From contig NZ_WTUY01000005.1 of assembly GCF_009882945.1 (NCBI RefSeq), positions 661,863 to 725,862 of the forward strand: 64,000 nt of DNA. Reading direction: 5' to 3'. The notes below the pieces were generated by a model. That model made no database searches and was not told the origin of the DNA. It worked only from the letters and a program-made list of their open reading frames with translations. Below are positions 1 through 64,000 of the stretch, in pieces. Within the stretch, counting starts at the first letter, position 1; each line of letters begins with the position of its first letter. A program made the position numbers and the translations under genes. Source of the DNA: Alcanivorax sp. DP30. GTDB taxonomy: Bacteria; Pseudomonadota; Gammaproteobacteria; Pseudomonadales; Alcanivoracaceae.

Positions 1-436
1 CACGCAGGCCGGTCATCAGTGCCGCATCGCAGATGCCTGCTTTAAGATCTTCGGCAATGACTGATTCGTTGGTGTATGCCTCTATATCCAATTCAACGCC
101 GTATTCCAGCAGTCGGGTGCGCTGATCTTTTGCCGCCTGGTAAATCGGGCCTACCCGGCCAGCGACATCCCAGATGCAGATGCGACGTTTCAGCGGCTCG
201 CCGGCACTGAACCCAGCCACTTTCTGCATGGCGTCAATCCGTTCATCCAGGCTGCGGCTTTGGTCATAAGCGATGGCACGAAGTTTTTTTACTAGTGCGG
301 GTGTCAGGTTTACGCCTGGAGCAAAGCTTTCAAGTTCGGCCTGCTGGGCGGGCGTGAGATCTATGCTGTCCTCAGCGTGGACAAGGAATGAGCTGGCCAG
401 CAGAGTGGCTGCGGTGAAAAATCGGAGGAAGCGCAC
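1..436 (-). CDS. Putative solute-binding protein, third tandem copy (partial)
   Basis: First 145 codons of a secreted protein whose 3' end lies beyond position 1. I start it at a GTG (436) with TGGAG just upstream; the product opens MRFLRFFTAATLLASS, a signal peptide. It shares with the two neighbouring copies the blocks KRRICIWDVAGRVGPIY, AYTNESVIAEDLKAG and CDAALMTGLR. These look like a periplasmic binding-protein fold of the kind annotated 'putative solute-binding protein' (DUF6091, from memory). The ligand is unknown. It is the last of three co-oriented copies, 108 bp after the second, so probably co-transcribed with them. Confidence 0.75.
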   Translation of the reverse strand, partial: MRFLRFFTAATLLASSFLVHAEDSIDLTPAQQAELESFAPGVNLTPALVKKLRAIAYDQSRSLDERIDAMQKVAGFSAGEPLKRRICIWDVAGRVGPIYQAAKDQRTRLLEYGVELDIEAYTNESVIAEDLKAGICDAALMTGLR

Positions 437-544
437 GGAGACTCCAGTATTTATTGTTAGTCAGTTCATTGTGAACTGCATACTGCGGGAGTCTCTGGCT
501 CCTGTGCCATGACCCGATGCGTCATGGTCAATATATCGTTCGGG

Positions 545-1618
545 TTATTCCGTTTCCTGGCTGCACTCGGGGCGCTGCGGGTCTTGGCTGCAGCGGATGC
601 GCTTCATGATCGACAGCATGGTGGCGTCATAGTAACCCGTCTCCCGCAACTTGAGCCTTGCTGCGCGCATCATGCTGTCATATTCCTGTTGATTGTGCGC
701 AGACACTTCGATCCACCACCGCTGGGGGATTTTGTCGGACTCCTTGTTCAGTGCGGTCTGGATGGAGGTAAAACTGTCTGCGGCCACCTCCCGGATCAGG
801 GAGGCAATGGCTGGCGGGAACTTGTCTGTATGGGCAATCAGTTGGGCGGTGAGTTGCACAATGGGGTAGTTCACGATGCCGCCATCCGGGGACATGCCTT
901 TGTACAGCTCCAGTACTTCATAGGCAATTAGAGGGGCGGGCAGGATATTGACAGTGCCGTTGTTGAACAGGTTGGGTGCGGTTGCCAGGGTAGTAGAAAC
1001 CGGTGCTGCGCCAATATGGGTGACCAGTTTCGATTGTCCCGGATCAAAATCCAGTACCGCCACTTTCTTACCTGCGGCCTGGGCAAGAGAGTTAAGGCGC
1101 TTGTCGTCCACAAAGAGATAAGCTGCACCGGCAGGGGCAACGGCGAGAGTCTGGTACTTGTTGCTGACCATGTGTTCACCCAGATTGGGATGGGCAAGGG
1201 TGCGCAACAAGGTTTTCATGTGTTCGAGATCGGGCAGGCCGCCGATGGCGTCAATGGTGCCGGTGAAACGGTTGAACTGGCGAGCGCGGAAGCCGCTCAT
1301 CAGCGCTGCATCGCAATGGCCGTTTTTCAAAGACGCAACCATGACGCCTTCGTTGGTGAAGGCTTCAAGGGATATGTCGATGTTATAGCGCAGCAGATCC
1401 AGGCGCAGATTGGTGGCGCCATTGAAAACCGGGCCGGACTGGCCAGAGAGGTCCCACAGGCAGATATGGCGTTTTAAGGGTTCGCCATCTTTCAGCCCCA
1501 TTTCTGCTCGAGCGGCCTGCAACTGTTTCTCCTGACTCTCAGTGAGGGCGAGAGCCCAGCTGTTGGCGCTCAGCAGGGTGAAAATAAATGCAATCAATAA
1601 TGTGTGTGGCGAAGCCAT
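545..1618 (-). CDS. Putative solute-binding protein, second tandem copy
   Basis: 357 residues with an N-terminal signal peptide (MASPHTLLIAFIFTLLSA...). AAGGAAC lies upstream of the ATG at 1618. Shared family blocks are KRHICLWDLSGQSGPVFNG near residue 50, CDAALMSGFRARQFNRFTG near 105, FNNGTVNILPAPLIAYEVL and YKGMSPDGGIVNYP, and the C-terminus keeps a conserved Cys pair (IRCSQDPQRPECSQ). The fold is likely a two-lobe periplasmic binding protein; no lipobox is seen. It sits between two paralogues on the same strand. No membrane or ATPase partner is visible in the window, so transport itself is unproven; the protein could instead be a sensor or scaffold. Confidence 0.75.
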   Translation of the reverse strand: MASPHTLLIAFIFTLLSANSWALALTESQEKQLQAARAEMGLKDGEPLKRHICLWDLSGQSGPVFNGATNLRLDLLRYNIDISLEAFTNEGVMVASLKNGHCDAALMSGFRARQFNRFTGTIDAIGGLPDLEHMKTLLRTLAHPNLGEHMVSNKYQTLAVAPAGAAYLFVDDKRLNSLAQAAGKKVAVLDFDPGQSKLVTHIGAAPVSTTLATAPNLFNNGTVNILPAPLIAYEVLELYKGMSPDGGIVNYPIVQLTAQLIAHTDKFPPAIASLIREVAADSFTSIQTALNKESDKIPQRWWIEVSAHNQQEYDSMMRAARLKLRETGYYDATMLSIMKRIRCSQDPQRPECSQETE

Positions 1619-1698
1619 GGATGTTCCTTCACGTTCATGTGGTTCGCTTATAACATTGAAAAAACGGTGAAAGTTTTATCTCTTGTATGACAATTGTA

Positions 1699-1722
1699 CG
1701 CTGCGCCGGGATTGGCGCAGCG
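1699..1722 (-). terminator. GC-rich hairpin between binding-protein paralogues
   Basis: CGCTGCGCC (1699-1707) pairs with GGCGCAGCG (1714-1722) across a six-base loop, just after the stop of the first copy. No long T run follows on the minus strand, so it is more likely an mRNA-stabilising or attenuating hairpin than a full terminator. Confidence 0.4.
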
Positions 1723-1744
1723 GGCATGTTCCGGAAAGAGGGGC

Positions 1745-2908
1745 TTACTGGCTGCACTCTGCTCTGGCGGGATCGAATTTACAGCGGATTTTACGCTGCA
1801 GGGTGAGCATGTCAGCACTGTAGTACTGGCGATCTTTCAGTGCATTACGGGCTTCCTGCATCATCACTTCGTATTCCTGTTTGTCCTTGTCGGGAATCGG
1901 AATCATCCATTTGGCCGGAACCCGGTCGGTTTCCTGTTTCAGTCGTGCCATGACTTGCGGATACGCTTCGAAGGAAGCTTCGCGAATCAGTTGGGCCACT
2001 TCATTGGGAAACTTGTCGAGGCGGCCGATCAGTTGCATGGTCAGTTGGGTCAACGGGTAGTCGACAATGCCGCCATCGGGTTGCATGCCCTTGTAGAGTT
2101 CGAGGATTTCGAAGGCGATCAGGGGGGCGGGAAGAATATCAATCTGGCCGTTGTTGAATTTGTTCGGCGCAGAAACGATGTCGGTGCTGACCGGGGTGGC
2201 ACCGATGGAGGCCACCATTTCTGCCTGGGTCTGGTCGTAGTCCAGCACGGCTACGCGGTGGCCTGCTGCTTTGGCCAGGGAGCTGATGCTGCGGTCATTA
2301 ACAAAGATGTGGGCGGCACCTGCCGGATAAATACCCATCACCACATAGTCGCCTTGCACCATGTGTGCTGCCTGCTTGGGATGGGCGAGTACCTGTAGCA
2401 GGGTTTGCATGTGTTTCTGGTCAGGGACGGCGCCGATGGCATCCACACTGCCTGAATAGAGGTTGAACTGGCGTGCGCGCAGGCCGCTCATCAGGGCAGC
2501 ATCGCAGCGGCCAGCCTTGAACTCTTCCACCATTACAGTTTCGCTGGTGTAAGGCTCCATTTTCAGGTCAATGCCGTATTCGGTAGCCAGTGCTCGTTGC
2601 TCCATGGCGGCGTTGAAAACCGGTCCGTTGCGGCCGGCAATGTCCCAGATGCAAATGGTGCGGCTGAAGACGGAGCCTTTGGGCATCTGGTCGAGGCCGA
2701 CAAGCTTGCTGATGGCCCGCAGCCGATCCCGTACCGGCATTTCCCGGGTGTAAAAGATATCGGCCATCTGGGACATGGTGCTGTCAGACAGCGTGGAGCC
2801 CGGCACCAGCTGCTGCAATTTTTCTTTCTGGGCATCGGTAAGATTGGCGGCGCTGACCAGCGAGCAGAGCAGGCTCAAGGCCAGAAAAAGACTCAGACGT
2901 TTTTGCAT
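1745..2908 (-). CDS. Putative solute-binding protein, first tandem copy
   Basis: 387 residues from the ATG at 2908, which has GGAGA nine bases upstream; a longer reading frame from 3010 lacks a ribosome site. Signal peptide MQKRLSLFLALSLLCSLVSA. It carries the family blocks RTICIWDIAGRNGPVFNAA, CDAALMSGLRARQFNLYSG, FNNGQIDILPAPLIAFEIL and YKGMQPDGGIVDYP, and ends IRCKFDPARAECSQ, nearly the same tail as the next copy. This is the promoter-proximal gene of the three. A strong GC hairpin (1699-1722) lies between it and the second copy and may lower downstream expression. Ligand unknown. Confidence 0.75.
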   Translation of the reverse strand: MQKRLSLFLALSLLCSLVSAANLTDAQKEKLQQLVPGSTLSDSTMSQMADIFYTREMPVRDRLRAISKLVGLDQMPKGSVFSRTICIWDIAGRNGPVFNAAMEQRALATEYGIDLKMEPYTSETVMVEEFKAGRCDAALMSGLRARQFNLYSGSVDAIGAVPDQKHMQTLLQVLAHPKQAAHMVQGDYVVMGIYPAGAAHIFVNDRSISSLAKAAGHRVAVLDYDQTQAEMVASIGATPVSTDIVSAPNKFNNGQIDILPAPLIAFEILELYKGMQPDGGIVDYPLTQLTMQLIGRLDKFPNEVAQLIREASFEAYPQVMARLKQETDRVPAKWMIPIPDKDKQEYEVMMQEARNALKDRQYYSADMLTLQRKIRCKFDPARAECSQ

Positions 2909-3248
2909 GGTTGTCTCCGTACGCATGCTTGTTGTTATTGCATTAAGAAGTAGCACGCTAGCGCAGCACTGGGGAGGGCTCCAGCGCAGGGGGTGGCGGC
3001 GTTTGGGCAACCATCACAAAAATATGTCAGGGAGATATGAAAGGAATGCCTGATGCCTGGTTTCGTTCCGGGTCCGTGCTTAGGAGGCTCGAACAGTTGA
3101 AAGCTAAAAGTTGAAACGCGAGTCACAGGCTGTGTCACCTGAAGATTTGGACTCCGCGCTGCATGGAATTACAGGGCGGGCAAAGCTCCTCAGGACAAGG
3201 TGCCATCGCCCGCACTTTTTAATTTTCAGCGTTAAACTTTCAACTCTG
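2909..3248. other. 340-bp intergenic region with heptad arms
   Basis: Lies between the first binding-protein copy and the end of yciK. I see no gene. It holds a period-7 array at 3095-3115 (AGTTGAA, AGCTAAA, AGTTGAA) and its inverted counterpart at 3225-3245 (TTCAGCG, TTAAACT, TTCAACT), plus GCCTGAT, GCCTGGT at 3048-3061. The promoter of the minus-strand binding-protein run should lie in 2920-3000, but no clear boxes were recognised. Confidence 0.5.
3095..3245. repeat. Inverted heptad arrays (AGTTGAA type)
   Basis: Three adjacent heptamers on one side (3095-3115) and three on the other (3225-3245) in inverted orientation; AGTTGAA at 3095 is the exact complement of TTCAACT at 3239. They flank about 110 bp next to the 3' end of yciK. 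Confidence 0.6.
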
Positions 3249-4016
3249 TCATTTCGGCTGCGCGTCGATGGACTGACCATTGACGTCCTTGCTGGCCGGG
3301 CCGAGCAGGTACAGGTATGGCGCCATGATGTCGGCCGGTGTCTTGATGGACATCGGGTCTTCACCGGGATAAGCCAGGGCACGCATGTCGGTGCGGGTGC
3401 CGCCGGGGTTGAGGGTGTTGACGCGGATGTTGGTGGTGTTTTCCAGCTCTTCGGCCAGTACCTGGGCCAGATTTTCCGTGGCCGCCTTGGACACGGCGTA
3501 GGCGCCCCAGAAAGCTCGACCCTTGCGACCGACACTGGAAGAGGTGAACAACAGGCGGGCATCGTCGCTGGCGCATAGCAGTGGCAGCATGGCCTGGGTC
3601 AGGTAAAAGGCGCTGGTTACGTTGACCTGCATGACAGAATCCCAGGTGCCGGTGCCATAACGGTCCAGAGGGGTGATATCCCCAAGAATGGAAGCGTTGT
3701 GGAGAATGCCGTCCAGACGACCAAACTCCTGTTCAAACAAGCCCGCCAGTTCCTGAAAGTCTTCGGGGCGTGCCACTGCCAGATTCACCGGCGCCAGTGC
3801 CGGCTCGGGGCCGCCTGCCGCCTTGATTTCATCGTAAACCCGCTCCAGTTTTTCCTGGGTCCGGCCAAGCAGAATCACGGTGGCGCCGTGGGCCGCCAGG
3901 GTCAGGGCCGCAGTACGGCCGATACCGGCGCCAGCGCCAGTGACAAGAATGATGCGATCCTTGAAGGCGTCTTCAGGGCATTGGTAGTTGATAGCGTCTT
4001 GTTGAATGTTGGTCAT
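3249..4016 (-). CDS. yciK: YciK-family SDR oxidoreductase
   Basis: 255 residues, near the usual 250 of YciK. The Rossmann motif TGAGAGIG (residues about 26-33) binds NAD(P); NAS follows as HNAS, and the catalytic Ser and YxxxK are seen in TSSSVGRKGRAFWGAYAVSKAA. I start at the ATG at 4016 (MTNIQQDAIN) with AGGAT upstream rather than at 4046. It follows mupP by 98 bp on the same strand, as in Pseudomonas. The physiological substrate of YciK is not known to me; short-chain reductases of this type act on small carbonyl or hydroxyl compounds in the cytoplasm. Confidence 0.85.
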   Translation of the reverse strand: MTNIQQDAINYQCPEDAFKDRIILVTGAGAGIGRTAALTLAAHGATVILLGRTQEKLERVYDEIKAAGGPEPALAPVNLAVARPEDFQELAGLFEQEFGRLDGILHNASILGDITPLDRYGTGTWDSVMQVNVTSAFYLTQAMLPLLCASDDARLLFTSSSVGRKGRAFWGAYAVSKAATENLAQVLAEELENTTNIRVNTLNPGGTRTDMRALAYPGEDPMSIKTPADIMAPYLYLLGPASKDVNGQSIDAQPK

Positions 4017-4114
4017 GGTGAATCCTGTCACTCCGGCGTCAGCCACTGGATGCCTGGCGCCGGATGCAATTAAACATGGACGGAAATTGTCTTGCGGTAA
4101 TTTCCGCCCTGCGA

Positions 4115-4783
4115 TCAGCCGCGGAGTTTTTTTAGCAACGGCAACAAGTCCGAGCCTTCTTCCAGATAATAGTTGGCCTGCCAGCCACGCGGGTCATCAT
4201 CCGCATCGATGTAACCGAATGCCGCCACCGCAGTAGCCATGCCGGCGTTCTGTCCTGCCTGAATGTCGCGCAGGTGATCTCCAACGTACAGGCAGTGTAC
4301 GGGGTCCACGTTATCCTGAGTGGCGGCAATCAACAGGCCTTCCGGGTCCGGCTTGCGCTGTTTTACATCATCCGGGCACAACACCGGGCCGACTCGTTCA
4401 TGCAGCCCCAGACCTTCCAGCACCTTGTGGGTAAACCGCGAGGGTTTGTTGGTAATGATGCCCCAGGGAATGCCGTTGGCATCCATCCAGTCCAGCGCCT
4501 CGGCCATGCCGGGAAACAATACTGTATCCACAGCGAGATGCTTTTCGTAGGCATCGAGAAGTTCTTCCAGAAAAGCCGGGAAGGTCAAATCCTCCGGGCC
4601 TTTTCCAAAACCCAGTTCGGTGAGCGCCCGCGCACCGTTGGAGACATTGGCGCGTACCGCGGAGTAGCTCACTTCAGGGCGCCCATGCTTTTTCAGTAGC
4701 GCATTGAGCACCGTATAAAAGTCCGGTGCGGTATCAATCAGGGTGCCGTCGAGATCGAAGTAGACGGCGTCAAGGCGTTCCAT
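4115..4783 (-). CDS. mupP: HAD phosphatase, MupP/Gph type
   Basis: 222 residues. HAD motif I is FDLDGTLIDT (Asp10 nucleophile, Asp12), motif II is in IITNKPS, and the C-terminal acidic motif is VGDHLRD. Start ATG at 4783 gives MERLDAVYFDLDG; the longer upstream frame runs through a repeat. By sequence it is a phosphoglycolate phosphatase-like HAD enzyme. Its place between ubiG and yciK is that of Pseudomonas MupP, which removes phosphate from N-acetylmuramic acid 6-phosphate in the peptidoglycan recycling route that feeds MurU. The MupP call rests on context; Gph activity on 2-phosphoglycolate cannot be excluded. Confidence 0.8.
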   Translation of the reverse strand: MERLDAVYFDLDGTLIDTAPDFYTVLNALLKKHGRPEVSYSAVRANVSNGARALTELGFGKGPEDLTFPAFLEELLDAYEKHLAVDTVLFPGMAEALDWMDANGIPWGIITNKPSRFTHKVLEGLGLHERVGPVLCPDDVKQRKPDPEGLLIAATQDNVDPVHCLYVGDHLRDIQAGQNAGMATAVAAFGYIDADDDPRGWQANYYLEEGSDLLPLLKKLRG

Positions 4784-4834
4784 AGGGCTCTCTGTTTTTT
4801 GATCGTTGGTGCTTATGGTGAAGACCTGAAAGCA

Positions 4835-4892
4835 GCTGCGAGTTTCGAGTTGCGAAGATCCAAACCGGTTTTGTCTTTCGAAACTCGTCACT
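4835..4892. repeat. Short heptad arms (GTTTCGA type)
   Basis: GCTGCGA, GTTTCGA, GTTGCGA in tandem at 4835-4855, with an inverted counterpart at 4875-4892 whose complement reads GTGACGA then GTTTCGA. A shorter member of the period-7 family, lying between ubiG and mupP. Confidence 0.5.
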
Positions 4893-4904
4893 GTTTCTTT
4901 CCTG

Positions 4905-4974
4905 CTGTGGGAGCTTGCCTGCAAGCGATATAGGCCTGGCCAGGCAGGAATCGCTTGCAGGCAAGCTCCCACAG
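4905..4974. repeat. REPIN-like inverted pair (TGTGGGAGC type)
   Basis: Two 25-base arms (4905-4929 and 4950-4974) are perfect inverted copies starting CTGTGGGAGCTTGCCTGC, each also internally palindromic (GCTTGCCTGCAAGC). The 20-base spacer holds CCTGGCCAGG. It lies six bases after the ubiG stop codon on the transcribed strand. This is the layout of Pseudomonas REP doublets. Confidence 0.85.
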
Positions 4975-4979
4975 GGAAT

Positions 4980-5699
4980 TCAATCCCCCTTGCGGGCGTA
5001 CATCAGGTAATTCACCGATACATCCCGGTTAAGCTTGTACACTTGGGTCAGCGGGTTGTAGACCATGCCGGTGGTGTCCTGCACATCCAGGGCTGCATCC
5101 CGGGCCCAGCCAGCCAGTTCTGAGGGTTTGATCAGTTTGGCGTATTCGTGGGTGCCGCGGGGCAGAAGACGCAGCACATATTCGGCGCCGACAATGGCAA
5201 ACATGAAGGCCTTGGGGTTGCGGTTGATGGTGCTGAAAAAAACATGGCCGCCAGGTTTTACCAGGGTGGCGCAGGCGCGGATCACGGAAGAAGGATCCGG
5301 CACATGCTCAAGCATTTCCAGGCACGTGACAACGTCGTACTGGCCGGCACGTTCCTCGGCAATTTTTTCCGCCGGCGTCTGCAAGTATTCCACTTCCACG
5401 CCAGCCTGCTCGGCATGAATCCGGGCCACCGCCAGCGGCGCTTCACCCATGTCGATGCCGGTCACGTCTGCGCCCCGGCGGGCCATGCCTTCGGACAGCA
5501 GGCCGCCACCGCAACCGATGTCGATGACTTTCTTGCCCGGCAGGCTGACACGCTCGTCGATATAGTTGAGGCGCAGCGGGTTGATGTCGTGCAGCGGACG
5601 GAACTGGGAGTTCGGATCCCACCACTGTTCGGCCAGGGCGTTGAACTTGGCAATTTCCCCGGCATCTACATTCGGTACGCTATGTTGTGTATCAGTCAC
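4980..5699 (-). CDS. ubiG: Ubiquinone biosynthesis O-methyltransferase UbiG
   Basis: 239 residues, matching the usual 240. It methylates two hydroxyl groups of the quinone head group during ubiquinone synthesis, using S-adenosylmethionine. Visible are the UbiG N-terminal block [20 protein letters not shown], the SAM loop [16 protein letters not shown], and [12 protein letters not shown] choose the GTG at 5699 ([10 protein letters not shown]) because GGAG is properly spaced there and it overlaps the upstream stop by a few bases; starting at 5762 would read far into the preceding gene. Translationally coupled to the amidohydrolase gene. Confidence 0.92.
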
Positions 5700-7026
5700 G
5701 GTTGTCGGCTCCGGCAATCGTTTGTTGCCACTGCTTGGCATTCTTGAGAATGACGGCTTCATTGAGTGTGGTCAGCTGGCGGTTATTCATCAGGCAGCGT
5801 CCGCCAACCCAGCTATGGGTTACCTGGTCGCGGGTGGCGGCATAGACCAGCTGGGCCACCGGATCATAGACCGGCAGGGTCTCCAGTCGGTTCAGATCCA
5901 CCGCTACCATATCTGCCTGCTTGCCAATTTCCAGTGAACCTGTTTCGTCTTCGCGCCCCAGCGCCCTGGCGCCATTCAGGGTGGCCATCTGCAAGACCTG
6001 GGCGGCGGGCAGGGCATCGGCCTGCAGGCTCACACCTTTGGCCAGGAAAGCGGCAGTGCGCGCTTCGCCTATCATATCCAGATCATTGTTGCTGGCGGCA
6101 CCGTCGGTGCCCAGCGCCACATTGACACCCGCCTTGCGCAGTTTTTCCACCGGCGCAAAGCCGCTGGCCAGCTTGAGGTTGGATTCCGGGCAGTGCACCA
6201 CCTGAGTGCCGGTCTCGGCCACCAGTTCGATTTCCTCGTCGGTGAGCTGGGTCATGTGTACGGCAAGCAGTCTGGGTGACAGCAGGCCCAGTTCCTTGAG
6301 ACGCGTCAGCGGCCGTTCGCCGGTGTTGCCCACCGCCATCTGGATCTCTCCGGCGGTCTCGTGAACATGCATCATCATCGGCACATCCAGCTCTTCGGCC
6401 AGGGTCAGCACCTTCTGCAGGGGCTCGTCAGACACGGTGTAGGGGGCATGGGGACCAAAACCGATCTGGATGCGCGGATCATGTCGCCATTCATCCATGG
6501 CATCCGTTGCCAGACGGATGTAGTCATCCGGTCCTGAGCCCATGGGGGTGGGAAAATCCAGCAGCGGGCAGAACAGGGTGGCGCGCAGACCGGCTTCCAC
6601 GGTGGCTTTGGCGGCGCTGGAGGGGAAGAAGTACATGTCCGCAAAGGTGGTGGTGCCCGAGCGAATCATCTCGGCGGCGGCCAACCGGGTACCTTCGTAG
6701 ACAAACTGTTCGCTGACGAACTGGCCTTCGGCGGGCCAGATGTGTTTTTCCAGCCAGGTCATCAGTGGCAGGTCATCAGCAATGCCGCGCAGGAGATTCA
6801 TGGCCGCATGGGTGTGGGCATTGACCAGACCGGGTATCAGCAGGTGATCGCCCAGCCGGGTGATTTCGCTGGCCTGCCACTTCTCGTCTGCCAGGGCGCT
6901 GGGCAGCAGGTCAGCAATGCGGCCGTCCTTCACTACCAGGGCATGATTTTCCAGTACCGTGTGCTCTGAAGACACGGTGGCAATCCAGCGGGCGTGGACG
7001 ATCAGGTCGGCCTGATGGTCGCTCAT
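5692..7026 (-). CDS. mtaD: TRZ/ATZ-family amidohydrolase, MTA/SAH deaminase type
   Basis: 444 residues from ATG 7026, with AAGGAG upstream. Metal-site motifs in order: [13 protein letters not shown], the His of [24 protein letters not shown], and GTDGAASNN with the catalytic Asp. Members of this group deaminate 5'-methylthioadenosine or S-adenosylhomocysteine. It lies immediately upstream of ubiG, whose SAM-dependent reaction releases S-adenosylhomocysteine, so a role in clearing that product is reasonable. Substrate choice within the amidohydrolase superfamily is hard to read from sequence, so the symbol is provisional. Divergent from gyrA. Confidence 0.8.
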
Positions 7027-7180
7027 GCATAACTCCTTGATCGGGCAGGGGACTTGCTCCCCAGACAATGGCCCGCAGTATAGCGGTTCGGGCGCCGTCT
7101 TGCTTCTGCCACATGCGCACATTTCCAGTGTTCGCGGCCTTGCCGTCCTGTGCTATCATCCGGTGCTTTTCCGGGCTACG

Positions 7181-7186
7181 TATAAT
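7181..7186 (+). promoter_or_regulatory. Candidate -10 box of the gyrA promoter
   Basis: TATAAT lies 71 bases before the gyrA start in the 230-bp gap between the divergent mtaD and gyrA genes. A convincing -35 at the right spacing is not seen (ATCCGG), so this may depend on other elements. An upstream TGCTATCAT at 7151-7159 is a second, extended -10-like option. Confidence 0.35.
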
Positions 7187-7256
7187 GTTGGGACCCGGAA
7201 CCATGGAGTCAGCCTGAGTCCCGCCTGCGGGGCTGTTGGGGATAATAAGGATCACT

Positions 7257-10013
7257 ATGTCGGATCTCGCCAGAGAAGTTACCCCGGTAAACATCGAAGA
7301 CGAACTCAAGCAGTCGTACCTGGATTACGCCATGAGCGTAATCGTCGGGCGGGCCCTGCCTGATGTGCGCGACGGCCTGAAGCCGGTACACCGCCGCGTG
7401 TTGTTCGCCATGCATGAGCTGAACAACGACTGGAACAAGCCCTACAAGAAGTCCGCCCGTGTGGTGGGTGACGTGATCGGTAAGTATCACCCCCATGGTG
7501 ATTCCGCCGTGTACGACACCATCGTACGGATGGCGCAGCCTTTTTCCCTGCGCTACATGCTGGTGGACGGCCAGGGGAACTTTGGTTCCATTGACGGTGA
7601 CTCCGCCGCGGCCATGCGTTACACCGAAGTGCGCATGTCCAAGATCGCCCACGAGTTGCTGGCCGACCTGGACAAGGAAACCGTCAATTTTGTCGATAAC
7701 TACGACGGTACGGAAAAGATTCCTGATGTGATGCCCACCCGGGTGCCGAATCTGCTGGTGAACGGTTCCTCCGGTATTGCTGTGGGCATGGCCACCAATA
7801 TTCCCCCCCATAACCTGGGCGAGGTGGTGGACGGCTGTCTGGCGCTGATTGATGACGACAGCCTGACCCCGGATGACCTGATGGAGTACATCAAGGGCCC
7901 GGATTTCCCCACCGCCGGCATCATTAATGGTCGTGCCGGTATCGTGCAGGCCTACCGGACGGGGCGTGGCCGCGTCTACATGCGCGCCCGTGCGGAAATC
8001 GAGCCCACCGACAAGAGCGGCAAAGAAGCCATCATTGTCACCGAGATTCCCTACCAGGTGAACAAGGCGCGGCTGATCGAAAAGATCGCCGAGCTGGTGA
8101 AAGACAAGAAAATCGAAGGCATCACCGAACTGCGCGACGAGTCCGATAAAGAGGGCATGCGCATCGTCATCGAGCTGCGCAAGGGCGAAAACGCGGAAGT
8201 GGTGCTGAACAACCTGTACCAACAGACCCAGATGGAGTCTGTGTTCGGGATCAACACCGTGGCGCTGGTGGATGGCCAGCCCAAGACCCTGAACCTGCGT
8301 GAGTTGCTGGACGCCTTTATTCGTCACCGCCGTGAAGTGGTGACACGTCGTACCGTGTTTGAATTGCGCAAGGCGCGGGAAAAGGCTCACTTGCTGGAAG
8401 GTCTGGCGGTCGCTCTGAGCAACATCGACCCGGTGATCGAGCTGATCAAGAGCTCCCCCAGCGGTGCCGAAGCGAAAGAGAAGCTGTTGGCCAAGGGCTG
8501 GACCCCGGGCGACGTGCTGAAAATGCTGGAGCGTGCCGGTGGCGAAGATGCGGCCCGTCCGGATGGCCTGGACGAGCAATATGGTCTGCGTGATGGCCTC
8601 TACTATCTTAGCCCGGAACAGGCCCAGGCGATTCTGGATCTGCGTCTGCAGAAGCTGACGGGTCTGGAACGCGAGAAGCTGATTAATGACTATCAGGAGC
8701 TGCTGGAAATTATCGCCGAATTGCTGATGATTCTTGCCGATCCCGAGCGTCTGATGCAGGTGATCCGCGATGAACTGAAGGCGGTGCGCGAAGAGTACGC
8801 TGATGAGCGCCGCTCCGAGATCGTGGCCTCGCGCCTGGATCTCAGCATGGAAGACCTGATTGCCGAAGAAACCGTGGTGGTGACCCTGTCCAACGGGGGT
8901 TACGCCAAGATGCAGCCCATCGACACCTATCGCGCCCAGAAGCGTGGTGGTCGCGGCAAGTCTGCCGGGCAGCTGAAAGACGAGGATTACGTGGAGCACC
9001 TGCTGGTGGCAGGCACCCACGACACCCTGTTGTTGTTCACCGACGCTGGCAAGGTGTTCTGGTTGCGTACCTTCGAACTGCCCCAGGGTGGCCGGGCGTC
9101 GCGCGGCAAGCCGATTGTGAATCTGCTGCCGGCACTGGGTAACGAAGAAAGGATTACCGCCATTCTGCGCCTTGAGGCCGATATGGTGCGTCAGCAGAAA
9201 GCGGACGCAGAAGAAGATGAAGAGACCGTTGTCGATGCGGACGAGGTGGTGGAAGACGCCGTTGATGGCGATGAAGCCGATGTGGTGCCTGATACCGTAC
9301 CCGGCCCGTTTATCTTCATGGCCACCTCCAGCGGTGTGGTGAAACGTACCCAGTTGGCGAACTTTGCCCGTCCGCGCAGTTCCGGCCTGATTGCCGTGAA
9401 ACTGCAGGAAGGCGAACACCTGGTGAACGTGGCCATTACCCAGGGCCACGAAGACGTGATGCTGGTAGCCCGCAACGGCAAGGCTGTGCGTTTCCATCAG
9501 TCCAAGGTGCGAGTCATGAGTCGTCTGGCCCGTGGTGTGCGTGGCATCAAGCTGGCTGAAGGCGTCGATGTTATCTCCCTGATCGTGCCGGAAGAAGACG
9601 GTCAGATCCTTACCGCCTCCGAAAACGGCTACGGCAAACGCACTCCGCTTACCGATTACCCCACCAAGGGGCGTGGTGGCCAGGGCGTGATCGCCATGGT
9701 GATCAACGAGCGTAACGGCGAGCTGGTTGGCGCTACCCAGGTATTCGGCGGCGAAGACATCATGCTGATCTCCAACCAGGGCACTCTGGTGCGCACAGGC
9801 GTGGATCAGATCAGCACCTCCGGCCGTAACACCCAGGGTGTGCGTCTGATTCGCCTTGGCGAAGAAGAGAAGCTCTGTGGTCTGGCCACCATTCCGGAAC
9901 TGGAAGGGGTGGAGGAAGACGAGGATCTGGAAGGCGAAGAGGGCGAGGTGATTGAAGGGGAAGCGACCCCTGAAGCACCAGAGTCCGATGCCACCGACGG
10001 CGCTGAAGACTGA
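7257..10013 (+). CDS. gyrA: DNA gyrase subunit A
   Basis: 918 residues; ATG at 7257 with AAGG upstream (an in-frame codon at 7236 is less likely). It is the breakage-reunion subunit of the A2B2 gyrase that introduces negative supercoils. The quinolone region reads [13 protein letters not shown] with wild-type Ser83 and Asp87, and the catalytic tyrosine is Tyr122 in MRYTEVRM. The C-terminal DNA-wrapping domain has GyrA-box-like QKRGGRGKS. Compared with the shorter E. coli protein, there is an acidic insert at about residues 647-684 and a very acidic tail ([17 protein letters not shown]). A REPIN and a terminator follow the stop. Confidence 0.97.
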
Positions 10014-10015
10014 AA

Positions 10016-10088
10016 CTGTAGGAGCACCTCTTGAGGTGCGAACCTCTGCACAAAAAGGATGGTTCGCACCTCGAGAGGTGCTCCTACA
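10016..10088. repeat. REPIN-like inverted pair after gyrA
   Basis: Arm 10016-10044 begins CTGTAGGAGCACCTCTTGAG and is matched in inverted orientation at 10061-10088. It starts three bases after the gyrA stop. The transcript would fold into one long hairpin, which could protect the gyrA 3' end. Confidence 0.85.
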
Positions 10089-10118
10089 ATGCCTCAGGCA
10101 GGTTTTAACGTAATTCCC

Positions 10119-10145
10119 AAGCCCGGTCTCACCGGGCTTCTTTGA
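10119..10145 (+). terminator. Rho-independent terminator after gyrA
   Basis: AAGCCCGGT (10119-10127) and ACCGGGCTT (10131-10139) form a 9-bp stem with a three-base loop, followed by CTTTGATT. It separates gyrA from serC. Confidence 0.7.
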
Positions 10146-10162
10146 TTAGACGGAGAACATGA

Positions 10163-11245
10163 ATGTCCCGCGCCTATAACTTCTGCGCAGGGCCGGCGGC
10201 GTTGCCGACGGCGGTATTGGAACAAGCCCAGCAGGAAATGCTCGATTTCCAGGGTAAGGGCTTGTCCATCATGGAAATGAGCCACCGGGACAAGGTCTTC
10301 GTGGATATCGCCGAGAAGGCCGAGCAGGACCTGCGTGACCTGATGGGTATCAGCGATGATTACGCAGTGTTGTTCCTGCAGGGCGGGGCGTCTACCCAGT
10401 TCGCCATGGTGCCCATGAACCTGCTGGGCGAGGGTGAGACGGCGGACTACATCAACACCGGGCAATGGTCCAGGAAGGCCATCAAGGAAGCCGCGCGCTA
10501 CGGCAATATCAACGTGGCTGCCAGCAGTGAAGACACCCACTTCACCACCGTACCCCCCCAGGACAGCTGGAAATTGTCTTCCAACCCGGCCTACGTGCAT
10601 TACTGCCCCAATGAAACCATTGGTGGGCTGGAATACAGCTTTATCCCGGAGGTGGGCGATACCACCCTGGTAGCGGACATGAGCTCTACCATCCTGTCCC
10701 GCCCGCTGGATGTGAACCGCTTTGGCCTGATCTATGCGGGTGCCCAGAAAAATATCGGCCCTGCCGGCCTGACTCTGGTGATCGTGCGCAAGGACCTGCT
10801 CGGCAAGGCTGCCGATACCGTACCCGCCATGCTCAACTACCAGACCCACGCCGACAACGGCAGCATGTACAACACTCCGCCCACCTATGCCTGGTACCTG
10901 GCCGGTCTGGTATTCGAATGGCTGAAAAAACAGGGTGGCGTGGCTGAAATGGCCAAAATCAACCAGCGCAAGGCCGAAAAGCTGTATGGTTTTATTGACG
11001 ACAGCGCGTTCTACAGCAACCCGGTAGAAGTGATCAGTCGCAGCCAGATGAATGTGCCCTTTGTGCTGGCGGACGATCGCCTGGACAAGCAATTCCTGGC
11101 GGAAGCCGATGCCGCTGGCCTGCTCAATCTGAAAGGCCATCGCAGTGTGGGCGGCATGCGCGCCAGCATTTACAACGCCGTGCCGGAAGCGGCCGTGGAT
11201 GCGCTGATTGCCTTTATGGCAGAGTTTGAGAGCAAGAATGCCTAG
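10163..11245 (+). CDS. serC: Phosphoserine aminotransferase SerC
   Basis: 360 residues. PLP enzyme converting 3-phosphohydroxypyruvate to phosphoserine, and also acting in pyridoxal phosphate synthesis. The N-terminus MSRAYNFCAGPAALPTAVL and the PLP lysine (Lys196 in YAGAQKNIGPAG) are typical. The start has GGAGAAC upstream. It opens the amino acid gene run serC-pheA-hisC-tyrA/aroA, all on the plus strand, after the gyrA terminator. Confidence 0.96.
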   Translation: MSRAYNFCAGPAALPTAVLEQAQQEMLDFQGKGLSIMEMSHRDKVFVDIAEKAEQDLRDLMGISDDYAVLFLQGGASTQFAMVPMNLLGEGETADYINTGQWSRKAIKEAARYGNINVAASSEDTHFTTVPPQDSWKLSSNPAYVHYCPNETIGGLEYSFIPEVGDTTLVADMSSTILSRPLDVNRFGLIYAGAQKNIGPAGLTLVIVRKDLLGKAADTVPAMLNYQTHADNGSMYNTPPTYAWYLAGLVFEWLKKQGGVAEMAKINQRKAEKLYGFIDDSAFYSNPVEVISRSQMNVPFVLADDRLDKQFLAEADAAGLLNLKGHRSVGGMRASIYNAVPEAAVDALIAFMAEFESKNA

Positions 11246-11417
11246 ACGCTTCCCGCAACACGCCATGTTTCAAAGGAAGAAGCTGGCCTGAGGCAAAAGT
11301 GATTGTTTGAAAGGTGGGTAGAACAATGGATTTGAACGGTTGGCACGAGATCGCAACGAACGCTCCCACGCCTGTACGCGTGTTGCGTGATCCGTGCTGC
11401 ATGCAAGTGAGTTCAAA

Positions 11418-12500
11418 ATGACCGATTCATTAGACACTCTGCGTAAACAGATCGACGAGCTGGACCAGACGCTGCAGGATCTGCTTAACCAGCGTGCCAC
11501 CCTGGCCCACAAGGTGGCCGAGGTGAAGATCGCCACCGATCCGAACCCGGTGTTCTATCGTCCCGAGCGCGAAGCCCAGGTGTTGCGCCGGGTCAAGGAG
11601 CGTAATCAGGGGCCCCTGGATGGCGAGACCATGGCGCGCTTCTTCCGCGAAGTCATGAGTGCCTGTCTGGCGCTGGAGCAGCGCATGAAGGTGGCGTTTC
11701 TGGGCCCGGAAGGCACCTTTACCCAGCAGGCTGCGCTCAAGCATTTCGGCCATGCGGTGGAATCCGTGCCGCTGGGCGCTATTGATGAAGTCTTCCGTGA
11801 AGTGGAAGCCGGTGCGGCCCACTATGGTGTGGTGCCGGTGGAAAACTCCACCGAAGGGGTGGTCAACCACACCCTGGATACCTTCATGACCTCCGAGCTG
11901 AAGATCTGCGGGGAAGTGGAACTGCGCATTCACCACCACCTGCTGGCCGGTGAGCACACGCAGCGCGACAAGGTGACCCGGGTCTATTCCCACCAGCAGA
12001 CCCTCGCCCAGTGCCGCCAGTGGCTGGATGCCCATATGCCCGGCGTGGAGCGCATTGCGGTGAGTTCCAATGCCGAAGCGGCCCGCCGCCTTAAGGACGA
12101 ATGGAATGCCATGGCCATCGCCGGGGAAATGGCGGAAGAGCTGTATGGCCTGGAAGCGGTGCAGCGCAATATCGAAGATCGCCCGGACAACACCACCCGT
12201 TTCCTGATCATCGGCCGTCAGGACACCCCGGCCTCCGGCAAGGACAAGACCAGCCTGATGGTCAGCGGCAAGAACCGCCCGGGCCTGTTGTTCGAGGTGC
12301 TCGCGCCGTTCCGCGACGAAGGCATCAACCTGACCCGCCTGGAATCCCGCCCGTCGCGCACCGCCAACTGGAGTTATGTGTTCTTCGTGGACTGCGAAGG
12401 CCACAAGGAAGACGCTAACCTGCAGGCGGTGCTGGACAAGCTGGAAGCGGCCGGCAATACCATCAAGCTGTTGGGTTCATACCCCAAGGCTGTTCTATAA
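11418..12500 (+). CDS. pheA: Bifunctional chorismate mutase/prephenate dehydratase
   Basis: 360 residues from ATG 11418 (MTDSLDTLRKQIDELD); the ribosome site is weak. Chorismate mutase AroQ domain at about 1-85, prephenate dehydratase at about 95-270 with ENSTEGVVNHTLDTF, and a C-terminal ACT domain whose ESRP motif (LTRLESRPS) binds phenylalanine for feedback control. It makes phenylpyruvate from chorismate. The 172-bp gap after serC shows no terminator that I can recognise. Confidence 0.95.
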   Translation: MTDSLDTLRKQIDELDQTLQDLLNQRATLAHKVAEVKIATDPNPVFYRPEREAQVLRRVKERNQGPLDGETMARFFREVMSACLALEQRMKVAFLGPEGTFTQQAALKHFGHAVESVPLGAIDEVFREVEAGAAHYGVVPVENSTEGVVNHTLDTFMTSELKICGEVELRIHHHLLAGEHTQRDKVTRVYSHQQTLAQCRQWLDAHMPGVERIAVSSNAEAARRLKDEWNAMAIAGEMAEELYGLEAVQRNIEDRPDNTTRFLIIGRQDTPASGKDKTSLMVSGKNRPGLLFEVLAPFRDEGINLTRLESRPSRTANWSYVFFVDCEGHKEDANLQAVLDKLEAAGNTIKLLGSYPKAVL

Positions 12501-12507
12501 AATCCAG

Positions 12508-12578
12508 GTCTGACGTCGGAGGTCTGACGTCGGACGCTTTGCGGTTTTGCGTCAGACGTCCGACTTCAGACGTCTGAC
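12508..12578. repeat. Heptad hairpin (GTCTGAC/GTCGGAC type)
   Basis: Four tandem heptamers at 12508-12535 (GTCTGAC, GTCGGAG, GTCTGAC, GTCGGAC), a 15-base spacer, then four in inverted order at 12551-12578 (GTCAGAC, GTCCGAC, TTCAGAC, GTCTGAC). It makes a long, nearly perfect hairpin between pheA and hisC. Confidence 0.8.
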
Positions 12579-12637
12579 CCCGATCAGATAACCCCGGTGG
12601 CCAGGGTTGGCAACCCGGGGCAAAGGGAGCTCACACC

Positions 12638-13750
12638 ATGACCTGCGACTACATCAAACTCGCCAACAACGGCATTCAGCAGCTCAGACCCTACGAGCCA
12701 GGCAAGCCCATCGAAGAGCTGGAGCGTGAGCTTGGCGTCACTGACATCGTCAAGCTGGCCAGCAACGAGAACCCACTGGGTGCCAGCCACAAGGCGCTGC
12801 ACGCCCTCAAGCACCTGCATGAGCTGCATCTCTATCCGGATGGCGCCACGTTTTCTCTGAAGGCTGCGCTGGCGGAGAAGCTGGCGGTGGACAGCAAGCA
12901 GCTGACCCTGGGCAATGGTTCCAATGATGTGCTGGATCTGATTGCACGCGCCTACCTGCAGGAAGGTGATGAAGCCATTTTTTCCGAGTACGCCTTTGCG
13001 GTGTATCCGATTGTGACACTGGCCTGTAACGCCACACCGGTTCAGGTAGCGTCCAATTTGTTCGGCCACGATTTGGCCGCCATGGCGGAAGCGGTAACGG
13101 ATCGCACCCGGGTGATTTTTGTCGCCAACCCCAACAACCCAACCGGCACCTGGTTCAACGCCCACGCCCTGGACGAATTCCTGTCACGGATTCCCGAGCG
13201 GGTGATTGTGGTACTGGATGAGGCGTACTTCGAGTATGTGGAAGAAAGTCATTATCCGAATGGTATTGAGCGATTGGGCAAGTACCCCAACCTGATCGTT
13301 ACCCGGACGTTCTCCAAAATCTACGGCCTGGCCGGGCTGCGGGTGGGCTATGGCATTTCCAGCCCGGAAATTGCCGATGTGCTGAACCGGGTGCGTCAGC
13401 CGTTCAACGTGAACACTCCGGCCCAGGTGGCAGCGGAAGCGTCGTTGCAGGACGACGATCATCTGGAAAACTCGCGCAGCGAAAACACCACCGGCCTGGT
13501 GCAGATTGCGGAAGGCCTGCAGCAGCTGCACCTGGAACAGATCCCGTCAGTGGCCAATTTCATCGCCTTTGACTGTGGCCAGCCTGCCATGCCGGTGTAC
13601 GAAGGGCTGCTGAAAGCGGGCGTGATCGTGCGCCCGCTGGGCGGCTACGGCATGCCCAATCATCTGCGTGTCACCGTGGGCACCAGTCGCGAAAACGAGC
13701 GTTTCCTGATTGCGCTCAAGCAGGTGCTGCAGGATCTGGCCGATGGGTAG
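12638..13750 (+). CDS. hisC: Histidinol-phosphate aminotransferase HisC (HisC2-like)
   Basis: 370 residues. PLP aminotransferase for histidinol phosphate, and in this context probably also for aromatic keto acids. Seen: LASNENPLGAS near residue 45, NPNNPTGTWF, and the PLP lysine Lys227 in TRTFSKIYGLAG. AGGGAGCT precedes the start. Its position between pheA and tyrA-aroA, away from other his genes, is that of the second hisC copy of Pseudomonas. A role in phenylalanine or tyrosine transamination is therefore likely. Confidence 0.92.
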   Translation: MTCDYIKLANNGIQQLRPYEPGKPIEELERELGVTDIVKLASNENPLGASHKALHALKHLHELHLYPDGATFSLKAALAEKLAVDSKQLTLGNGSNDVLDLIARAYLQEGDEAIFSEYAFAVYPIVTLACNATPVQVASNLFGHDLAAMAEAVTDRTRVIFVANPNNPTGTWFNAHALDEFLSRIPERVIVVLDEAYFEYVEESHYPNGIERLGKYPNLIVTRTFSKIYGLAGLRVGYGISSPEIADVLNRVRQPFNVNTPAQVAAEASLQDDDHLENSRSENTTGLVQIAEGLQQLHLEQIPSVANFIAFDCGQPAMPVYEGLLKAGVIVRPLGGYGMPNHLRVTVGTSRENERFLIALKQVLQDLADG

Positions 13751-13773
13751 TAACAAATACGTTTCATTCCTTG

Positions 13774-13839
13774 CTGTAGGAGCGTCGCTGGCGGCGCGAT
13801 TTGCGGTGGGGGATCGCGCCGCCAGCGACGCTCCTACGG
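13774..13839. repeat. REPIN-like inverted pair (GTCGCTGGCGGC type)
   Basis: Arms 13774-13800 (CTGTAGGAGCGTCGCTGGCG...) and 13812-13839 are inverted copies between hisC and tyrA-aroA. The right arm ends ten bases before the tyrA start and overlaps the GGAGAGGCG ribosome site, so folding could affect translation. Confidence 0.8.
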
Positions 13840-13848
13840 AGAGGCGAG

Positions 13849-16092
13849 ATGTCTGACCCAATCTTCAACCGCATTGCCGTTATCGGCCTGGGCCTGATTG
13901 GCGGCTCCTTTGCGGCTGCGGCCCGTGAAAACGGTCTGGCCAAATCCATCGTGGCTGGCTCTCGCTCGGCACGCACCCTGGAGCAAGGTATTGCTCTGGG
14001 CGTGGTGGATGCAGGCAGCCAGGATCTTGCCGAAGCCGTGGACGGCGCCGATCTGGTATTCGTCTCCACGCCGGTGTCGGCCATGGGCAAGGTGCTGGCG
14101 GCCCTGAAGCCGGGCCTGTCCTCCACGGCCATCGTTACCGACGGAGGCAGCGTAAAAGGCAATGTGATCACAGCCGCCCGCGAAGCGCTGGGAGAGCACT
14201 ATTCCCGCTTCGTTCCCGGCCATCCCATTGCCGGCAAGGAGAAGAGCGGGGTAACCGCCGCGGATGCGAGCCTGTACCGGGACCATCGCGTCATCCTGAC
14301 GCCCACCGATGAGACGGATCCGGCGGCCACCGCCAAAGTCCGGGCTATCTGGACCGGGATGGGGGCGGAAGTGCTGCAGATGACGCCGGGTTACCACGAT
14401 CAGGTGCTGGCGGAAACCAGTCATCTTCCCCACCTGCTCGCCTTCTCGCTGGTGGATACGCTGGCCCGGCAGGGGGATTCCAACGAGATTTTCCGCTATG
14501 CTGCCGGCGGTTTTCGGGACTTCACCCGCATTGCCAGCTCCGACCCGGTCATGTGGCATGACATCTTCCGGGAGAACAAGGCAGCCCTGATGCAGGCGCT
14601 GGGCCTGTTCAGCGATGGCATTGACCGCTTCCGCGATGCCGTGGAACGGGGGGATTCCGATGCCCTGATGGGCATCATGACCCGCGCCAACACGGCCCGG
14701 GCACACTTTATGGCCATGAACGGGCGCACCTCTTACACCCGCGCCCAACATTCAGGTGACGATACAATCATGAACGACACAGGCAAAGCTAACCCGAGCT
14801 ATCTGATGACCCCGGGTGGCAAGCTTAATGGCCGCATTCGCGTGCCGGGCGACAAATCCATGTCTCACCGTTCCATTATGCTGGGTTCCCTGGCAGACGG
14901 TGTGACTGAGGTAGAAGGGTTTCTGGAGGGTGAGGACGCGTTGGCCACCCTGCAGGCATTCCGTGACATGGGCGTGGTGATCGAAGGCCCCACCAACGGT
15001 CAGGTAACCATTCACGGCGTCGGGCTCAATGGTCTCAAGGCCCCTGAGAAGGCCCTCTATATGGGCAACTCGGGCACCTCCATGCGTCTGCTCACCGGCC
15101 TGCTGGCCGGTCAGGCCTTTGATGTGGAGCTGACCGGGGATGCCTCCCTGTCCAAGCGTCCCATGGAGCGGGTGGCCAAGCCCCTGCGCGATATGGGCGC
15201 CCAGATCATCACCGGCGATGAAGGCCGTCCACCGGTACGTATCCGTGGTGGCCAGTCCCTCAAGGCGATCCACTACGATCTGCCCATGGCCTCGGCCCAG
15301 GTGAAATCTGCCGTCCTGCTTGGCGGCCTGTACGCGGAAGGCGAAACCTCCGTCACCGAGCCGGCCCCCACCCGCGACCATACCGAGCGCATGCTGGGCG
15401 GTTTCGGCTATGACGTGCGCCGTGACGGCGCCACCAGTGCCGTGAAGGGTGGCGGCAAGCTCACCGCCTGCAAATTGGAAGTGCCCGCGGATATTTCCTC
15501 TGCGGCTTTCTTTTTGGTGGGCGCCTCCATTGCTGAAGGCAGTGAGGTCACCCTGCCGCACGTGGGTATCAATCCCACCCGTACCGGCGTTATCGACATT
15601 CTCAAACTCATGGGCGCAGATATCCGCCTGGAGAACCAGCGTGATGCCGGCGGCGAGCCGGTGGCGGATATCGTGGTGAAATCGGCCCCGCTCAAGGGTA
15701 TTGAGATCCCCGAGGACCTGGTGCCGCTGGCCATCGACGAGTTTCCGGCCATTTTCATTGCCGCGGCTTGTGCCGAGGGCGACACCATCCTGCGCGGTGC
15801 GGAAGAACTGCGGGTGAAGGAATCCGACCGGATTCAGGTGATGGCCGATGGTCTGGCCGCCCTGGGCGTCGACCACGAAGTGTTTGATGATGGCATTCGC
15901 ATCACCGGGGGCGACTTTGGTGGTGGCGAAATCCAGTCCCACGGCGATCACCGCATCGCCATGAGTTTTGCCATGGCGTCCCTGCGCGCCAAGGGCACCA
16001 TCACCATTCATGATTGTGCCAATGTGGCCACCAGCTTCCCGGGCTTTGCCCAGCTGGCGTCCCATGCGGGCTTGCAACTGGAGGAAAAATGA
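13849..16092 (+). CDS. tyrA-aroA: Prephenate dehydrogenase-EPSP synthase fusion
   Basis: 747 residues from ATG 13849. Residues 1 to about 300 are TyrA: NAD loop VIGLGLIGGSFAAA, TDGGSVKG, GHPIAGKEKSG. From about 314 the rest is AroA, 5-enolpyruvylshikimate-3-phosphate synthase: VPGDKSMSHRS, GNSGTSMRLLTG, SAQVKSAVLL, and the late RVKESDRIQVMADGL. The two reactions are the step making 4-hydroxyphenylpyruvate and the sixth step of the shikimate pathway. The same fusion is known in Pseudomonas (about 746 residues). cmk overlaps its stop by four bases (ATGA), so the two are coupled. Confidence 0.95.
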   Translation: MSDPIFNRIAVIGLGLIGGSFAAAARENGLAKSIVAGSRSARTLEQGIALGVVDAGSQDLAEAVDGADLVFVSTPVSAMGKVLAALKPGLSSTAIVTDGGSVKGNVITAAREALGEHYSRFVPGHPIAGKEKSGVTAADASLYRDHRVILTPTDETDPAATAKVRAIWTGMGAEVLQMTPGYHDQVLAETSHLPHLLAFSLVDTLARQGDSNEIFRYAAGGFRDFTRIASSDPVMWHDIFRENKAALMQALGLFSDGIDRFRDAVERGDSDALMGIMTRANTARAHFMAMNGRTSYTRAQHSGDDTIMNDTGKANPSYLMTPGGKLNGRIRVPGDKSMSHRSIMLGSLADGVTEVEGFLEGEDALATLQAFRDMGVVIEGPTNGQVTIHGVGLNGLKAPEKALYMGNSGTSMRLLTGLLAGQAFDVELTGDASLSKRPMERVAKPLRDMGAQIITGDEGRPPVRIRGGQSLKAIHYDLPMASAQVKSAVLLGGLYAEGETSVTEPAPTRDHTERMLGGFGYDVRRDGATSAVKGGGKLTACKLEVPADISSAAFFLVGASIAEGSEVTLPHVGINPTRTGVIDILKLMGADIRLENQRDAGGEPVADIVVKSAPLKGIEIPEDLVPLAIDEFPAIFIAAACAEGDTILRGAEELRVKESDRIQVMADGLAALGVDHEVFDDGIRITGGDFGGGEIQSHGDHRIAMSFAMASLRAKGTITIHDCANVATSFPGFAQLASHAGLQLEEK

Positions 16093-16766
16093 CGGAAACC
16101 GCCGTATTGACCATCGACGGACCGGTTTCCTCCGGTAAAGGCACGGTGGCCCGGCTGGTTGCTGCCCGTCTGGGTTGGCACCTGCTGGATTCCGGCGCGC
16201 TTTACCGTGTCCTCGGTTATCACGCCAGAAATCAAGGGGTTGCGCTTCATGACGAGCCTGCCGTGGTGGCGTTGGCCAAGTCTCTGCCGGTGCGCTTTGT
16301 GGAGCAGCAGGGCGAAACGGCCGTGATTCTGGCCGGCGAAGACGTCTCCAACATCATTCGCCAGGAAAGCGTGGGCGAACTGGCCAGCCAGGTGGCCGTA
16401 TTGCAGCCAGTGCGAGATGCCTTGCTGGCCCGTCAGCAGGCGTTCGCCGAGTCCCCGGGCCTGGTGGCCGATGGCCGTGATATGGGCACCGTGGTGTTTA
16501 CCTCCGCCCCCCTCAAGGTTTACCTCACCGCCAGCGCCGAAGAGCGCGCCAGACGGCGCTTTGAGCAGTTGAAGCAGAAGGGCTTTGGTGCTACCCTCGC
16601 GACCCTTGTTGAGGACATCCGCAACCGGGATGATCGTGACATGAACCGTGAGGTGGCGCCATTGCGCCCGGCAGACGATGCCGTGGTGATTGATTCCACC
16701 ACCATGACGGTGGATGACGTGGTTAACCGGATTCTCGACGAGGCTGCTGCTCGCCAACTGGCCTGA
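16089..16766 (+). CDS. cmk: Cytidylate kinase
   Basis: 225 residues. Phosphorylates CMP and dCMP using ATP. P-loop GPVSSGKGTVAR at about residues 11-22, VADGRDMGTVVF, and the LID region RARRRFEQLK. The ATG overlaps the TGA of tyrA-aroA. It is followed by rpsA, the classical cmk-rpsA-ihfB order. Confidence 0.95.
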   Translation: MTETAVLTIDGPVSSGKGTVARLVAARLGWHLLDSGALYRVLGYHARNQGVALHDEPAVVALAKSLPVRFVEQQGETAVILAGEDVSNIIRQESVGELASQVAVLQPVRDALLARQQAFAESPGLVADGRDMGTVVFTSAPLKVYLTASAEERARRRFEQLKQKGFGATLATLVEDIRNRDDRDMNREVAPLRPADDAVVIDSTTMTVDDVVNRILDEAAARQLA

Positions 16767-16943
16767 CAAGCAGTTCACACCTATCGGAACCCTTCGGCAG
16801 TAGCTGTCGAGGGGTAATTGCGATTCTGTGACCATGCGGTTGATCTGTCGCTCCCTTACAAAGTAAGCCAGCTGGGGAGGGCGGGTCCAACTATCCATAA
16901 CCCATGTCTGCTGGTTGGCATGTGAATGTAAACAGAGAGACAC
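16767..16943 (+). promoter_or_regulatory. rpsA leader region
   Basis: The 177-bp gap between cmk and rpsA has no gene. In related bacteria this interval carries the rpsA promoter and a structured leader through which S1 controls its own translation. I did not identify convincing boxes or a specific fold here. AGAGAGACAC precedes the start codon. Confidence 0.35.
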
Positions 16944-18626
16944 ATGACTGAATCTTTTGCTGATCTTTTTGAAGAAAGCCTCAAGGACCTCGACGTTGCT
17001 CGTGGTTCCATCATCAAAGGCACCGTTGTATCCATCGATAGCGATTGGGTCACTGTTAACGCGGGCCTGAAATCCGAAGGCATCATTGCCCGGGACGAAT
17101 TCATCAACGAGGCAGGTGAACTGGAAATCGCCGAAGGCGATGAAGTAGATGTAGCCGTAGACGCCATCGACGATGGCATGGGCTTCACTCGCCTGTCCCG
17201 TGAAAAAGCCAAGCGCGCCGAAGTATGGGGCGAGCTGGAAAAAGCTTTCGACGAAGACGAGATCGTGAAAGGTCAGATTTCTGGCAAGGTAAAAGGCGGT
17301 TTCACTGTGGACATCGGTCCGATCCGCGCCTTCCTGCCGGGCTCTCTGGTAGACATCCGTCCGGTGCGCGACGTTGCTCACCTGGAAGGCAAAGAGCTGG
17401 ACTTCAAAGTCATCAAGCTGGATCCCAAGCGCAACAACGTGGTCGTTTCCCGTCGTGCGGTAATGGAAGCTGAGCACTCTCAAGAGCGTGAGCAGCTGCT
17501 GGAATCCCTGCAGGAAGGCATGGAAGTCAAAGGTATCGTGAAGAACCTGACCGACTACGGTGCGTTCGTAGACCTGGGCGGTATCGACGGCCTGCTGCAC
17601 ATCACCGATATGGCCTGGAAGCGTATCAAGCATCCGAGCGAAATCGTGGAAGTTGGCCAGGAAATCGACGTCAAGGTACTGAAGTTCGACCGCGAGAAGA
17701 TGCGTGTTTCCCTGGGTCTGAAGCAGCTGGGCGAAGATCCGTGGCACGACATCGTGGGCAAGTACCCGGAAGGTGCCAAGGTCAAGGCCAAGGTTACCAA
17801 CCTGACCGATTACGGCTGCTTTGCCGAGATCGAAGAAGGTGTCGAGGGTCTGGTTCACGTCTCCGAAATGGATTGGACCAACAAGAACATCCACCCGTCC
17901 AAGGTTGTAGAGATCGGCGACGAAGTGGAAGTGATGATCCTGGACATCGACGAAGATCGTCGTCGTATCTCCCTGGGTATCAAGCAGTGTCAGTCCAACC
18001 CGTGGGATGCCTTCGAGCAGAAATACCAGAAAGGCGAGCGCATTTCCGGCAAGATCAAGTCCATCACTGACTTCGGTATCTTCATCGGCCTGGAAGGCGG
18101 TATCGACGGTCTGGTGCACCTGTCAGACATCTCTTGGGAAGAGCAGGGCGAAGATGCCGTGCGTAACTTCAACAAGGGCGACGAGCTGGAAACCGTGGTT
18201 CTCTCCATCGACGCAGAGCGTGAGAGAATTTCCTTGGGTATCAAGCAGTTGACAGACGATCCGTTTGCTCAGTATGTTGCAGCTAACGATAAGGGCGCAA
18301 TTGTTAAGGGCAAGGTTACTGCGGTAGACGCGAAAGCGGCCACCGTGGAGCTGGCTGAGAATGTCGAAGGTACCCTGCGTGCCAGCGAAATCAGCCGTGA
18401 CCGCGTTAACGATGCGACCGAAGTGCTCAAGGTTGGCGACGAAGTGGAAGCCAAGATCGTCAACGTTGATCGCAAGAACCGTGTACTGAGCTTGTCCATC
18501 AAGTCGAAGGATCAGGCTGATGAGCGTGAGGCCCTGGACACCCTGTCTGAACAGCAGGATGCCAATGCGCCGAAGACCATCGGTGATCTGATCAAGCAGC
18601 AGATGGAAAACAGCAACGAGTCTTAA
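16944..18626 (+). CDS. rpsA: 30S ribosomal protein S1
   Basis: 560 residues, as usual for the six-domain form. Repeated S1 RNA-binding folds are visible through recurrent motifs: [62 protein letters not shown], and [22 protein letters not shown]. Domains 1-2 bind the ribosome and domains 3-6 bind mRNA to aid initiation. Codon use is strongly biased, as expected for high expression. Confidence 0.97.
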
Positions 18627-18638
18627 TCGGCTCCTCCC

Positions 18639-18662
18639 GAGGGGCCGGCAATGATGCCGGCC
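18639..18662 (+). terminator. Strong hairpin between rpsA and ihfB
   Basis: GGGGCCGGCA and TGCCGGCCCC form a 10-bp GC stem around a four-base loop. It has no T run and is followed only 34 bp later by ihfB. It is more likely a processing or attenuation hairpin that lets ihfB be expressed below rpsA. Confidence 0.45.
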
Positions 18663-18695
18663 CCACTGGGCTGGGAGCCCAGGGAGCAAGCTGTA

Positions 18696-19046
18696 ATGGC
18701 GTTAACCAAGTCAGAACTGATTGAGCGTATTGCCGACCGACAGTCCCAACTGTCGCCCAAGGACGTGGAACTGGCAGTCAAGACGCTTATCGAAGAAATG
18801 GCCGATTCCCTGGCCGGCGGAGGTCGTATCGAAATACGCGGCTTCGGCAGTTTTTCCCTTCATTTCCGCGCCCCCCGTGTGGGACGCAATCCCAAAACCG
18901 GTGCCAGCGTCGAGCTGCACGGTAAATATGTTCCCCATTTCAAGCCTGGCAAGGAGTTGCGCGAACGCGTCAACGAATCCCTGCAGCTGGAAAGTGGTGA
19001 TAATCAGGAACCGGGATCCGATGGCAGCCAGGTGGCAGCCAGCTAA
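18696..19046 (+). CDS. ihfB: Integration host factor subunit beta
   Basis: 116 residues from ATG 18696, with AGGGAGCAAG upstream; the upstream in-frame ATG lacks a ribosome site. Forms the IHF heterodimer that bends DNA about 160 degrees. The DNA-binding arm [31 protein letters not shown] is typical, with the Pro of the intercalating loop in RNPKTG. The C-terminal tail (about 20 residues after RERVN) is longer than in E. coli and acidic. Confidence 0.95.
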
Positions 19047-19092
19047 TCACTCCATGCTGTAACCGGCGTTTGCCGGAAAGAGGAAACCTGCC

Positions 19093-19323
19093 ATGCGTAA
19101 TCTGTATCGCATCCTGGTGATTCTGGCTGTGGTGGCCGTATTTTTTGTCGCATTCCTGTTTGTCACCAGTAATCGAGATCTCGTGACATTGGACCTGCTG
19201 GTGGATGAGTGGCACTGGGACGTTTCTCTGGGCGTACTGGTGATTGGTGTATTGGCAATCGGCCTGTTGGCCGGATTACTGGCCGGCATCGGCCTGCGTG
19301 GTCTCAAGAGCCTGTTTTCATGA
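19093..19323 (+). CDS. lapA: LapA-domain inner membrane protein
   Basis: 76 residues, two membrane segments (about 5-24 and 43-64) joined by TSNRDLVTLDLLVDEWHW, the DUF1049/LapA pattern. It works with LapB to control LpxC turnover and hence lipopolysaccharide output. lapB starts inside its stop codon (ATGA overlap). Confidence 0.88.
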   Translation: MRNLYRILVILAVVAVFFVAFLFVTSNRDLVTLDLLVDEWHWDVSLGVLVIGVLAIGLLAGLLAGIGLRGLKSLFS

Positions 19324-20489
19324 ATGAATCCCTTTGGTTGATCCCGCTGTTCTTTGTTGCCATTGGCGCGGGCTTCTTCCTCGGGCGACGCGAGAGCAAG
19401 CGTCGCCAGCGTCGTCGCATGGCCTCCCTGTCCAAGGATTACGTGGCCGGCATCAACTTCTTCCTCAATGAAGAGCCCGACAAGGGCATTGAAGCCCTCT
19501 TGAAGGGTCTGGATGTGAGTGAGGAAGGTCTGGATACCCATCTGGCCCTGGGCCGTCTGTTTCGCAAGCGAGGCGAGTTTGATCGCGCCGCCCAGCTGCA
19601 TACCCATCTTCTCGAACACGGCGATTACGCCCGCCCGGTACAGGAAGAGATCCAGCTGGAGCTGGCCCAGGATTACCTGGCCAGTGGCATCTTTGACCTG
19701 GCCGAGCAGGTTCTGCTGGAAATGCTGGACCAGAATTGCGAAGCGAAGGACGAAGTCTGCAATCAACTGATGGGGCTGTACGAGCAGGAGCGGGACTGGG
19801 TCAACGCCATCAGCATGGGCGAGCGGCTGACGAAGAGTCGCCCGGAACTGACTACCGTGCTGGCCCAGTATTGCTGTGAGCAGGCGGAAAACCTGGTGCG
19901 CGACAAGGACATCAATCCGGCTCGCCGTATGCTCCGCCGCGCGCTGTCCTTCGACAACAAATGCGTGCGAGCCAGCTTTCAGGAAGGCGAGCTGGAAATG
20001 GCAGAGCAGAACTGGGATGCCGCCATTCAGGCGTTCCAGCGAATCTGGGTACAGGACAGTGACTTCTTCGATGAGGTTCTCGACAAGCTGCGCACCTGTT
20101 ATGAATCCCAGGGCAAGGAAGAAGACTTCATCCAGATGCTGGCCGATTACAGCGCGGAAAAGCCCAGCACCACTCGTATCCTGTTATTGTCCGAGGCGCT
20201 CAAGCATCGATACGGCGATAAGGAAGCGGCCGATTTTATCGGCGAATACATGAAGGCCAACCCGTCCGTGCGCGGCCTCAACAAGATCCTCGACATGAGT
20301 TTGGCGGGTATCGTGGAAGGTGAAGCCCGCGAGCACCTGGATGCGTTGCGCCAGCTGTCTGAAAAACTGGTCAACAACAAGTCCCTCTACAAATGCCGCC
20401 GCTGCGGCTTTGAAACCCCGCTCATGCAATGGCGCTGCCCAAGCTGCAAACGCTGGGGCACCATCAAACCGGTGGTGAAGGAAGTTTAA
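19320..20489 (+). CDS. lapB: Lipopolysaccharide assembly protein LapB
   Basis: 389 residues, the same as E. coli LapB (YciM). One N-terminal membrane anchor (MNESLWLIPLFFVAIGAGFF), a long cytoplasmic TPR array, and a C-terminal rubredoxin-like zinc knuckle with CRRC and CPSC (YKCRRCGFETPLMQWRCPSC). LapB presents LpxC to the FtsH protease and helps gate lipopolysaccharide transport. The order lapA-lapB-pyrF is as in E. coli. Confidence 0.95.
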   Translation: MNESLWLIPLFFVAIGAGFFLGRRESKRRQRRRMASLSKDYVAGINFFLNEEPDKGIEALLKGLDVSEEGLDTHLALGRLFRKRGEFDRAAQLHTHLLEHGDYARPVQEEIQLELAQDYLASGIFDLAEQVLLEMLDQNCEAKDEVCNQLMGLYEQERDWVNAISMGERLTKSRPELTTVLAQYCCEQAENLVRDKDINPARRMLRRALSFDNKCVRASFQEGELEMAEQNWDAAIQAFQRIWVQDSDFFDEVLDKLRTCYESQGKEEDFIQMLADYSAEKPSTTRILLLSEALKHRYGDKEAADFIGEYMKANPSVRGLNKILDMSLAGIVEGEAREHLDALRQLSEKLVNNKSLYKCRRCGFETPLMQWRCPSCKRWGTIKPVVKEV

Positions 20490-20493
20490 AAGC

Positions 20494-20880
20494 AGCTGTG
20501 AGCCATGAGCTATCAGCTGTGAGCTTCTAGCCAGGCTCGACTGGATTGGTATAGGCCTAAAGGTCCTGATTTCCTCGGCCCTTCTACAAAGCTGCTGTAG
20601 GAGTTCCCTTCCAGGGGACGAACCGTGCGAAGCACGGAATCGACCGCTGGGCGATCAGACATTTCCGGGCTCGACAGGCCAAGAAAGAATGATCTCCCTT
20701 CGGTCGCCTCGCTACGCTCGGTTCGCGGCCGAACGTCCGCTCCTACAGTGGGCTGTCCCCTCTTCACCTTGGCATTTCCGACCTGCAAAGCCCTGCTCCT
20801 CAGCAGTTGTGCGCGGCCACTACCCGGTCAGCGGCCGCATAATCTTCCCCGCGTTGCAGCTTGTAGCTTGAAGCTTGCCG
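20494..20880. repeat. Inverted heptad arrays (AGCTNNN type) around a REPIN
   Basis: Left arm 20494-20535: AGCTGTG, AGCCATG, AGCTATC, AGCTGTG, AGCTTCT, AGCCAGG. Right arm 20854-20880: TTGCAGC, TTGTAGC, TTGAAGC, TTGCCG, whose complement reads AGCTTCA, AGCTACA, AGCTGCA. Period 7 is exact in both arms. Confidence 0.7.
20595..20748. repeat. Long REPIN-like pair (TGTAGGAGT ... CTCCTACAG)
   Basis: Outer ends CTGTAGGAG (20595) and CTCCTACAG (ending 20748) are inverted, with GACGAACC on the left and GGTTCGCGGCC on the right also inverted. The spacer is about 90 bp, longer than in the other REPIN pairs here, and includes GTGCGAAGCAC and CGCTACGCTCGG. Confidence 0.6.
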
Positions 20881-20949
20881 TTCCTTTCTTGAACCACTTC
20901 CAAGCAACGCCTACCATACCCCCGCCACCCACCACCCAGGATGCCTGCC

Positions 20950-21645
20950 ATGACTATTTCCAGCCCCGTTGTTGTTGCTCTGGATTATCCCGATCAGGCA
21001 CAGGCCCTGGCCATGGCGGACCAGCTGGATCCGGCCAAGGTGCGGGTGAAAGTGGGCAAGGAAATCTTTACCCGCAGCGGTCCCGCTGTAGTGGAAGCCC
21101 TGCACGGCAAGGGTTTCGAGGTATTCCTGGATCTCAAGTTCCACGATATTCCCAACACCGTGGCCGGCGCCGTGGCGGCGGCAGCGGACATGGGCATCTG
21201 GATGGTGAACGTGCATGCCTGTGGTGGCCAACGGATGATGGAAGCGGCAGCCAATGCCATTGCCAATCATGCCAACCGCCCCTTGCTGATTGCGGTCACC
21301 GTGCTGACCAGCATGGATGCCTCCGACCTTGAGCAAGTAGGGATAGTGGACGCCCCGCAAGTGCAGGTGCGTCGGCTTGCCGAATTGTCCAGGGCTTCCG
21401 GCATGGACGGTGTGGTGTGTTCTGCCCAGGAGGCAGTCATGCTCAAGGAGGCTTGCGGCAAGGACTTCGCCCTGGTGACGCCGGGTATCCGTCCTGCCGG
21501 TGCCGATGCGGGGGATCAGCGCCGTGTGCTTACGCCGGTGCAGGCCCGTGATGCGGGGGTGGATTACATGGTGATCGGTCGCCCCATTACCCAGGCCGTT
21601 AAACCTACAACGGTAGTCGACGAAATATTACAAAGCCTTTCCTGA
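20950..21645 (+). CDS. pyrF: Orotidine 5'-phosphate decarboxylase
   Basis: 231 residues. Makes UMP from OMP. The catalytic charge network is in [13 protein letters not shown], the entry motif is [11 protein letters not shown], and the phosphate-binding end is TPGIRPAG and [10 protein letters not shown] take ATG 20950 ([12 protein letters not shown]) because AGGA is eight bases upstream; ATG 20941 sits directly on that AGGA. Confidence 0.95.
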
Positions 21646-21660
21646 CTCGCTGACATGAAT

Positions 21661-21700
21661 TGCCCCCTCTGACTGATAACCGTTAGGGGGGCAGCCTTTT
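21661..21700 (+). terminator. Probable terminator after pyrF
   Basis: TGCCCCCT (21661-21668) pairs with AGGGGGGCA (21685-21693; one bulged G), followed by GCCTTTT. Confidence 0.55.
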
Positions 21701-21735
21701 ATGGTGCTCTCTCCAATTATCAGGAGATCAAAACC

Positions 21736-22056
21736 ATGAAAGGAATCAAGATCGTTTTCGCTACCCTCATGCTGGCTTTTGCAGGCCTGTCCCAGGCCGT
21801 GGAAGTCACCCCGGTTAAGCCTCAGAGCGATGCCACCGAGCAGGCCGCAGCAAGCGCCGCCGACCGGATTAACCTGAATACTGCTGATGCATCCCAGCTG
21901 CAGGAATTGAAGGGGGTTGGCCCGAAAACCGCCGAATCCATCATTCAATGGCGTGACGCCAATGGTCCCTTCACCAGTGTGGATCAGCTGCTCGCCATTA
22001 AAGGGATTGGGGAAAAGACCCTGGCAAAAATGCAGAGTCAGCTGACCGTCCAGTAG
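21736..22056 (+). CDS. ComEA-like helix-hairpin-helix DNA-binding protein
   Basis: 106 residues with a signal peptide (MKGIKIVFATLMLAFAGLSQA) and two helix-hairpin-helix units: LQELKGVGPKTAESIIQWRD and LLAIKGIGEKTLAKMQSQL. Such short exported ComEA-like proteins bind double-stranded DNA in the periplasm and in several species support DNA uptake. There is no membrane anchor, as in gammaproteobacterial ComEA. It has its own spacing from pyrF (90 bp with a terminator), so it is likely monocistronic. Confidence 0.88.
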   Translation: MKGIKIVFATLMLAFAGLSQAVEVTPVKPQSDATEQAAASAADRINLNTADASQLQELKGVGPKTAESIIQWRDANGPFTSVDQLLAIKGIGEKTLAKMQSQLTVQ

Positions 22057-22082
22057 TTATAAACCGTACCGTCAGAATGACG

Positions 22083-22104
22083 CCCTGCGCCGGTCGGCGC
22101 AGGG
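22083..22104 (+). terminator. Hairpin after the ComEA-like gene
   Basis: CCCTGCGCC (22083-22091) and GGCGCAGGG (22096-22104) form a 9-bp GC stem with a GGTC loop. No T run follows on either strand. Confidence 0.45.
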
Positions 22105-22194
22105 TCATTGATCGTTGACGCTTCTGCAATTTCTGCGATGGCGCTGGAATGATTGCGCACGAATGCAGGGGATGCGCCCTGTGTTATAACGGTA

Positions 22195-23523
22195 TTATTC
22201 TTCCGTGGTATCGTCCGGATCCACAGGCTCGCCGGACACGGCTACACCCCCGTCGATTTGCGCGCGGCTGGCGGAGTGGGGGGCCGCGTCATTGTCGTCG
22301 CCGCTCTCTTCTTCCGGGCCGGGGTGCGACTGTCCCTTTTCCTTGCTGGCCTTTTCCGCCTGGGCTTCCACTTCTTCCGTGGATTTCACCTCACCGATCC
22401 GAAAGGCCGCAAAGCCGGCATGAACCACCTGGTTCACGGCCATACCCAGCACCCGGCCATCGTAGGGCGCGATAATGGCGCTGCCGGTATTGCTGATGGG
22501 GTCGGTAACGGTACCGAGGATTTCTCCCTTTTTGACCTTGTCGTTGAGCTTCACTTCTGACAGCAGGATGCCGCCCTGGGCAGCGCGAATCCATTCCGAT
22601 TCAAAGAACACCGCTTGCGGCGCGCTCCAGAACCGGCTCGCTTTACGCATTTCCAGGTTTTCCAGCAGTGTTTCCAGCGCCTGTACACCATAGTTCACGG
22701 CCTGAGGTTCAAGGCGATTGGGGCCGCCGGCTTCCATGGTCACGGAAATGATGCTGTCTTTCACGGCTGCGTCGCGCAGCATGCCGGTGGCGCCAGGGCT
22801 GTGCAGCACGGTCATGCCACCAAAATGCTTGGCGAAGGCCACCACATCCGGATTGTCCAGATCCGCCCGTAACTGGGGCAGGTTGACGCGCTTCTGGGAG
22901 CCGGTATGCAGATCCACCAGATAGTCACAATGGCTGACGATGTTGCTGTACAGGGAATGAGCAACCCGCGAAGCGGCACTGCCTTTGGCATAGCCCGGGA
23001 AGTAGCGGTTCAGGTCCCGCCGGTCACTAAGGTAACGACTGCCACTGCGGAAGCCGTCCAGATTCACGATTGGTACCCCTATCACCGTGCCCGCCAGCTG
23101 ATCCGGTTCCAGCTCATACATCAGGCGGCGCACCATCTCGATGCCGTTGAGTTCGTCGCCATGAATGGCGGCGGTGAGGCAGAGCAGGGGGCCGGGCTTC
23201 TGGCCATGGGCGACGAGAACCGGTACCGGAGTGGCAATGGAGGCGAACGACTGATCCGGCGTCCAGTGCAGGGTGGCAAAGCTGCCGGGTTCCACCTTGC
23301 GATTGAGCAGGGCCAGCGATGTCTGCTGCGGTGCCGGAGTCTCAGGGGTGGCTTCCTCCCCCGCCGGTGTCACATGGGCGGGTTTGGCGGGTGCAGGGTG
23401 GTCGGTTTCCTGTTGGCGCTCAACCGCACGCTCCTCATCTTCCGCCTCATTGGCCTGCAGCGGTGGGCTGACCAGTAACAGGCCGGTGCTGAGGATGACC
23501 AGAAAGCGAATCAATGAATGCAC
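22195..23523 (-). CDS. Succinylglutamate desuccinylase/aspartoacylase-family metallohydrolase
   Basis: 442 residues. I prefer the GTG at 23523 because AAAGGAG is five bases upstream; GTG 23529 would lie on that site. A signal peptide (about 1-25) suggests export. The AstE/AspA zinc ligands are seen in TAAIHGDELNGIEMVRRL and LVDLHTGS. The late region has a lipoyl-like barrel (IIAPYDGRVLGMAVNQVVHAG), as in several AstE_AspA family members. The C-terminal 70 residues are acidic, low-complexity and probably disordered. The substrate is unknown; it follows uup by 20 bp and is probably in its operon. Confidence 0.82.
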   Translation of the reverse strand: MHSLIRFLVILSTGLLLVSPPLQANEAEDEERAVERQQETDHPAPAKPAHVTPAGEEATPETPAPQQTSLALLNRKVEPGSFATLHWTPDQSFASIATPVPVLVAHGQKPGPLLCLTAAIHGDELNGIEMVRRLMYELEPDQLAGTVIGVPIVNLDGFRSGSRYLSDRRDLNRYFPGYAKGSAASRVAHSLYSNIVSHCDYLVDLHTGSQKRVNLPQLRADLDNPDVVAFAKHFGGMTVLHSPGATGMLRDAAVKDSIISVTMEAGGPNRLEPQAVNYGVQALETLLENLEMRKASRFWSAPQAVFFESEWIRAAQGGILLSEVKLNDKVKKGEILGTVTDPISNTGSAIIAPYDGRVLGMAVNQVVHAGFAAFRIGEVKSTEEVEAQAEKASKEKGQSHPGPEEESGDDNDAAPHSASRAQIDGGVAVSGEPVDPDDTTEE

Positions 23524-23543
23524 AACCACTCCTTTCGTTGGGT

Positions 23544-25424
23544 TCAGCCGAGCTGGTCCAGTTCGTCCCAGCGGGCGTAGGCGGCTTCCAGTGCCGTCTG
23601 CAGCTCGGTTTGTTCCTGTTGGGCGGCAGCAATGTCAGCCGGATCACCCTTGTAGAAAGCGGGATCGGACATGCGGGTCTGTACCGCATCCAGATCGCCC
23701 TCCAATTGTTCAATGGTGGCGGGAAGTTGTTCCAGCTCCCGTTGATCCTTGTAGGACAGCTTCTTTGTCTTGGGCGCTTCCTGCTTGGCCGGTGCCGCCG
23801 GCTTGAGGCCTTTGACGGCCTTTTCCTTCACAGGTTCCGGCCGTTGGCGAATCCAGTCCTGGTAGCCGCCCACATAGTTGTTTATCTGACCGTGTTCGAA
23901 AACCAGAGTGGAGGTCACCACATTATCGATGAACTCCCGGTCGTGGCTGACCAGCAGCAGGGTGCCCTGATAGTTCATCAATTGCTCTTCGAGCAGGTCC
24001 AGGGTTTCCGCGTCCAGGTCGTTGGTGGGCTCATCCAGCACCAGCAGATTGAACGGCTTGGTGAACAGCTTGGCCAGCAGTAGCCGGTTGCGCTCACCGC
24101 CGGACAGGGATTTGACTGGCTGGCGCACCCGACTAGGGTCAAACAGGAAATCCTGCAGGTAGCCGATCACATGCTTGTTCTGGCCATTCAGGGTGATCAC
24201 ATCGGAGCCCTCGGCCACGTTGTCGATCACGCTCTTTTCTTCGTCCAGGGTGTCGCGCAGCTGATCGAAGTAGGCCACCTGTAACTGGGTGCCTACCTTG
24301 ACGGTGCCGGTGTCGGGTTCTAGCCGGTCCAGCAGCAGCCGGATCAGGGTGGACTTGCCGCAGCCGTTCGGGCCGAGGATACCGATCCGGTCGCCACGCA
24401 TCAGGGTGACGGAAAAATCCTTCACGATCTGCTTGCCGCCCACGGCGTAGCTGAGGTTTTCTGCCTCCACCACGATCTTGCCGGAGTTGTCGCTGCTCTG
24501 GATGGTCAGGTTGGCGGTGCCGGTGCGGCTGCGCCGCTGGGCAAACTCGTCCCGCATGGCTTTCAGGGCGCGTACACGGCCTTCGTTACGGGTGCGGCGG
24601 GCCTTGATACCCTGACGAATCCATTTCTCTTCCTGGCTGAGTTTCTTGTCGAACTCGGCGTTGGCTTTCTCTTCCGCATCCAGCTGGGCCTGTTTGCCCG
24701 TCAGGTACTTTTCATAGCTGCCCGGCCAGCTGGTCAGCTGCCCACGGTCCAGCTCGATGATGCGGGTGGCCAGGGCGCGGATAAAGGCCCGGTCGTGAGA
24801 GATGAACACCAGGGTGGCACCGTAGCTTTTCAGAAATTCTTCCAGCCACTGGATGGATTCCATGTCCAGGTGGTTGGTGGGCTCGTCCAGCAGCAGAATG
24901 TCCGGCTCCTGCACCAGCGCCCGGGCCAGCAACACCCGGCGCTTCATCCCGCCGGACAGCCCGGCAAACTGCATGTCGCCATCCAGGCTCAGTTTGGACA
25001 GGGCGGTGTCCACCCGCTGGGACAACTGCCAGGCGCCACGGGCCTCGATCTCGCTGCTCAGCACCTCGAAGCGCGCCAGCATCTTGTCGTCGGCGTCGGC
25101 CAGCTGGTGGCTCAGCTCGGCATGCTCGCTGAGCAGGGCACCATGCTCACCGAGCCCCAGGGACACCATGTAATGCACGCTATGGTCCTGATCGTCCGGC
25201 ACTTCCTGCTCCAGCCGGGCAATGCTCAGTCCCTGGGTTTGTTCGATGTGGCCGTCATCGGCCTGGATTTCCCCGGCGATGACCTTCATCAGGGTGGACT
25301 TGCCCGCCCCGTTGCGGCCAATCAGACAGAGGCGCTCGCCGCTGTCGATGGAAAGGTTCACATGGTCCAGCAGGGCCTGCTGACCAAAGCTGAGCTGAAT
25401 GTCGCGAAGCGTGAGAAGAGGCAT
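23544..25424 (-). CDS. uup: ABC-F ATPase Uup
   Basis: 626 residues, close to E. coli Uup. Two ABC domains without membrane segments: Walker A GRNGAGKST and GPNGCGKST, signatures LSGGM and LSGGERNR, Walker B LLLDEPTNHLD and LVLDEPTNDLD. The C-terminus has a lysine-rich linker and a coiled coil (QRELEQLPATIEQLEGDLDA), the Uup DNA-binding domain. ABC-F proteins act on ribosomes or nucleic acid intermediates; Uup loss raises transposon excision in E. coli. Starts ATG 25424. Confidence 0.93.
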   Translation of the reverse strand: MPLLTLRDIQLSFGQQALLDHVNLSIDSGERLCLIGRNGAGKSTLMKVIAGEIQADDGHIEQTQGLSIARLEQEVPDDQDHSVHYMVSLGLGEHGALLSEHAELSHQLADADDKMLARFEVLSSEIEARGAWQLSQRVDTALSKLSLDGDMQFAGLSGGMKRRVLLARALVQEPDILLLDEPTNHLDMESIQWLEEFLKSYGATLVFISHDRAFIRALATRIIELDRGQLTSWPGSYEKYLTGKQAQLDAEEKANAEFDKKLSQEEKWIRQGIKARRTRNEGRVRALKAMRDEFAQRRSRTGTANLTIQSSDNSGKIVVEAENLSYAVGGKQIVKDFSVTLMRGDRIGILGPNGCGKSTLIRLLLDRLEPDTGTVKVGTQLQVAYFDQLRDTLDEEKSVIDNVAEGSDVITLNGQNKHVIGYLQDFLFDPSRVRQPVKSLSGGERNRLLLAKLFTKPFNLLVLDEPTNDLDAETLDLLEEQLMNYQGTLLLVSHDREFIDNVVTSTLVFEHGQINNYVGGYQDWIRQRPEPVKEKAVKGLKPAAPAKQEAPKTKKLSYKDQRELEQLPATIEQLEGDLDAVQTRMSDPAFYKGDPADIAAAQQEQTELQTALEAAYARWDELDQLG

Positions 25425-25462
25425 ACTTTAAGGTGATCAAATATGTGAATATTGCGAGGCTG

Positions 25463-25624
25463 AGCTGCAAGCAACAAGCCTCAAGCTGCAAGGCGAAATT
25501 GAGGCCGGGTGTTATTTCAACATCTGTGCCCGCGCACAGAGTCAGTGCGCGGAACAAAATAGTGAAAATGGCACGACATAACGCGCGCCTTGTAGCTTGA
25601 GGCTTGCAGCTTGAAGCTTGAAGC
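25463..25624. repeat. Inverted heptad arrays (AGCTGCA / TTGAAGC type)
   Basis: Left arm 25463-25490: AGCTGCA, AGCAACA, AGCCTCA, AGCTGCA. Right arm 25590-25624: TTGTAGC, TTGAGGC, TTGCAGC, TTGAAGC, TTGAAGC, which is the inverted form of the same unit. It fills most of the 297-bp gap between the divergent uup and fatty acid hydroxylase genes. Confidence 0.8.
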
Positions 25625-25721
25625 TGTTCTTGAACGCGCAGTGTAGCAGCTTGTTACGGCCCTGTACTGGCACATTTGCGGTGTAGTCAGGCAGGCTTTT
25701 GGGGAATGGAGGAGGGAACCG

Positions 25722-26840
25722 GTGAGTGAGTTTTTGCGAGAACGCTATGAAGAAGTGGACCTGACGCCGGGGCAGGGCAAGATCACCGCCACCGTGTCCA
25801 TCGGTCTCGGGATCCTGGCCCTGATGGGCAGTTTCTGCTTCCTGTATCCAGAGATATTCACCACCCCGGATTTTCGCGCCTTCTACAACGCTGAAGTGCT
25901 GCGCATCGCGCTGTTCATCGGCATCGGTATCGGCTTTGTGTGTGGCTTCTTCAGCGTGTTCCGTCATCAGGAAAAGCGCTACGGCATCATTGGCATGGTG
26001 CTGGCCTGCATGGCGGCGCTGATTGGCTCCGGGCGGCTGGATGTGCCGCCTGTGGATGGCCGCAGTCTCTACGCCGGGCTGGATTACTTCATCCTCACCC
26101 TGTTGGTGTTGGCGCTGGTGTTCATCCCGCTGGAGCGGGCCTTCCCCAAGGACCCACAGCAGAAAACCCTGCGTGGTGGCTGGGTAACCGACATGAAGTA
26201 TTTCCTGTTCAGCCATGTGGCCCTGCAGCTGATCAGCTTCTTCACCATCATCCCCATTCAGGTGGTCCTCCACGACAAGGTGGATATCGGCTTCCAGCAG
26301 GCCATCGCCAGCCAGCCCCTGTGGTTGCAGTTTATCGAGATCCTCATTGTCATTGATCTGGGCAGCTACTGGATTCACCGCGCCTTCCATGAAGTGCCCT
26401 GGCTGTGGAAATTCCATGCCGTGCACCATTCCACCACCCAGATGGATTGGCTGGCCTCCTCGCGCCTGCATGTGGTGGAAATCATCGCCAACCGGTTTGT
26501 GGGCTACTTGCCTATCTTCATCCTCGGTTTCGCCCCGTCGGCGGTGTATGCCTACCTGGTATTCGTGTCCTTCCACGCCATCTTCATCCATGCCAATGTG
26601 CGCTTCCGTTTTCCGGGTATCCGCTGGCTCATCGCCACGCCGGAATTCCACCACTGGCATCATTCCTCGGAAGACGAAGCGGTAGACAAAAACTACGCCG
26701 CCTTCCTGCCCATCTACGATAAACTGTTCGGCACCCTGATCATGCCCAAACACCTGGCTGCCGAGTACGGCACCCGTGCCAGCACCCAGGTCCCGGAAGG
26801 GATGGTCAAACAGTTCCTGTTCCCGTTCCGTCGGGGGTAA
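25722..26840 (+). CDS. Fatty acid hydroxylase / sterol desaturase-family membrane protein
   Basis: 372 residues from a GTG with GGAGGGAACC upstream. Several membrane segments in the first 200 residues, then the di-iron His clusters of this family: HRAFHEVPWLWKFHAVHHS, HAIFIHANV and FHHWHHSSEDEAVDKNYA. Such enzymes use oxygen and two irons to hydroxylate or desaturate lipids at the membrane. The substrate cannot be told from sequence; a fatty acid or isoprenoid is possible. Flanked by heptad arrays upstream and a REPIN downstream. Confidence 0.85.
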   Translation: MSEFLRERYEEVDLTPGQGKITATVSIGLGILALMGSFCFLYPEIFTTPDFRAFYNAEVLRIALFIGIGIGFVCGFFSVFRHQEKRYGIIGMVLACMAALIGSGRLDVPPVDGRSLYAGLDYFILTLLVLALVFIPLERAFPKDPQQKTLRGGWVTDMKYFLFSHVALQLISFFTIIPIQVVLHDKVDIGFQQAIASQPLWLQFIEILIVIDLGSYWIHRAFHEVPWLWKFHAVHHSTTQMDWLASSRLHVVEIIANRFVGYLPIFILGFAPSAVYAYLVFVSFHAIFIHANVRFRFPGIRWLIATPEFHHWHHSSEDEAVDKNYAAFLPIYDKLFGTLIMPKHLAAEYGTRASTQVPEGMVKQFLFPFRRG

Positions 26841-26851
26841 ACCGCTATCCC

Positions 26852-26907
26852 CGTAGGAGCCTGCCTGCAGGCGATTCTCACCATCGCCTGCAGGCAGGCT
26901 CCTACAG
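26852..26907. repeat. REPIN-like inverted pair (CTGCCTGCAGGC type)
   Basis: CGTAGGAGCCTGCCTGCAGG at 26852 is mirrored by the arm 26883-26907. The spacer is only seven bases. It begins about 12 bp after the hydroxylase stop. Confidence 0.8.
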
Positions 26908-26924
26908 AATGATGAAGAGCCAAT

Positions 26925-27332
26925 ATGGAAGACGTAATCGAACTGCTGCGCGAACGCCACGACGGTGGCCTTGTAGCTCTGGAGTTACCCGATGAAGACC
27001 GACTGGTTGAGATCGAAGAGCAGCTGCTGATTTCCCTGCCCGGGGACTACAAGGAGTTCCTGCTTAATGCCAGCGACATCGTCTGCGGCAGCCTCGAACC
27101 GGCCACCGTCATGGACGACTACGCCCACAACTTCCTCCCGGAAATGGCCGCCAACGCCTGGGACCAGGGAATGCCTCGCTACCTGATCCCCGTCTGCGAA
27201 ACCGCCAACGGCATCTACGCCATGTCACAGGAAGGCGAAGTCCTGCTGTGGGAGCCGGGTAGCGGCATCAATGAAGAAGAGGTGTGGGGGAGTATCTGGC
27301 AGTGGGCTCGTGAGGTTTGGCTGGAAAGTTAA
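26925..27332 (+). CDS. SMI1/KNR4 (SUKH)-family protein
   Basis: 135 residues. SUKH-type features: IEEQLLISLPGDYKEFLLNASD near residues 30-50, YLIPVCETANGIYAMSQEGEVLLWEPG, and the acidic C-terminus. SUKH proteins are often immunity proteins against secreted nuclease toxins, though many stand alone with unknown roles. No toxin gene is adjacent here, so I leave the function open. Confidence 0.75.
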   Translation: MEDVIELLRERHDGGLVALELPDEDRLVEIEEQLLISLPGDYKEFLLNASDIVCGSLEPATVMDDYAHNFLPEMAANAWDQGMPRYLIPVCETANGIYAMSQEGEVLLWEPGSGINEEEVWGSIWQWAREVWLES

Positions 27333-27389
27333 TGAATAGTTAATAATGAATAATTAATAGCTAAACCCCAAACCTTGCTGACGAAGCCG

Positions 27390-27464
27390 CTGTAGGAGCT
27401 CCTCTCGAGGTGCGAACCCGAGCCCAGGCGAGGAAGTCTGTGGGAGCGGGCGTTCGACTGCGAT
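27390..27464. repeat. Two unpaired REP-like units
   Basis: CTGTAGGAGCTCCTCTCGAG at 27390 (close to the left arm of the gyrA REPIN) and CTGTGGGAGCGGGCGTTCG at 27438 lie in the same orientation, not as an inverted pair. They are between the SUKH gene and the TrmY gene. Confidence 0.6.
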
Positions 27465-27492
27465 TAAAGCGTCCGATAATGGGCACTGGCCT

Positions 27493-28095
27493 TTATAGCC
27501 CCGCCAAATCAAGCTCATTATTAATCAACACCACACACTGCGACGCAAACAGCATGGTCGGCCCCAGGCTGATCTTCTCCGTCCCCAGCCGCTTCAAACT
27601 GTTAAAGCTCTTTTTCGGCATCGGAATGTGATCGGTGAGCAAGAAGCAGGGCTTATCGGCAAATTCCAGCTCACGAATGCTCTCCCCCTTGGGGTCCATC
27701 ATGTACAGCTGATGCCCATCCTCCGCCAGTTCCTTGACCAGCTTCTCAAAACTCATGGTGCGCACGGTAATCCCGCTTTCCACCGCCTTGGTCTGCTCCT
27801 TGCCCATGCCCGCAGAGGCATCCAGGGCCCGTACCACCTTGGCCAGCAACGCCTGCTCATGAAACCCGCCAATATCCCGGATCTCTGCCGCCACAAAGGT
27901 GATGGTGCGGGAATAATCCTGGGTGCTCTCCAGCACCAGATGTACCACCACATCATCCCGGTGTGACTGCGCCACGAAGATGGCATTCATCAGGGTATGG
28001 GCGAGGATCTCGCTGTGGGCATCACCACCGACGTTGGCCAACAGGGCCTGGCTGTTGGTGGAGGCGGCGCGGGCGCGGAGGACGAAAGTACGCAT
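27493..28095 (-). CDS. trmY: TrmY-family (UPF0217) SPOUT methyltransferase
   Basis: 200 residues. The archaeal TrmY methylates pseudouridine 54 of tRNA; a bacterial UPF0217 branch exists in some gammaproteobacteria (a Vibrio protein has a solved structure, from memory). Seen: MRTFVLRARAASTNSQALL, VVVHLVLES, and the SPOUT knot region CFLLTDHIPMPKKSFNSL followed by ISLGPTMLFASQCVVLINNELD. Bacterial tRNAs normally carry ribothymidine at 54, so the target here is uncertain. The upstream ribosome site is poor. It sits at the left edge of the cassette island but has host-like GC content. Confidence 0.8.
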   Translation of the reverse strand: MRTFVLRARAASTNSQALLANVGGDAHSEILAHTLMNAIFVAQSHRDDVVVHLVLESTQDYSRTITFVAAEIRDIGGFHEQALLAKVVRALDASAGMGKEQTKAVESGITVRTMSFEKLVKELAEDGHQLYMMDPKGESIRELEFADKPCFLLTDHIPMPKKSFNSLKRLGTEKISLGPTMLFASQCVVLINNELDLAGL

Positions 28096-28395
28096 TATGA
28101 AGGGGCTCTGGAGAGTGTGGGGGGATTGTACATCAGACTGTATGGCTCGTTAGAAGGCGCTTCATGGGACCGGTCGCAGCTCGTTGTCAACGGAACGTTC
28201 CTTTGAACGCCGTGTAAGAAGTTGGCTATTTCACTCTAACTGATTGATATGAGAGTATTTTGATAGGTTGAACGGGGTGGCAAGCCTGGAGTTATACGGA
28301 ACCAGATTATAGGGAACGTTCTAATTAATTCGCTGTTATGTCTATGCGAGGCAAAAACAAGCAGCGCGACTCTGAAATGAAAGTAACTAAATACC
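28096..28395. other. 300-bp transition into the AT-rich island
   Basis: No gene. GC content drops sharply here. It contains an attC-like palindrome (28149-28218) and then AT-rich sequence that should hold the promoter of the next plus-strand gene; no certain boxes found. Confidence 0.5.
28149..28218. other. attC-like degenerate palindrome, left island edge
   Basis: TTAGAAGGCGCTTCA (28150-28164) is mirrored by TGAACGCCGTGTAA (28204-28217) with one unpaired C, like the extrahelical bases of attC sites. Neither end has a proper inverse core, so it is at best a decayed site. Confidence 0.3.
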
Positions 28396-29091
28396 ATGCG
28401 TAATATAGACCAGCTATATAGCGAAATAGACCAAGATGAAGGGTTGAAGTCGAAAAGAAGGCTCTTAACCTTTACTTCACTAATTCTATTAGCTATCCAA
28501 TTTACAGGTGCGAAAATTGAAGAAGCAAACACCTTCATTGTGAAGCTAAGCTTTGAACATCAGAACGGCATGGCACTACTGTTAATGTTTAGCATCGTTT
28601 TTGCTCTAATTAGGTACTACAACTATGCAAAACGTTACCACAATGATTTGTATTTAATTTGGAGCAATAATTTACTAAAAGATAACAAGGTCGAGTATTT
28701 CTGTCCTCACTCAGACGATGTAAGTGGTCTTTTGCACGAGTCCTATCCAAAGGGCTTCAACATAGAAATGTTCCTGTATAAATATCCAGATGAAAATCTT
28801 AGTTATAAGACACACTATGAATGTGAATTTTTTTTAGTTCGGTATTTCCGTTTTACATGGAATGACCAGCATGAGGATTATTCCGGAAAAGTTAATATTC
28901 TAAAAAACATAGGATTTAAGGCGTATCTATCAGTTTTAGGGATGGAGGCCAAGTATCAATTTAGTAGATATTTTACCCATAGAGAAAATTTGGACATACT
29001 TTTTCCATATTTCTTAGGAGTCTTTTCTTTGTTTAGCTACATTTTTGCTGATAGTTTTGATGTATTTATTAATTGCCTGCTTAACGCATAG
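28396..29091 (+). CDS. Cassette-borne membrane protein of unknown function
   Basis: 231 residues, not recognised. Two membrane segments near the N-terminus (LLTFTSLILLAIQFTG, about 23-38; GMALLLMFSIVFALIRYY, about 58-75), a polar middle with aromatic residues, and a hydrophobic C-terminus (FPYFLGVFSLFSYIFADSF). AT-rich with foreign codon use. The stop lies 29 bp before attC1, the usual cassette layout. The ribosome site is weak. No function is proposed. Confidence 0.7.
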   Translation: MRNIDQLYSEIDQDEGLKSKRRLLTFTSLILLAIQFTGAKIEEANTFIVKLSFEHQNGMALLLMFSIVFALIRYYNYAKRYHNDLYLIWSNNLLKDNKVEYFCPHSDDVSGLLHESYPKGFNIEMFLYKYPDENLSYKTHYECEFFLVRYFRFTWNDQHEDYSGKVNILKNIGFKAYLSVLGMEAKYQFSRYFTHRENLDILFPYFLGVFSLFSYIFADSFDVFINCLLNA

Positions 29092-29119
29092 ACGGTAGAA
29101 ATCCAGTGAATAATTTCCA

Positions 29120-29200
29120 ACATAACATTTGCATGCAGGCGACCCGCCTACCGTTCGCTCCGCTCTCAATCGGGCTGTCCCCTGATGCAAGGCGTTAGGT
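29120..29200 (+). other. attC recombination site 1
   Basis: Inverse core ACATAAC (29120-29126) and core GTTAGGT (29194-29200, matching GTTRRRY). Arms TTGCATGCAGG (29129-29139) and CCTGATGCAA (29181-29190) pair with one unpaired G, the extrahelical base that guides strand choice by integron integrases. The loop contains CGTTCGCTCCGCTC, as in many Pseudomonas and Xanthomonas attC sites. Confidence 0.75.
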
Positions 29201-29232
29201 TCAAAAACTACATATCGGCACGGAAGTAGCGA

Positions 29233-30288
29233 ATGGCAAACATTTCTCAAGTTAGAGGAGCTCTACTCGAAGAAGCGGTTCTGTATCTACTAGAGAAGTT
29301 CGATTATGAAACGATCGATGCTTCTTCTGCACACAGAGACGAAAGCCTTCGCGGAGGTCATTCAGGACTAGAAGTCAGGGGGCGTGGGTCATGGCATCAG
29401 ATTGATGCCTTAGCCGCTTTTCGTTCGTCCCCTGCATTCATGTACCCTCTTCGCTTGATGGTGGAAGCCAAGTGCTACCAAGAGCACCGAACCGTTGGTA
29501 TCGAGGTTGTCCGTAATGCAGTCGGCGTCTTGAAGGACATATCCGAAAATTATTTTTCTATTGCTAGCCGTGGAAGCAAGGTTAAAATGCCGAGGTTTAA
29601 TTTCCATTCGGCAATATTTTCAACGTCTGGCTATACCAGTGGTGCTATCGACTACGCGTTAGCTCATCAAGTTTTTCTCATCCAATATGAGAATGTTCCG
29701 GTAATAAAGCCACTGATTGAAGCAATTATGCAATTCGATGAGACCTGCATAACAAGAGTCGGCAAAGAATCCATTTCGGAAGTTCGAAAACGGTATCGCG
29801 AAGCTATCAGGAATCATGCGTACGAAGCCGATATGCGGGGTTTCATCACTGATCGAGGTATTGAGCTGATAAACGGGGCTTTGGTAAGTGCGTTGACCAG
29901 AATAGGTGGCTCTTATTTTGGCATGCTCCAAGGTCGTTGGCCCTTGCATCTCTTAACCACAGAAGCGCTGCTCCCCAATGCTTTTGAATCAGATAGAGTT
30001 CGTTGTCATGTGACAGGGTACGAAACTGGTGAATGGAAATTTACTCCAGCCGAATTGGAAGAAGATGACCAGGGATGGTTCGAACTTGAATTCAATCTTC
30101 CGGAGGGGATCGCAAATCTCGTTGCCGAAAACTGGGGAGATCGAGAAGTAGTCGCAAACATCAAACAACAATACTTTTCCTATATCGATTTAACAGGTCG
30201 AATTGGAGGCATCCGTAGGAGTATTCGCTTGGAAATGGATCAGGAATGGATAGAAGCGTACATCGAGAGAGTTCGTCGAAGAACCTAA
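29233..30288 (+). CDS. Restriction endonuclease-like protein (PD-(D/E)XK fold)
   Basis: 351 residues; ATG 29233 with GGAAG upstream, 33 bp after attC1. The N-terminal 130 residues carry a probable PD-(D/E)XK nuclease core: the acidic HQIDALAAF, then MVEAKCYQEHRTVGIEVVRNAVGVL, where EAK is the catalytic E-x-K. An Mrr-like or type IV arrangement is possible. Residues 200-351 are unrecognised and may serve recognition. No methyltransferase is adjacent, which would fit a modification-dependent enzyme. AT-richer than the host; likely acquired. Nuclease activity is inferred from the motif only. Confidence 0.6.
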   Translation: MANISQVRGALLEEAVLYLLEKFDYETIDASSAHRDESLRGGHSGLEVRGRGSWHQIDALAAFRSSPAFMYPLRLMVEAKCYQEHRTVGIEVVRNAVGVLKDISENYFSIASRGSKVKMPRFNFHSAIFSTSGYTSGAIDYALAHQVFLIQYENVPVIKPLIEAIMQFDETCITRVGKESISEVRKRYREAIRNHAYEADMRGFITDRGIELINGALVSALTRIGGSYFGMLQGRWPLHLLTTEALLPNAFESDRVRCHVTGYETGEWKFTPAELEEDDQGWFELEFNLPEGIANLVAENWGDREVVANIKQQYFSYIDLTGRIGGIRRSIRLEMDQEWIEAYIERVRRRT

Positions 30289-30332
30289 AAGTGCACCCAC
30301 TGCGACCCAAAAACCGATACGTAAAGATAAAT

Positions 30333-30394
30333 GGGGTCAGGTCTCCCATTTCCCATCCAGGGGCCGAAAGCGGGAAATGGGAGATCTGACCCCC
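30333..30394. repeat. GGGGTCAGGTCTCCC inverted repeat, copy 1
   Basis: Left arm 30333-30354 starts GGGGTCAGGTCTCCCATTTC; the right arm 30372-30394 is its inverted copy with one change. It lies between the nuclease-like and FRG genes. This type resembles REP sequences mobilised by RAYT (IS200-like) transposases in gammaproteobacteria; no transposase is in the window. Confidence 0.8.
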
Positions 30395-30419
30395 AATCTT
30401 CCCTGTGATGGAGAATAAA

Positions 30420-31313
30420 ATGTATGATTTAGGCATGCCTGACGAAAGGAATTTTCAATCCGTCACGGAGTTTTTTGATTATGCGTCAGAGAAATTAATT
30501 ACCAGGGACTACGATTATGGATTTCGCGGGCACGCCAATTCAGGATGGCAGCTAGAGACAACACTTTCTAGGTTCGTCAACGAGATTCAATTAAATTACC
30601 CTGAACGTGGTGGCTACAATGATAGAGAGTTGTTAACTAAGTTGTGTCTTCAGCGCCTTCATGAAGAATTTGGGAATAATTTAATTACAAATAAGGACTT
30701 GCCTCAAGATCGAGTAGAAAAAATAGACCTGTGGCAATATGGCCAGCATTTCGGCTTACCTTCCCCTCTGCTTGATTGGACACATTCACCTTTTATTGCT
30801 CTATTCTTCGCAATTTCAGAATCGGCAAAGAAAAACGAAGAAAATATACGGTGTGTTTGGGTTATAAATTTGAACATGCTGGCGCATGTTAATGATCAGG
30901 TAATTAATGAAGTAAGGCCAAAATTTGAGAATAAGATTTCTCCTGAGTCTGTGCTGTACCAGCAGTTCCCTACATCAGAAATAGTTCGCGAGAGCAATGA
31001 GAATAATCGGAGAATCGCTTTTCAGCAGGGATTCTTCACAAAACATGAATACTACAAATCTCTTGAGATTTGGTTAAAGCGGGTCGTAGACGAAATGACT
31101 TTTGGCAAGGGAGACTCGCCAGTTTTGAGGAAGCTCAATTTCCCCTGTTCTGAGAGAGAAAGAGTCTCTATGCTCGACCGTCTTGATAAGATGAACATAA
31201 ATAATAGAACACTTTTCCCCGACATCTTTGGCTCGGTCAGGGGGGCTGTGGATACCGTTTACCGAAGCTTCCAAGCGCCTAAATTCCGTGGCTTCACATT
31301 TTCACAAGACTGA
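30420..31313 (+). CDS. FRG-domain protein
   Basis: 297 residues from ATG 30420, chosen because GGAGA is five bases upstream. The FRG domain, named for its Phe-Arg-Gly motif, is clear: YGFRGHANSGWQLETTLSR at about residues 36-54, then WQYGQHFGLPSPLLDWTHSP and FIALFFAISE. FRG proteins are widespread in mobile and defence-associated regions, but their biochemistry is not established to my knowledge. It follows the nuclease-like gene within the same attC-bounded segment. Confidence 0.78.
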   Translation: MYDLGMPDERNFQSVTEFFDYASEKLITRDYDYGFRGHANSGWQLETTLSRFVNEIQLNYPERGGYNDRELLTKLCLQRLHEEFGNNLITNKDLPQDRVEKIDLWQYGQHFGLPSPLLDWTHSPFIALFFAISESAKKNEENIRCVWVINLNMLAHVNDQVINEVRPKFENKISPESVLYQQFPTSEIVRESNENNRRIAFQQGFFTKHEYYKSLEIWLKRVVDEMTFGKGDSPVLRKLNFPCSERERVSMLDRLDKMNINNRTLFPDIFGSVRGAVDTVYRSFQAPKFRGFTFSQD

Positions 31314-31321
31314 ACAAATTC

Positions 31322-31373
31322 GGGGTCAGGTCTTGCATCGTGCACTCGAGCGCAGCATTTTAGTCCTGATCCC
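31322..31373. repeat. GGGGTCAGG-type repeat, degenerate copy 2
   Basis: GGGGTCAGGTCTTGCAT (31322) with a weak inverted partner CCTGATCCC (31365-31373). It starts eight bases after the FRG gene. Confidence 0.6.
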
Positions 31374-31407
31374 AAGTTTGCTTTACATTAAAATTTAGGA
31401 AATTACT

Positions 31408-31604
31408 TTGCAGGAAGCGAGAAAGTTTGAAGACTGCCTGACTGAGAGGCCAAAGCCTAAAGGCATTGACGTGCTTTGTGGACTAAAACACTTTGCAATT
31501 ATTACCTGTGCTGTGCCCGCCGAGAGGTTTGAGGGAGTTTTCCCAGATAGGTTCCAACTAGACACTATTCAATTGGATGGACGAACTCTGGGGCCAATGA
31601 TTCG
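31408..31604 (+). pseudogene. 5' fragment of a DUF2071-like gene
   Basis: A frame reading LKHFAIITCAVPAERFEGVF then PDRFQLDTIQLDGRTLGP resembles the N-terminus of DUF2071-type proteins and stops being protein-like exactly where repeat copy 3 begins (31604). The rest of the gene is missing. A TTG at 31408 could be the old start. The family match is from memory. Confidence 0.45.
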
Positions 31605-31661
31605 GGGTCAGGTCTCCCATTTCCCAAACTGACGCTATGTGGGAATTGGGAGACCTGACCC
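31604..31661. repeat. GGGGTCAGGTCTCCC inverted repeat, copy 3
   Basis: Left arm 31604-31625 matches copy 1 over 22 bases; the right arm 31641-31661 is its inverted form. It separates two unrelated gene remnants. Confidence 0.8.
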
Positions 31662-31664
31662 TAG

Positions 31665-31808
31665 GCTTGGTCTAGGCTTGCTTCCCCTGTTGAAAAACAA
31701 GAAGAGAGCGATATTAATGATAGATATTTTCAAATGTATGATGAATTGGAGTCAAAGAGGCGTAATTACGTCAAAGAGAACCTGGAGCTATTTGCAGTCA
31801 GCAACTAA
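31665..31808 (+). pseudogene. 3' fragment of an unknown cassette gene
   Basis: An open frame from just after repeat copy 3 reads ...VEKQEESDINDRYFQMYDEL then ESKRRNYVKENLELFAVSN and ends at a TAA lying inside the inverse core of attC2 (31806-31808). A stop codon placed in the attC edge is normal for cassette genes. There is no start codon with a ribosome site, so only the C-terminal part remains. Not recognised. Confidence 0.45.
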
Positions 31809-31874
31809 CAAGGCGCTGCTGTCGGGCAAATTTTCCGCTTCGCTCCAAATTTACCGCAGAGTGCGGCGTTAGAT
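31803..31874 (+). other. attC recombination site 2
   Basis: Inverse core AACTAAC (31803-31809) and core GTTAGAT (31868-31874, matching GTTRRRY). Arms GCGCTGCTGTCGG and CCGCAGAGTGC pair with unpaired extra bases, and inner arms GGCAAATTTT and AAATTTACC pair around CCGCTTCGCTCC. This is a well-formed 72-bp attC. Confidence 0.75.
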
Positions 31875-31968
31875 TCCCTTGATAGCGATAAAATCAGAGT
31901 GCTTGGGTGAATGCGGCAAGCCAACCTGTATTTCCGTTCAAATAAAGACTGTGCCGTATGGAATGAGT

Positions 31969-32184
31969 ATGAATCAAATTAATCCAGCAAAGTTACACCT
32001 TAGTAAATGGACAGCAGTAAACCCATTGAATCGGGAGAAGCACTTTCTGGTCTCAGAAATTGAATTCGATGAGGATGGCACAGTGTTGGTGTGCAAACTG
32101 GAGTCTGTTCTTTCCAACAAAGAGTATTCCATCGACTGGGTTGAGCTCAAAGACCAGGAGAAATGGCTCCAAGGCTGGAAGTAG
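31969..32184 (+). CDS. Small Trp-rich protein, TIGR02450 family
   Basis: 71 residues from ATG 31969 with GGAATGAG upstream (an ATG two codons earlier is an alternative). The sequence MNQINPAKLHLSKWTAVNPL then NREKHFLVSEIEFDEDGTV, with WVELKDQEKWLQGWK, is the conserved pattern of this small family. Function unknown. It lies 95 bp after attC2 and its stop codon sits on the edge of a decayed attC-like palindrome, so it looks like a cassette gene. Confidence 0.7.
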   Translation: MNQINPAKLHLSKWTAVNPLNREKHFLVSEIEFDEDGTVLVCKLESVLSNKEYSIDWVELKDQEKWLQGWK

Positions 32185-32278
32185 CCAAGCGCCAGGTCAC
32201 ACATCCCAGCCGTCTTTCAAGCAGGTCCTCAAAACGTGGCGCTACAGTTGATTGTGGCGCCGTAAGGAGACGCTAGGC
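32184..32278 (+). other. attC-like degenerate palindrome, right island edge
   Basis: GCCAAGCGCC (32184-32193) and GACGCTAGGC (32269-32278) pair at 8 of 10 positions; the core would read GCTAGGC instead of GTTRRRY. It begins at the stop codon of the Trp-rich gene. Confidence 0.35.
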
Positions 32279-32308
32279 GGCCACGGTTCTGGCCGCCCCT
32301 TTGTCGTT
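32275..32308 (+). terminator. Terminator-like hairpin before the end of prpE
   Basis: GGCGGCC (32276-32282) and GGCCGCC (32291-32297) form a stem followed by CCTTTGTCGTTT. It could end plus-strand transcription of the island. Confidence 0.5.
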
Positions 32309-32340
32309 TGTGCTATGCCGGGCCCGCGTTGTTATCCGGC

Positions 32341-34233
32341 TTATCCCGCCACCAGCGCTCGCTCGCGCAGTAACGCTTCAATCTCCGGAACACTGGCCGG
32401 ATCATCAATGGTGGAGGGGATGTTGTAGCTCTCGCCATTGGCGATCTGGCGCAGCAGTTTGCGCAGGATCTTGCCGGACCGGGTTTTGGGCAGGCGCTGG
32501 GCAATGAGAGTGTCTTTGAGACAGGCCACGGCGCCGATATCCTGGCGGATGCGGGCCACCAGCTCCTGGTTGAGGATATCGGACTCGATATCCACGTCAT
32601 CCTTGAGGAGTACCAACCCGATAGGGACCTGACCTTTCAGATCATCGGCGATGCCGATCACGGCACACTCGGCGACGGCCGGGTGACCGGCAAGCACCTC
32701 TTCCATTTCCCCGGTGGACAAGCGGTGACCTGCCACGTTAATCACATCGTCGGTGCGGCCCATGATGAACACGTAGCCGTCGTCGTCCTTGTAGCCGCCG
32801 TCGCCGGAGGTGTAATAACCGGGGAACTGTTCCAGGTAACCCGCCAGAAAGCGCTCATGGTTGCCCCAGATGGTGGGCAGGCAGCTGGGCGCCAAAGGCA
32901 GTTTGATGGCCACGTTGCCTTGCTGGTTGGGGCCCACTTCGTTGCCGTTGTCATCCAGGATGCGCACATCGTAGCCGGGGCTGGGCAGGGTGGCAGAGCC
33001 CGGTTTGCAGGGTTTGGGGTCGACGCCCATGAGGTTGGCGCAGATGCCCCAGCCGGTTTCAGTCTGCCACCAGTGGTCGACCACCGGCAGGCCTGTGATG
33101 TCCCGCACCCAATCGTAGGTGGGCGGGTCCAGCCGTTCGCCGGCCATGAAGATGGATTCCAGCGCGGACAGGTCATGCTTCTTGATGCCTTCGGCGTTGG
33201 GATCTTCCTTCTTGATGGCACGGAAGGCGGTGGGGGCGGAGAACAGGGCTTTCACCTTGTATTCCTCGGCCACTCGCCAGAAGGCGGCGGCATCCGGGGT
33301 GCGTACTGGTTTGCCTTCATAAAGTACGCTGGAGAGTCCGCTCAGTAGAGGCGCGTAGACAATATAGGAATGCCCCACCACCCAGCCCACATCGGAGGCC
33401 GCCCAGAAGGTGTCACCCGGATCCATGTTGTAAATGGCTTTCATGCTGTAGCGCATGGCCACCGCATGGCTGCCGTTGTCGCGGACCACCCCCTTGGGTT
33501 TGCCGGTGGTGCCGGAGGTGTAGAGGATGTAGAGCGGGTCGGTGGCCAGCACCGGGGTGCAGTCGGCCGGTTCGGCGGCGGCCACGGCGGCCTGCCAGTC
33601 CACATCCCGACCTTCAATCAGTGAGGCCTTTACCTGAGGACGCTGGTAGACGATGCAGCGTTGCGGCTTGTGTTCGGCCTGTTCGATAGCTGCATCCACC
33701 AGCGGTTTGTATTCAATGATTTTTGCCACTTCTACACCGCAGGAAGCAGACACGATCACCTTGGGCTGGGCATCGTCGATGCGCACCGCCAGTTCGTTGG
33801 CGGCAAAGCCTCCGAAGACCACGGAGTGGATGGCACCCAGCCGGGCACAGGCCAGCATGGCGACCACGGCCTCGGGGATCATGGGCATGTAAATCAGAAC
33901 ACGATCTCCCTTTTCAACACCTTGCTGTTGCAGCACACCTGCAAAACGGGCAACCCGGCCGGTGAGTTGGGCGTAGGTGATTGTCTCTTTGCTATTGGTG
34001 ACCGGGGAATCGTAGTAGATGGCCACCTGATCGCCACGACCCTGGGCCAGGTTGGCGTCCAGAGCCATGTGGCAGGTGTTCATGACGCCGTCGGTAAACC
34101 AGCGACCAATGCCGTTGTCGTCTTCGCCGAGGATGGTTGTCGGGAAGGTGAACCAGTCCAGCATCTTTGCTTTTTCGCCCCAGAAGGCTTCCGGGTTGGT
34201 GATGGATGCGGAATATTCTTGTTCGTAGCTCAT
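32341..34233 (-). CDS. prpE: Propionyl-CoA synthetase PrpE
   Basis: 630 residues. AMP-forming acyl-CoA ligase. The adenylate loop is YTSGTTGKPKGVV, GRTDDVINVAGHRLSTGEME is the hinge, and the catalytic lysine is in LPKTRSGKILRKLLR. IYYDSPVTNSKETITYAQL matches PrpE better than acetyl-CoA synthetase, as does the 630-residue length. It activates propionate (probably acetate too), as needed when odd-chain fatty acids or alkanes are degraded. No other prp genes are nearby. Confidence 0.88.
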   Translation of the reverse strand: MSYEQEYSASITNPEAFWGEKAKMLDWFTFPTTILGEDDNGIGRWFTDGVMNTCHMALDANLAQGRGDQVAIYYDSPVTNSKETITYAQLTGRVARFAGVLQQQGVEKGDRVLIYMPMIPEAVVAMLACARLGAIHSVVFGGFAANELAVRIDDAQPKVIVSASCGVEVAKIIEYKPLVDAAIEQAEHKPQRCIVYQRPQVKASLIEGRDVDWQAAVAAAEPADCTPVLATDPLYILYTSGTTGKPKGVVRDNGSHAVAMRYSMKAIYNMDPGDTFWAASDVGWVVGHSYIVYAPLLSGLSSVLYEGKPVRTPDAAAFWRVAEEYKVKALFSAPTAFRAIKKEDPNAEGIKKHDLSALESIFMAGERLDPPTYDWVRDITGLPVVDHWWQTETGWGICANLMGVDPKPCKPGSATLPSPGYDVRILDDNGNEVGPNQQGNVAIKLPLAPSCLPTIWGNHERFLAGYLEQFPGYYTSGDGGYKDDDGYVFIMGRTDDVINVAGHRLSTGEMEEVLAGHPAVAECAVIGIADDLKGQVPIGLVLLKDDVDIESDILNQELVARIRQDIGAVACLKDTLIAQRLPKTRSGKILRKLLRQIANGESYNIPSTIDDPASVPEIEALLRERALVAG

Positions 34234-34585
34234 CGGCGGGCCTCGTTGGTCTCGCTGCCACTGGTGGTGGTGCGCTGATCCCCGTGCGTAATGGGTGCCT
34301 GGCGAAAGTGTGGCCGGGCTGGCAAGGGGTGGGTTAAAGGTGTCTTCATTGGATGCTATGACATGCCGGTTGGCCAGTGAATTAGACTAAAGTCCTTGGG
34401 ATTCGCAAGGGTATAAGCGGAGCTAAAACAAAGTGTGGAATTCTGTTTATTCCTGGGCGGGGAGAGGAGGGGCTGAGAGTTGCGAGGGGCGAATTGCGAG
34501 TTGCGAGTTGCGGTAGTTACCGTCAATGCAGACCGCCGATCTGTCCGCCACTATAAGACCACATTCAGAATAACAGAGGCCAACC
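34234..34585. other. 352-bp divergent intergenic region
   Basis: Between prpE (minus) and the ABM gene (plus). No gene seen. It holds the heptad array 34477-34511. On the minus strand TTGCGA (around 34402-34407) with CTAATT 17 bases on is a weak promoter candidate for prpE. Confidence 0.45.
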
Positions 34586-34888
34586 ATGTACATCGCCATG
34601 AACCGCTTCAAGATCAAACCCGGTTGTGAGCAGGACTTTATCGAAATCTGGAAGGGACGTGACACCTACCTGCAGGAGGTGCCGGGATTCAAGGAATTCC
34701 ATTTGCTACAGGGGCCGGCCAATGAGGAGTACACCTTGTTTTCGTCTCATGCGGGGTGGGAATCGAAGGGCGCCTTTGAGGGCTGGACCAAATCCGAGGC
34801 GTTTCGCAAGGCACACGCCAATGCGGGTGCGCGACGGGATATCTACATGGGCCCGCCGCAGCTGGAGTGTTTTGAGGTGGTGTTGTAG
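34586..34888 (+). CDS. Antibiotic biosynthesis monooxygenase (ABM) domain protein
   Basis: 100 residues, a single ferredoxin-like ABM domain: MYIAMNRFKIKPGCEQDFIE, FKEFHLLQGP, WESKGAFEGWTKSEAFRKAH. Proteins of this size act as dimers; some degrade haem (IsdG/HmoB type) and others oxidise quinols or have no known activity. The conserved WESKGAFEGWTKSEAF block is typical of the haem-oxygenase-like branch, but I cannot assign haem binding from it. Confidence 0.8.
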   Translation: MYIAMNRFKIKPGCEQDFIEIWKGRDTYLQEVPGFKEFHLLQGPANEEYTLFSSHAGWESKGAFEGWTKSEAFRKAHANAGARRDIYMGPPQLECFEVVL

Positions 34889-34891
34889 GAC

Positions 34892-34926
34892 GCCAGATGC
34901 CAGATGCCAGATGCTGGACGCCTGAT
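34892..34926. repeat. Direct heptad array (GCCAGAT type)
   Basis: GCCAGAT three times in a row, then GCTGGAC and GCCTGAT, starting four bases after the ABM gene stop. I found no clear inverted arm close by; it may be half of an element. Confidence 0.65.
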
Positions 34927-34950
34927 GCGGGAAATGTCGGGATTTCCTCC

Positions 34951-35096
34951 CGTAGGAGCGGAGGTTCCACCGCGATAGGCGCAACGCGCTTTGGTTCCTT
35001 AATGCTTTTGCTTTTTCTCGCAGCTCGAGGCTCGTAGCTCGCCGCGGTTTTTCCTCGCCAGGGCTCGGATCGCGCCGCGAGCGACGCTCCTACAGG
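34951..35096. repeat. REPIN-like pair with a long spacer
   Basis: CGTAGGAGCGGAGGTTCCACC near 34951 and, inverted, GCCGCGAGCGACGCTCCTAC ending near 35094. The arms match only at the TAGGAGC ends and CGCGAT, and the spacer contains the heptad array at 35017-35044. Confidence 0.5.
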
Positions 35097-35123
35097 GGGG
35101 CTTGTGGTTAGTCTGCTCGTGAT

Positions 35124-36437
35124 TCAGCGGGCGGTTCTGGCGTAGCCCCAGGCGCCCAGCATCAGTACCAGGTAGAGCCCGCCCACGAACAGCATCTGGC
35201 CAATTTCATGGGTGAGTTCGTAGTAGAGAATCATGCCGGTGCCGCCAGCGAGTACGGCGCAGGCGAGCAGGGTGAGGGTGAGGGAAGAGTCGGTTTTGTC
35301 CCTGATCCTGAAGTTGGCCCAGGCCATAAGGAGTGAGACCAGCAGAAACGTCATGCTGCCAAATTCCAGTATCAGTTCCAGACCGCCAATCAGAACCAGT
35401 GCGAAGGCCAGGGAGGCCATGGCGATGATCGCGTTGACCGGAATATGTTTCCTGCGGGTCGCCAGCAGGCGGGGGAAATAGCCATCATTGGCGATCACTG
35501 CCATCAGTCGGGAGGCGCCGAACAGGGTGCCGCTGATGGCGCTGCTGGTTGCCAGCAGCGCGCCGAGAATCACCAGCCGGGCGCCGATGTCGCCGAGTAT
35601 GTCACCGGCGCCGGTGGCCAGCGCGTATTCCTTGTTACGGATGATATCGGCAAAGGGAATGGCGAGAATGGCGCCGAGCGCGATCACCACATAGATGCCG
35701 ATGGCCGCGCACACGGCAGTATAGATGGCGATGGGGATATTACGTTCCGGCGTGTCCATCTCGTTCATGGCATGGATGACCAGCTGGAAACCTTCATAGG
35801 CGACAAAGGTCAGTGAGGCCACGATCAGGATAGACATGAGACTGACGGGGCCCTGGGCGTCAACCAGCTCGGGGAGGGTGACCTGACCGTTGCGAATGAG
35901 GAAAAAGGAGATAAGGCCCAGAATCACCAGCTTGGCGTAGACCATAAGATCCTCCAGCTTGCCCATCCCTTTTACGCTCCAGATGTTGATCACGGCAAAC
36001 ACCAGAATCACCATGCCTGCTACCCCTTTACGCAACCACTCGTTGTCGCCATGGGCGCCGCTGCTGATGGCATAGGACGCAAAGGTGTAGGCATACAGGG
36101 CCAGGGTGCTGATATAGCCGAATACCACCCACCAGCCGATCAATGAGGCCGCAAAGTGAGAGCCGGGAAAGGTGCGTTTGAAGAAGGAGTAGGTGGCGCC
36201 TTCATCGCGGTAGTAGAGTGCCAGCTTGATGTAGGAGTAGGCAGCGACGGCGGCCACGCCGCCCCCCAACGCAATGGCGACAGGGGTATAGACGCCGATC
36301 AGGGCAACGGAGATACCTAGCACGGAAAAAATACCGCCGCCGACCATGCCTCCCAGTGCGATGGCCACCAGTTCCAGAATGCCCAGTGGCTTGTTGCGTT
36401 TGCGATGGATAGAGGGCTTTAACGGCAGGCCCAACAT
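35124..36437 (-). CDS. APC-family amino acid/amine permease
   Basis: 437 residues with about 12 hydrophobic segments. The first helix has the APC pattern ALGGMVGGGIFSVLG, and VAYEGFQLVIHAMNEM corresponds to the sixth helix. Substrate unknown; the family carries amino acids or polyamines with cation symport or exchange. ATG 36437 lies 15 bp after the stop of the MscK-type gene, with AGGATAAAGCCC upstream, so the two are co-transcribed. Confidence 0.8.
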   Translation of the reverse strand: MLGLPLKPSIHRKRNKPLGILELVAIALGGMVGGGIFSVLGISVALIGVYTPVAIALGGGVAAVAAYSYIKLALYYRDEGATYSFFKRTFPGSHFAASLIGWWVVFGYISTLALYAYTFASYAISSGAHGDNEWLRKGVAGMVILVFAVINIWSVKGMGKLEDLMVYAKLVILGLISFFLIRNGQVTLPELVDAQGPVSLMSILIVASLTFVAYEGFQLVIHAMNEMDTPERNIPIAIYTAVCAAIGIYVVIALGAILAIPFADIIRNKEYALATGAGDILGDIGARLVILGALLATSSAISGTLFGASRLMAVIANDGYFPRLLATRRKHIPVNAIIAMASLAFALVLIGGLELILEFGSMTFLLVSLLMAWANFRIRDKTDSSLTLTLLACAVLAGGTGMILYYELTHEIGQMLFVGGLYLVLMLGAWGYARTAR

Positions 36438-36452
36438 GGGCTTTATCCTAGG

Positions 36453-39400
36453 TTAGCTCTGGGCGTCGTTATCATCGTTATCCGTTGTCTTTTTTTCACC
36501 CTCAATGCAGAGGGTTTCGCCATCGTCTCTGCGAATGTGGATATCCAGCTGGCTGAAGGCGATTTCCACGTCCTGTTCCTTGCACAGGCGGTCGATTTCC
36601 ACGTTCAGTTCATCGGTGGCCGGCAGTCGGTCGCCGATATCGTTCACGTGCACGCGCAGTTCATGATCCAGGGTGCTGGCACCGAAGTTGAGGAAGAACA
36701 CCATGGGTTCGGGCTCTTTCAGCACGCGTTTATTGTCGCGGGCGGCCTGCATGAGAATATCCCGGCACTTCTTCAAATCCGAGCCGTAGGCAAAGCCCAC
36801 CTTGATGGTGATGCGTGTGACCGTATCGGACAGGGACCAGTTGATTAGCCGTTCGGTGACAAACACCTTGTTGGGCACAATGATTTCCTTGCGATCGAAA
36901 TCAATAATCGTGGTGGCGCGGATACGAATCCGGCTGACGGTGCCGTCCAGGTTGCCAATGGTGATCACATCACCAATACGAATCGGGCGTTCGAACAGGA
37001 TGATGATGCCGGAGATGAAATTGGCGAAGATTTCCTGCAAACCAAAGCCCAGCCCCACACCCAGCGCCGCCACCAGCCACTGCATCTTGTCCCAGCTCAG
37101 GCCGAGTGCCCCGAGAGTAATGACAAGGCCGCTGGCGACAATAATGTAGGAGAGCAGGGTAGTGGTGGCATAGCTGGTGCCCTGCCGCAGTTCCAGGCGA
37201 GACAGTACGAGCACCTCCAGCAGGCCGGGCAGGTTGCTGGCCAGCAGGAAAGTCACGGTCCCGATCACCAGGGCGGCGATCACATCGCCCAGACTGATCG
37301 GGGACATCTGTTCGGTCTGGCCCACCATGTCGGAGGTTTCCCACAGAACGATGCTGTCGGTGTAGGCAAAGGCGTGGAAAACTTCTGCCCATACCCAGTA
37401 AACCAGCAAGCCAATGGTGGCAAACAGAGCCAGTCGAATCAGTCGCAGGGACTGCTGGTTGACTTGCTTGAGGTCCAGCTTGGGTTCTTCCACTTCCACG
37501 GCTTCCGAACCGGAGGTGTCCTTGTGTTCCGTTTCCCGCTGGGCCAACACCCGCTTGTAGGCAAGCCGCTGTGCAGCCACCGCCAGGCCACGCACGGCAG
37601 TGGCATCGAGCACGATCCACAGGACAATCAGATAGAGGCTGTAGATCATGTGGCCGGCCAGTCGCACGGAGGTGTAGTAGTAACCGATACCGGCGAGCAC
37701 GATCAGTGCCAGGGGAGCGAGAACACAGAGGCCGGTGACCAGCCTTTTCATGGTGCGGCTGACATTGCGGGCAGGGTAGCTCTGGGCCACGCTGGGCAGG
37801 CTGATGCAGACCACAATCAGACTGGCCAACATGATGACCAGGCCTAAGCGGTCGTTGCTTAACTGGGCTGGCCATTGATCGCCAAAGGCGACGATGAAGA
37901 TCACGGGTATCAGCGCCAGGCCAGTGAGCAGCAGGCGACGGCGCATGTTGTGATTCTGGTCATGCCCCCAGCGGAAGTGTCGTTGGGCAATGCCGTCTGT
38001 CTTGAGTACCCGGTAGAGAAATTCGAATACCAGCCACAGCAGCGCCAACTGGGTAAGCGCCGCGCCAAACACGCTGGCGAGGGTGCCGGCCTGTTGCCAT
38101 AGACCTAATCCAAACAGCAGCAGGAACAGTGGAACCGGGGAGGCGATGAGCAGGGTGTAAAGGAGGCTCAGGGGTGTATGCAGCTGGCTGTCCTTGCGCA
38201 AGGAGCCCACGTCCTTGTTCATGGTCGTGATGCGGTCTTTCAGGCGGCGGCGGGGAATCAGCAACAGCGCAGAAGGAATCAGGATGGCAATCAGCCAGGG
38301 CCACTTGTTCGCGAGCAGGTTCAGGGTGCCTTCTTTGACGGTTTCCCAGGGCATGCCGCGCACCTGGTCCACCAGTTGGCGGGGCAGCTTGGCCAGCCAC
38401 TCCAGGCTGAGTGCCTGGGTGCTGGGCATCCAGAAAGTTTGTTCTGAAATGGTGGTGTGCAGACTGTTGCTGATTTTCTGCAATTGTTCGTGGTTGAGTT
38501 GGGTGCGTGTCAGGATGGCGAGCTGACGACCGATCTCCCGGTCAAGCTGGTCGTAGAGCGTCATGCGCTCTTCTCGCAACACGGCAAAGGCCTTTTCGAG
38601 CTCTGGCGTCAGTGTGCTGTCCAGCTCCTGTCGAGCCGGTAACGGGCTGTCATCCAGGGCACGGATTTCCTTGTCCATTTCGAATTGGCTGATGCGGGCG
38701 TCGGCGATCTTCTTTTCCAGATCCAGAGGCGTATCGTCTTGCGGCAGGCTCTTCTGCTGGTCATAAAGAATGCGCGAGAGCAGCAAGCTGCCTTCGAGCA
38801 TGCGAATCTGGTCGTTGACCGTGGAGGAGAGGGCGCGAGCCTTGTCCAGCTCGGTCTTGGTGTTAACGGCGGTGCGCAACAGAGCGTTGGTGTCTTCGTT
38901 ATGGCGAGCCAGTTGTTCTCGCAGGGCACGGTTCTTGTCCATGGCCTTGCGCACCTGAGGGTGCTCAAGTACCTCTTTGGGGAGAGCGGCCTCAGGGGTG
39001 TTGGCAATGTCTTTCAGCTGATTGCTGCGGCGCTCGTTGATCAGCGGCTGCAGGGCATTGAGCCTGGCTTCGATCTGGTTCTGTTCAAGCTTGAAAAGCT
39101 GTTGGCGCAGCCGGGCAATATCCTGGGACTTTTCCACCACCGCCAGTTCCTGGTTGAACCGGTTGATGCGGGTTTCCAGCGCATGAAGTTCGGTGTTCAG
39201 CATCACTTCGTAAATGTCGGAGAGCGGCTCTCCCTGTTCATCGGTGCGCTGGTTAAGTATTCCACGGATCGTGTCCATGCGATCCATGGCCTTGCTGATG
39301 GCACTTTGCGCCTGTTCAGGCAAGGTTTGGGCGCGGGTCAGTTCACTGCTGGCTTTGGCCAGACCCTGTTGGTTCTCCTCCAGCGCGTCCAGCTGAGCGA

Positions 39401-39767
39401 TCAGTGTCTGAATCAGTTTTTCCAGTGGCAGGTCGGCATACTGCTCTGACCAGTTGGTGTCTTTATCGTTTCGGGCGCGGGTGAGCTCAGCTTCCAGGCG
39501 GATGCGTTCATTGGGGGCCTTGGCCGAAAACGCTTTGAGGGACTCGATTTTTTCCTGGTTTTGGTCGATTTCCTTGCGCAGAGACAGGGTCTTTTCCAAC
39601 CGTTCCTTGTCGGGATTGGGGCTGCCATCGTTCTTTTTGCTTTCCGTCTGGGTCAGCTGCTTTTGCAGATCCCCGACACCGGGCAATGAAAAACCGGATT
39701 GTGAAATCTGACCCAGTGCCAGTGCGGGTAAAAGCAATAGCAGGATCAGGGGAAGTCGTCGATCCAT
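36453..39767 (-). CDS. Large mechanosensitive channel, MscK/KefA type
   Basis: 1104 residues, similar in size to E. coli MscK and YbdG-relative MscM. Signal peptide (MDRRLPLILLLLLPALALG), a coiled-coil periplasmic region to about residue 470, then many membrane segments, and a C-terminal MscS channel domain: pore helix region WLVAALGVGLGFGLQEIFANF and beta domain RPIRIGDVITIGNLDGTVS, IIVPNKVFVTERLINWS. It should release solutes on osmotic down-shock. Start ATG 39767; GGAG is about 12 bases upstream. The C-terminal tail is acidic. Confidence 0.88.
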   Translation of the reverse strand: MDRRLPLILLLLLPALALGQISQSGFSLPGVGDLQKQLTQTESKKNDGSPNPDKERLEKTLSLRKEIDQNQEKIESLKAFSAKAPNERIRLEAELTRARNDKDTNWSEQYADLPLEKLIQTLIAQLDALEENQQGLAKASSELTRAQTLPEQAQSAISKAMDRMDTIRGILNQRTDEQGEPLSDIYEVMLNTELHALETRINRFNQELAVVEKSQDIARLRQQLFKLEQNQIEARLNALQPLINERRSNQLKDIANTPEAALPKEVLEHPQVRKAMDKNRALREQLARHNEDTNALLRTAVNTKTELDKARALSSTVNDQIRMLEGSLLLSRILYDQQKSLPQDDTPLDLEKKIADARISQFEMDKEIRALDDSPLPARQELDSTLTPELEKAFAVLREERMTLYDQLDREIGRQLAILTRTQLNHEQLQKISNSLHTTISEQTFWMPSTQALSLEWLAKLPRQLVDQVRGMPWETVKEGTLNLLANKWPWLIAILIPSALLLIPRRRLKDRITTMNKDVGSLRKDSQLHTPLSLLYTLLIASPVPLFLLLFGLGLWQQAGTLASVFGAALTQLALLWLVFEFLYRVLKTDGIAQRHFRWGHDQNHNMRRRLLLTGLALIPVIFIVAFGDQWPAQLSNDRLGLVIMLASLIVVCISLPSVAQSYPARNVSRTMKRLVTGLCVLAPLALIVLAGIGYYYTSVRLAGHMIYSLYLIVLWIVLDATAVRGLAVAAQRLAYKRVLAQRETEHKDTSGSEAVEVEEPKLDLKQVNQQSLRLIRLALFATIGLLVYWVWAEVFHAFAYTDSIVLWETSDMVGQTEQMSPISLGDVIAALVIGTVTFLLASNLPGLLEVLVLSRLELRQGTSYATTTLLSYIIVASGLVITLGALGLSWDKMQWLVAALGVGLGFGLQEIFANFISGIIILFERPIRIGDVITIGNLDGTVSRIRIRATTIIDFDRKEIIVPNKVFVTERLINWSLSDTVTRITIKVGFAYGSDLKKCRDILMQAARDNKRVLKEPEPMVFFLNFGASTLDHELRVHVNDIGDRLPATDELNVEIDRLCKEQDVEIAFSQLDIHIRRDDGETLCIEGEKKTTDNDDNDAQS

Positions 39768-40027
39768 AACAAAAAACACTCCGGAGGAAATCTGCGATAT
39801 TTGTACCATACACAGGCGCGGCACGCCTCACGGATCATGTAAAACGCGCCTCTTCTTTTGGCGCTGTTTGTGCTGTTTAGGGGATGTCTGCAAGAGATCC
39901 GAACGAAAGCAAGGGCAGAGTGGCAGAAGCGAGTGACAGGTTTCGCGTTGCGAAAGGTCAGACAGGGCGGGTTGTCCGGTTTTGGGGGCGAACCTGTCCT
40001 GGACTCGAATCGCCAGCAAGCTGGCAG

Positions 40028-40696
40028 CTACGGGGAGCTCAGTCGTCGCATCAATTGCCGGATCAGCCCGAGCTCCCGGTCATCGGCCAGCGGGAGCAGT
40101 TCCAGTAGCCACTGATGCAGGTTTTCTCGCTGTTCTATGCCTCGCTCCAGGAGCAGCTGTTGCAGGGCGTTATGGGTATGCCGGTAGGTATCCGGGGTGG
40201 GGGCTTCTTCGATGGTATTACCCTGTGTCTGTTTACGTAGCTCCCAGGCATAAACCATGACTGCCTGGGCCAGGTTCAGGGAAGGTTGGGGATGTGCCAG
40301 GGGGATGCTGCTGGCCAGATCGCAGCGGGCCACTTCGTCTCCAGTGAGGCCACTGGATTCGCGTCCAAACACGATCGCAACCCGGTTCACGCTAGCCGCC
40401 TTTTCGGCCACCAGGGCAGCGCATTGATCGGCGTCCACGTAGCGGTCTTTCTGCAGCCGGTGGCGGGCAGTGCAGGCAATGCTCAGGTCCACGTCGGCCA
40501 GGGCGTCATCCAGCGATTCAAAGTGACGGGCCCTGGCAAGGATATCCTGGCTCTGGTGGGCCACCCAGCGGGCTGCGGTCATGTCCCCGGGGCGGACCAG
40601 CCGCAGGTCAGAAAAACCCATGGTCTTGATGGCACGGGCGGCGGCGCCGATGTTCTCTCCCCTTGCGGGCTCTACCAGTACAAACGCGATGTCCAT
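40028..40696 (-). CDS. lasT: SPOUT RNA methyltransferase, LasT/TrmJ type
   Basis: 222 residues. IAFVLVEPARGENIGAAARA and IKTMGFSDLRLVRP at the N-terminus, and the SPOUT knot VAIVFGRESSGLTGDE with PSLNLAQAVMVYAWEL. This pattern and length resemble E. coli LasT more than TrmJ (246 residues), which makes Cm32/Um32 in tRNA. It probably 2'-O-methylates tRNA or rRNA; the exact target is not known from sequence. Divergent from the phospholipase-like gene. Confidence 0.82.
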   Translation of the reverse strand: MDIAFVLVEPARGENIGAAARAIKTMGFSDLRLVRPGDMTAARWVAHQSQDILARARHFESLDDALADVDLSIACTARHRLQKDRYVDADQCAALVAEKAASVNRVAIVFGRESSGLTGDEVARCDLASSIPLAHPQPSLNLAQAVMVYAWELRKQTQGNTIEEAPTPDTYRHTHNALQQLLLERGIEQRENLHQWLLELLPLADDRELGLIRQLMRRLSSP

Positions 40697-40871
40697 GGGT
40701 TGTCATATCTGTTGGGTAGCAGGGTGGCGGGCATTGTAACCGCTCCGTGGGCCGTGGCAGAAAATGTCCATGAATTGTCCGTGGGCGTCCTAGGGTTGGC
40801 TGCCCGGTTTGGTTATTGTTTGAACAGTAATAACAAAAAGTTACACAACAAAAATAGGGAGGGGACCCCCC

Positions 40872-41894
40872 ATGAAGAAGCTCGCGATTGTCGGCGTTCT
40901 GAGCGCCGCCGTTCTGGCCTCACCGGCCCAGGCCTTTCAGCAGATCACCCACAAGCGTATTGCCATTGATGCGGTGAACTACATGAAGGCGAATCCGACC
41001 ACCACCGAATACAACCGCCTCAAGTCCTGGGTGAACGCCGCTGGCTACACCATGGACCAGTTTGCCGAGGTGATCGGGCAGGGCGCCTACGATGTGGATG
41101 ACTTCCAGGATACCTACCTGTGTGGTGCCACCACTGGCGACTGCGTGTACGCGCCGGTATTTAACGCCGGGTCCTCCCTGGTGAACTACACCTCCTACTG
41201 GCATTTCCAGAACCACACGCGCGGTTCGGATGTTCACGGTAACGATTTCGGCGGCTACAACTACGACCTGCTCACCGTATGGGGCGACATCGATAACATC
41301 GCCGCCACCTGGCTGTACGGCGATTACATGGACGACGGCAACGGTGGCATGACGGGCTGGTGGTGGTCCGATGACTCCGAGTACAACACCTACGGTGTGA
41401 CCGAAGCCAACTATCGTCAGGGCAGCTATTCCAGCAAGTCCATGTACGATGATTTCGAAGAGATGCCGTTCCAGCCCATCGATAACCTGGGCCAGTACTG
41501 GTACAGCCAGTTCCTGGCCAACCCCACCGCCCAGACCCTGGGTTTCGTGATGCACACCACGGACCTGTTGCAGCCGCACCACGTATGGACCACCTCGGCA
41601 CTGAACCACAGCGGTTGGGAAACCTGGGTAGCGGATTACTATGACAGTGAAAACCTGAACAACCCGACCATGGTGTCGGTGGCTTTGCAGGACTTCACGC
41701 CGCTGTCCCCGTCCAGCAATGATATTCGTCCGCTGCTGACCGAGGGGGGCGCTCTGGCTTACGGTAATGGTGGTATCGTGTTGTCCAGCACCGATCATTC
41801 CGATCGACTGCAGGTGGCACAGGTGGTGATTCCCCACGCCATCGCCATGGTCGTGCACGTGCTTAACCATGCGGCCCTGAAGGTGAATCCGTAA
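40872..41894 (+). CDS. Secreted zinc phospholipase C / S1-P1 nuclease-like protein
   Basis: 340 residues; signal peptide MKKLAIVGVLSAAVLASPAQA, mature start FQQITHKRI. In the zinc phospholipase C fold the mature N-terminus, an early His (His27 here), DVDDF, WHFQNH, and H-x-D...PxH...H-x3-E ligate three zincs. The last cluster here is HTTDLLQPHH (His228, Asp231, His236/237) and NHSGWE (His246, Glu250). The His-Asp spacing is one shorter than the usual H-x3-D, so activity needs checking. It may cleave phospholipids outside the cell. It leads a run with a PpiC foldase and a coiled-coil protein. Confidence 0.65.
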   Translation: MKKLAIVGVLSAAVLASPAQAFQQITHKRIAIDAVNYMKANPTTTEYNRLKSWVNAAGYTMDQFAEVIGQGAYDVDDFQDTYLCGATTGDCVYAPVFNAGSSLVNYTSYWHFQNHTRGSDVHGNDFGGYNYDLLTVWGDIDNIAATWLYGDYMDDGNGGMTGWWWSDDSEYNTYGVTEANYRQGSYSSKSMYDDFEEMPFQPIDNLGQYWYSQFLANPTAQTLGFVMHTTDLLQPHHVWTTSALNHSGWETWVADYYDSENLNNPTMVSVALQDFTPLSPSSNDIRPLLTEGGALAYGNGGIVLSSTDHSDRLQVAQVVIPHAIAMVVHVLNHAALKVNP

Positions 41895-41903
41895 ACCCCT
41901 CGC

Positions 41904-41924
41904 GGCGGCTCCCCCGGAGCCGCC
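41904..41924 (+). terminator. GC hairpin after the phospholipase-like gene
   Basis: GGCGGCT (41904-41910) and AGCCGCC (41918-41924) pair across a seven-base loop; no T run, so partial read-through into the PpiC gene is likely. Confidence 0.4.
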
Positions 41925-41964
41925 ACGTCTACCTCAATAATCAAAACAAAGAGGGTGGACCAGA

Positions 41965-43305
41965 ATGAAACGACTCTTTCGAATTGTATTGGCGGTGTCG
42001 GTGTTATCGGTACTGACCGTCATTGGCTGGCGACAATGGGGGCCGTTGCCGGACTCCGTCGCCGCGCGGGTAAACGGCGAGGTGATTCCCGCCGAGACCC
42101 TGGAAATTTTTGTCGCTGCAAGCCGGCGCGCCAACCCCCAGGCCAGCCGGGAGTCCGTGCTCAAGGGGTTGATCGAGAACCGTCTGTTGGCAGATATGGC
42201 ACAGGATGAGCATGCTCACGGTCATGGCCACGATGAAACGCGGATGGGAAGCGTTGGCTATGACGCCCAAAGTCGCCATGAACAGCAACGCTTTCGTCTG
42301 TTGCGCACGGCCTATGCCAAAGAGATTCAGGCAGCTGTCCGTGAGACCGGCAATGCCGACAGTCTCGCGTATCTGACCGCGCCTCTGGATCTTTCCTCCG
42401 ACACGCTGTTGCCCATGCTGGCGCTTGAGCAAAGCCTCTACACCACCATGACCGAATCCCAGCAGGCCCAGGCCGCAGAGCATGTGATTGCCCGCTATCG
42501 GTTTGCCGATGGGGAGGCGGAGCAGACGCTGTCATTGTGGGATCTTTACCGGCGCCAGAATATTCAGTTGAAGGTGCAGATGCACAATCTCAACATCGGC
42601 TTTATTCGTGAGGCCATCAAGCAACAGCTGAACATGGAATTCGTGTTCCACTGGTTTGAAAATCACTCCGGCGTATCGGCTACCGCCATTGCCGCCATGG
42701 ATCGGTGTATCGATGATGCCCAGGAGCGTGAGGTCATGCTGCATGAGTATGGTCTGATGCACGATATTCATGATGACAACCCGGCACTGCGTGCCCGTGC
42801 CGAGACGGTCACGCCTGAGCAGGTGGCGGCGTACTACCAGGTGCACCGTGATGAATTTGTGCGGGTAGAAAAAGTTCGCGCCCGTCATCTGCGTATCGGC
42901 AGCCAGCAACAGGCGGACCGCGTCGTTGCAGAAATCAGGCAAGGGCTTGGGTTTGAGGAGGCGGTGCGTCGCTATTCCATGGCGGATGATGCCGCCAGTG
43001 GCGGTGATCTGGGATGGGTAGACCGTGACAGCCGTAACGACGACTGGATTCGTGCCATGGCCTTTGTTCAACCGGAAGGGCGTGTGTCTGCCGCTTTCCG
43101 TAGCCCAACCACCACGCAGACCCCTTACTGGGAAATTCTGTGGGTGGATGAGCGGGTTACCGGTTTTCAGCCTAAGGACAGCGAATCGGTTCGCTATCGT
43201 GCCTCCATGGCGATTGCCAAGGTAGAGCTACAGAAGGCATTCAAGGCGCGGCTGGCGGACGCCACCGCAGCGGCCTCCCTGCGTGTGAATCCGGAGGTGC
43301 TGTGA
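41965..43305 (+). CDS. PpiC-type periplasmic peptidyl-prolyl isomerase/foldase
   Basis: 446 residues. N-terminal membrane anchor or signal (about 1-22), a SurA/PpiD-like helical chaperone region, and one parvulin domain near residues 290-390: VEKVRARHLRIGSQQQADRV, FEEAVRRYSMADDAASGGDLGWV. A His-rich stretch HAHGHGHDE (about residues 89-97) could bind metal. It lies 70 bp after the phospholipase C-like gene and overlaps the next gene by one base. It may help fold that secreted protein, which is inference from position. Confidence 0.82.
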   Translation: MKRLFRIVLAVSVLSVLTVIGWRQWGPLPDSVAARVNGEVIPAETLEIFVAASRRANPQASRESVLKGLIENRLLADMAQDEHAHGHGHDETRMGSVGYDAQSRHEQQRFRLLRTAYAKEIQAAVRETGNADSLAYLTAPLDLSSDTLLPMLALEQSLYTTMTESQQAQAAEHVIARYRFADGEAEQTLSLWDLYRRQNIQLKVQMHNLNIGFIREAIKQQLNMEFVFHWFENHSGVSATAIAAMDRCIDDAQEREVMLHEYGLMHDIHDDNPALRARAETVTPEQVAAYYQVHRDEFVRVEKVRARHLRIGSQQQADRVVAEIRQGLGFEEAVRRYSMADDAASGGDLGWVDRDSRNDDWIRAMAFVQPEGRVSAAFRSPTTTQTPYWEILWVDERVTGFQPKDSESVRYRASMAIAKVELQKAFKARLADATAAASLRVNPEVL

Positions 43306-43940
43306 TGCGCCCGCTGTTGCTGTCAGTGGCGGGCCTGGGGTTGCTGGCGGTCGCGGCAGGCGCTACCTGGTGGCAGGGTGGGCCCGTGGCCGAGCCGGCC
43401 CCTGAGCTTGCCTCCACGGTGCAGGAAACGCCGGATGCCGAGCATGAGGTGCTCACCCCTGACGGGGAACCGGCAATGGTCGAGATCATTGGTGAGCGGC
43501 ATGTGGCGGCGCCGGGGGATAACCGGGTAGCGCTGAATAATGCACCAGGGTTGGTGCCCGTGCCGCCCGCAGAGACGGTAGCGGCTTTGCGGGAAAGCAT
43601 GAAGAATGGTGATCCGCGCACGCCACCGTTGGCCCGCAGTGAGGATCTGCGTGAAATGCCCAGCGCGGCAGAACTGGCGGACCCGGGTCTGTATCAACAG
43701 TACGAGCAACGCCAGAACCAGAAGGTCTATGCCTCTTTTGTGACGGCAGCGAACCAGAAAATTACTGAGCTGGAAGCTCAGATTGCCCGTGCGGAGGCCA
43801 GTGGTTTGCCGCCGGAGCAGCTTGAGGAGGGGCGGCAAAAGCTGGAGGGGCTGCGTAGTCAGCGTGACGAAATCCTGCAGACCCATCCTGATGTGGCTGC
43901 CGAGATTCAGTCCGGGGCAGTGGGCGACGGGCAGGAGTAA
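43305..43940 (+). CDS. Anchored coiled-coil protein of unknown function
   Basis: 211 residues from ATG 43305 (TGATG overlap with the foldase stop; GGAGG seven bases upstream). One N-terminal membrane segment (MRPLLLSVAGLGLLAVAAGA), a Pro/Glu/Ala-rich linker, and a C-terminal coiled coil at about 130-200 (NQKITELEAQIARAEASGLP). Not recognised. Coupled to the PpiC gene, so probably part of the same periplasmic job. The last 34 bp overlap the end of the convergent PA2778-type gene. Confidence 0.75.
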   Translation: MRPLLLSVAGLGLLAVAAGATWWQGGPVAEPAPELASTVQETPDAEHEVLTPDGEPAMVEIIGERHVAAPGDNRVALNNAPGLVPVPPAETVAALRESMKNGDPRTPPLARSEDLREMPSAAELADPGLYQQYEQRQNQKVYASFVTAANQKITELEAQIARAEASGLPPEQLEEGRQKLEGLRSQRDEILQTHPDVAAEIQSGAVGDGQE

Positions 43941-44842
43941 CCCAAATCCCTGGCGCTATCTTGCAGACCGGGATCATCCGGTGCCAGCGTCATGGCCTGG
44001 CAAAGGCTTGCTCTGGCGTCGTTGTCATGGCCGAGAGCATGCTGGGCATAGGCCAGGTTGTTCCAGGCGGCCACGAATTCCGGTTTGAGCGACACCGCTT
44101 GCTGGAAGGCTTTCAACGCCGCCTCCCGTTGCTGTTCCGCCCACAGGCTGTTGCCATAGCCAAACCACAGCTCACCACTTTGTGGAAAGTGTTCCACGGC
44201 CACTGGCCAGAAATCTTCCCCGTTGGGTGCAGCAGAGATCGCGCGGAACAGGCCATGGGCGGTGGCGCTGGCCGGCAGCTCGCCGGGTTGCACCAGGGTA
44301 AAGCCCCAACGATCGGCCCGGGCCCAGGTGCGAATAAAGCGGTTCCAGTGGGTGGTCTCACTTTTGTTGGTGCCGCTGTGAAGAATGATGGTCTTGCCGG
44401 CCTTGTCATAACCGGTGACAACGGCAAAGTGCCATTTGGGCCAGCTTTGCAGTGCCAGGTTCTGTAATACCAGCACAGGTCGCCCGGCCTGGAGTTCCTG
44501 AAACAGGCTGTCTTCATCCTCCACCGGATACGCAAGCAGGCCGCGGCTGCGTGCGGCGGCTTTCAACTCTATACCCAGACTACCTTCCCGCTCCGGCAGC
44601 CAGACTTCATCCACCAGGGCCTGCGCGCTATCCGTTTTGCCCGCCCATTGCAGCATCATGGCCAGGGCTGCAGGGCCGCACTGGTATTTCTCTTGAGGCA
44701 CAAAGGGAACCAGAATCTGCTGTTCAGGATGCAGTTCAGCGCGTTGGGGGGGCGGAAGTGTCTGGCAGGCGGCCAGCAAAAGCAGGAGGCTGGCGGTGGC
44801 AACAGGGCGAACCTGTTGCCACATGCCAGAGAGGGCGGACAT
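43907..44842 (-). CDS. PA2778-family lipoprotein cysteine peptidase with TPRs
   Basis: 311 residues from ATG 44842. Lipobox LLLLLAACQT, then a C39-like papain fold: VPQEKYQCGPAALAMMLQW with the catalytic Cys, WPKWHFAVVTGYD with the catalytic His, and TIILHSGTN. The C-terminus holds TPR-like repeats (LKAFQQAVSLKPEFVAAWNN). This is the pattern of Pseudomonas PA2778. It follows the PA2779-type gene by 13 bp. Substrate unknown; processing of the small PA2779-type partner is a possibility. Confidence 0.85.
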   Translation of the reverse strand: MSALSGMWQQVRPVATASLLLLLAACQTLPPPQRAELHPEQQILVPFVPQEKYQCGPAALAMMLQWAGKTDSAQALVDEVWLPEREGSLGIELKAAARSRGLLAYPVEDEDSLFQELQAGRPVLVLQNLALQSWPKWHFAVVTGYDKAGKTIILHSGTNKSETTHWNRFIRTWARADRWGFTLVQPGELPASATAHGLFRAISAAPNGEDFWPVAVEHFPQSGELWFGYGNSLWAEQQREAALKAFQQAVSLKPEFVAAWNNLAYAQHALGHDNDARASLCQAMTLAPDDPGLQDSARDLGYSCPSPTAPD

Positions 44843-44855
44843 GGGCACCACCCGA

Positions 44856-45245
44856 TCAGTTAACCGGGTGGATGGCCGGGAAGATATTGGTAGCACCCAG
44901 CAGATCCAGCAGGATCAGAATCAGGATAATCAGCAATACGGCACCGAGAACGCCCTCACCGGCAGGCAGCTCGTCAGCTTTCTGGGCCAGCTGTTGCAGC
45001 TCCTGATCTGTAAGGCGGTCCAGACGCTGACTCACCTGTTCTTTCTCTACACCGTATTTTTCCAGGGTTTGTGCGGCGGCCTTGTGGTCCATCACCTGCA
45101 TCACTTTGGCTTTGAGTTCAGCACGATCCTGTTGCTGAATCACTGCGTCGTTACCCACCATGGCTGCCTGGGCAGCGGGAACAACCAGAAGCTGCATGAA
45201 CAGCAGCACGAACGCAGTAACAAGGCCTGTCAGACGCTTGGTCAT
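44856..45245 (-). CDS. PA2779-family small membrane protein
   Basis: 129 residues. Signal peptide (MTKRLTGLVTAFVLLFMQLL...AQA), a helical middle (KAAAQTLEKYGVEKEQVSQR), a short GEG motif and a C-terminal membrane segment (GVLGAVLLIILILILLDLLG). AGGAGA precedes the ATG. Always next to PA2778-type peptidases in my memory, as here. It sits 47 bp after selD on the same strand and could be read from the selenium operon. Confidence 0.85.
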   Translation of the reverse strand: MTKRLTGLVTAFVLLFMQLLVVPAAQAAMVGNDAVIQQQDRAELKAKVMQVMDHKAAAQTLEKYGVEKEQVSQRLDRLTDQELQQLAQKADELPAGEGVLGAVLLIILILILLDLLGATNIFPAIHPVN

Positions 45246-45292
45246 GAAAATCTCCTGTTGTGGAAATGTTGTATCACACTATCAGTTTGATG

Positions 45293-47464
45293 CTACTGAA
45301 GATAAATGGCTTCGGGATTCTCGCCATCTTTTACAAGGACTTTACCGATCACCGTCCCCATTACACCGTTATCCGCCATTTTTTGCAGTGAAGTGGTGAG
45401 GGTTTCCTGCGCCAGGCAGAAAAGCAGGCCGCCGCTGGTTTGTGGATCGCAAAGGGCGGTGAGCAACATGTCTGAGACGGCGTTGCTCCAGCGGCATTGC
45501 ATCAGGCTTTGTCGGTTGGCCTCGCTGAGGGAGCTTGCCACTCCGTTCTCGATCAGGGACAGGGTGCCGGGTAACAGGGGGATCTTGTCTGTTTCCAGAG
45601 CCATGCTCACATCACTTTGCTGGCAGATTTCCAGCAAATGCCCAAGCAGGCCGAAGCCGGTGATGTCAGTACAGGCGTTTACCGGTTGATGCTGGAGGGC
45701 ATCTCGGGCGTCCCCATTACTTTTTAACAGTGTGTCGAACGTGGTTGCCAGCCAGTCTCCATGAAGCTTGCCGCCGTGCATCATGGCGGCCAATTGTACG
45801 CCGCTGCCGAGTGGCTTGGTCAGCACGATGGCATCGCCGGGACGGGCGCCGGATTTTTGCCAGATGTTGGCTGGCAAGGCTGCCCCGTTAACGGTGAAGC
45901 CCGCCGCCATCTGCGGCCCTTCAGTGGTATGTCCGCCCACCAGGGTGCAACCCGCCTGGTTCAGTTCCTCCACGGCCCCTGCCATCAGCCGTTGCAGATC
46001 GCGGCCCTGCAAACGTGGGTGGTGCCAGTTCAGGGTAATGTTGGCCAGCGCCGAGTGGGGGCGGGCATTCATGGCATAAAGATCACTGAGGCTGTGTAAC
46101 GCTGCAATGCGACCGAACAGATAAGGATCATCGATAAAAGCAGGAAAGAAATCCAGACTCTGCACCAATCGCTGATCCGCAGGCCAATCGATCACGGCGG
46201 CATCGTCGGCGGTATCCACGCCGGCGTCGATGCCTGGATTGAGATGGGGTTGCAGCGTAGAAAGCGCTTCACTCAGAGCATCGCTGCCGACCTTGGCGCC
46301 ACAGCCTGCACAGTGCAGGGCATGCGGGTCCGGTTGCGGCGGGGCCATGGTGGGCAATTGATCCTGAAACTTGTCCATGAAGGCGCGATCGATGCGATCT
46401 TTCCAGCGCCAGACCCAGCCACCGGACAGGCTCAATGCGCCGCCCCGGCTGGCCACTGCATCCTTGCCTCCGGCAGATAGAAGGGAAAGAAACCTGGTTT
46501 GCGGTCGGTATGGTTGCAAGGGGTGGCCCTGAATCGCCGCACGCAGGTTGGCGGCCAGGGTCTTGGCCTGTCGCACCGCATAGACCCCTGCCTTGGGCAG
46601 GGGACGGGGAAAGGCGGCGCAGTCGCCGGCGGCAAATACGCGGCTATCACTGTGGCTTTGCAGGGTGTCGTGAATCTTGACGAAGCCTCGTTCATCGCAG
46701 GCCAGATCACTGTTTTCAAACAATCCGATGCCGCGTACACCAGTGCACCACAGCACCTGATCTGCCTCAACAGGCTTGCCGTTGGCCACAAGGGTACCAT
46801 GCTGATTTTCCACCACGGTGTTTGGCTGCAGGCGGATGCCATAGGCATCGAGGCGGGCCTGCATTTTTTTCCGAACCCTGTGGGGAAAACCGGGTAACAG
46901 GTCACTGCCAGAAATCAGGGACAGGGATGTCGACTTCTGTTGCTGGCGGAGGTACTCGGCGATGGCCAGCACCATTTCGGTGCCGCCTGCGCCGGCGCCC
47001 ACGACCGCCAGAGATGTTTCATCGCTTTCGGCCAACCAGCGCCGCCAGCGTGAATAAAAGTCGCTCACCGGTTTCACGGGCACTACCTGCTCAGGTACAG
47101 CCTGCCCCAGCGGAGACAGGTCCGGCGTGGCGCCCACATCGAGACTGAGCCAGTCGTAATCCAGTTGGCTGCCATCGCTCAGGAAAAGCCGCCGTTGCGC
47201 GGTGTCGATACGGGTAACGGCGGCCTGAATGAAGCGAGTGCCGGTGGCCAGACAAAGCCGATAGAGATCCACGTGGGTGTCTTCCAGGCGGTAATGCCCG
47301 GCGATCAGTCCCGGCAACATGCCGGAATAGGCACTGAGGGGATCCGGGGACACCAGGGTAATGCGCAACCCGGGTATCGGATCCATGGCCAGCATGCGCA
47401 GGGCCAGACAGTGGCTGTGGCCACCGCCTGCCAGCACCAGATCCAGATTGGCAGGAGAGGTCAT
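45293..47464 (-). CDS. selD: FAD oxidoreductase-SelD fusion (selenophosphate synthetase)
   Basis: 723 residues from ATG 47464 (one-base overlap with the PhzF stop). Residues 1 to about 365 are an NDH-2-like pyridine nucleotide-disulphide oxidoreductase: VLAGGGHSHC, VVGAGAGGTEMVLAIAEYL, VFAAGDCAAF. Residues 380-723 are selenide, water dikinase: HCAGCGAKVGSDAL with Cys388 and Lys391 (Cys rather than selenocysteine), SLDFFPAFIDDPYLFGRIAA, GGHTTEGPQMAAGF. It makes selenophosphate from selenide and ATP. The fused oxidoreductase may deliver reduced selenium. The fusion is known in proteobacteria. Confidence 0.93.
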   Translation of the reverse strand: MTSPANLDLVLAGGGHSHCLALRMLAMDPIPGLRITLVSPDPLSAYSGMLPGLIAGHYRLEDTHVDLYRLCLATGTRFIQAAVTRIDTAQRRLFLSDGSQLDYDWLSLDVGATPDLSPLGQAVPEQVVPVKPVSDFYSRWRRWLAESDETSLAVVGAGAGGTEMVLAIAEYLRQQQKSTSLSLISGSDLLPGFPHRVRKKMQARLDAYGIRLQPNTVVENQHGTLVANGKPVEADQVLWCTGVRGIGLFENSDLACDERGFVKIHDTLQSHSDSRVFAAGDCAAFPRPLPKAGVYAVRQAKTLAANLRAAIQGHPLQPYRPQTRFLSLLSAGGKDAVASRGGALSLSGGWVWRWKDRIDRAFMDKFQDQLPTMAPPQPDPHALHCAGCGAKVGSDALSEALSTLQPHLNPGIDAGVDTADDAAVIDWPADQRLVQSLDFFPAFIDDPYLFGRIAALHSLSDLYAMNARPHSALANITLNWHHPRLQGRDLQRLMAGAVEELNQAGCTLVGGHTTEGPQMAAGFTVNGAALPANIWQKSGARPGDAIVLTKPLGSGVQLAAMMHGGKLHGDWLATTFDTLLKSNGDARDALQHQPVNACTDITGFGLLGHLLEICQQSDVSMALETDKIPLLPGTLSLIENGVASSLSEANRQSLMQCRWSNAVSDMLLTALCDPQTSGGLLFCLAQETLTTSLQKMADNGVMGTVIGKVLVKDGENPEAIYLQ

Positions 47465-48237
47465 CACAGCAGTATCTCGCCTTTCAGATAGCAGCGTGCT
47501 TCACCGCTGATACTCACCCGGTCGCCATTGAGATTGCAGAACAGCTCTCCGCCCCGGGGCGAAACCTGGCGAGCGTGCAGCTGTGTCTTTTCCAGTTGAT
47601 CAGCCCAGTAAGGCACCAGGGAGCAGTGGGCTGAACCGGTAACCGGGTCTTCTGGTACCCCTTTGGCTGGAGCAAAGAAGCGACTGACAAAGTCACAATC
47701 ATCACCGCGAGCGGTGATCATCACGGCAAAAGTGTCCAGCTGTGCGATGGCGGCCATGTCCGGTTGAAACTGACGCACCTGTTCGGCGCTGTCCAGTACC
47801 ACCAGAGTGTCGCGGGCCTGGAGCGCGGTCTGGATGCTGACCCCCAGTGCCTTCTCAAACGGCTGTACATCGACCACCGGCTTGCCGGGGCGGGCAGGAA
47901 AATCCAGCGTCAGGCGGTTGCCATCCCGACTCACAAAAAGCGGCCCGGAGGCGGAGCTGAAGCTTACCCGTTCGCCGGGAAAACCCAGGGCATTGAACAC
48001 GACCCAGGCCGCCGCCAGGGTGGCATGGCCACACAGGTCAACTTCAACGGTGGGGGTGAACCAGCGCAAGGCATATCCCTGTTCGTCCGGCACGATAAAG
48101 GCGGTTTCAGACAGGTTGTTTTCCTGGGCAATGTTCTGCAAAAGGGCATCATCTGGCCAGGCCTCAAGCGGCACTACCGCCGCAGGATTGCCGCTGAACA
48201 GCGAAGAGGTGAAAGCATCAACCTGATAAAGCTTCAT
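47464..48237 (-). CDS. PhzF-family isomerase-like protein
   Basis: 257 residues from ATG 48237 with AAGGA upstream. PhzF fold: MKLYQVDAFTSSLFSGNPAAV, NNLSETAFIV (with the catalytic Glu), ALRWFTPTVEVDLCGHATLA, FFAPAKGVPEDPVTGSAHCS. Family members isomerise small acids or are of unknown function. Its stop overlaps the selD start, so translation is coupled; a role in selenium metabolism is possible but not established. Confidence 0.88.
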   Translation of the reverse strand: MKLYQVDAFTSSLFSGNPAAVVPLEAWPDDALLQNIAQENNLSETAFIVPDEQGYALRWFTPTVEVDLCGHATLAAAWVVFNALGFPGERVSFSSASGPLFVSRDGNRLTLDFPARPGKPVVDVQPFEKALGVSIQTALQARDTLVVLDSAEQVRQFQPDMAAIAQLDTFAVMITARGDDCDFVSRFFAPAKGVPEDPVTGSAHCSLVPYWADQLEKTQLHARQVSPRGGELFCNLNGDRVSISGEARCYLKGEILL

Positions 48238-48255
48238 GAGGGTCCTTGTTTTGTC

Positions 48256-48368
48256 GCTGGAAGCCAGACGCCTGGAGCCAATAATCAACAAATGGGTTGC
48301 AGACAATGAGGATAAAGGGGGACCGCGTTCTCCTCCAACCGTTAGCCTGGTTTGTTCTGGCGTCCGGC
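48256..48368. repeat. Heptad arms (GCCAGAC type) in the selenium operon
   Basis: GCTGGAA, GCCAGAC, GCCTGGA at 48256-48276, and inverted TTCTGGC, GTCCGGC at 48355-48368. They fill the 138-bp gap between the permease and PhzF genes. Confidence 0.5.
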
Positions 48369-48375
48369 ACTCTAC

Positions 48376-49863
48376 TCACATCACTCCGTGTCCCGGTTTG
48401 AGTCGTAATCGTTTGCGGATTCCCCGTGACAGGGCATCCACCAGCAGATTCAGCATTACGGTGGCAAGAATCAGTATCAGGGTGCGGTCAAACCGAAACT
48501 CCGCCACGCTGGAATCAATGTAGAAGCCAAGGGTGTGAATGCCAAGGATTCCAAGAACGGCGGTTTCCCGCATGATTACTTCCCAGCGGTAGAGCAGAAA
48601 TGCCAGCAGGTTGGGGCTGATGCGCGGTAGCACTTCCCAGGCGTAGCGGTTGAGGCCGGTGGGTGCATCGTCTCGCAAGCGCAGGCTTTCGCTGAAACGG
48701 CCGGTCAGGTGCGCGACGATGGCGCCAGTATGCAAAGCCAGTGCGAGTATGCCAGGGAGCATGGACGGGCCGAGCAGAATAAGAAAGAAGAAGGCGAGGA
48801 AGAATTCCGGTGTTGTGCGCAGTATCACCAACAGGCCATGGCCACCGAGACGGGAAAGACGATTACCGAATAGCGGTGAGATCAGCGGGAACAGCAACAG
48901 CGATAGCAGTGCGGTCACCAGCAGCGCCCCCATGCCCAGCACCAGGGTCTGCCACAGGCCCGGCCAAAGTTGCTGGTGCCAGAGAACGTTCAGCCATTGC
49001 AGGAGTTCGTGTAGCCCACCACCCTGACGCAGGGGGGCGGGCACCAGGTCCTCGGTAACAAAGCGAATCAGAATCTCGGGTTTGAGATGCAATGCGGGGG
49101 GCGCCCAGGCCACTGCGGCAAGTACATAGGCTGGAATCAGGGCGGGGCGCAACCACCAGCGCAGGGTGAAGATAAGCAGGAAAAACAGATAAAGCAGGGC
49201 GGCGCCCTGATCGTAATGGCCCTCGCGAAAGGCGGTTTCCAGATGGAAACCGAGGGTGGGCAAGCCGATGAAACCAAGAATGGCAGAGGCACGAATGGCG
49301 CATTCAAGCCGGTAGCCGCCGTAGGCCTTGAAGGCGTTCCACACCAGAGGCAGTCGGGCATAAAAAAAGATGCTGATGGCGCTGCTGCGACTGGGAAGTG
49401 CAGCGGCAGGGGCCGGGTCCGCCTCTTCCAGAAATTCGCCAAATACCTTGGCAAAAATACCGCTGTAGGGAATGGCGATGGCCAGCACGGCGGTAACGGT
49501 GCTGAGACCAGTGAGCTGCAACAGCAGCAGCCCCCAGAACAGTTCATGGACCGCGCGCACGCTGGCAGCCACGGCACGGACGGCACGCCACTGCCAGCAC
49601 ATGGCCATGAGAAAACCGGCAAGGGCGCCCAGTGCTGTGCCTTGCCAGGCAAACGCCAGGGTATTGGCAATGGCCCGCCAGAGAAATTCCGTGGAGAAAA
49701 AATCCGGAGCCAGGAAGCCCTGTGCCATACGCATCAGTTCCTGACCGGGAGAGGCGCGAGCGATGCTCAGATCGGCAAATGCGAACGCAAGCAGGCCGAC
49801 CAGTGCCAGGGCGCCGCTGGCACGACGCCAGCCGCTGGCGGTGGTGTTAAGCGCCGGGCTCAT
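48376..49863 (-). CDS. ABC permease with two fused PhnE-like halves
   Basis: 495 residues, twice the size of a PhnE permease. Each half ends in the EAA-type loop that contacts the ATPase: AIRASAILGFIGLPTLGFHLE at about 185-205 and VIMRETAVLGILGIHTLGFYI at about 430-450. So one chain probably forms the whole channel. ATG 49863 overlaps the ATPase stop by four bases. With the ATPase and binding protein it makes a complete importer; selenate or another oxyanion is the likely cargo given selD downstream. Confidence 0.85.
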   Translation of the reverse strand: MSPALNTTASGWRRASGALALVGLLAFAFADLSIARASPGQELMRMAQGFLAPDFFSTEFLWRAIANTLAFAWQGTALGALAGFLMAMCWQWRAVRAVAASVRAVHELFWGLLLLQLTGLSTVTAVLAIAIPYSGIFAKVFGEFLEEADPAPAAALPSRSSAISIFFYARLPLVWNAFKAYGGYRLECAIRASAILGFIGLPTLGFHLETAFREGHYDQGAALLYLFFLLIFTLRWWLRPALIPAYVLAAVAWAPPALHLKPEILIRFVTEDLVPAPLRQGGGLHELLQWLNVLWHQQLWPGLWQTLVLGMGALLVTALLSLLLFPLISPLFGNRLSRLGGHGLLVILRTTPEFFLAFFFLILLGPSMLPGILALALHTGAIVAHLTGRFSESLRLRDDAPTGLNRYAWEVLPRISPNLLAFLLYRWEVIMRETAVLGILGIHTLGFYIDSSVAEFRFDRTLILILATVMLNLLVDALSRGIRKRLRLKPGHGVM

Positions 49864-50507
49864 TGGTAGAGCGTGTCCAGATCCGACAGGGTCAGACTGT
49901 CGCTGGCAGCATCCAGGACGATCTCCCCATCACGCAGACCGATGATTCGCGTGCAGCATTGCAGGGCGAGACTGCGATCATGGAGCGCCACCACGGCGGT
50001 GTCATGACGCGCCAGTATCTGTTGCAGTAAGGCCAGGCCATGATGCTCGTCGACGCTGGATACGGGTTCATCGGCCAGAAGAATCGTACGCTGGCTGTAG
50101 ATTGCCCGACCCAGGGCAACACGTTGTGCCTGGCCTCCTGACAGTCGATCCACGCTAGTGAACAATTTGTCTTGCAGTCCAAGCTGCTCAGTGAGTTCGG
50201 CAATGGCCTGTTTGTGCTGGCGGGAAGGAAGGATCAGGTTACGCAGATTGCTGAGACTGTTATGGCGGTCCAGTGCACCCATGTAGATGTTGTGAAACAC
50301 GCTGAGCATGGGGACCAGGTCCGCATTCTGCGGGCACCAGGCGACGTTGTCGGCCTGTTGCTGGCGCAGGGCGGCAAGCAGTGTGGATTTACCGGCCCCG
50401 GAAGGGCCCAGCAAGGCGACCTGTTCGCCCGCTGCGATCTCAAGGCTGAGGTTGTCGAACACGGCTTGGCCGGGGTGGCCAAGCCGTGCTTGCTGGAGCC
50501 GGAACAC
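49860..50507 (-). CDS. ABC transporter ATPase (PhnC-like)
   Basis: 215 residues from a GTG at 50507, two bases after the binding-protein stop. Walker A GPSGAGKST, signature LSGGQAQRVALGRA, Walker B ILLADEPVSSVD, and switch His in VALHDRSLA. Phosphonate-type importer ATPase; energises the fused permease. Slightly short for PhnC (about 260). Confidence 0.9.
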   Translation of the reverse strand: MFRLQQARLGHPGQAVFDNLSLEIAAGEQVALLGPSGAGKSTLLAALRQQQADNVAWCPQNADLVPMLSVFHNIYMGALDRHNSLSNLRNLILPSRQHKQAIAELTEQLGLQDKLFTSVDRLSGGQAQRVALGRAIYSQRTILLADEPVSSVDEHHGLALLQQILARHDTAVVALHDRSLALQCCTRIIGLRDGEIVLDAASDSLTLSDLDTLYQ

Positions 50508-50509
50508 GA

Positions 50510-51385
50510 TCAGGGCGCGTCCAGCAGTCCGATTTCCTGAGCAGTTTCTTCAATGGGTGCATAATCCGCGTTGCTGGCGGGAATGAATTTCTCCCGCGGG
50601 AACGCGCTCAGGAGCACTGGATCCTGAATGGCCAGAAGTGCATCCGTGACACGCTGGCTGAAACCTGCGCCAAAATTTTCGTCCAGGTCGCCACGAATTG
50701 TCCAGTGATAATCCGGGTACGCCGGGGTTTCCCAGATAACCTGAACCTTGCTGGTGTCGATCTTGCCTTCTTCCAGCTCCCGCTCCCAGACCTTGAAGTT
50801 TACTGCGCCAGTGGCGTAAGCGCCGCTCTGAACCAGGGCGATGGTACGACTGTGATCACCGGAAAAACCCACTTTGTCGAACAGGGCTTCCGGCGTTTTG
50901 CCAAAGGTGTCTCGCAGATAGAATTCCGGCATCAGGCGCCCGGAGGTGCTGCCCTTGGAGCCGAAGGTGAATGATGGCTGTTGGGTAAAGGCTTCGGTGA
51001 GTGTGTCAGTCGCTTCAAGGCCGGTGCTGGTATTGGCAATGAAGTAACTTTTGAACGCGGTGTCTTCCTGGCCTTGGGCAATGGCCTGGGAACCGGGAAC
51101 CAGACGGCGGGCTTGCACACCGGACAGACCGCCAAACCAGGCCATCTGGACTTCGTCGTTACGGAATGCGGTAACCGCGGCGGCGTAGGATTTTACGGGT
51201 ACATACTTCACCGGTACGCCCAGTTGCTCTTCCAGATACTGGGCCACTCCGCCGAAGCGTTTTTCCAGTTGTGACTCATCCTGGTCCGGGATAGCGGTAA
51301 AGGTGAAAGTGCTCTGGTTGGGCTCTTTGCTACAGGCAGACAGCAGCACTGCCGCCAGCAGGGTGGCAAGAATCTTGAAACGCAT
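50510..51385 (-). CDS. Putative selenate/phosphonate-type ABC binding lipoprotein
   Basis: 291 residues. Lipobox LLSACSKEP (Cys18). PhnD-like binding fold: FTFTAIPDQDESQLEKRFGG, VPVKSYAAAVTAFRNDEVQMAWFGG, FGSKGSTSGRLMPEFYLRD, SGAYATGAVNFKVWE. I recall a PhnD-like family annotated 'putative selenate ABC transporter' that is found beside selD; this gene fits it by sequence type and location. First gene of the minus-strand run ending in selD. Confidence 0.82.
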   Translation of the reverse strand: MRFKILATLLAAVLLSACSKEPNQSTFTFTAIPDQDESQLEKRFGGVAQYLEEQLGVPVKYVPVKSYAAAVTAFRNDEVQMAWFGGLSGVQARRLVPGSQAIAQGQEDTAFKSYFIANTSTGLEATDTLTEAFTQQPSFTFGSKGSTSGRLMPEFYLRDTFGKTPEALFDKVGFSGDHSRTIALVQSGAYATGAVNFKVWERELEEGKIDTSKVQVIWETPAYPDYHWTIRGDLDENFGAGFSQRVTDALLAIQDPVLLSAFPREKFIPASNADYAPIEETAQEIGLLDAP

Positions 51386-51788
51386 TGTCAGCTCCGTTCA
51401 ATAGGGAGGCTTACCGGACAGGAAGGCGAATGATCAATGTCACGGGCCCGGCGATACGCGACAGGTTGATTATATAGAAGTGGGACAGTGGGGCGCCACT
51501 GAAGCGACGAGCTACGCTCGGTCGGATAGACAAACCCGAAAAGTTCCCGGGCTTCAGAGTATCTGCGGAGCTACTGCAGGAACGTAGCGGAGCGGAGTAA
51601 CGCACGCAGTGCGGCCCCGAAGGGGGGAGCGCAGCGAATAACCTGACTGCAAGCGATCCGGGTCTGGGCGAGGAAGCTGAAAGAGCTAAAGCGGAGGTGT
51701 GTTGCGACATGGGGCGATGGGCATTCGCCCATTACCGCCCAACAGAAGAAGACTGTGGTCACCCCGGTTTTGGTTTTGCTTTCAGCGT
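51386..51788. other. 403-bp intergenic region with repeats
   Basis: Between the binding-protein gene and cti. No gene accepted. It contains CCCGAAAAGTTCCCGGG, a block around 51597-51632 (GTGCGGCCCCGAAGGGGGGA) partly repeated at 59102-59136, and a hairpin at 51713-51741 (GGCGATGGGC with GCCCATTACCGCC). The promoter of the selenium operon should be just upstream of 51385. Confidence 0.45.
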
Positions 51789-54104
51789 CTACAGATTCTT
51801 ATAACGATTCATGTCCAGCACACCGGCCTGGGTGGGTTCGTTGGCTTCCATGTAGCGGGTCATGGCGTGGAAGTAGTGCCAGAACTGTGGATGGGTACGA
51901 CGCACGCCATATTGGTCTACGACCCGGGTAAAGGATTCTTCATCCTCCACTGCATTCATCTGTCGAACAAAATCCGCCAGGGCGCCCTGTTCGATATTGA
52001 ACATGAAATTGGGATAGCTACTGAGAACGCCGGGGTAGAGGGTCAGGGTGTCCAACTCAGGCTGAAAGCGCATGTCTTCGTTGAACATGAACGCCACGTT
52101 GCTGTGGGCACGATTGCGGAACAGGGTATAGATTTCTTGCTCGCCGTTTTCATTTTCCACTCGAATCATGCTCACTTCCGGCAGGTAGTCGATAGCCTTG
52201 AGATTACCGGCACGTCGGGATGCCAGTTGGCTGAGGACAATGTCTGCCTGCTGTTGCCAGGCAGAGACCTGCTTGCGGTGGCACTGTTCTCCGTCGCAAC
52301 GGTTAAGTGGATCAGGGCGTGCATTGATGCTGGCAAAGCGTTGCACCAGGTTGGCATTGAATTCATTCACCGGGGTACTGGTCTGGTAGGGAATACCGGT
52401 GGGGTGGCTGGTGTCGATGCGGGCATAACTCAGTTTGAGTTTCAGTTTGCCGCCATCCTGATACCAGTGATTGAGCACCGGTGTCCGAAGTTCGGCGGGG
52501 AAATAGCGCAGAGTGTTCTGCTCGGCACCGTTGCGGATCAGGTCAAAGTAGAGCCGGGTCTGGGCCTGATGGGTAACGGAGCCGAACACATTAAAGTTGA
52601 CCACCAGGTTGTAATAGGTGCGCTCAAAGAGTGGGTAGTCCATCACCCAGGTGGTCAGCGGGTAATCACCAAGCAGACCTTTACGAACGGATGCATTGTC
52701 ATGGTTGCGGAAGATGGTGAGCAGGGCGTTGCGGTTGTGTCCGTCGCCATCCCACAGGCTTTCCCAGCCGGGACCTTTCGGCTCGTATTCCCGGTAGGCC
52801 GCCTGCCGGGCTTTCAGGTAGCTATTGCGATTTTCACTGTACTTGATCCATTCCGCCCCCATTTTCAGCAGATCCACGTTCTGGCCGGGGAGGCCGAGCA
52901 AAGGACTGACCTGTTGGCGATAGTCGGCATTGGTGATGTAAAGATCCTGTTGCGGATCCTGAAATACTGCCCAGAACTGATCGCGAATGACATCAGTGGC
53001 GATCTGGCCACGACACACCGGGCCACGAATGAAGGTGCGTACGAAGTACTCTGCATTATCCAGCATGAACTGATAACGGGCTTTCGCCGGAATGGCTGCA
53101 AAAGTCAGGAAGGGATTGGCCTGGTCTGCATATTCGTATCCGGGAAGGCTTTCTACCTGCCAGCTATCACTGAAAAACAGGTCGCGGGTGCGCGCCAGTT
53201 TTTCCGGGTTGAGCGCGAAGGTGATGTGGGTCTTGTGAACCAGGGTGCCAGTGACCGGCGCTAATCTGTACCAGAAATTTTCCGGTGGTGCGTCGTTGGG
53301 GCGCACCGTGGGAACCGGAGCCATGGGTTCACCGGGAGGTGTTGAGGAGCGCACCAGTTTGAAAAAATGATCCGGGGCAGAGCCGTCTTCCTCGCCAAAA
53401 TAGAGGTGAGCCAGATAGAGGTGTTCGAATAGCCAGCGAGCCACCAGTGCTTCCCGTTTGCCGCTGGCGTTTAGCATTGCTTCCCAGGCTTGAATCTGTT
53501 CCCTTTCTGCGGCTGACAGTGAGAGGGGTTCCGGCTCCCTGGGGGCGCCGTCCTGCATCCAGCGGCTGAGGGTGTCGAATTCTTGGTCGGTCAGTCCGGT
53601 AACAGCCAGTGGCATGCCTTCCAGGGGATGATCATCGGCATAATCATCGAACTCTTCCGGATTGGGGCAGGTGTTTTCACGATTGATACCCAGCTGGATA
53701 TCTTTAGGCAGTTTTTCGTTGGACGGAAATTGATGGCTGTGCCCAAGCTTGAGCATTCGGTAGAGCAACGAGCCTTGCATGCCATAGGCGCTTTCCACCA
53801 CGGAATAAAAGCCCTTGTCGCGCCACTGGGATGTATTCTGGGCATCAACACCAAGACGGGTAGGGTTGGCATTGTCTTCGCGGCCACCATTATAGACAGG
53901 TAGCTTGCTGGCACCCCGGTCCAGCCCATCCAGGTTTTCCATCTTGAGCTGGCAGGGAGCGTCATAGCAGCCGTGGCAAGCCAGGCATTTCTGATCGAAG
54001 ATCGGGCGGATATCTTTTTGATAATCCGGTGTGGCTGCCAATGCGACGGTGCAAAGTCCAAATACTCCTGCAGCCAGTCCACCTAGTTTACGTGCCAGTG
54101 ACAT
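51789..54104 (-). CDS. cti: Fatty acid cis/trans isomerase Cti
   Basis: 771 residues, as in Pseudomonas putida (about 766). Signal peptide (MSLARKLGGLAAGVFGLC...), then a cytochrome c-type haem site CLACH (Cys40, Cys43, His44). Periplasmic enzyme that turns cis-unsaturated membrane fatty acids into trans forms without moving the double bond, stiffening the membrane against solvents. That suits a hydrocarbon degrader. Cti acts quickly after stress and is thought to be constitutive. The C-terminal two thirds (for example FNVFGSVTHQAQTRLYFDLI) are family-specific. Confidence 0.93.
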   Translation of the reverse strand: MSLARKLGGLAAGVFGLCTVALAATPDYQKDIRPIFDQKCLACHGCYDAPCQLKMENLDGLDRGASKLPVYNGGREDNANPTRLGVDAQNTSQWRDKGFYSVVESAYGMQGSLLYRMLKLGHSHQFPSNEKLPKDIQLGINRENTCPNPEEFDDYADDHPLEGMPLAVTGLTDQEFDTLSRWMQDGAPREPEPLSLSAAEREQIQAWEAMLNASGKREALVARWLFEHLYLAHLYFGEEDGSAPDHFFKLVRSSTPPGEPMAPVPTVRPNDAPPENFWYRLAPVTGTLVHKTHITFALNPEKLARTRDLFFSDSWQVESLPGYEYADQANPFLTFAAIPAKARYQFMLDNAEYFVRTFIRGPVCRGQIATDVIRDQFWAVFQDPQQDLYITNADYRQQVSPLLGLPGQNVDLLKMGAEWIKYSENRNSYLKARQAAYREYEPKGPGWESLWDGDGHNRNALLTIFRNHDNASVRKGLLGDYPLTTWVMDYPLFERTYYNLVVNFNVFGSVTHQAQTRLYFDLIRNGAEQNTLRYFPAELRTPVLNHWYQDGGKLKLKLSYARIDTSHPTGIPYQTSTPVNEFNANLVQRFASINARPDPLNRCDGEQCHRKQVSAWQQQADIVLSQLASRRAGNLKAIDYLPEVSMIRVENENGEQEIYTLFRNRAHSNVAFMFNEDMRFQPELDTLTLYPGVLSSYPNFMFNIEQGALADFVRQMNAVEDEESFTRVVDQYGVRRTHPQFWHYFHAMTRYMEANEPTQAGVLDMNRYKNL

Positions 54105-54232
54105 CCGCCGTGTCCTCTTGATCTCGGGATTTTTTTGAGTCTACCGGCGGGGTTGGTGACTGGCTACCGTGGCGTCTGGAAGTAACGAAAAAGTGCGTAA
54201 AACAGTTCGTCTGTGATGCCGGAGGCTGCGAG

Positions 54233-54685
54233 TTAGAACATGGGCATCATGGCGGCCGCCCATCCGATCAACATGGCCAGCACGGCTCCGGCCGTGAGCT
54301 GGGTACGCAATTGCACGTACCAGCGCGGCAGTTCCTCATTGAACAGCATCTGTTCGGTACCCCAGAGGAACATCAACCCGGCGGAAAGCATGGGCAGGGC
54401 CAGTTCACGGGGCAGCATCAGGCCTGCCCAGCCGATAAAGGCTGCGAACACGCCGAAAAGCTGGGTGGGAAACTGGTTGGACTGGTTGAAGCGGCCGAGT
54501 ACACGTCCCCAGTGAATCGCGCCGGCAAATGTGAGGGAAATGGCTGCGTAACTGACCAGCCCCAGCAATGCAATATTGCGCCAGGATTCTGCCCAGGCCA
54601 GAGCGGCCATGAGGAACATGGGTGCAAGACTCACCAGCGTCAGGGTGCGAGTTCGGCGAATGTTGTCAGCGCGGGGTTTGGACAC
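54233..54685 (-). CDS. DUF3429 membrane protein
   Basis: 150 residues from a GTG (GAGGAACTGAC upstream), five hydrophobic segments, with the DUF3429 block FAGAIHWGRVLG at about 54-65. Function unknown. Follows DUF1643 on the same strand after 71 bp. Confidence 0.8.
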   Translation of the reverse strand: MSKPRADNIRRTRTLTLVSLAPMFLMAALAWAESWRNIALLGLVSYAAISLTFAGAIHWGRVLGRFNQSNQFPTQLFGVFAAFIGWAGLMLPRELALPMLSAGLMFLWGTEQMLFNEELPRWYVQLRTQLTAGAVLAMLIGWAAAMMPMF

Positions 54686-54756
54686 GTCAGTTCCTCGGTA
54701 CGGGCCTGTCTTATTATCCGCCTGGTGAGTGAAGGTTGGGGCAAGGCGATGATTTG

Positions 54757-55251
54757 TCAGCCATAGCCTGACCAGGGCTGGGGCCTGAGGTGCCCGGGCA
54801 AGTAAAGCGGATGTGCAGGGTCTCCGGAGGCATTCACCCGGATGGCATGCAGCGCTCCCAGCCCGGCAGCGACCTGATGGGCCCGGTTCATGTGATGACC
54901 CAGATTACCCCAGGCGGCGACCACCAGATCGGCCTGGCGAGCCAGCTTGCGCAGCCAGGCATCGTTTTTCGGGCCGATCGGGTCTGCCGCAGCAAACAGA
55001 TCTTTGGGATAGGTGGCCCGGTAGGCAAACAGGTTGGCCACGCAGAGACCGGAATAGCCCCAGTCGCGGGCAAAGCCCATGCAGCGGCGGATGGTGGGGT
55101 CATCCTGGCGGTGGTCCGCCGTTGACGGGTTCAGACCTATCAGGAGCATGAAGTTCTCGCCCTCGTCCCAGCGCCGCCAGAGGGCATAGCGGTACTGTTT
55201 GCAGCGGGAAAAATTGGCACTGCGTTGCAGAAGATCGGTGGTCTTGGTCAT
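54757..55251 (-). CDS. DUF1643 protein
   Basis: 164 residues: CKQYRYALWRRW, FMLLIGLNPSTAD, DDPTIRRCMGFARDWGYSGL, VAAWGNLG, YLPGHLRPQPW are the conserved blocks of DUF1643. Cytoplasmic, function unknown to me. Divergent from the nitroreductase gene. Confidence 0.85.
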   Translation of the reverse strand: MTKTTDLLQRSANFSRCKQYRYALWRRWDEGENFMLLIGLNPSTADHRQDDPTIRRCMGFARDWGYSGLCVANLFAYRATYPKDLFAAADPIGPKNDAWLRKLARQADLVVAAWGNLGHHMNRAHQVAAGLGALHAIRVNASGDPAHPLYLPGHLRPQPWSGYG

Positions 55252-55308
55252 GGCCGGCTATTGTAGGGATTTGGCATAGTCATGCCACTAACCCCTGCGG
55301 AGTCGCCC

Positions 55309-56025
55309 ATGGAATTCAAGGACGCGATGGCTCAGCGCCACAGTGTACGAGCCTTTTCAGACAAGCCGGTGAGTGATGAAGTGCTCACTGAACTGCTCAC
55401 CACTGCTACCACTGCGCCCAGCTGGTCCAATACTCAGCCTTACCAGATTGCGGTTGCCAAGGGCGAGGTGCTGGAGGATCTGCGTGAGACGCTACCGCCC
55501 CTGTTTGATGAGCTGGTGGCTCTGGCTCGGAGCTCAAAGTTCAAGCAGATCAAGGCCAAGCTCACCAATGACGGCATGCCGGATGGTGATTTTCGCCCGG
55601 TGATCAATTACCCGAAGGAGCTGCAGCCGCGTCGTAATGCCACCGGACAGCAACTGTATGAACTGTTGGGGATTGAACGCGGTGACAAGAAAGGGCGCCA
55701 TGAGCAGATGCGGGAGAACTTTCGTTTCTTTAACGCGCCAGTGGCATTGTTCGTCTTTGTTCATGAGGGGCTGGATGTGTACAGCCCGCTGGATGCCGGC
55801 ATTTTCCTGCAGAGCCTGATGCTGGCGGCCACGGATGCTGGCCTTGGCACCTGTGCCCAGGGCGCACTGGCGCTGTGGCGCTCCCCTCTGGAAAAGCATT
55901 TTGCTATCCCGGAAAACTACAAACTATTGTGCGGGTTGTCGTTGGGCTATGAGGCGGATGAGACCATTAACCGGTTCAAACCCGACCGCGCGCCGCTGGA
56001 AGAGTTGCTGATCAGGGAGAAGTAG
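55309..56025 (+). CDS. Nitroreductase-family FMN oxidoreductase
   Basis: 238 residues from ATG 55309 (GGAG eight bases upstream; the earlier start at 55282 has none). FMN-binding features: AMAQRHSVRAFSDKPV, TTAPSWSNTQPYQIAV, LDAGIFLQSLMLAATDAGLGTC. Reduces nitro, quinone or enone compounds with NAD(P)H; the natural substrate is open. Confidence 0.88.
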   Translation: MEFKDAMAQRHSVRAFSDKPVSDEVLTELLTTATTAPSWSNTQPYQIAVAKGEVLEDLRETLPPLFDELVALARSSKFKQIKAKLTNDGMPDGDFRPVINYPKELQPRRNATGQQLYELLGIERGDKKGRHEQMRENFRFFNAPVALFVFVHEGLDVYSPLDAGIFLQSLMLAATDAGLGTCAQGALALWRSPLEKHFAIPENYKLLCGLSLGYEADETINRFKPDRAPLEELLIREK

Positions 56026-56168
56026 GGGCGAACATCCCTGCCGGGCTGGCCTTTTGCCAACAGGGTTAATACCTGGAGTCGCGCCAGTGGTTGGGCGCGG
56101 CTCCGGTATTGCTTAAGCACATACCTGCCCGGTGTTGCTGTGTGAAGTGTGTTCTGTGCAGCAACAGA

Positions 56169-56684
56169 TCAATGAATTTCAATCTTCTTTTTGCCGTGAC
56201 CGTGCTGCTGGTGACGGGGAATGGTCAGTGACAGCACGCCGTTATGAAAGACGGCATTCATCTGCTCTCCATCCGCATCGGCAGGCAGGGCCAGCATGCG
56301 CTGGAATTGCCCATAACGCCGCTCGCTGTAGTGATAGCCGTCCCGGTCAGACTCTTCCAGCTTCTGCTTGTGGCCGCTGATCTGCAGGCGGTCGTCATCC
56401 AGCGTGATTTCCAGATCCCGTTTATCCACGCCCGCCAGTTCTGCTGTGATCAGGTAGTGGTCGTCGCGCTCGAGAATATCCAGATTGGGGCGAAAGGGCG
56501 TGTTGTTCTGGGCCTGGGGCGCAGGGGTGGTCCAGGCCATGTCGCCAAGCATCTGTTCGAACCAGTTGTCGAATTCACGCTCCCAGCGCAACAGGGGGTG
56601 GCGGGGTTGTCGTTGGGGCAAGGGTCTTGTGCGGTTGCCTTCGTCACTAAGCCAGTTCCAGGGCGTCATTTTGTGCATATCCAT
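56169..56684 (-). CDS. Small heat shock protein Hsp20
   Basis: 171 residues from ATG 56684 with a strong AGGAGG. Alpha-crystallin domain at about 75-165: PNLDILERDDHYLITAELAG, ITLDDDRLQISGHKQ, YGQFQRMLALPADAD, FHNGVLSLTIPR (with the I/V-x-I/V-like tail KKIEIH). Holds unfolding proteins under heat or solvent stress. Divergent from the dodecin gene across 186 bp that must contain both promoters. Confidence 0.92.
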   Translation of the reverse strand: MDMHKMTPWNWLSDEGNRTRPLPQRQPRHPLLRWEREFDNWFEQMLGDMAWTTPAPQAQNNTPFRPNLDILERDDHYLITAELAGVDKRDLEITLDDDRLQISGHKQKLEESDRDGYHYSERRYGQFQRMLALPADADGEQMNAVFHNGVLSLTIPRHQQHGHGKKKIEIH

Positions 56685-56870
56685 CGCGTTGCCTCCTGAT
56701 TGGGTGTCCAGAAAAGCACTGTTGTCCTTTTCATTTCTGAGGCATTGGGCGTGGGCTTTCAATGCTTTTTTGCCTGTTTTTTGATCAGTGTCATGGGTCT
56801 GGGTGGTTGTTGCCTGGCGGATTCAGAGCGCAAGATGGGGAGACACTTCGCGACAGAAAGGAGAGCTGTC

Positions 56871-57086
56871 ATGTCAGACCATCATGTATACAAGAAGGTG
56901 GAGTTGGTAGGCTCATCAAAGAAGAGCATTGAGGATGCCATCGAGAATGCCCTGACCACAGCCAGTGAAAGCCTGGAACTCACCGAATGGTTCGAAGTCA
57001 CTGAAACCCGAGGTCACATCGTCGATGGCAAGGTGGGGCACTATCAGGTGTGTCTGAAAGTAGGGTTCCGGATTTCCGGATCCTGA
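56871..57086 (+). CDS. Dodecin
   Basis: 71 residues from ATG 56871 (AAAGGAGAGCTGTC upstream). Dodecin pattern: HVYKKVELVGSSKKSIEDAI, WFEVTETRGHIVDGKVGHYQV, LKVGFRI. Twelve copies make a hollow sphere that stores or buffers flavins (and CoA in some species). Followed by a bidirectional terminator. Confidence 0.93.
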   Translation: MSDHHVYKKVELVGSSKKSIEDAIENALTTASESLELTEWFEVTETRGHIVDGKVGHYQVCLKVGFRISGS

Positions 57087-57091
57087 GCAGC

Positions 57092-57240
57092 AGCTACAAG
57101 CTACAAGCCGCAAGCTACAAGGAATAAAAAAACCGCGCCAAATGGCGCGGTTTTCTTGGCGTTTGCAGCGCGAGGCATTAGCCGGTCAGTTTGTTGCCAG
57201 CCTGGCCTCGTGTTGCAGCTTGTAGCTTGAAGCTTGCTGC
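57092..57240. repeat. Inverted heptad arrays around a terminator (AGCTACA type)
   Basis: Left arm 57092-57119: AGCTACA, AGCTACA, AGCCGCA, AGCTACA. Right arm 57213-57240: TTGCAGC, TTGTAGC, TTGAAGC, TTGCTGC. They enclose the shared terminator of dodecin and deaD. Confidence 0.8.
57126..57154 (+). terminator. Bidirectional terminator between dodecin and deaD
   Basis: An A run, AACCGCGCC (57131-57139), AAAT loop, GGCGCGGTT (57144-57152) and TTC. It serves the plus-strand dodecin and, read on the minus strand with its own T run, deaD. Confidence 0.85.
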
Positions 57241-57245
57241 TGTGT

Positions 57246-58907
57246 TTAAACCACTTCCAGTCCGAGAGACCGCTGACACACCCGCGCGGTGCGGATGGTG
57301 TGCAGCTGTTTCGGGGACAGATCGTCCGGCAGTTCCACGGTGCTGTGGTCCTGATGGATCTTGATCGGACCGATCAGGCGGCTGGGCAGTTTGGCTTCGT
57401 TGGCAATGGCGCCAACAATGTTGCCCGGCTTGACGCCGTGATCATGGCCTACCTGGATGCGGTAGCAGCGCATGGGCTTCTCGTTGCGCTTGCCACGGGC
57501 GCCACCACGGTCATCACGGCCATTGGCTCTGCGCTCGCGACGTTCACGGGGTTCCCGAGGCTCGCGAGCCTGCTTGACGAACTTGGGTTCCTTGAGGATC
57601 AGCGGTTCGCGCTGGAACATGGCCGCGGCCAGGGCGATGGCCATGTCTTCACCGGACAGGTCCATGCTTTCCGAGATCTGCTTCACCAGTGCACGAGTCT
57701 CTTCGATATCGTGATCCTGAAGGCGGGCGGCAAGCTGTTCCTGGAAGGCGGCAATGCGCTTGGCATTGAGATCATCCACGGAAGGCAGGGCCATCTTCTC
57801 GATGCTCTGGCGGGTGGTGCGCTCGATCTGACGCAGCACGTGCTGCTCGCGACGGCTGACGAACAGGATGGCGTCACCCTGACGGCCAGCACGGCCGGTA
57901 CGACCGATACGGTGAACGTAGGCTTCCGGATCACCTGGCATGTCGTAGTTGATGACATGGGTGATGCGCGGTACGTCCAGACCACGGGCAACCACATCGG
58001 TGGCAACCAGCAGATCAAAGCGCTTGTCTTTCAGGCGCTGTACGGTTTTCTCGCGCTGCTGCTGCTGTATGTCACCGTTGAGGGCGTCAGCACGCAGGTT
58101 GCGACGGTTGAGCTGTTCTGCCAGTTCCAGAGTCGCTTGTTTGGTACGCACGAAAATGATCACGGCGTCGTGATCTTCGGCTTCCAGAATGCGGCTCAGG
58201 GCATCCAGCTTGTTGAGACCGGCCACAGGCCAGAAACGCTGGCGAATGGTGGTTGAAGTGGTAGCGCTACCACTGTCGATCTGAACCTGTTTGGGGTTTT
58301 TCAGGTGCTTGTCCGCAACCTTTTTGATAACTGGCGGCATGGTGGCGGAGAAAAGAGCCAGCTGACAGTCGTCAGGCGTACGCTCAAGAACCCACTTCAC
58401 GTCATCAATGAAGCCCATGCGCAGCATTTCGTCGGCTTCATCCAGCACCATGGCCTTCAGGTTATCCAGTTTCAGAGAGCCGCGTTCCATGTGATCCATG
58501 ACGCGACCGGGGGTGCCGACAATAATCTGGGCTCCGCCACGGAGTCCCTTCAGCTGGGTGCGGTACTCACCGCCCCCATAGATTGGCAGGACCTGCAGGC
58601 CCTTGATGTCGGCAGCAAATTCTTCGCAAGCCTTGGCTACCTGAATAGCCAGTTCGCGGGTTGGGGCCAGGATCAACATCTGCGGTTCACGCAGGCTGGG
58701 ATCCAGCCGGGCAAGTAAGGGCAGGGCGAAGGCAGCGGTTTTGCCGGTACCAGTTTGGGCCTGACCCAGGAGATCATGACCATCGAGCAACAGCGGGATG
58801 GCTTTCGCCTGAATCGGCGAGGGCTCTTCGAAGCCCTGACGGGCAATAGCGGAGAGCAAAACCTCGGGCAGGCCAAGACTGGCGAACCCGGCACGGGAAT
58901 CTGACAT
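57246..58907 (-). CDS. deaD: DEAD-box RNA helicase, DeaD/CsdA type
   Basis: 553 residues. Motifs in order: Q motif EEPSPIQAKAIP, AQTGTGKTAA, PTRELAIQV, DEAD, SAT, ARGLDVPRITHVINYDMP, HRIGRTGRAGR. A basic RE-rich linker (about 455-480) is followed by a DbpA-type RNA-binding domain (YRIQVGHDHGVKPGNIVGAI). It remodels RNA in ribosome assembly and cold adaptation. A 340-bp upstream gap may include a long leader, common for cold-induced helicases. Confidence 0.9.
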   Translation of the reverse strand: MSDSRAGFASLGLPEVLLSAIARQGFEEPSPIQAKAIPLLLDGHDLLGQAQTGTGKTAAFALPLLARLDPSLREPQMLILAPTRELAIQVAKACEEFAADIKGLQVLPIYGGGEYRTQLKGLRGGAQIIVGTPGRVMDHMERGSLKLDNLKAMVLDEADEMLRMGFIDDVKWVLERTPDDCQLALFSATMPPVIKKVADKHLKNPKQVQIDSGSATTSTTIRQRFWPVAGLNKLDALSRILEAEDHDAVIIFVRTKQATLELAEQLNRRNLRADALNGDIQQQQREKTVQRLKDKRFDLLVATDVVARGLDVPRITHVINYDMPGDPEAYVHRIGRTGRAGRQGDAILFVSRREQHVLRQIERTTRQSIEKMALPSVDDLNAKRIAAFQEQLAARLQDHDIEETRALVKQISESMDLSGEDMAIALAAAMFQREPLILKEPKFVKQAREPREPRERRERRANGRDDRGGARGKRNEKPMRCYRIQVGHDHGVKPGNIVGAIANEAKLPSRLIGPIKIHQDHSTVELPDDLSPKQLHTIRTARVCQRSLGLEVV

Positions 58908-59247
58908 GGTGTACCTATGATTTGGGGGGAGGGTGCCGGGCTCACTGCCGGCGAAGAGCGCGGAGTATACGCTTGCGGGTTGTTAATTGCACGTTATTTC
59001 ACCAATTTCAGGTGCAGGCTAGTGCCTGAATTGGAATTTTCCAACGTTTTCAGGCTTCTCCATTTTCCATGAAGCCGCTGAGGGTAGCTGGCCCCGCGGA
59101 TTAACGCTCAGAGTGCGGCCCGGAGCGAAGGGGGGGCGTGCCTGCAGCAGATTTCCGTTCCTCGCGATACCACTGCGAAAAACATAAAAAGGCCCACCCG
59201 GTATCCCGGGTGGGCCTTTTGGGGGTGTGCTTGAGGTCAGTGGGCTG
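58908..59247. other. 340-bp intergenic region
   Basis: Upstream of deaD and downstream of the MaoC gene. It holds a hairpin CCAATTTCAGG / CCTGAATTGG (59002-59034), a repeat block shared with 51597-51632, and the MaoC terminator at its right end. No gene seen. Confidence 0.5.
59186..59220 (-). terminator. Terminator of the MaoC-type gene
   Basis: AAAAAGGCCCACCCGG and CCGGGTGGGCCTTTT form an 11-bp GC stem with A and T runs on either side (59186-59220), so it works in both directions; it lies 28 bp after the MaoC stop. Confidence 0.88.
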
Positions 59248-60120
59248 TTAGCTTTCCACCGCGCGAATCTGCCCCGCCAGGTGCGGCTTGATGCCGTCCT
59301 TGGCCAGCAGGCGGAAGTCGCTGCCACCTTTCGCTTCGGTATTCTCGAACTTCACAGTGGCCGGGATAAACATGGGCAGCTTGAACTGCACGTCCACGGT
59401 GTAGGCGGTTTCTGGCAGCTGGTTCTGCAGCTCAGCCAGGCAACGGGCCTTGGACCACATGCCGTGGGCGATTTGACGCTTGAAGCCAAACAGCTTGGCA
59501 GACAGCGGGTAGAGGTGAATCGGATTGCGGTCACCGGATACAGCACCGTAACGGCGACCGGTATCACCGGGCACTTTCCACTCCACCGTGTTCACCGCCG
59601 GTTCTGGCTTGGGCGCTTCCTTTTTCTTGCCGCTACCGCCACCGCCGGTGCGGAAGAAGTTAACAGACTCGCTTTCCCAAACCCGCTCACCACCAGTGCT
59701 GATGCTGGTGAAGATAGAGAACTCGTAGCCCTTGTCTACCTTGTTCAGGTTGCCCAGGTAGCACTTAACGTTCAGCTGTTCCTTTTCGCTGATCGGGCGG
59801 TACTGGGTGATGCTGTTGCGCACATGCACGAGACCCATGGCCGGGAAGGGGAAGCCTTCGGTCATCATCAGGGCCATGTGCAGCGGAAAGGCATGCATGT
59901 GGGGGTAGGTCACGGGCAGTTTTCCGTCAGCCGCGAAGCCGCACACCTTGCGGTAGGCCGCCAGATGCTTTTCGTCCAGTGCCACATCATTCAGGCGCAG
60001 GCCCACATCAGGGAGGGTGGGGTTCTTGCCCGGTTTGACGGTGGCGCGCAGTACGGCCTTGGCAAAGTTGACGACCATGGGCGGCGGATTACGCAGTTCG
60101 CGGAAGGTGACCTCGCTCAT
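59248..60120 (-). CDS. MaoC-type (double hot-dog) hydratase
   Basis: 290 residues. The C-terminal hot-dog carries the hydratase 2 motif YGAVSGDRNPIHLYPLSAKLFG followed by IAHGMWSKARCLAEL. The N-terminal half (FRELRNPPPMVVNFAKAVLR...PHMHAFPLHMAL) is the related non-catalytic domain. Likely an (R)-specific enoyl-CoA or enoyl-ACP hydratase linking beta-oxidation with other lipid routes. It lies near the desaturase locus on the other strand. Confidence 0.85.
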   Translation of the reverse strand: MSEVTFRELRNPPPMVVNFAKAVLRATVKPGKNPTLPDVGLRLNDVALDEKHLAAYRKVCGFAADGKLPVTYPHMHAFPLHMALMMTEGFPFPAMGLVHVRNSITQYRPISEKEQLNVKCYLGNLNKVDKGYEFSIFTSISTGGERVWESESVNFFRTGGGGSGKKKEAPKPEPAVNTVEWKVPGDTGRRYGAVSGDRNPIHLYPLSAKLFGFKRQIAHGMWSKARCLAELQNQLPETAYTVDVQFKLPMFIPATVKFENTEAKGGSDFRLLAKDGIKPHLAGQIRAVES

Positions 60121-60348
60121 TACATGTTCCTTTCACGTTTCTTAAGTAGGGCGACAGCTGGGAAGTTTCTGAAAACTCCGTGCATGCTCAACCTGGAAGC
60201 CCTGCAGGGGATGAATGGCGGTATTCAAAGGTTCCCCGGCCGGAATCAGGCCTTATCTGCGAAGCAGTATAGAGCAGGGGAATGGGGGTGCTATTGGCCG
60301 AGCAGCCAGGCTCAATGGCACCTTAATCACCTTTGCTGTACGGGTGTG

Positions 60349-61002
60349 TCAGCTGGTGGCAGGGGAGGAAGATTTCCACTGAGTCACGCCAAGAAAGATG
60401 AGTCGCAGCTGTTTTTCTGCAGCGATCAGCACCTGTTGTTGGCCGAACTCGTCGTTTTCCTCAAGCTCGAGCATTTCCTGTGTCAGCGCGGTGACATTGT
60501 TTACCACCAGGGCCGCCATCATCTGCAGGTCTTCAGAGCTGAAGTGATTAAGGAAGGGGAAGCGAGCCATGTCCATGGCCAGCTCATTGGTGAACATGCG
60601 GATTTCACGGCGGATGGCGTTGCGCATGGTCGGGGTGCCACCAAACAATTCCTTGGCCACGAAGAGAAAATGGGCGCGGTTTTCTCCCACGTAGTTGAAG
60701 TAGGTTTCTACAGAGCCGCGCAGCATGTTCTCGTCGGGCCTCTGCTCCTGGCGAACCTGGCGCATCATCTGACGCAGGGTGCGGAAGGACTCGTCCAGCA
60801 GGGTCAGACCCAGAGCGCTCATGTCGGAGAAGTGACGATAGAAAGCAGTGGGGACCACGCCTGCCCGCTTGGTGACCTCGCGCAGGCTGAGACTGGAGAA
60901 AGGGGCCTTCTTGACCACCAGATCCAGCGCCGCCGCCATCAACGCCTCACGGGTTTGCCCCCGTTTGGGCTTGCGGGTTTTGCTGGGGGTTTCTCGGGTC
61001 AT
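60349..61002 (-). CDS. desT: TetR-family regulator, DesT type
   Basis: 217 residues from ATG 61002 (GGAG about ten bases upstream). N-terminal helix-turn-helix: TREALMAAALDLVVKKAPFS, LSLREVTKRAGVVPTAFYRHF. The C-terminal domain should sense acyl-CoA. It is divergent from a desC-desB pair exactly as Pseudomonas desT (PA4890) is, where DesT senses the saturated/unsaturated acyl-CoA ratio and controls the desaturase. Palindromic sites in the 186-bp gap support direct control. Confidence 0.85.
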   Translation of the reverse strand: MTRETPSKTRKPKRGQTREALMAAALDLVVKKAPFSSLSLREVTKRAGVVPTAFYRHFSDMSALGLTLLDESFRTLRQMMRQVRQEQRPDENMLRGSVETYFNYVGENRAHFLFVAKELFGGTPTMRNAIRREIRMFTNELAMDMARFPFLNHFSSEDLQMMAALVVNNVTALTQEMLELEENDEFGQQQVLIAAEKQLRLIFLGVTQWKSSSPATS

Positions 61003-61115
61003 CGACTCAAATCTCCAAAAATTACGTTGTAAATTCTCTCTTTTGTGGGCCTGTGATGCAACTGATTCCGAAAATGCAGTTGTAACCACATGAAAAGAAA
61101 AGGCTTTATTTTTTT

Positions 61116-61133
61116 AGTGAACAGGTGTTGACA
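61116..61133. promoter_or_regulatory. Probable DesT operator 1 overlapping the -35 box
   Basis: AGTGAACA, GG, TGTTGACA: a dyad matching at 6 of 8 positions. Its right end is the TTGACA -35 box (61128-61133) of the likely desCB promoter, so bound repressor would block RNA polymerase. Confidence 0.6.
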
Positions 61134-61156
61134 AAAAGGCGGCCAGAAACAAGAAT
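61128..61156 (+). promoter_or_regulatory. Probable desCB promoter
   Basis: -35 TTGACA (61128-61133, perfect consensus), 17-base spacer, -10 AAGAAT (61151-61156, 4 of 6). It lies 33 bp before the desC start, giving a short leader. Confidence 0.55.
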
Positions 61157-61173
61157 GAGCACAACTGTTCACT
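61156..61173. promoter_or_regulatory. Possible DesT operator 2
   Basis: TGAGCACA, AC, TGTTCACT: the right half is the exact complement of the left half of operator 1, the left half is weaker (5 of 8). It covers the expected transcription start. Confidence 0.45.
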
Positions 61174-61188
61174 TTAAGGGATTATCCC

Positions 61189-62313
61189 ATGAGCGCAACA
61201 ACACAGACATCTGGTCGTTTTCAGCAGGGCCTGAGCCGCTTGCTGCAGTCCCGTGTTGCTGAGGTACTGAGCTACCCCCACGGTGTAGATCGTTACCTGG
61301 AAGTCTTTAACCCCCTGTGGTCCGCCACGGAAGTACGTGCCCGTGTTGATGCCGTGCAGCATCTTACTGCTGATAGCGTCACGCTTACCCTGAAGCCTAA
61401 CAGTAACTGGGAGGGCTTTGTCCCTGGCCAGTTTGTGCAGCTGACCGTGAGCATTAACGGCAAGCGTCATACTCGCTGTTACTCTCCTGCCAACTCCCTG
61501 CATCGCAAGGATGGCTGCATCGAACTCACGGCAAAGACCCACGCTGACGGCTTTGTTTCCCGTTATCTGCGTGATGCCGTGCGCGTTGGGGATGTGGTGA
61601 CCCTGTCCCCGGCGGGTGGTGAATTCGCGCTGCCGGCCCAGCGTCCCGAGCGCGTTCTGCTGATCAGTGGTGGTAGTGGCATTACTCCGGTGATGTCCAT
61701 GTTGCGCACTCTTTGTGACGAGGGCTTTAAAGGCGAGATCACTTTCCTGCATTACGCCAATCGCGCTGACGACATGATCTACGCACAGGAAGTGGCAGAC
61801 ATCGCCAGTCGTCACGAGAACGTTACCCTGCTGCGCGCCTTCCCTGAAAAGTCGGAAGGTGGTGAATTGACAGGCCTGTTTTCCAGTGAACACCTGTTCA
61901 AATCTGTTCCTGATTTTGCACAGGCGACCACTTTTTTGTGTGGTCCGCCGCCGATGATGGCGGTGGTGGAAAAAGTCTGGGAAGAGCAGGGCATCACTGA
62001 CCGTTTGCACAAGGAGCAGTTCACCCTGGCTTCCGCCGCGGTAGACGAAGACGAATCCGCAGAGGGCGAAGTTCGCTTCGCACGTAGCGAAACCCTGGTG
62101 ACCAACGATGGCAAAACCCTGCTGGAGCAGGCGGAAGCCGCCGGGCTTAACCCGGAATCCGGTTGCCGAATGGGTATCTGCTACAGCTGCACCTGCAAGA
62201 AGACCGCCGGCAAGGTACGAGATTTGCGTACTGGCGAAATCACCAGCGGCGATGAAGAAGACATTCAACTTTGCGTCAGCGTGCCGGTGGGCACGGTGAC
62301 CCTCGACATCTAA
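61189..62313 (+). CDS. desC: Ferredoxin reductase-type electron donor of the desaturase (DesC)
   Basis: 374 residues. FAD domain (RHTRCYSPANS), NAD domain (LLISGGSGITPVMSMLRTL), C-terminal plant-type 2Fe-2S domain with Cys ligands in GCRMGICYSCTC and a later Cys in IQLCVSV. It passes electrons from NAD(P)H to the desaturase encoded 21 bp downstream. AAGGGA precedes the start. Confidence 0.92.
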   Translation: MSATTQTSGRFQQGLSRLLQSRVAEVLSYPHGVDRYLEVFNPLWSATEVRARVDAVQHLTADSVTLTLKPNSNWEGFVPGQFVQLTVSINGKRHTRCYSPANSLHRKDGCIELTAKTHADGFVSRYLRDAVRVGDVVTLSPAGGEFALPAQRPERVLLISGGSGITPVMSMLRTLCDEGFKGEITFLHYANRADDMIYAQEVADIASRHENVTLLRAFPEKSEGGELTGLFSSEHLFKSVPDFAQATTFLCGPPPMMAVVEKVWEEQGITDRLHKEQFTLASAAVDEDESAEGEVRFARSETLVTNDGKTLLEQAEAAGLNPESGCRMGICYSCTCKKTAGKVRDLRTGEITSGDEEDIQLCVSVPVGTVTLDI

Positions 62314-62334
62314 TAAAGGAAAGGAGTCTGCACC

Positions 62335-63477
62335 ATGAGCATTTACAGCACTCTGACCCCGGAACAGTTTGACGCCATTGGCCAGGAACTGGATGCCATC
62401 CGTAACCGTGAAGTGGCTGACCTGGGCGAGAAGGACGAGAAATACATCCGCAATCTGATCAAGCGCCAGCGTCAGCTGGAAGTTGCCGGACGTGGCCTGT
62501 TGATGGCCGGTTTCCTGCCGCCGGCATGGCTTGCCGGTGTGGCGTGTCTTTCCGCTGCCAAGATCCTGGATAACATGGAGATTGGTCACAACGTCATGCA
62601 TGGTCAGTACGACTGGATGGGCGACAGGAAGATCAGTTCCCAACAGTTTGACTGGGACAACACCTGCACCAATACGGCGTGGAAGCACACCCACAATTTT
62701 GAGCACCACACCTTTACCAACGTGCTCGACAAGGATCACGACATTGGTTACGGGATCCTGCGTATGTCAGAAGACCAGGAGTGGGAGCCGCGCTTTGTAC
62801 TGAATCCCATCCTGGCGGTGATTCTGTCTACCTTCTTCCAGCACTTTGTAGCGATTCAGAGCCTCAAGCTTGAGGATTACCTGATCTACAAGACCAAGAC
62901 CAAGGAAGAGCTGAAGGAAGAATTCAAGCCGACCTGGAAAAAGATGCGCAAGCAGTTGGTGAAGGACTACCTGTTGTTCCCGGCGCTGGCCGGTCCGTTT
63001 GCCCCGTTCGTGTTTGCCGGCAACGTGACCGCCAACCTGGCACGCAACCTGTGGGCGTCCCAGGTGATCTTTAACGGTCACTTCCCGGAAGAGGTGGAGC
63101 AGTTCCCGGAATCCGTGCTGGAAAACGAGACCCGTGGTCACTGGTATGTGCGCCAGATGCTGGGCTCAGCCAACTTTGAAGGCGGCCGCCTGATGCACAT
63201 CATGAGCGGTAATCTGAGCTTCCAGATCGAGCACCATCTGTTCCCGGACATTCCGGCTCACCGCTATGCCGCCATTTCTCCGGAGGTGAAGGCGATTTGC
63301 GAGAAGTATGGTTTGCCCTATAACACCGGTTCCTTCATGCGCCAGTCCCTGAGTGTGTGGAAGCGGATCGTGAAGCTTTCCCTGCCGGGCAAAAGCAAGC
63401 CTGCGGGCAAGGGGCTGCGTGGCAAGGTGGTATCCCTGATCGGTGAACCCAAGTCAGCGACTCGTCAGGCGGCATGA
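62335..63477 (+). CDS. desB: Acyl-CoA/fatty acid desaturase DesB
   Basis: 380 residues. Three His boxes of membrane di-iron desaturases: HNVMH (His85, His89), HTHNFEHH (His118-His125) and QIEHHLFPDIPAHRY near 300. Hydrophobic segments at about 53-75 and 205-230. Together with DesC it introduces a double bond (delta-9 in Pseudomonas DesB) into saturated acyl-CoA from outside fatty acids. AAAGGAAAGGAG-type ribosome site. Ends before a clear terminator. Confidence 0.92.
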   Translation: MSIYSTLTPEQFDAIGQELDAIRNREVADLGEKDEKYIRNLIKRQRQLEVAGRGLLMAGFLPPAWLAGVACLSAAKILDNMEIGHNVMHGQYDWMGDRKISSQQFDWDNTCTNTAWKHTHNFEHHTFTNVLDKDHDIGYGILRMSEDQEWEPRFVLNPILAVILSTFFQHFVAIQSLKLEDYLIYKTKTKEELKEEFKPTWKKMRKQLVKDYLLFPALAGPFAPFVFAGNVTANLARNLWASQVIFNGHFPEEVEQFPESVLENETRGHWYVRQMLGSANFEGGRLMHIMSGNLSFQIEHHLFPDIPAHRYAAISPEVKAICEKYGLPYNTGSFMRQSLSVWKRIVKLSLPGKSKPAGKGLRGKVVSLIGEPKSATRQAA

Positions 63478-63545
63478 CCCGCTAGTCAGCTGTAATGAGC
63501 ACCCGGTAGAGGCCGGTTAGCTGGTTCCGGCCCTGCCATCCTTAT

Positions 63546-63580
63546 GCTACTCTCAGTCGATCTGAGAGTAGCTTTTTTAT
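63546..63580 (+). terminator. Terminator of desCB
   Basis: GCTACTCTCAG (63546-63556) and CTGAGAGTAGC (63562-63572) form a perfect 11-bp stem followed by TTTTTTATTT. Confidence 0.92.
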
Positions 63581-63646
63581 TTGGAAACCGGTGCCTTGCG
63601 ATTTGTCAGGCTAACAGCCGGTTTACCTGAGGGGACAGGCGAACGC

Positions 63647-64000
63647 ATGGCAGAAATGACAGATTCCGGTGTGCTGTTGCGCATGGCTTACAAGGCCATG
63701 GTTAACGCCGGTATTGATGCCGATGCCGTTTTGGCAGAAGTCGGACTCGACAAATCCATTCTTCAGGTGCCGGATCTGCGCACCCCCCATGATGCCCAGG
63801 AGTGGTTTTGGCAGGCACTTGAAAAAGTGTCTGGCGATGAGCACATCGGTTTGCATCTGGGTGAACACGTTCCCGTCTACAAGGGGCAGGTGCTGGAGTA
63901 CCTGTTCCTTTCCAGTCCCACCTTTGGTGAAGGCCTCAAGCGCGCGCTGGACTACCAGAGGCTGTTGTCTGATGCCGCCCAGGGTGAGCTGTTCGAGGAA
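63647..64000 (+). CDS. AraC-family regulator (partial, N-terminus)
   Basis: 118 codons up to the window end. The visible part (GVLLRMAYKAMVNAGIDADA, GLHLGEHVPVYKGQVLEYLF, SSPTFGEGLKRALDYQRLLS) is the arabinose-binding-like domain of AraC-type regulators of the OruR/GbuR kind; the helix-turn-helix would follow beyond 64000. ATG 63647 with GGGG ten bases upstream. Target unknown; it may concern lipid use given its neighbours. Confidence 0.8.
   Translation, partial: MAEMTDSGVLLRMAYKAMVNAGIDADAVLAEVGLDKSILQVPDLRTPHDAQEWFWQALEKVSGDEHIGLHLGEHVPVYKGQVLEYLFLSSPTFGEGLKRALDYQRLLSDAAQGELFEE

Follow-up and report, generated by a model that had tools for sequence, protein, structure and literature searches.

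What are the short tandem heptads that face one another in intergenic DNA of Alcanivorax sp. DP30, a marine bacterium related to oil-degrading species? The question is posed by a gap at positions 25463-25624 of the window, the whole 64-kb stretch of DNA analysed here (C23:661863-725862 of a genome of 3.62 Mb in 24 contigs; C, G and L numbers are our handles for contigs, genomes and loci). The element in this gap matches the description in the initial annotation, with four units facing five inverted ones:

25463..25495, plus strand: left arm, AGCTGCA AGCAACA AGCCTCA AGCTGCA (heptads 25463-25490) followed by an inner AGGCG; TRF period 7
25496..25588, no strand: core of 93 bp, with homologous cores in L010, L011, L017 and G007 (L109)
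25530..25552, no strand: central palindrome, CCGCGCAC-AGAGTCA-GTGCGCGG, at 0.49 of the core; the mid-core motif of long-core elements
25589..25629, minus strand: right arm, five inverted units (heptads 25589-25625)

Facing arrays in the window

Other arrays in the window were located as follows:

57087..57124, plus strand: second CAAGCTN element, left arm, immediately 3' of a dodecin-family gene's stop codon (ORF 56700-57086)
57125..57208, no strand: core of this element, containing a terminator-like hairpin, AAAACCGCGCC-AAAT-GGCGCGGTTTT
57209..57242, minus strand: right arm of this element, adjoining the end of a convergent DEAD-box helicase gene
12506..12537, plus strand: left arm of a short-loop GTCNGAC element, lying 5 nt beyond the stop codon that ends a chorismate mutase/prephenate dehydratase gene
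12549..12579, minus strand: right arm of the GTCNGAC element, from the paired-array test
3095..3116, plus strand: left arm of an AAGTTNA element, followed by a 108-bp core
3225..3245, minus strand: right arm of the AAGTTNA element, from the paired-array test
4835..4857, plus strand: left arm of a short CGAGNNN element, under the mechanical threshold and clear by eye in the orthologues in G007 and G014
4875..4893, minus strand: right arm of the short CGAGNNN element, likewise under the threshold and clear by eye in G007 and G014
20494..20525, plus strand: left heptad array of AGCTNTG/AGCTATC units, at most 5 nt from a stop codon and followed by REP-like sequence
20854..20877, minus strand: inverted array of CAAGCTN units, probably the right arm of an element that has been disrupted
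27330..27360, plus strand: lone arm of ATANTNA type that overlaps a stop codon (27330-27332)

Eight arrays, including the given one, had been named in the initial annotation as sharing one inverted design, and this held in part. Four of the eight (25463, 12506, 57087 and 3095) passed the mechanical paired-array test. Those at 4835 and 48256 were weak in the window; by eye, orthologues show them plainly, the array at 4835 as an evident pair in both G007 and G014, and that at 48256 in G014. For 20494, the sole likely partner is the array at 20854, ~330 bp away with REP-like sequence between. No partner was present within 300 bp of the array at 34477, and beyond an ORF of 100 aa comes a CTCGCAG array at 35017.

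In that last region (34477-35042), a GAGTTGC array and the inverted CTCGCAG array enclose the 100-aa ORF (34586-34888), possibly as arms around a small gene. REP-like palindromes (GTAGGAGC/GTGGGAGC) share gaps with heptad arrays at 4901-4980, 20595-20660, 27385-27420 and 34950-35100. A search of the window against Rfam gave no matches over the gathering score, and a search with one long-core element gave eight matches with E values up to 5, all under the gathering score. No copies of the element at 57087-57242 were found in plasmids.

Abundance and period

We scored period-7 arrays with an inverted partner within 300 bp and at least 70% similarity in a systematic 684-kb sample from two contigs (the window, 11 stretches of C23 and 20 of C22), with one order-2 Markov sequence per stretch as a single-replicate control. 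The genome sample contained 58 facing pairs and the control none. Removal of overlaps left 52 distinct elements, 43 of which were 70-175 bp long, giving a density of ~76 per Mb and, by extrapolation, ~275 per genome. Inverted pairs at other periods in the same 684 kb numbered 7 at period 5 (13 in the Markov control), 5 at period 6 and 1 each at periods 9 and 14, with none at period 8 or periods 10-13. Pairs of period-7 arrays pointing in the same direction numbered 14, compared with the 58 inverted pairs. A strict autocorrelation scan of the window (periods 3-24, at least 17 of 21 matches) returned clusters at periods 7 (5), 14 (5) and 9 (1), and none at any other period in that range.

The constant period of 7 and the inverted arms, which the initial annotation had taken to be the conserved feature, were thus borne out, and the genome sample gave the opposite of a chance-level frequency. 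Chance or generic low complexity is practically excluded as the source of the arrays. Pairs at chance level do occur in AT-rich or GC-rich DNA of other genomes, but the count of 58 against 0, with the other periods flat, refutes chance here.

Long identical AGCTACA arrays were also seen in this genome (G000) at C15:1-87, C18:1-52 and C16:32473-32545. Their location at the starts of C15 and C18 suggests that the assembly breaks at expanded arms.

Placement behind stop codons

Using gene calls from a simple codon-usage caller, we found that none of the 52 elements shared more than 60 bp with a called gene. Tandem genes flanked 31 elements, convergent genes 14 and divergent genes 6 (the given element among them), and one context was undetermined; background gaps of at least 150 bp comprised 124 tandem, 48 convergent and 57 divergent ones, so that divergent gaps were under-used (Fisher p 0.043). 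The 31 tandem elements began a median of 3 nt past the upstream stop codon, compared with a mean of 32 nt for random placement (0 of 2000 placements as low), and for 24 of them the upstream stop was nearer than the downstream start. Among the 14 convergent elements, nine abutted both stop codons within 14 nt. The class is real, intergenic and abundant, and its members follow stop codons directly more often than expected from random placement.

Integron attC sites were considered, as the elements follow stop codons, and were set aside because the neighbours are ordinary-looking genes (amino-acid kinase, RF-1 domain and TauE families). The arms also do not fit what we take to be the integron R-box consensus.

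Unit families and element anatomy

To the sample we added nine further stretches chosen for their arrays, which gave 65 elements for anatomy. Motif counts assigned these to families: CAAGCTN (F1, 25), CGAGNNN (F5, 14), ATANTNA (F3, 11), GTCNGAC (F4, 9) and AAGTTNA (F2, 4), with two singletons. The earlier proposal that only the geometry is kept and not the sequence does not stand in this form, since the units fall into families with about four to six well-conserved positions of seven and a mid-core motif is common. The part of it that held is that more than one unrelated unit occurs and that the arrays are not a single REP class.

In F1 units, each of positions 1-4 is one base in at least 90% of cases, and the last position is other than C in 181 of 182 units. 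F1 arms contained three units recognised in frame in 21 cases, four in 17, five in six, two in four, and one and 12 in one case each. By a simple motif count, these arms read inward in 22 of 25 pairs; two of the three exceptions tie in the right arm, at palindromic AGCT-type stretches, and the third (L189:863) has an irregular left arm. F1 cores were 84-100 bp long in 19 of 25 elements. CCGCG or CGCGG occurred in the middle third of the core in 26 of 28 long-core elements from three families (2.8 when shuffled), and 17 of the 28 carried a facing CCGCG...CGCGG pair at mid-core (0.1 when shuffled).

An element thus usually consists of two to five degenerate inward heptads, often a CGCG-type inner border, a core, and the same parts reversed. 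Cores are shorter in the GTCNGAC and CGAGNNN types than in the CAAGCTN type. Stems within the core differed between families: the F1 core stem beat all 20 shuffles in just 9 of the 24 cores shown, and F1 central hairpins mostly had no T-run, whereas 7 of 11 F3 cores had a stem score of at least 29, above all of their own shuffles, and several of these had terminator-like A and T flanks. We rejected the idea that the whole element is a decayed palindrome, as the complementarity of the two core flanks was 0.378 within and 0.362 between elements (p 0.13, n 26).

Folding and coupling between arms

Elements folded better than shuffled sequences on both strands, and the arms paired in 54 of 61 predictions. 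Mean fold z-scores were -6.2 for F1, -9.3 for F3, -5.2 for F4 and F5, and -4.0 for F2. Whole arms were more similar within than between elements in F5 (0.786/0.681, p 0.0002) and weakly so in F1 (0.822/0.801, p 0.013) and F3 (0.854/0.818, p 0.02), and not in F4 (0.797/0.825, p 0.97). The variable base of facing F1 units agreed in 0.34 of cases, compared with 0.41 for shuffled partners. Together these values indicate that the arms agree in type and less in detail, and the uncoupled variable bases indicate that recent copying from arm to arm is not dominant in F1.

The initial annotation had offered selection on an extruded or RNA hairpin as one explanation. If an RNA or DNA hairpin were itself under selection, the arms would be kept complementary; this fits the strong z-scores on both strands and the greater likeness of arms within F5 elements. 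An alignment of five orthologues contained five base pairs changed on both sides (1.5 expected by shuffling), which also fits; all five are single cells that can be read as coming from one sequence, L011. Base-by-base selection on facing units is not supported at the F1 variable position, F4 shows no coupling, and a hairpin does not require a period of 7. We consider this explanation rather unlikely.

Exchange of cores and units between related genomes

We read several orthologous gaps by eye. Judged by the neighbouring fatty-acid-hydroxylase gene, the closest relatives, at 93-98% identity, are Alcanivorax species and metagenome bins. Among 12 Alcanivorax-group sequences, this gap holds five core lineages whose mutual similarity does not exceed the background of other loci, and every core lineage has its own arm type on both sides. 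Apart from its homologues in L010, L011, L017 and G007, the core of the given element showed no detectable similarity to other species' cores in this gap. L011 has the same core as the window (77% over 91 bp), with CAAG units altered towards CGAG in both arms. Aligning five orthologues showed five right-arm units in the window and four in the other four sequences, and three left-arm units in L010 instead of four. Unit number and arm sequence thus both vary between orthologous gaps, a comparison that the initial annotation had proposed.

Across related species, one gap may hold an element, a different element, a REP pair or none of these. The gap at 4835 carries the short CGAG elements in the window, G007 and G014, an AAGTTNA element in G006, a CAAGTTN element in G004, REP-like sequence alone in G012 and only 32 bp in G001; its counterpart in G008 was not found. 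At 27330, where the window has a lone arm, L009 and L010 have full elements whose right arms consist of 8 and 13 identical units, respectively. A further hairpin repeat, GGCGGAxATGGCC...CATTTCCGCCCTACG, was noticed by eye at L103:10976-11010 and in gaps of several Alcanivorax genomes.

Two core inversions were seen. L014 and L082 match as reverse complements over 91 bp at gap 25463 (94.5%), and G010/G001 match G003/G015 in the same manner over 93-101 bp (67-75%) in the gap 5' of an amino-acid-kinase gene that we take to be argB. Orientation was kept in 68 orthologous core pairs, many of them redundant. Core deletions with fused arms were recognised by eye in G006 at gap 3095, and in our genome and G016 at the argB 5' gap.

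The argB locus, read in 17 genomes, also gave the clearest case of copying. G012 has a near-identical element on either side of this gene, with cores 89% identical. Compared with the cores of G008 and G010 (96% identical to each other), the 3'-side core of G012 reaches 76%, and a further match of 80% lies elsewhere in the G012 genome. The greater likeness within G012 points to recent copying or conversion between the two gaps in this line. As the argB 5'-gap core of G008 is also related (77%), the case could be one of conversion between older copies. On the 3' side of argB, reading by eye identified a terminator-like hairpin in G002 and G006, a REP pair in G003, G015 and G016, and a heptad element in most others. 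Weaker neighbouring pairs occur in our genome beside TauE-family and RF-1-domain genes (L103, 79%; L187, 77%), and weaker core similarities connect L181, L188 and L189.

Comparison between genomes shows inverted and deleted cores, altered units, and copying or conversion; how these arise in molecular terms, and a role at gene 3' ends, we infer. We think it somewhat more probable than its opposite that the arrays are the arms of miniature palindromic intergenic repeats, with the heptad arms acting as recombination ends. The arms would provide short inverted homologies. Recombination, or template switching during replication, between the arms of one element would flip or remove its core, and the same events between elements would overwrite one with another. 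Slippage and conversion would even out the drift of units inside a family. More weakly, a hairpin right behind a gene may serve as a putative 3' end or terminator, so that the element would be tolerated or kept. This putative role is suggested by the alternation of elements with terminator-like hairpins and REP pairs in orthologous gaps; it makes little sense for the 6 of 52 elements between divergent genes. Against recombination between arms, inversions number just two and strong copying cases one, set beside the 68 core pairs of unchanged orientation, and the likeness of F4 arms within an element does not exceed that between elements. Replacement could also come about by import of a whole gap from another species.

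The earlier suggestion that a process copies and diversifies short units receives partial support. Differences of single 7-bp units, the identical copies at 27330 and the near-identical elements flanking one gene agree with it.

A classical MITE, a non-autonomous element with terminal inverted repeats built of heptads and moved in trans by a transposase, is quite unlikely in our judgement. The elements do have terminal inverted repeats, are multi-copy, differ in presence and absence, and occur as near-identical elements in neighbouring gaps, and our genome has three matches to the Y1 transposase family PF01797 (G304 has one). This family, the sole transposase family searched, had no match in G383, which carries heptad pairs, or in G001, which has decayed heptad elements. 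Few cores matched another locus beyond their centre at E 1e-6, and replacement occurs inside the same gap borders. By eye, the compared gaps gave no clean empty site and no target-site duplication.

Relation to known repeats

ERIC, IRU and RU-1 (the last of 127 bp) are intergenic, non-coding, imperfect palindromes of ~100-170 bp with a conserved consensus and without tandem heptads. Our elements resemble them in being intergenic imperfect palindromes of ~100-170 bp and differ in having tandem heptads. The heptanucleotide repeats of cyanobacteria, known as STRR, are direct arrays.

Like REP, BIME and REPIN sequences, as far as the excerpted source describes these (PMC3733652), our elements are abundant palindromic intergenic repeats, and REP-like pairs share their gaps as separate features. 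REPs keep a palindrome of 20-40 bp with a GTAG or CGTC tag (PMC3733652, in part), whereas the arms here are several unrelated tandem heptads. In G383, a heptad carrier without a PF01797 match, a RAYT is not needed as the mover.

The closest counterpart is in Xanthomonas. The excerpts of Rehm et al. 2015 (PMC4692102) describe (GGGANTN)n heptamers with fixed and variable positions in arrays of 2 to 26 units, most commonly four. Convergent pairs number 70 in Xcc and 75 in Xac; the arrays are mostly intergenic, lie nearer to the upstream ORF (mean 28 nt) and vary in length between species. The same excerpts state that heptamer repeats are over-represented in bacterial genomes and little explained, and mention 7-bp tandem heptanucleotides in cyanobacteria (Calothrix). 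Our elements share with the Xanthomonas arrays, so described, the exact 7-bp tandem units, few per array, and the convergent, intergenic pairs behind the upstream gene. They differ in the unit, which is CAAGCTN and others here and a G-rich, quadruplex-capable unit there (GGGAATCGGGAATCGGG occurs 0 times in our genome), and in having several unit families, compared with the one unit type in the excerpted study. Beggiatoaceae TAACTGA arrays, according to the excerpts of MacGregor 2015 (PMC4679880), are intergenic, have 2-6 copies, are patchy over distant lineages, and comprise 169 direct-repeat sets and one indirect set, most just upstream of start codons; our elements, unlike these, are inverted pairs behind stop codons.

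Our literature search returned no paper on heptamer tandem repeats in Alcanivorax. On the excerpts cited, the design matches the convergent heptamer pairs of Xanthomonas and so is of a known kind; the additions are the coexistence of several unit families, the exchange of cores in fixed gaps and positions that abut stop codons.

Distribution beyond the genome

The pattern CAAGCTNCAAGCTNCAAGC was found in 3 of 369 genomes of the class: our own (103+80), G304 from another family (19+22) and G292 (0+2). GGGAATCGGGAATCGGG, the GGGAATC pattern, was found in one of the 369, G383, which has facing GGGAATC pairs of the Xanthomonas type. G304 had four facing pairs with cores of 84-118 bp in one 20-kb stretch chosen for its matches and none in a second stretch. 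Its cores have no central palindrome, which argues against a core shared across families.

We also sampled up to 20 kb of the first contig from each of 36 further genomes of the class, 0.62 Mb in total. This sample contained 11 inverted period-7 pairs, six of which belong to one composite repeat at L207, compared with three in the Markov control. Other periods gave 52 pairs at period 5 (Markov 45), 13 at period 6 (Markov 7), one at period 8 and three at period 9. These near-chance counts indicate that such pairs are not widespread at the density seen in Alcanivorax. Among relatives picked by the hydroxylase gene, near Alcanivorax loci had 13 period-7 pairs in 209 kb (three at period 5, three at period 6 and one at period 9), more distant Alcanivorax/Alloalcanivorax had four in 271 kb (seven at period 5), Moraxellaceae had three in 752 kb (37 at period 5 and nine at period 6), and Hahella/Marinobacter/Atopomonas had none in 224 kb.

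Several further heptad repeats were observed. An Acidobacteria contig has facing GGAGGCT-type period-7 arrays around a 63-bp core (L087:158-289). The unrelated genome G171 has eight matches to GGGCTAAGGGCTAAGGG, the backwards control of the GGGAATC pattern, which represent another heptad repeat. Near-identical palindromic blocks in several copies lie at L207:6774-7011, in a stretch of GC 0.68. At L138:1496-1561 in G292, an AT-rich genome of 0.4 Mb (locus GC 0.24), a TTGTAGC tandem array drifts into other heptads. IMG/VR viral contigs (L267-L346) carry at least 194 direct CAAGNNN heptad arrays in at least 80 loci, nearly all of GC 0.34-0.42, with inverted CAAG pairs in few loci among the matches listed; L267 has genes for a DNA polymerase of family A and for an exonuclease. 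A promoter-like site came next in 20 of 194 viral arrays among the matches listed, compared with 38 of 4000 random windows.

The heptads might instead be tandem sites of a putative DNA-binding protein (nucleoid, regulatory or recombinase), with paired arms forming a symmetric complex and not a hairpin. The inward reading of CAAGCTN arms, the four to six conserved and one to three variable positions per unit with the near-exclusion of one base at the end of CAAGCTN, the uncoupled facing variable bases and the frequency of promoter-like sites after the viral arrays all favour such sites. Unrelated units such as ATANTNA and GTCNGAC nevertheless stand in like positions, REP pairs and terminator-like hairpins take the place of elements in some gaps, and 174 of the 194 viral arrays among the matches listed have no promoter-like site behind them. 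We regard binding sites as an unlikely explanation on balance.

Returning to arms as recombination ends, a broader version would extend across lineages: the 7-base step itself would be read by a widespread protein or copying process, the unit sequences would be interchangeable, and the facing arrays would be recombination ends that shuffle 3'-end cassettes. We hold this to be improbable and put it forward as speculation. If the 7-base step were read in this manner, the CAAGCTN units of Alcanivorax, those of G304 with its similar core lengths, and the direct arrays of viruses would be one recognition code.

Within a single genus, the elements offer a natural experiment, with unit families side by side and with inversion, deletion, copying and replacement that can be compared in orthologous gaps. 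Why the step is seven and what moves the elements become directly testable in such gaps, and the annotation of gene 3' ends in such genomes may change.
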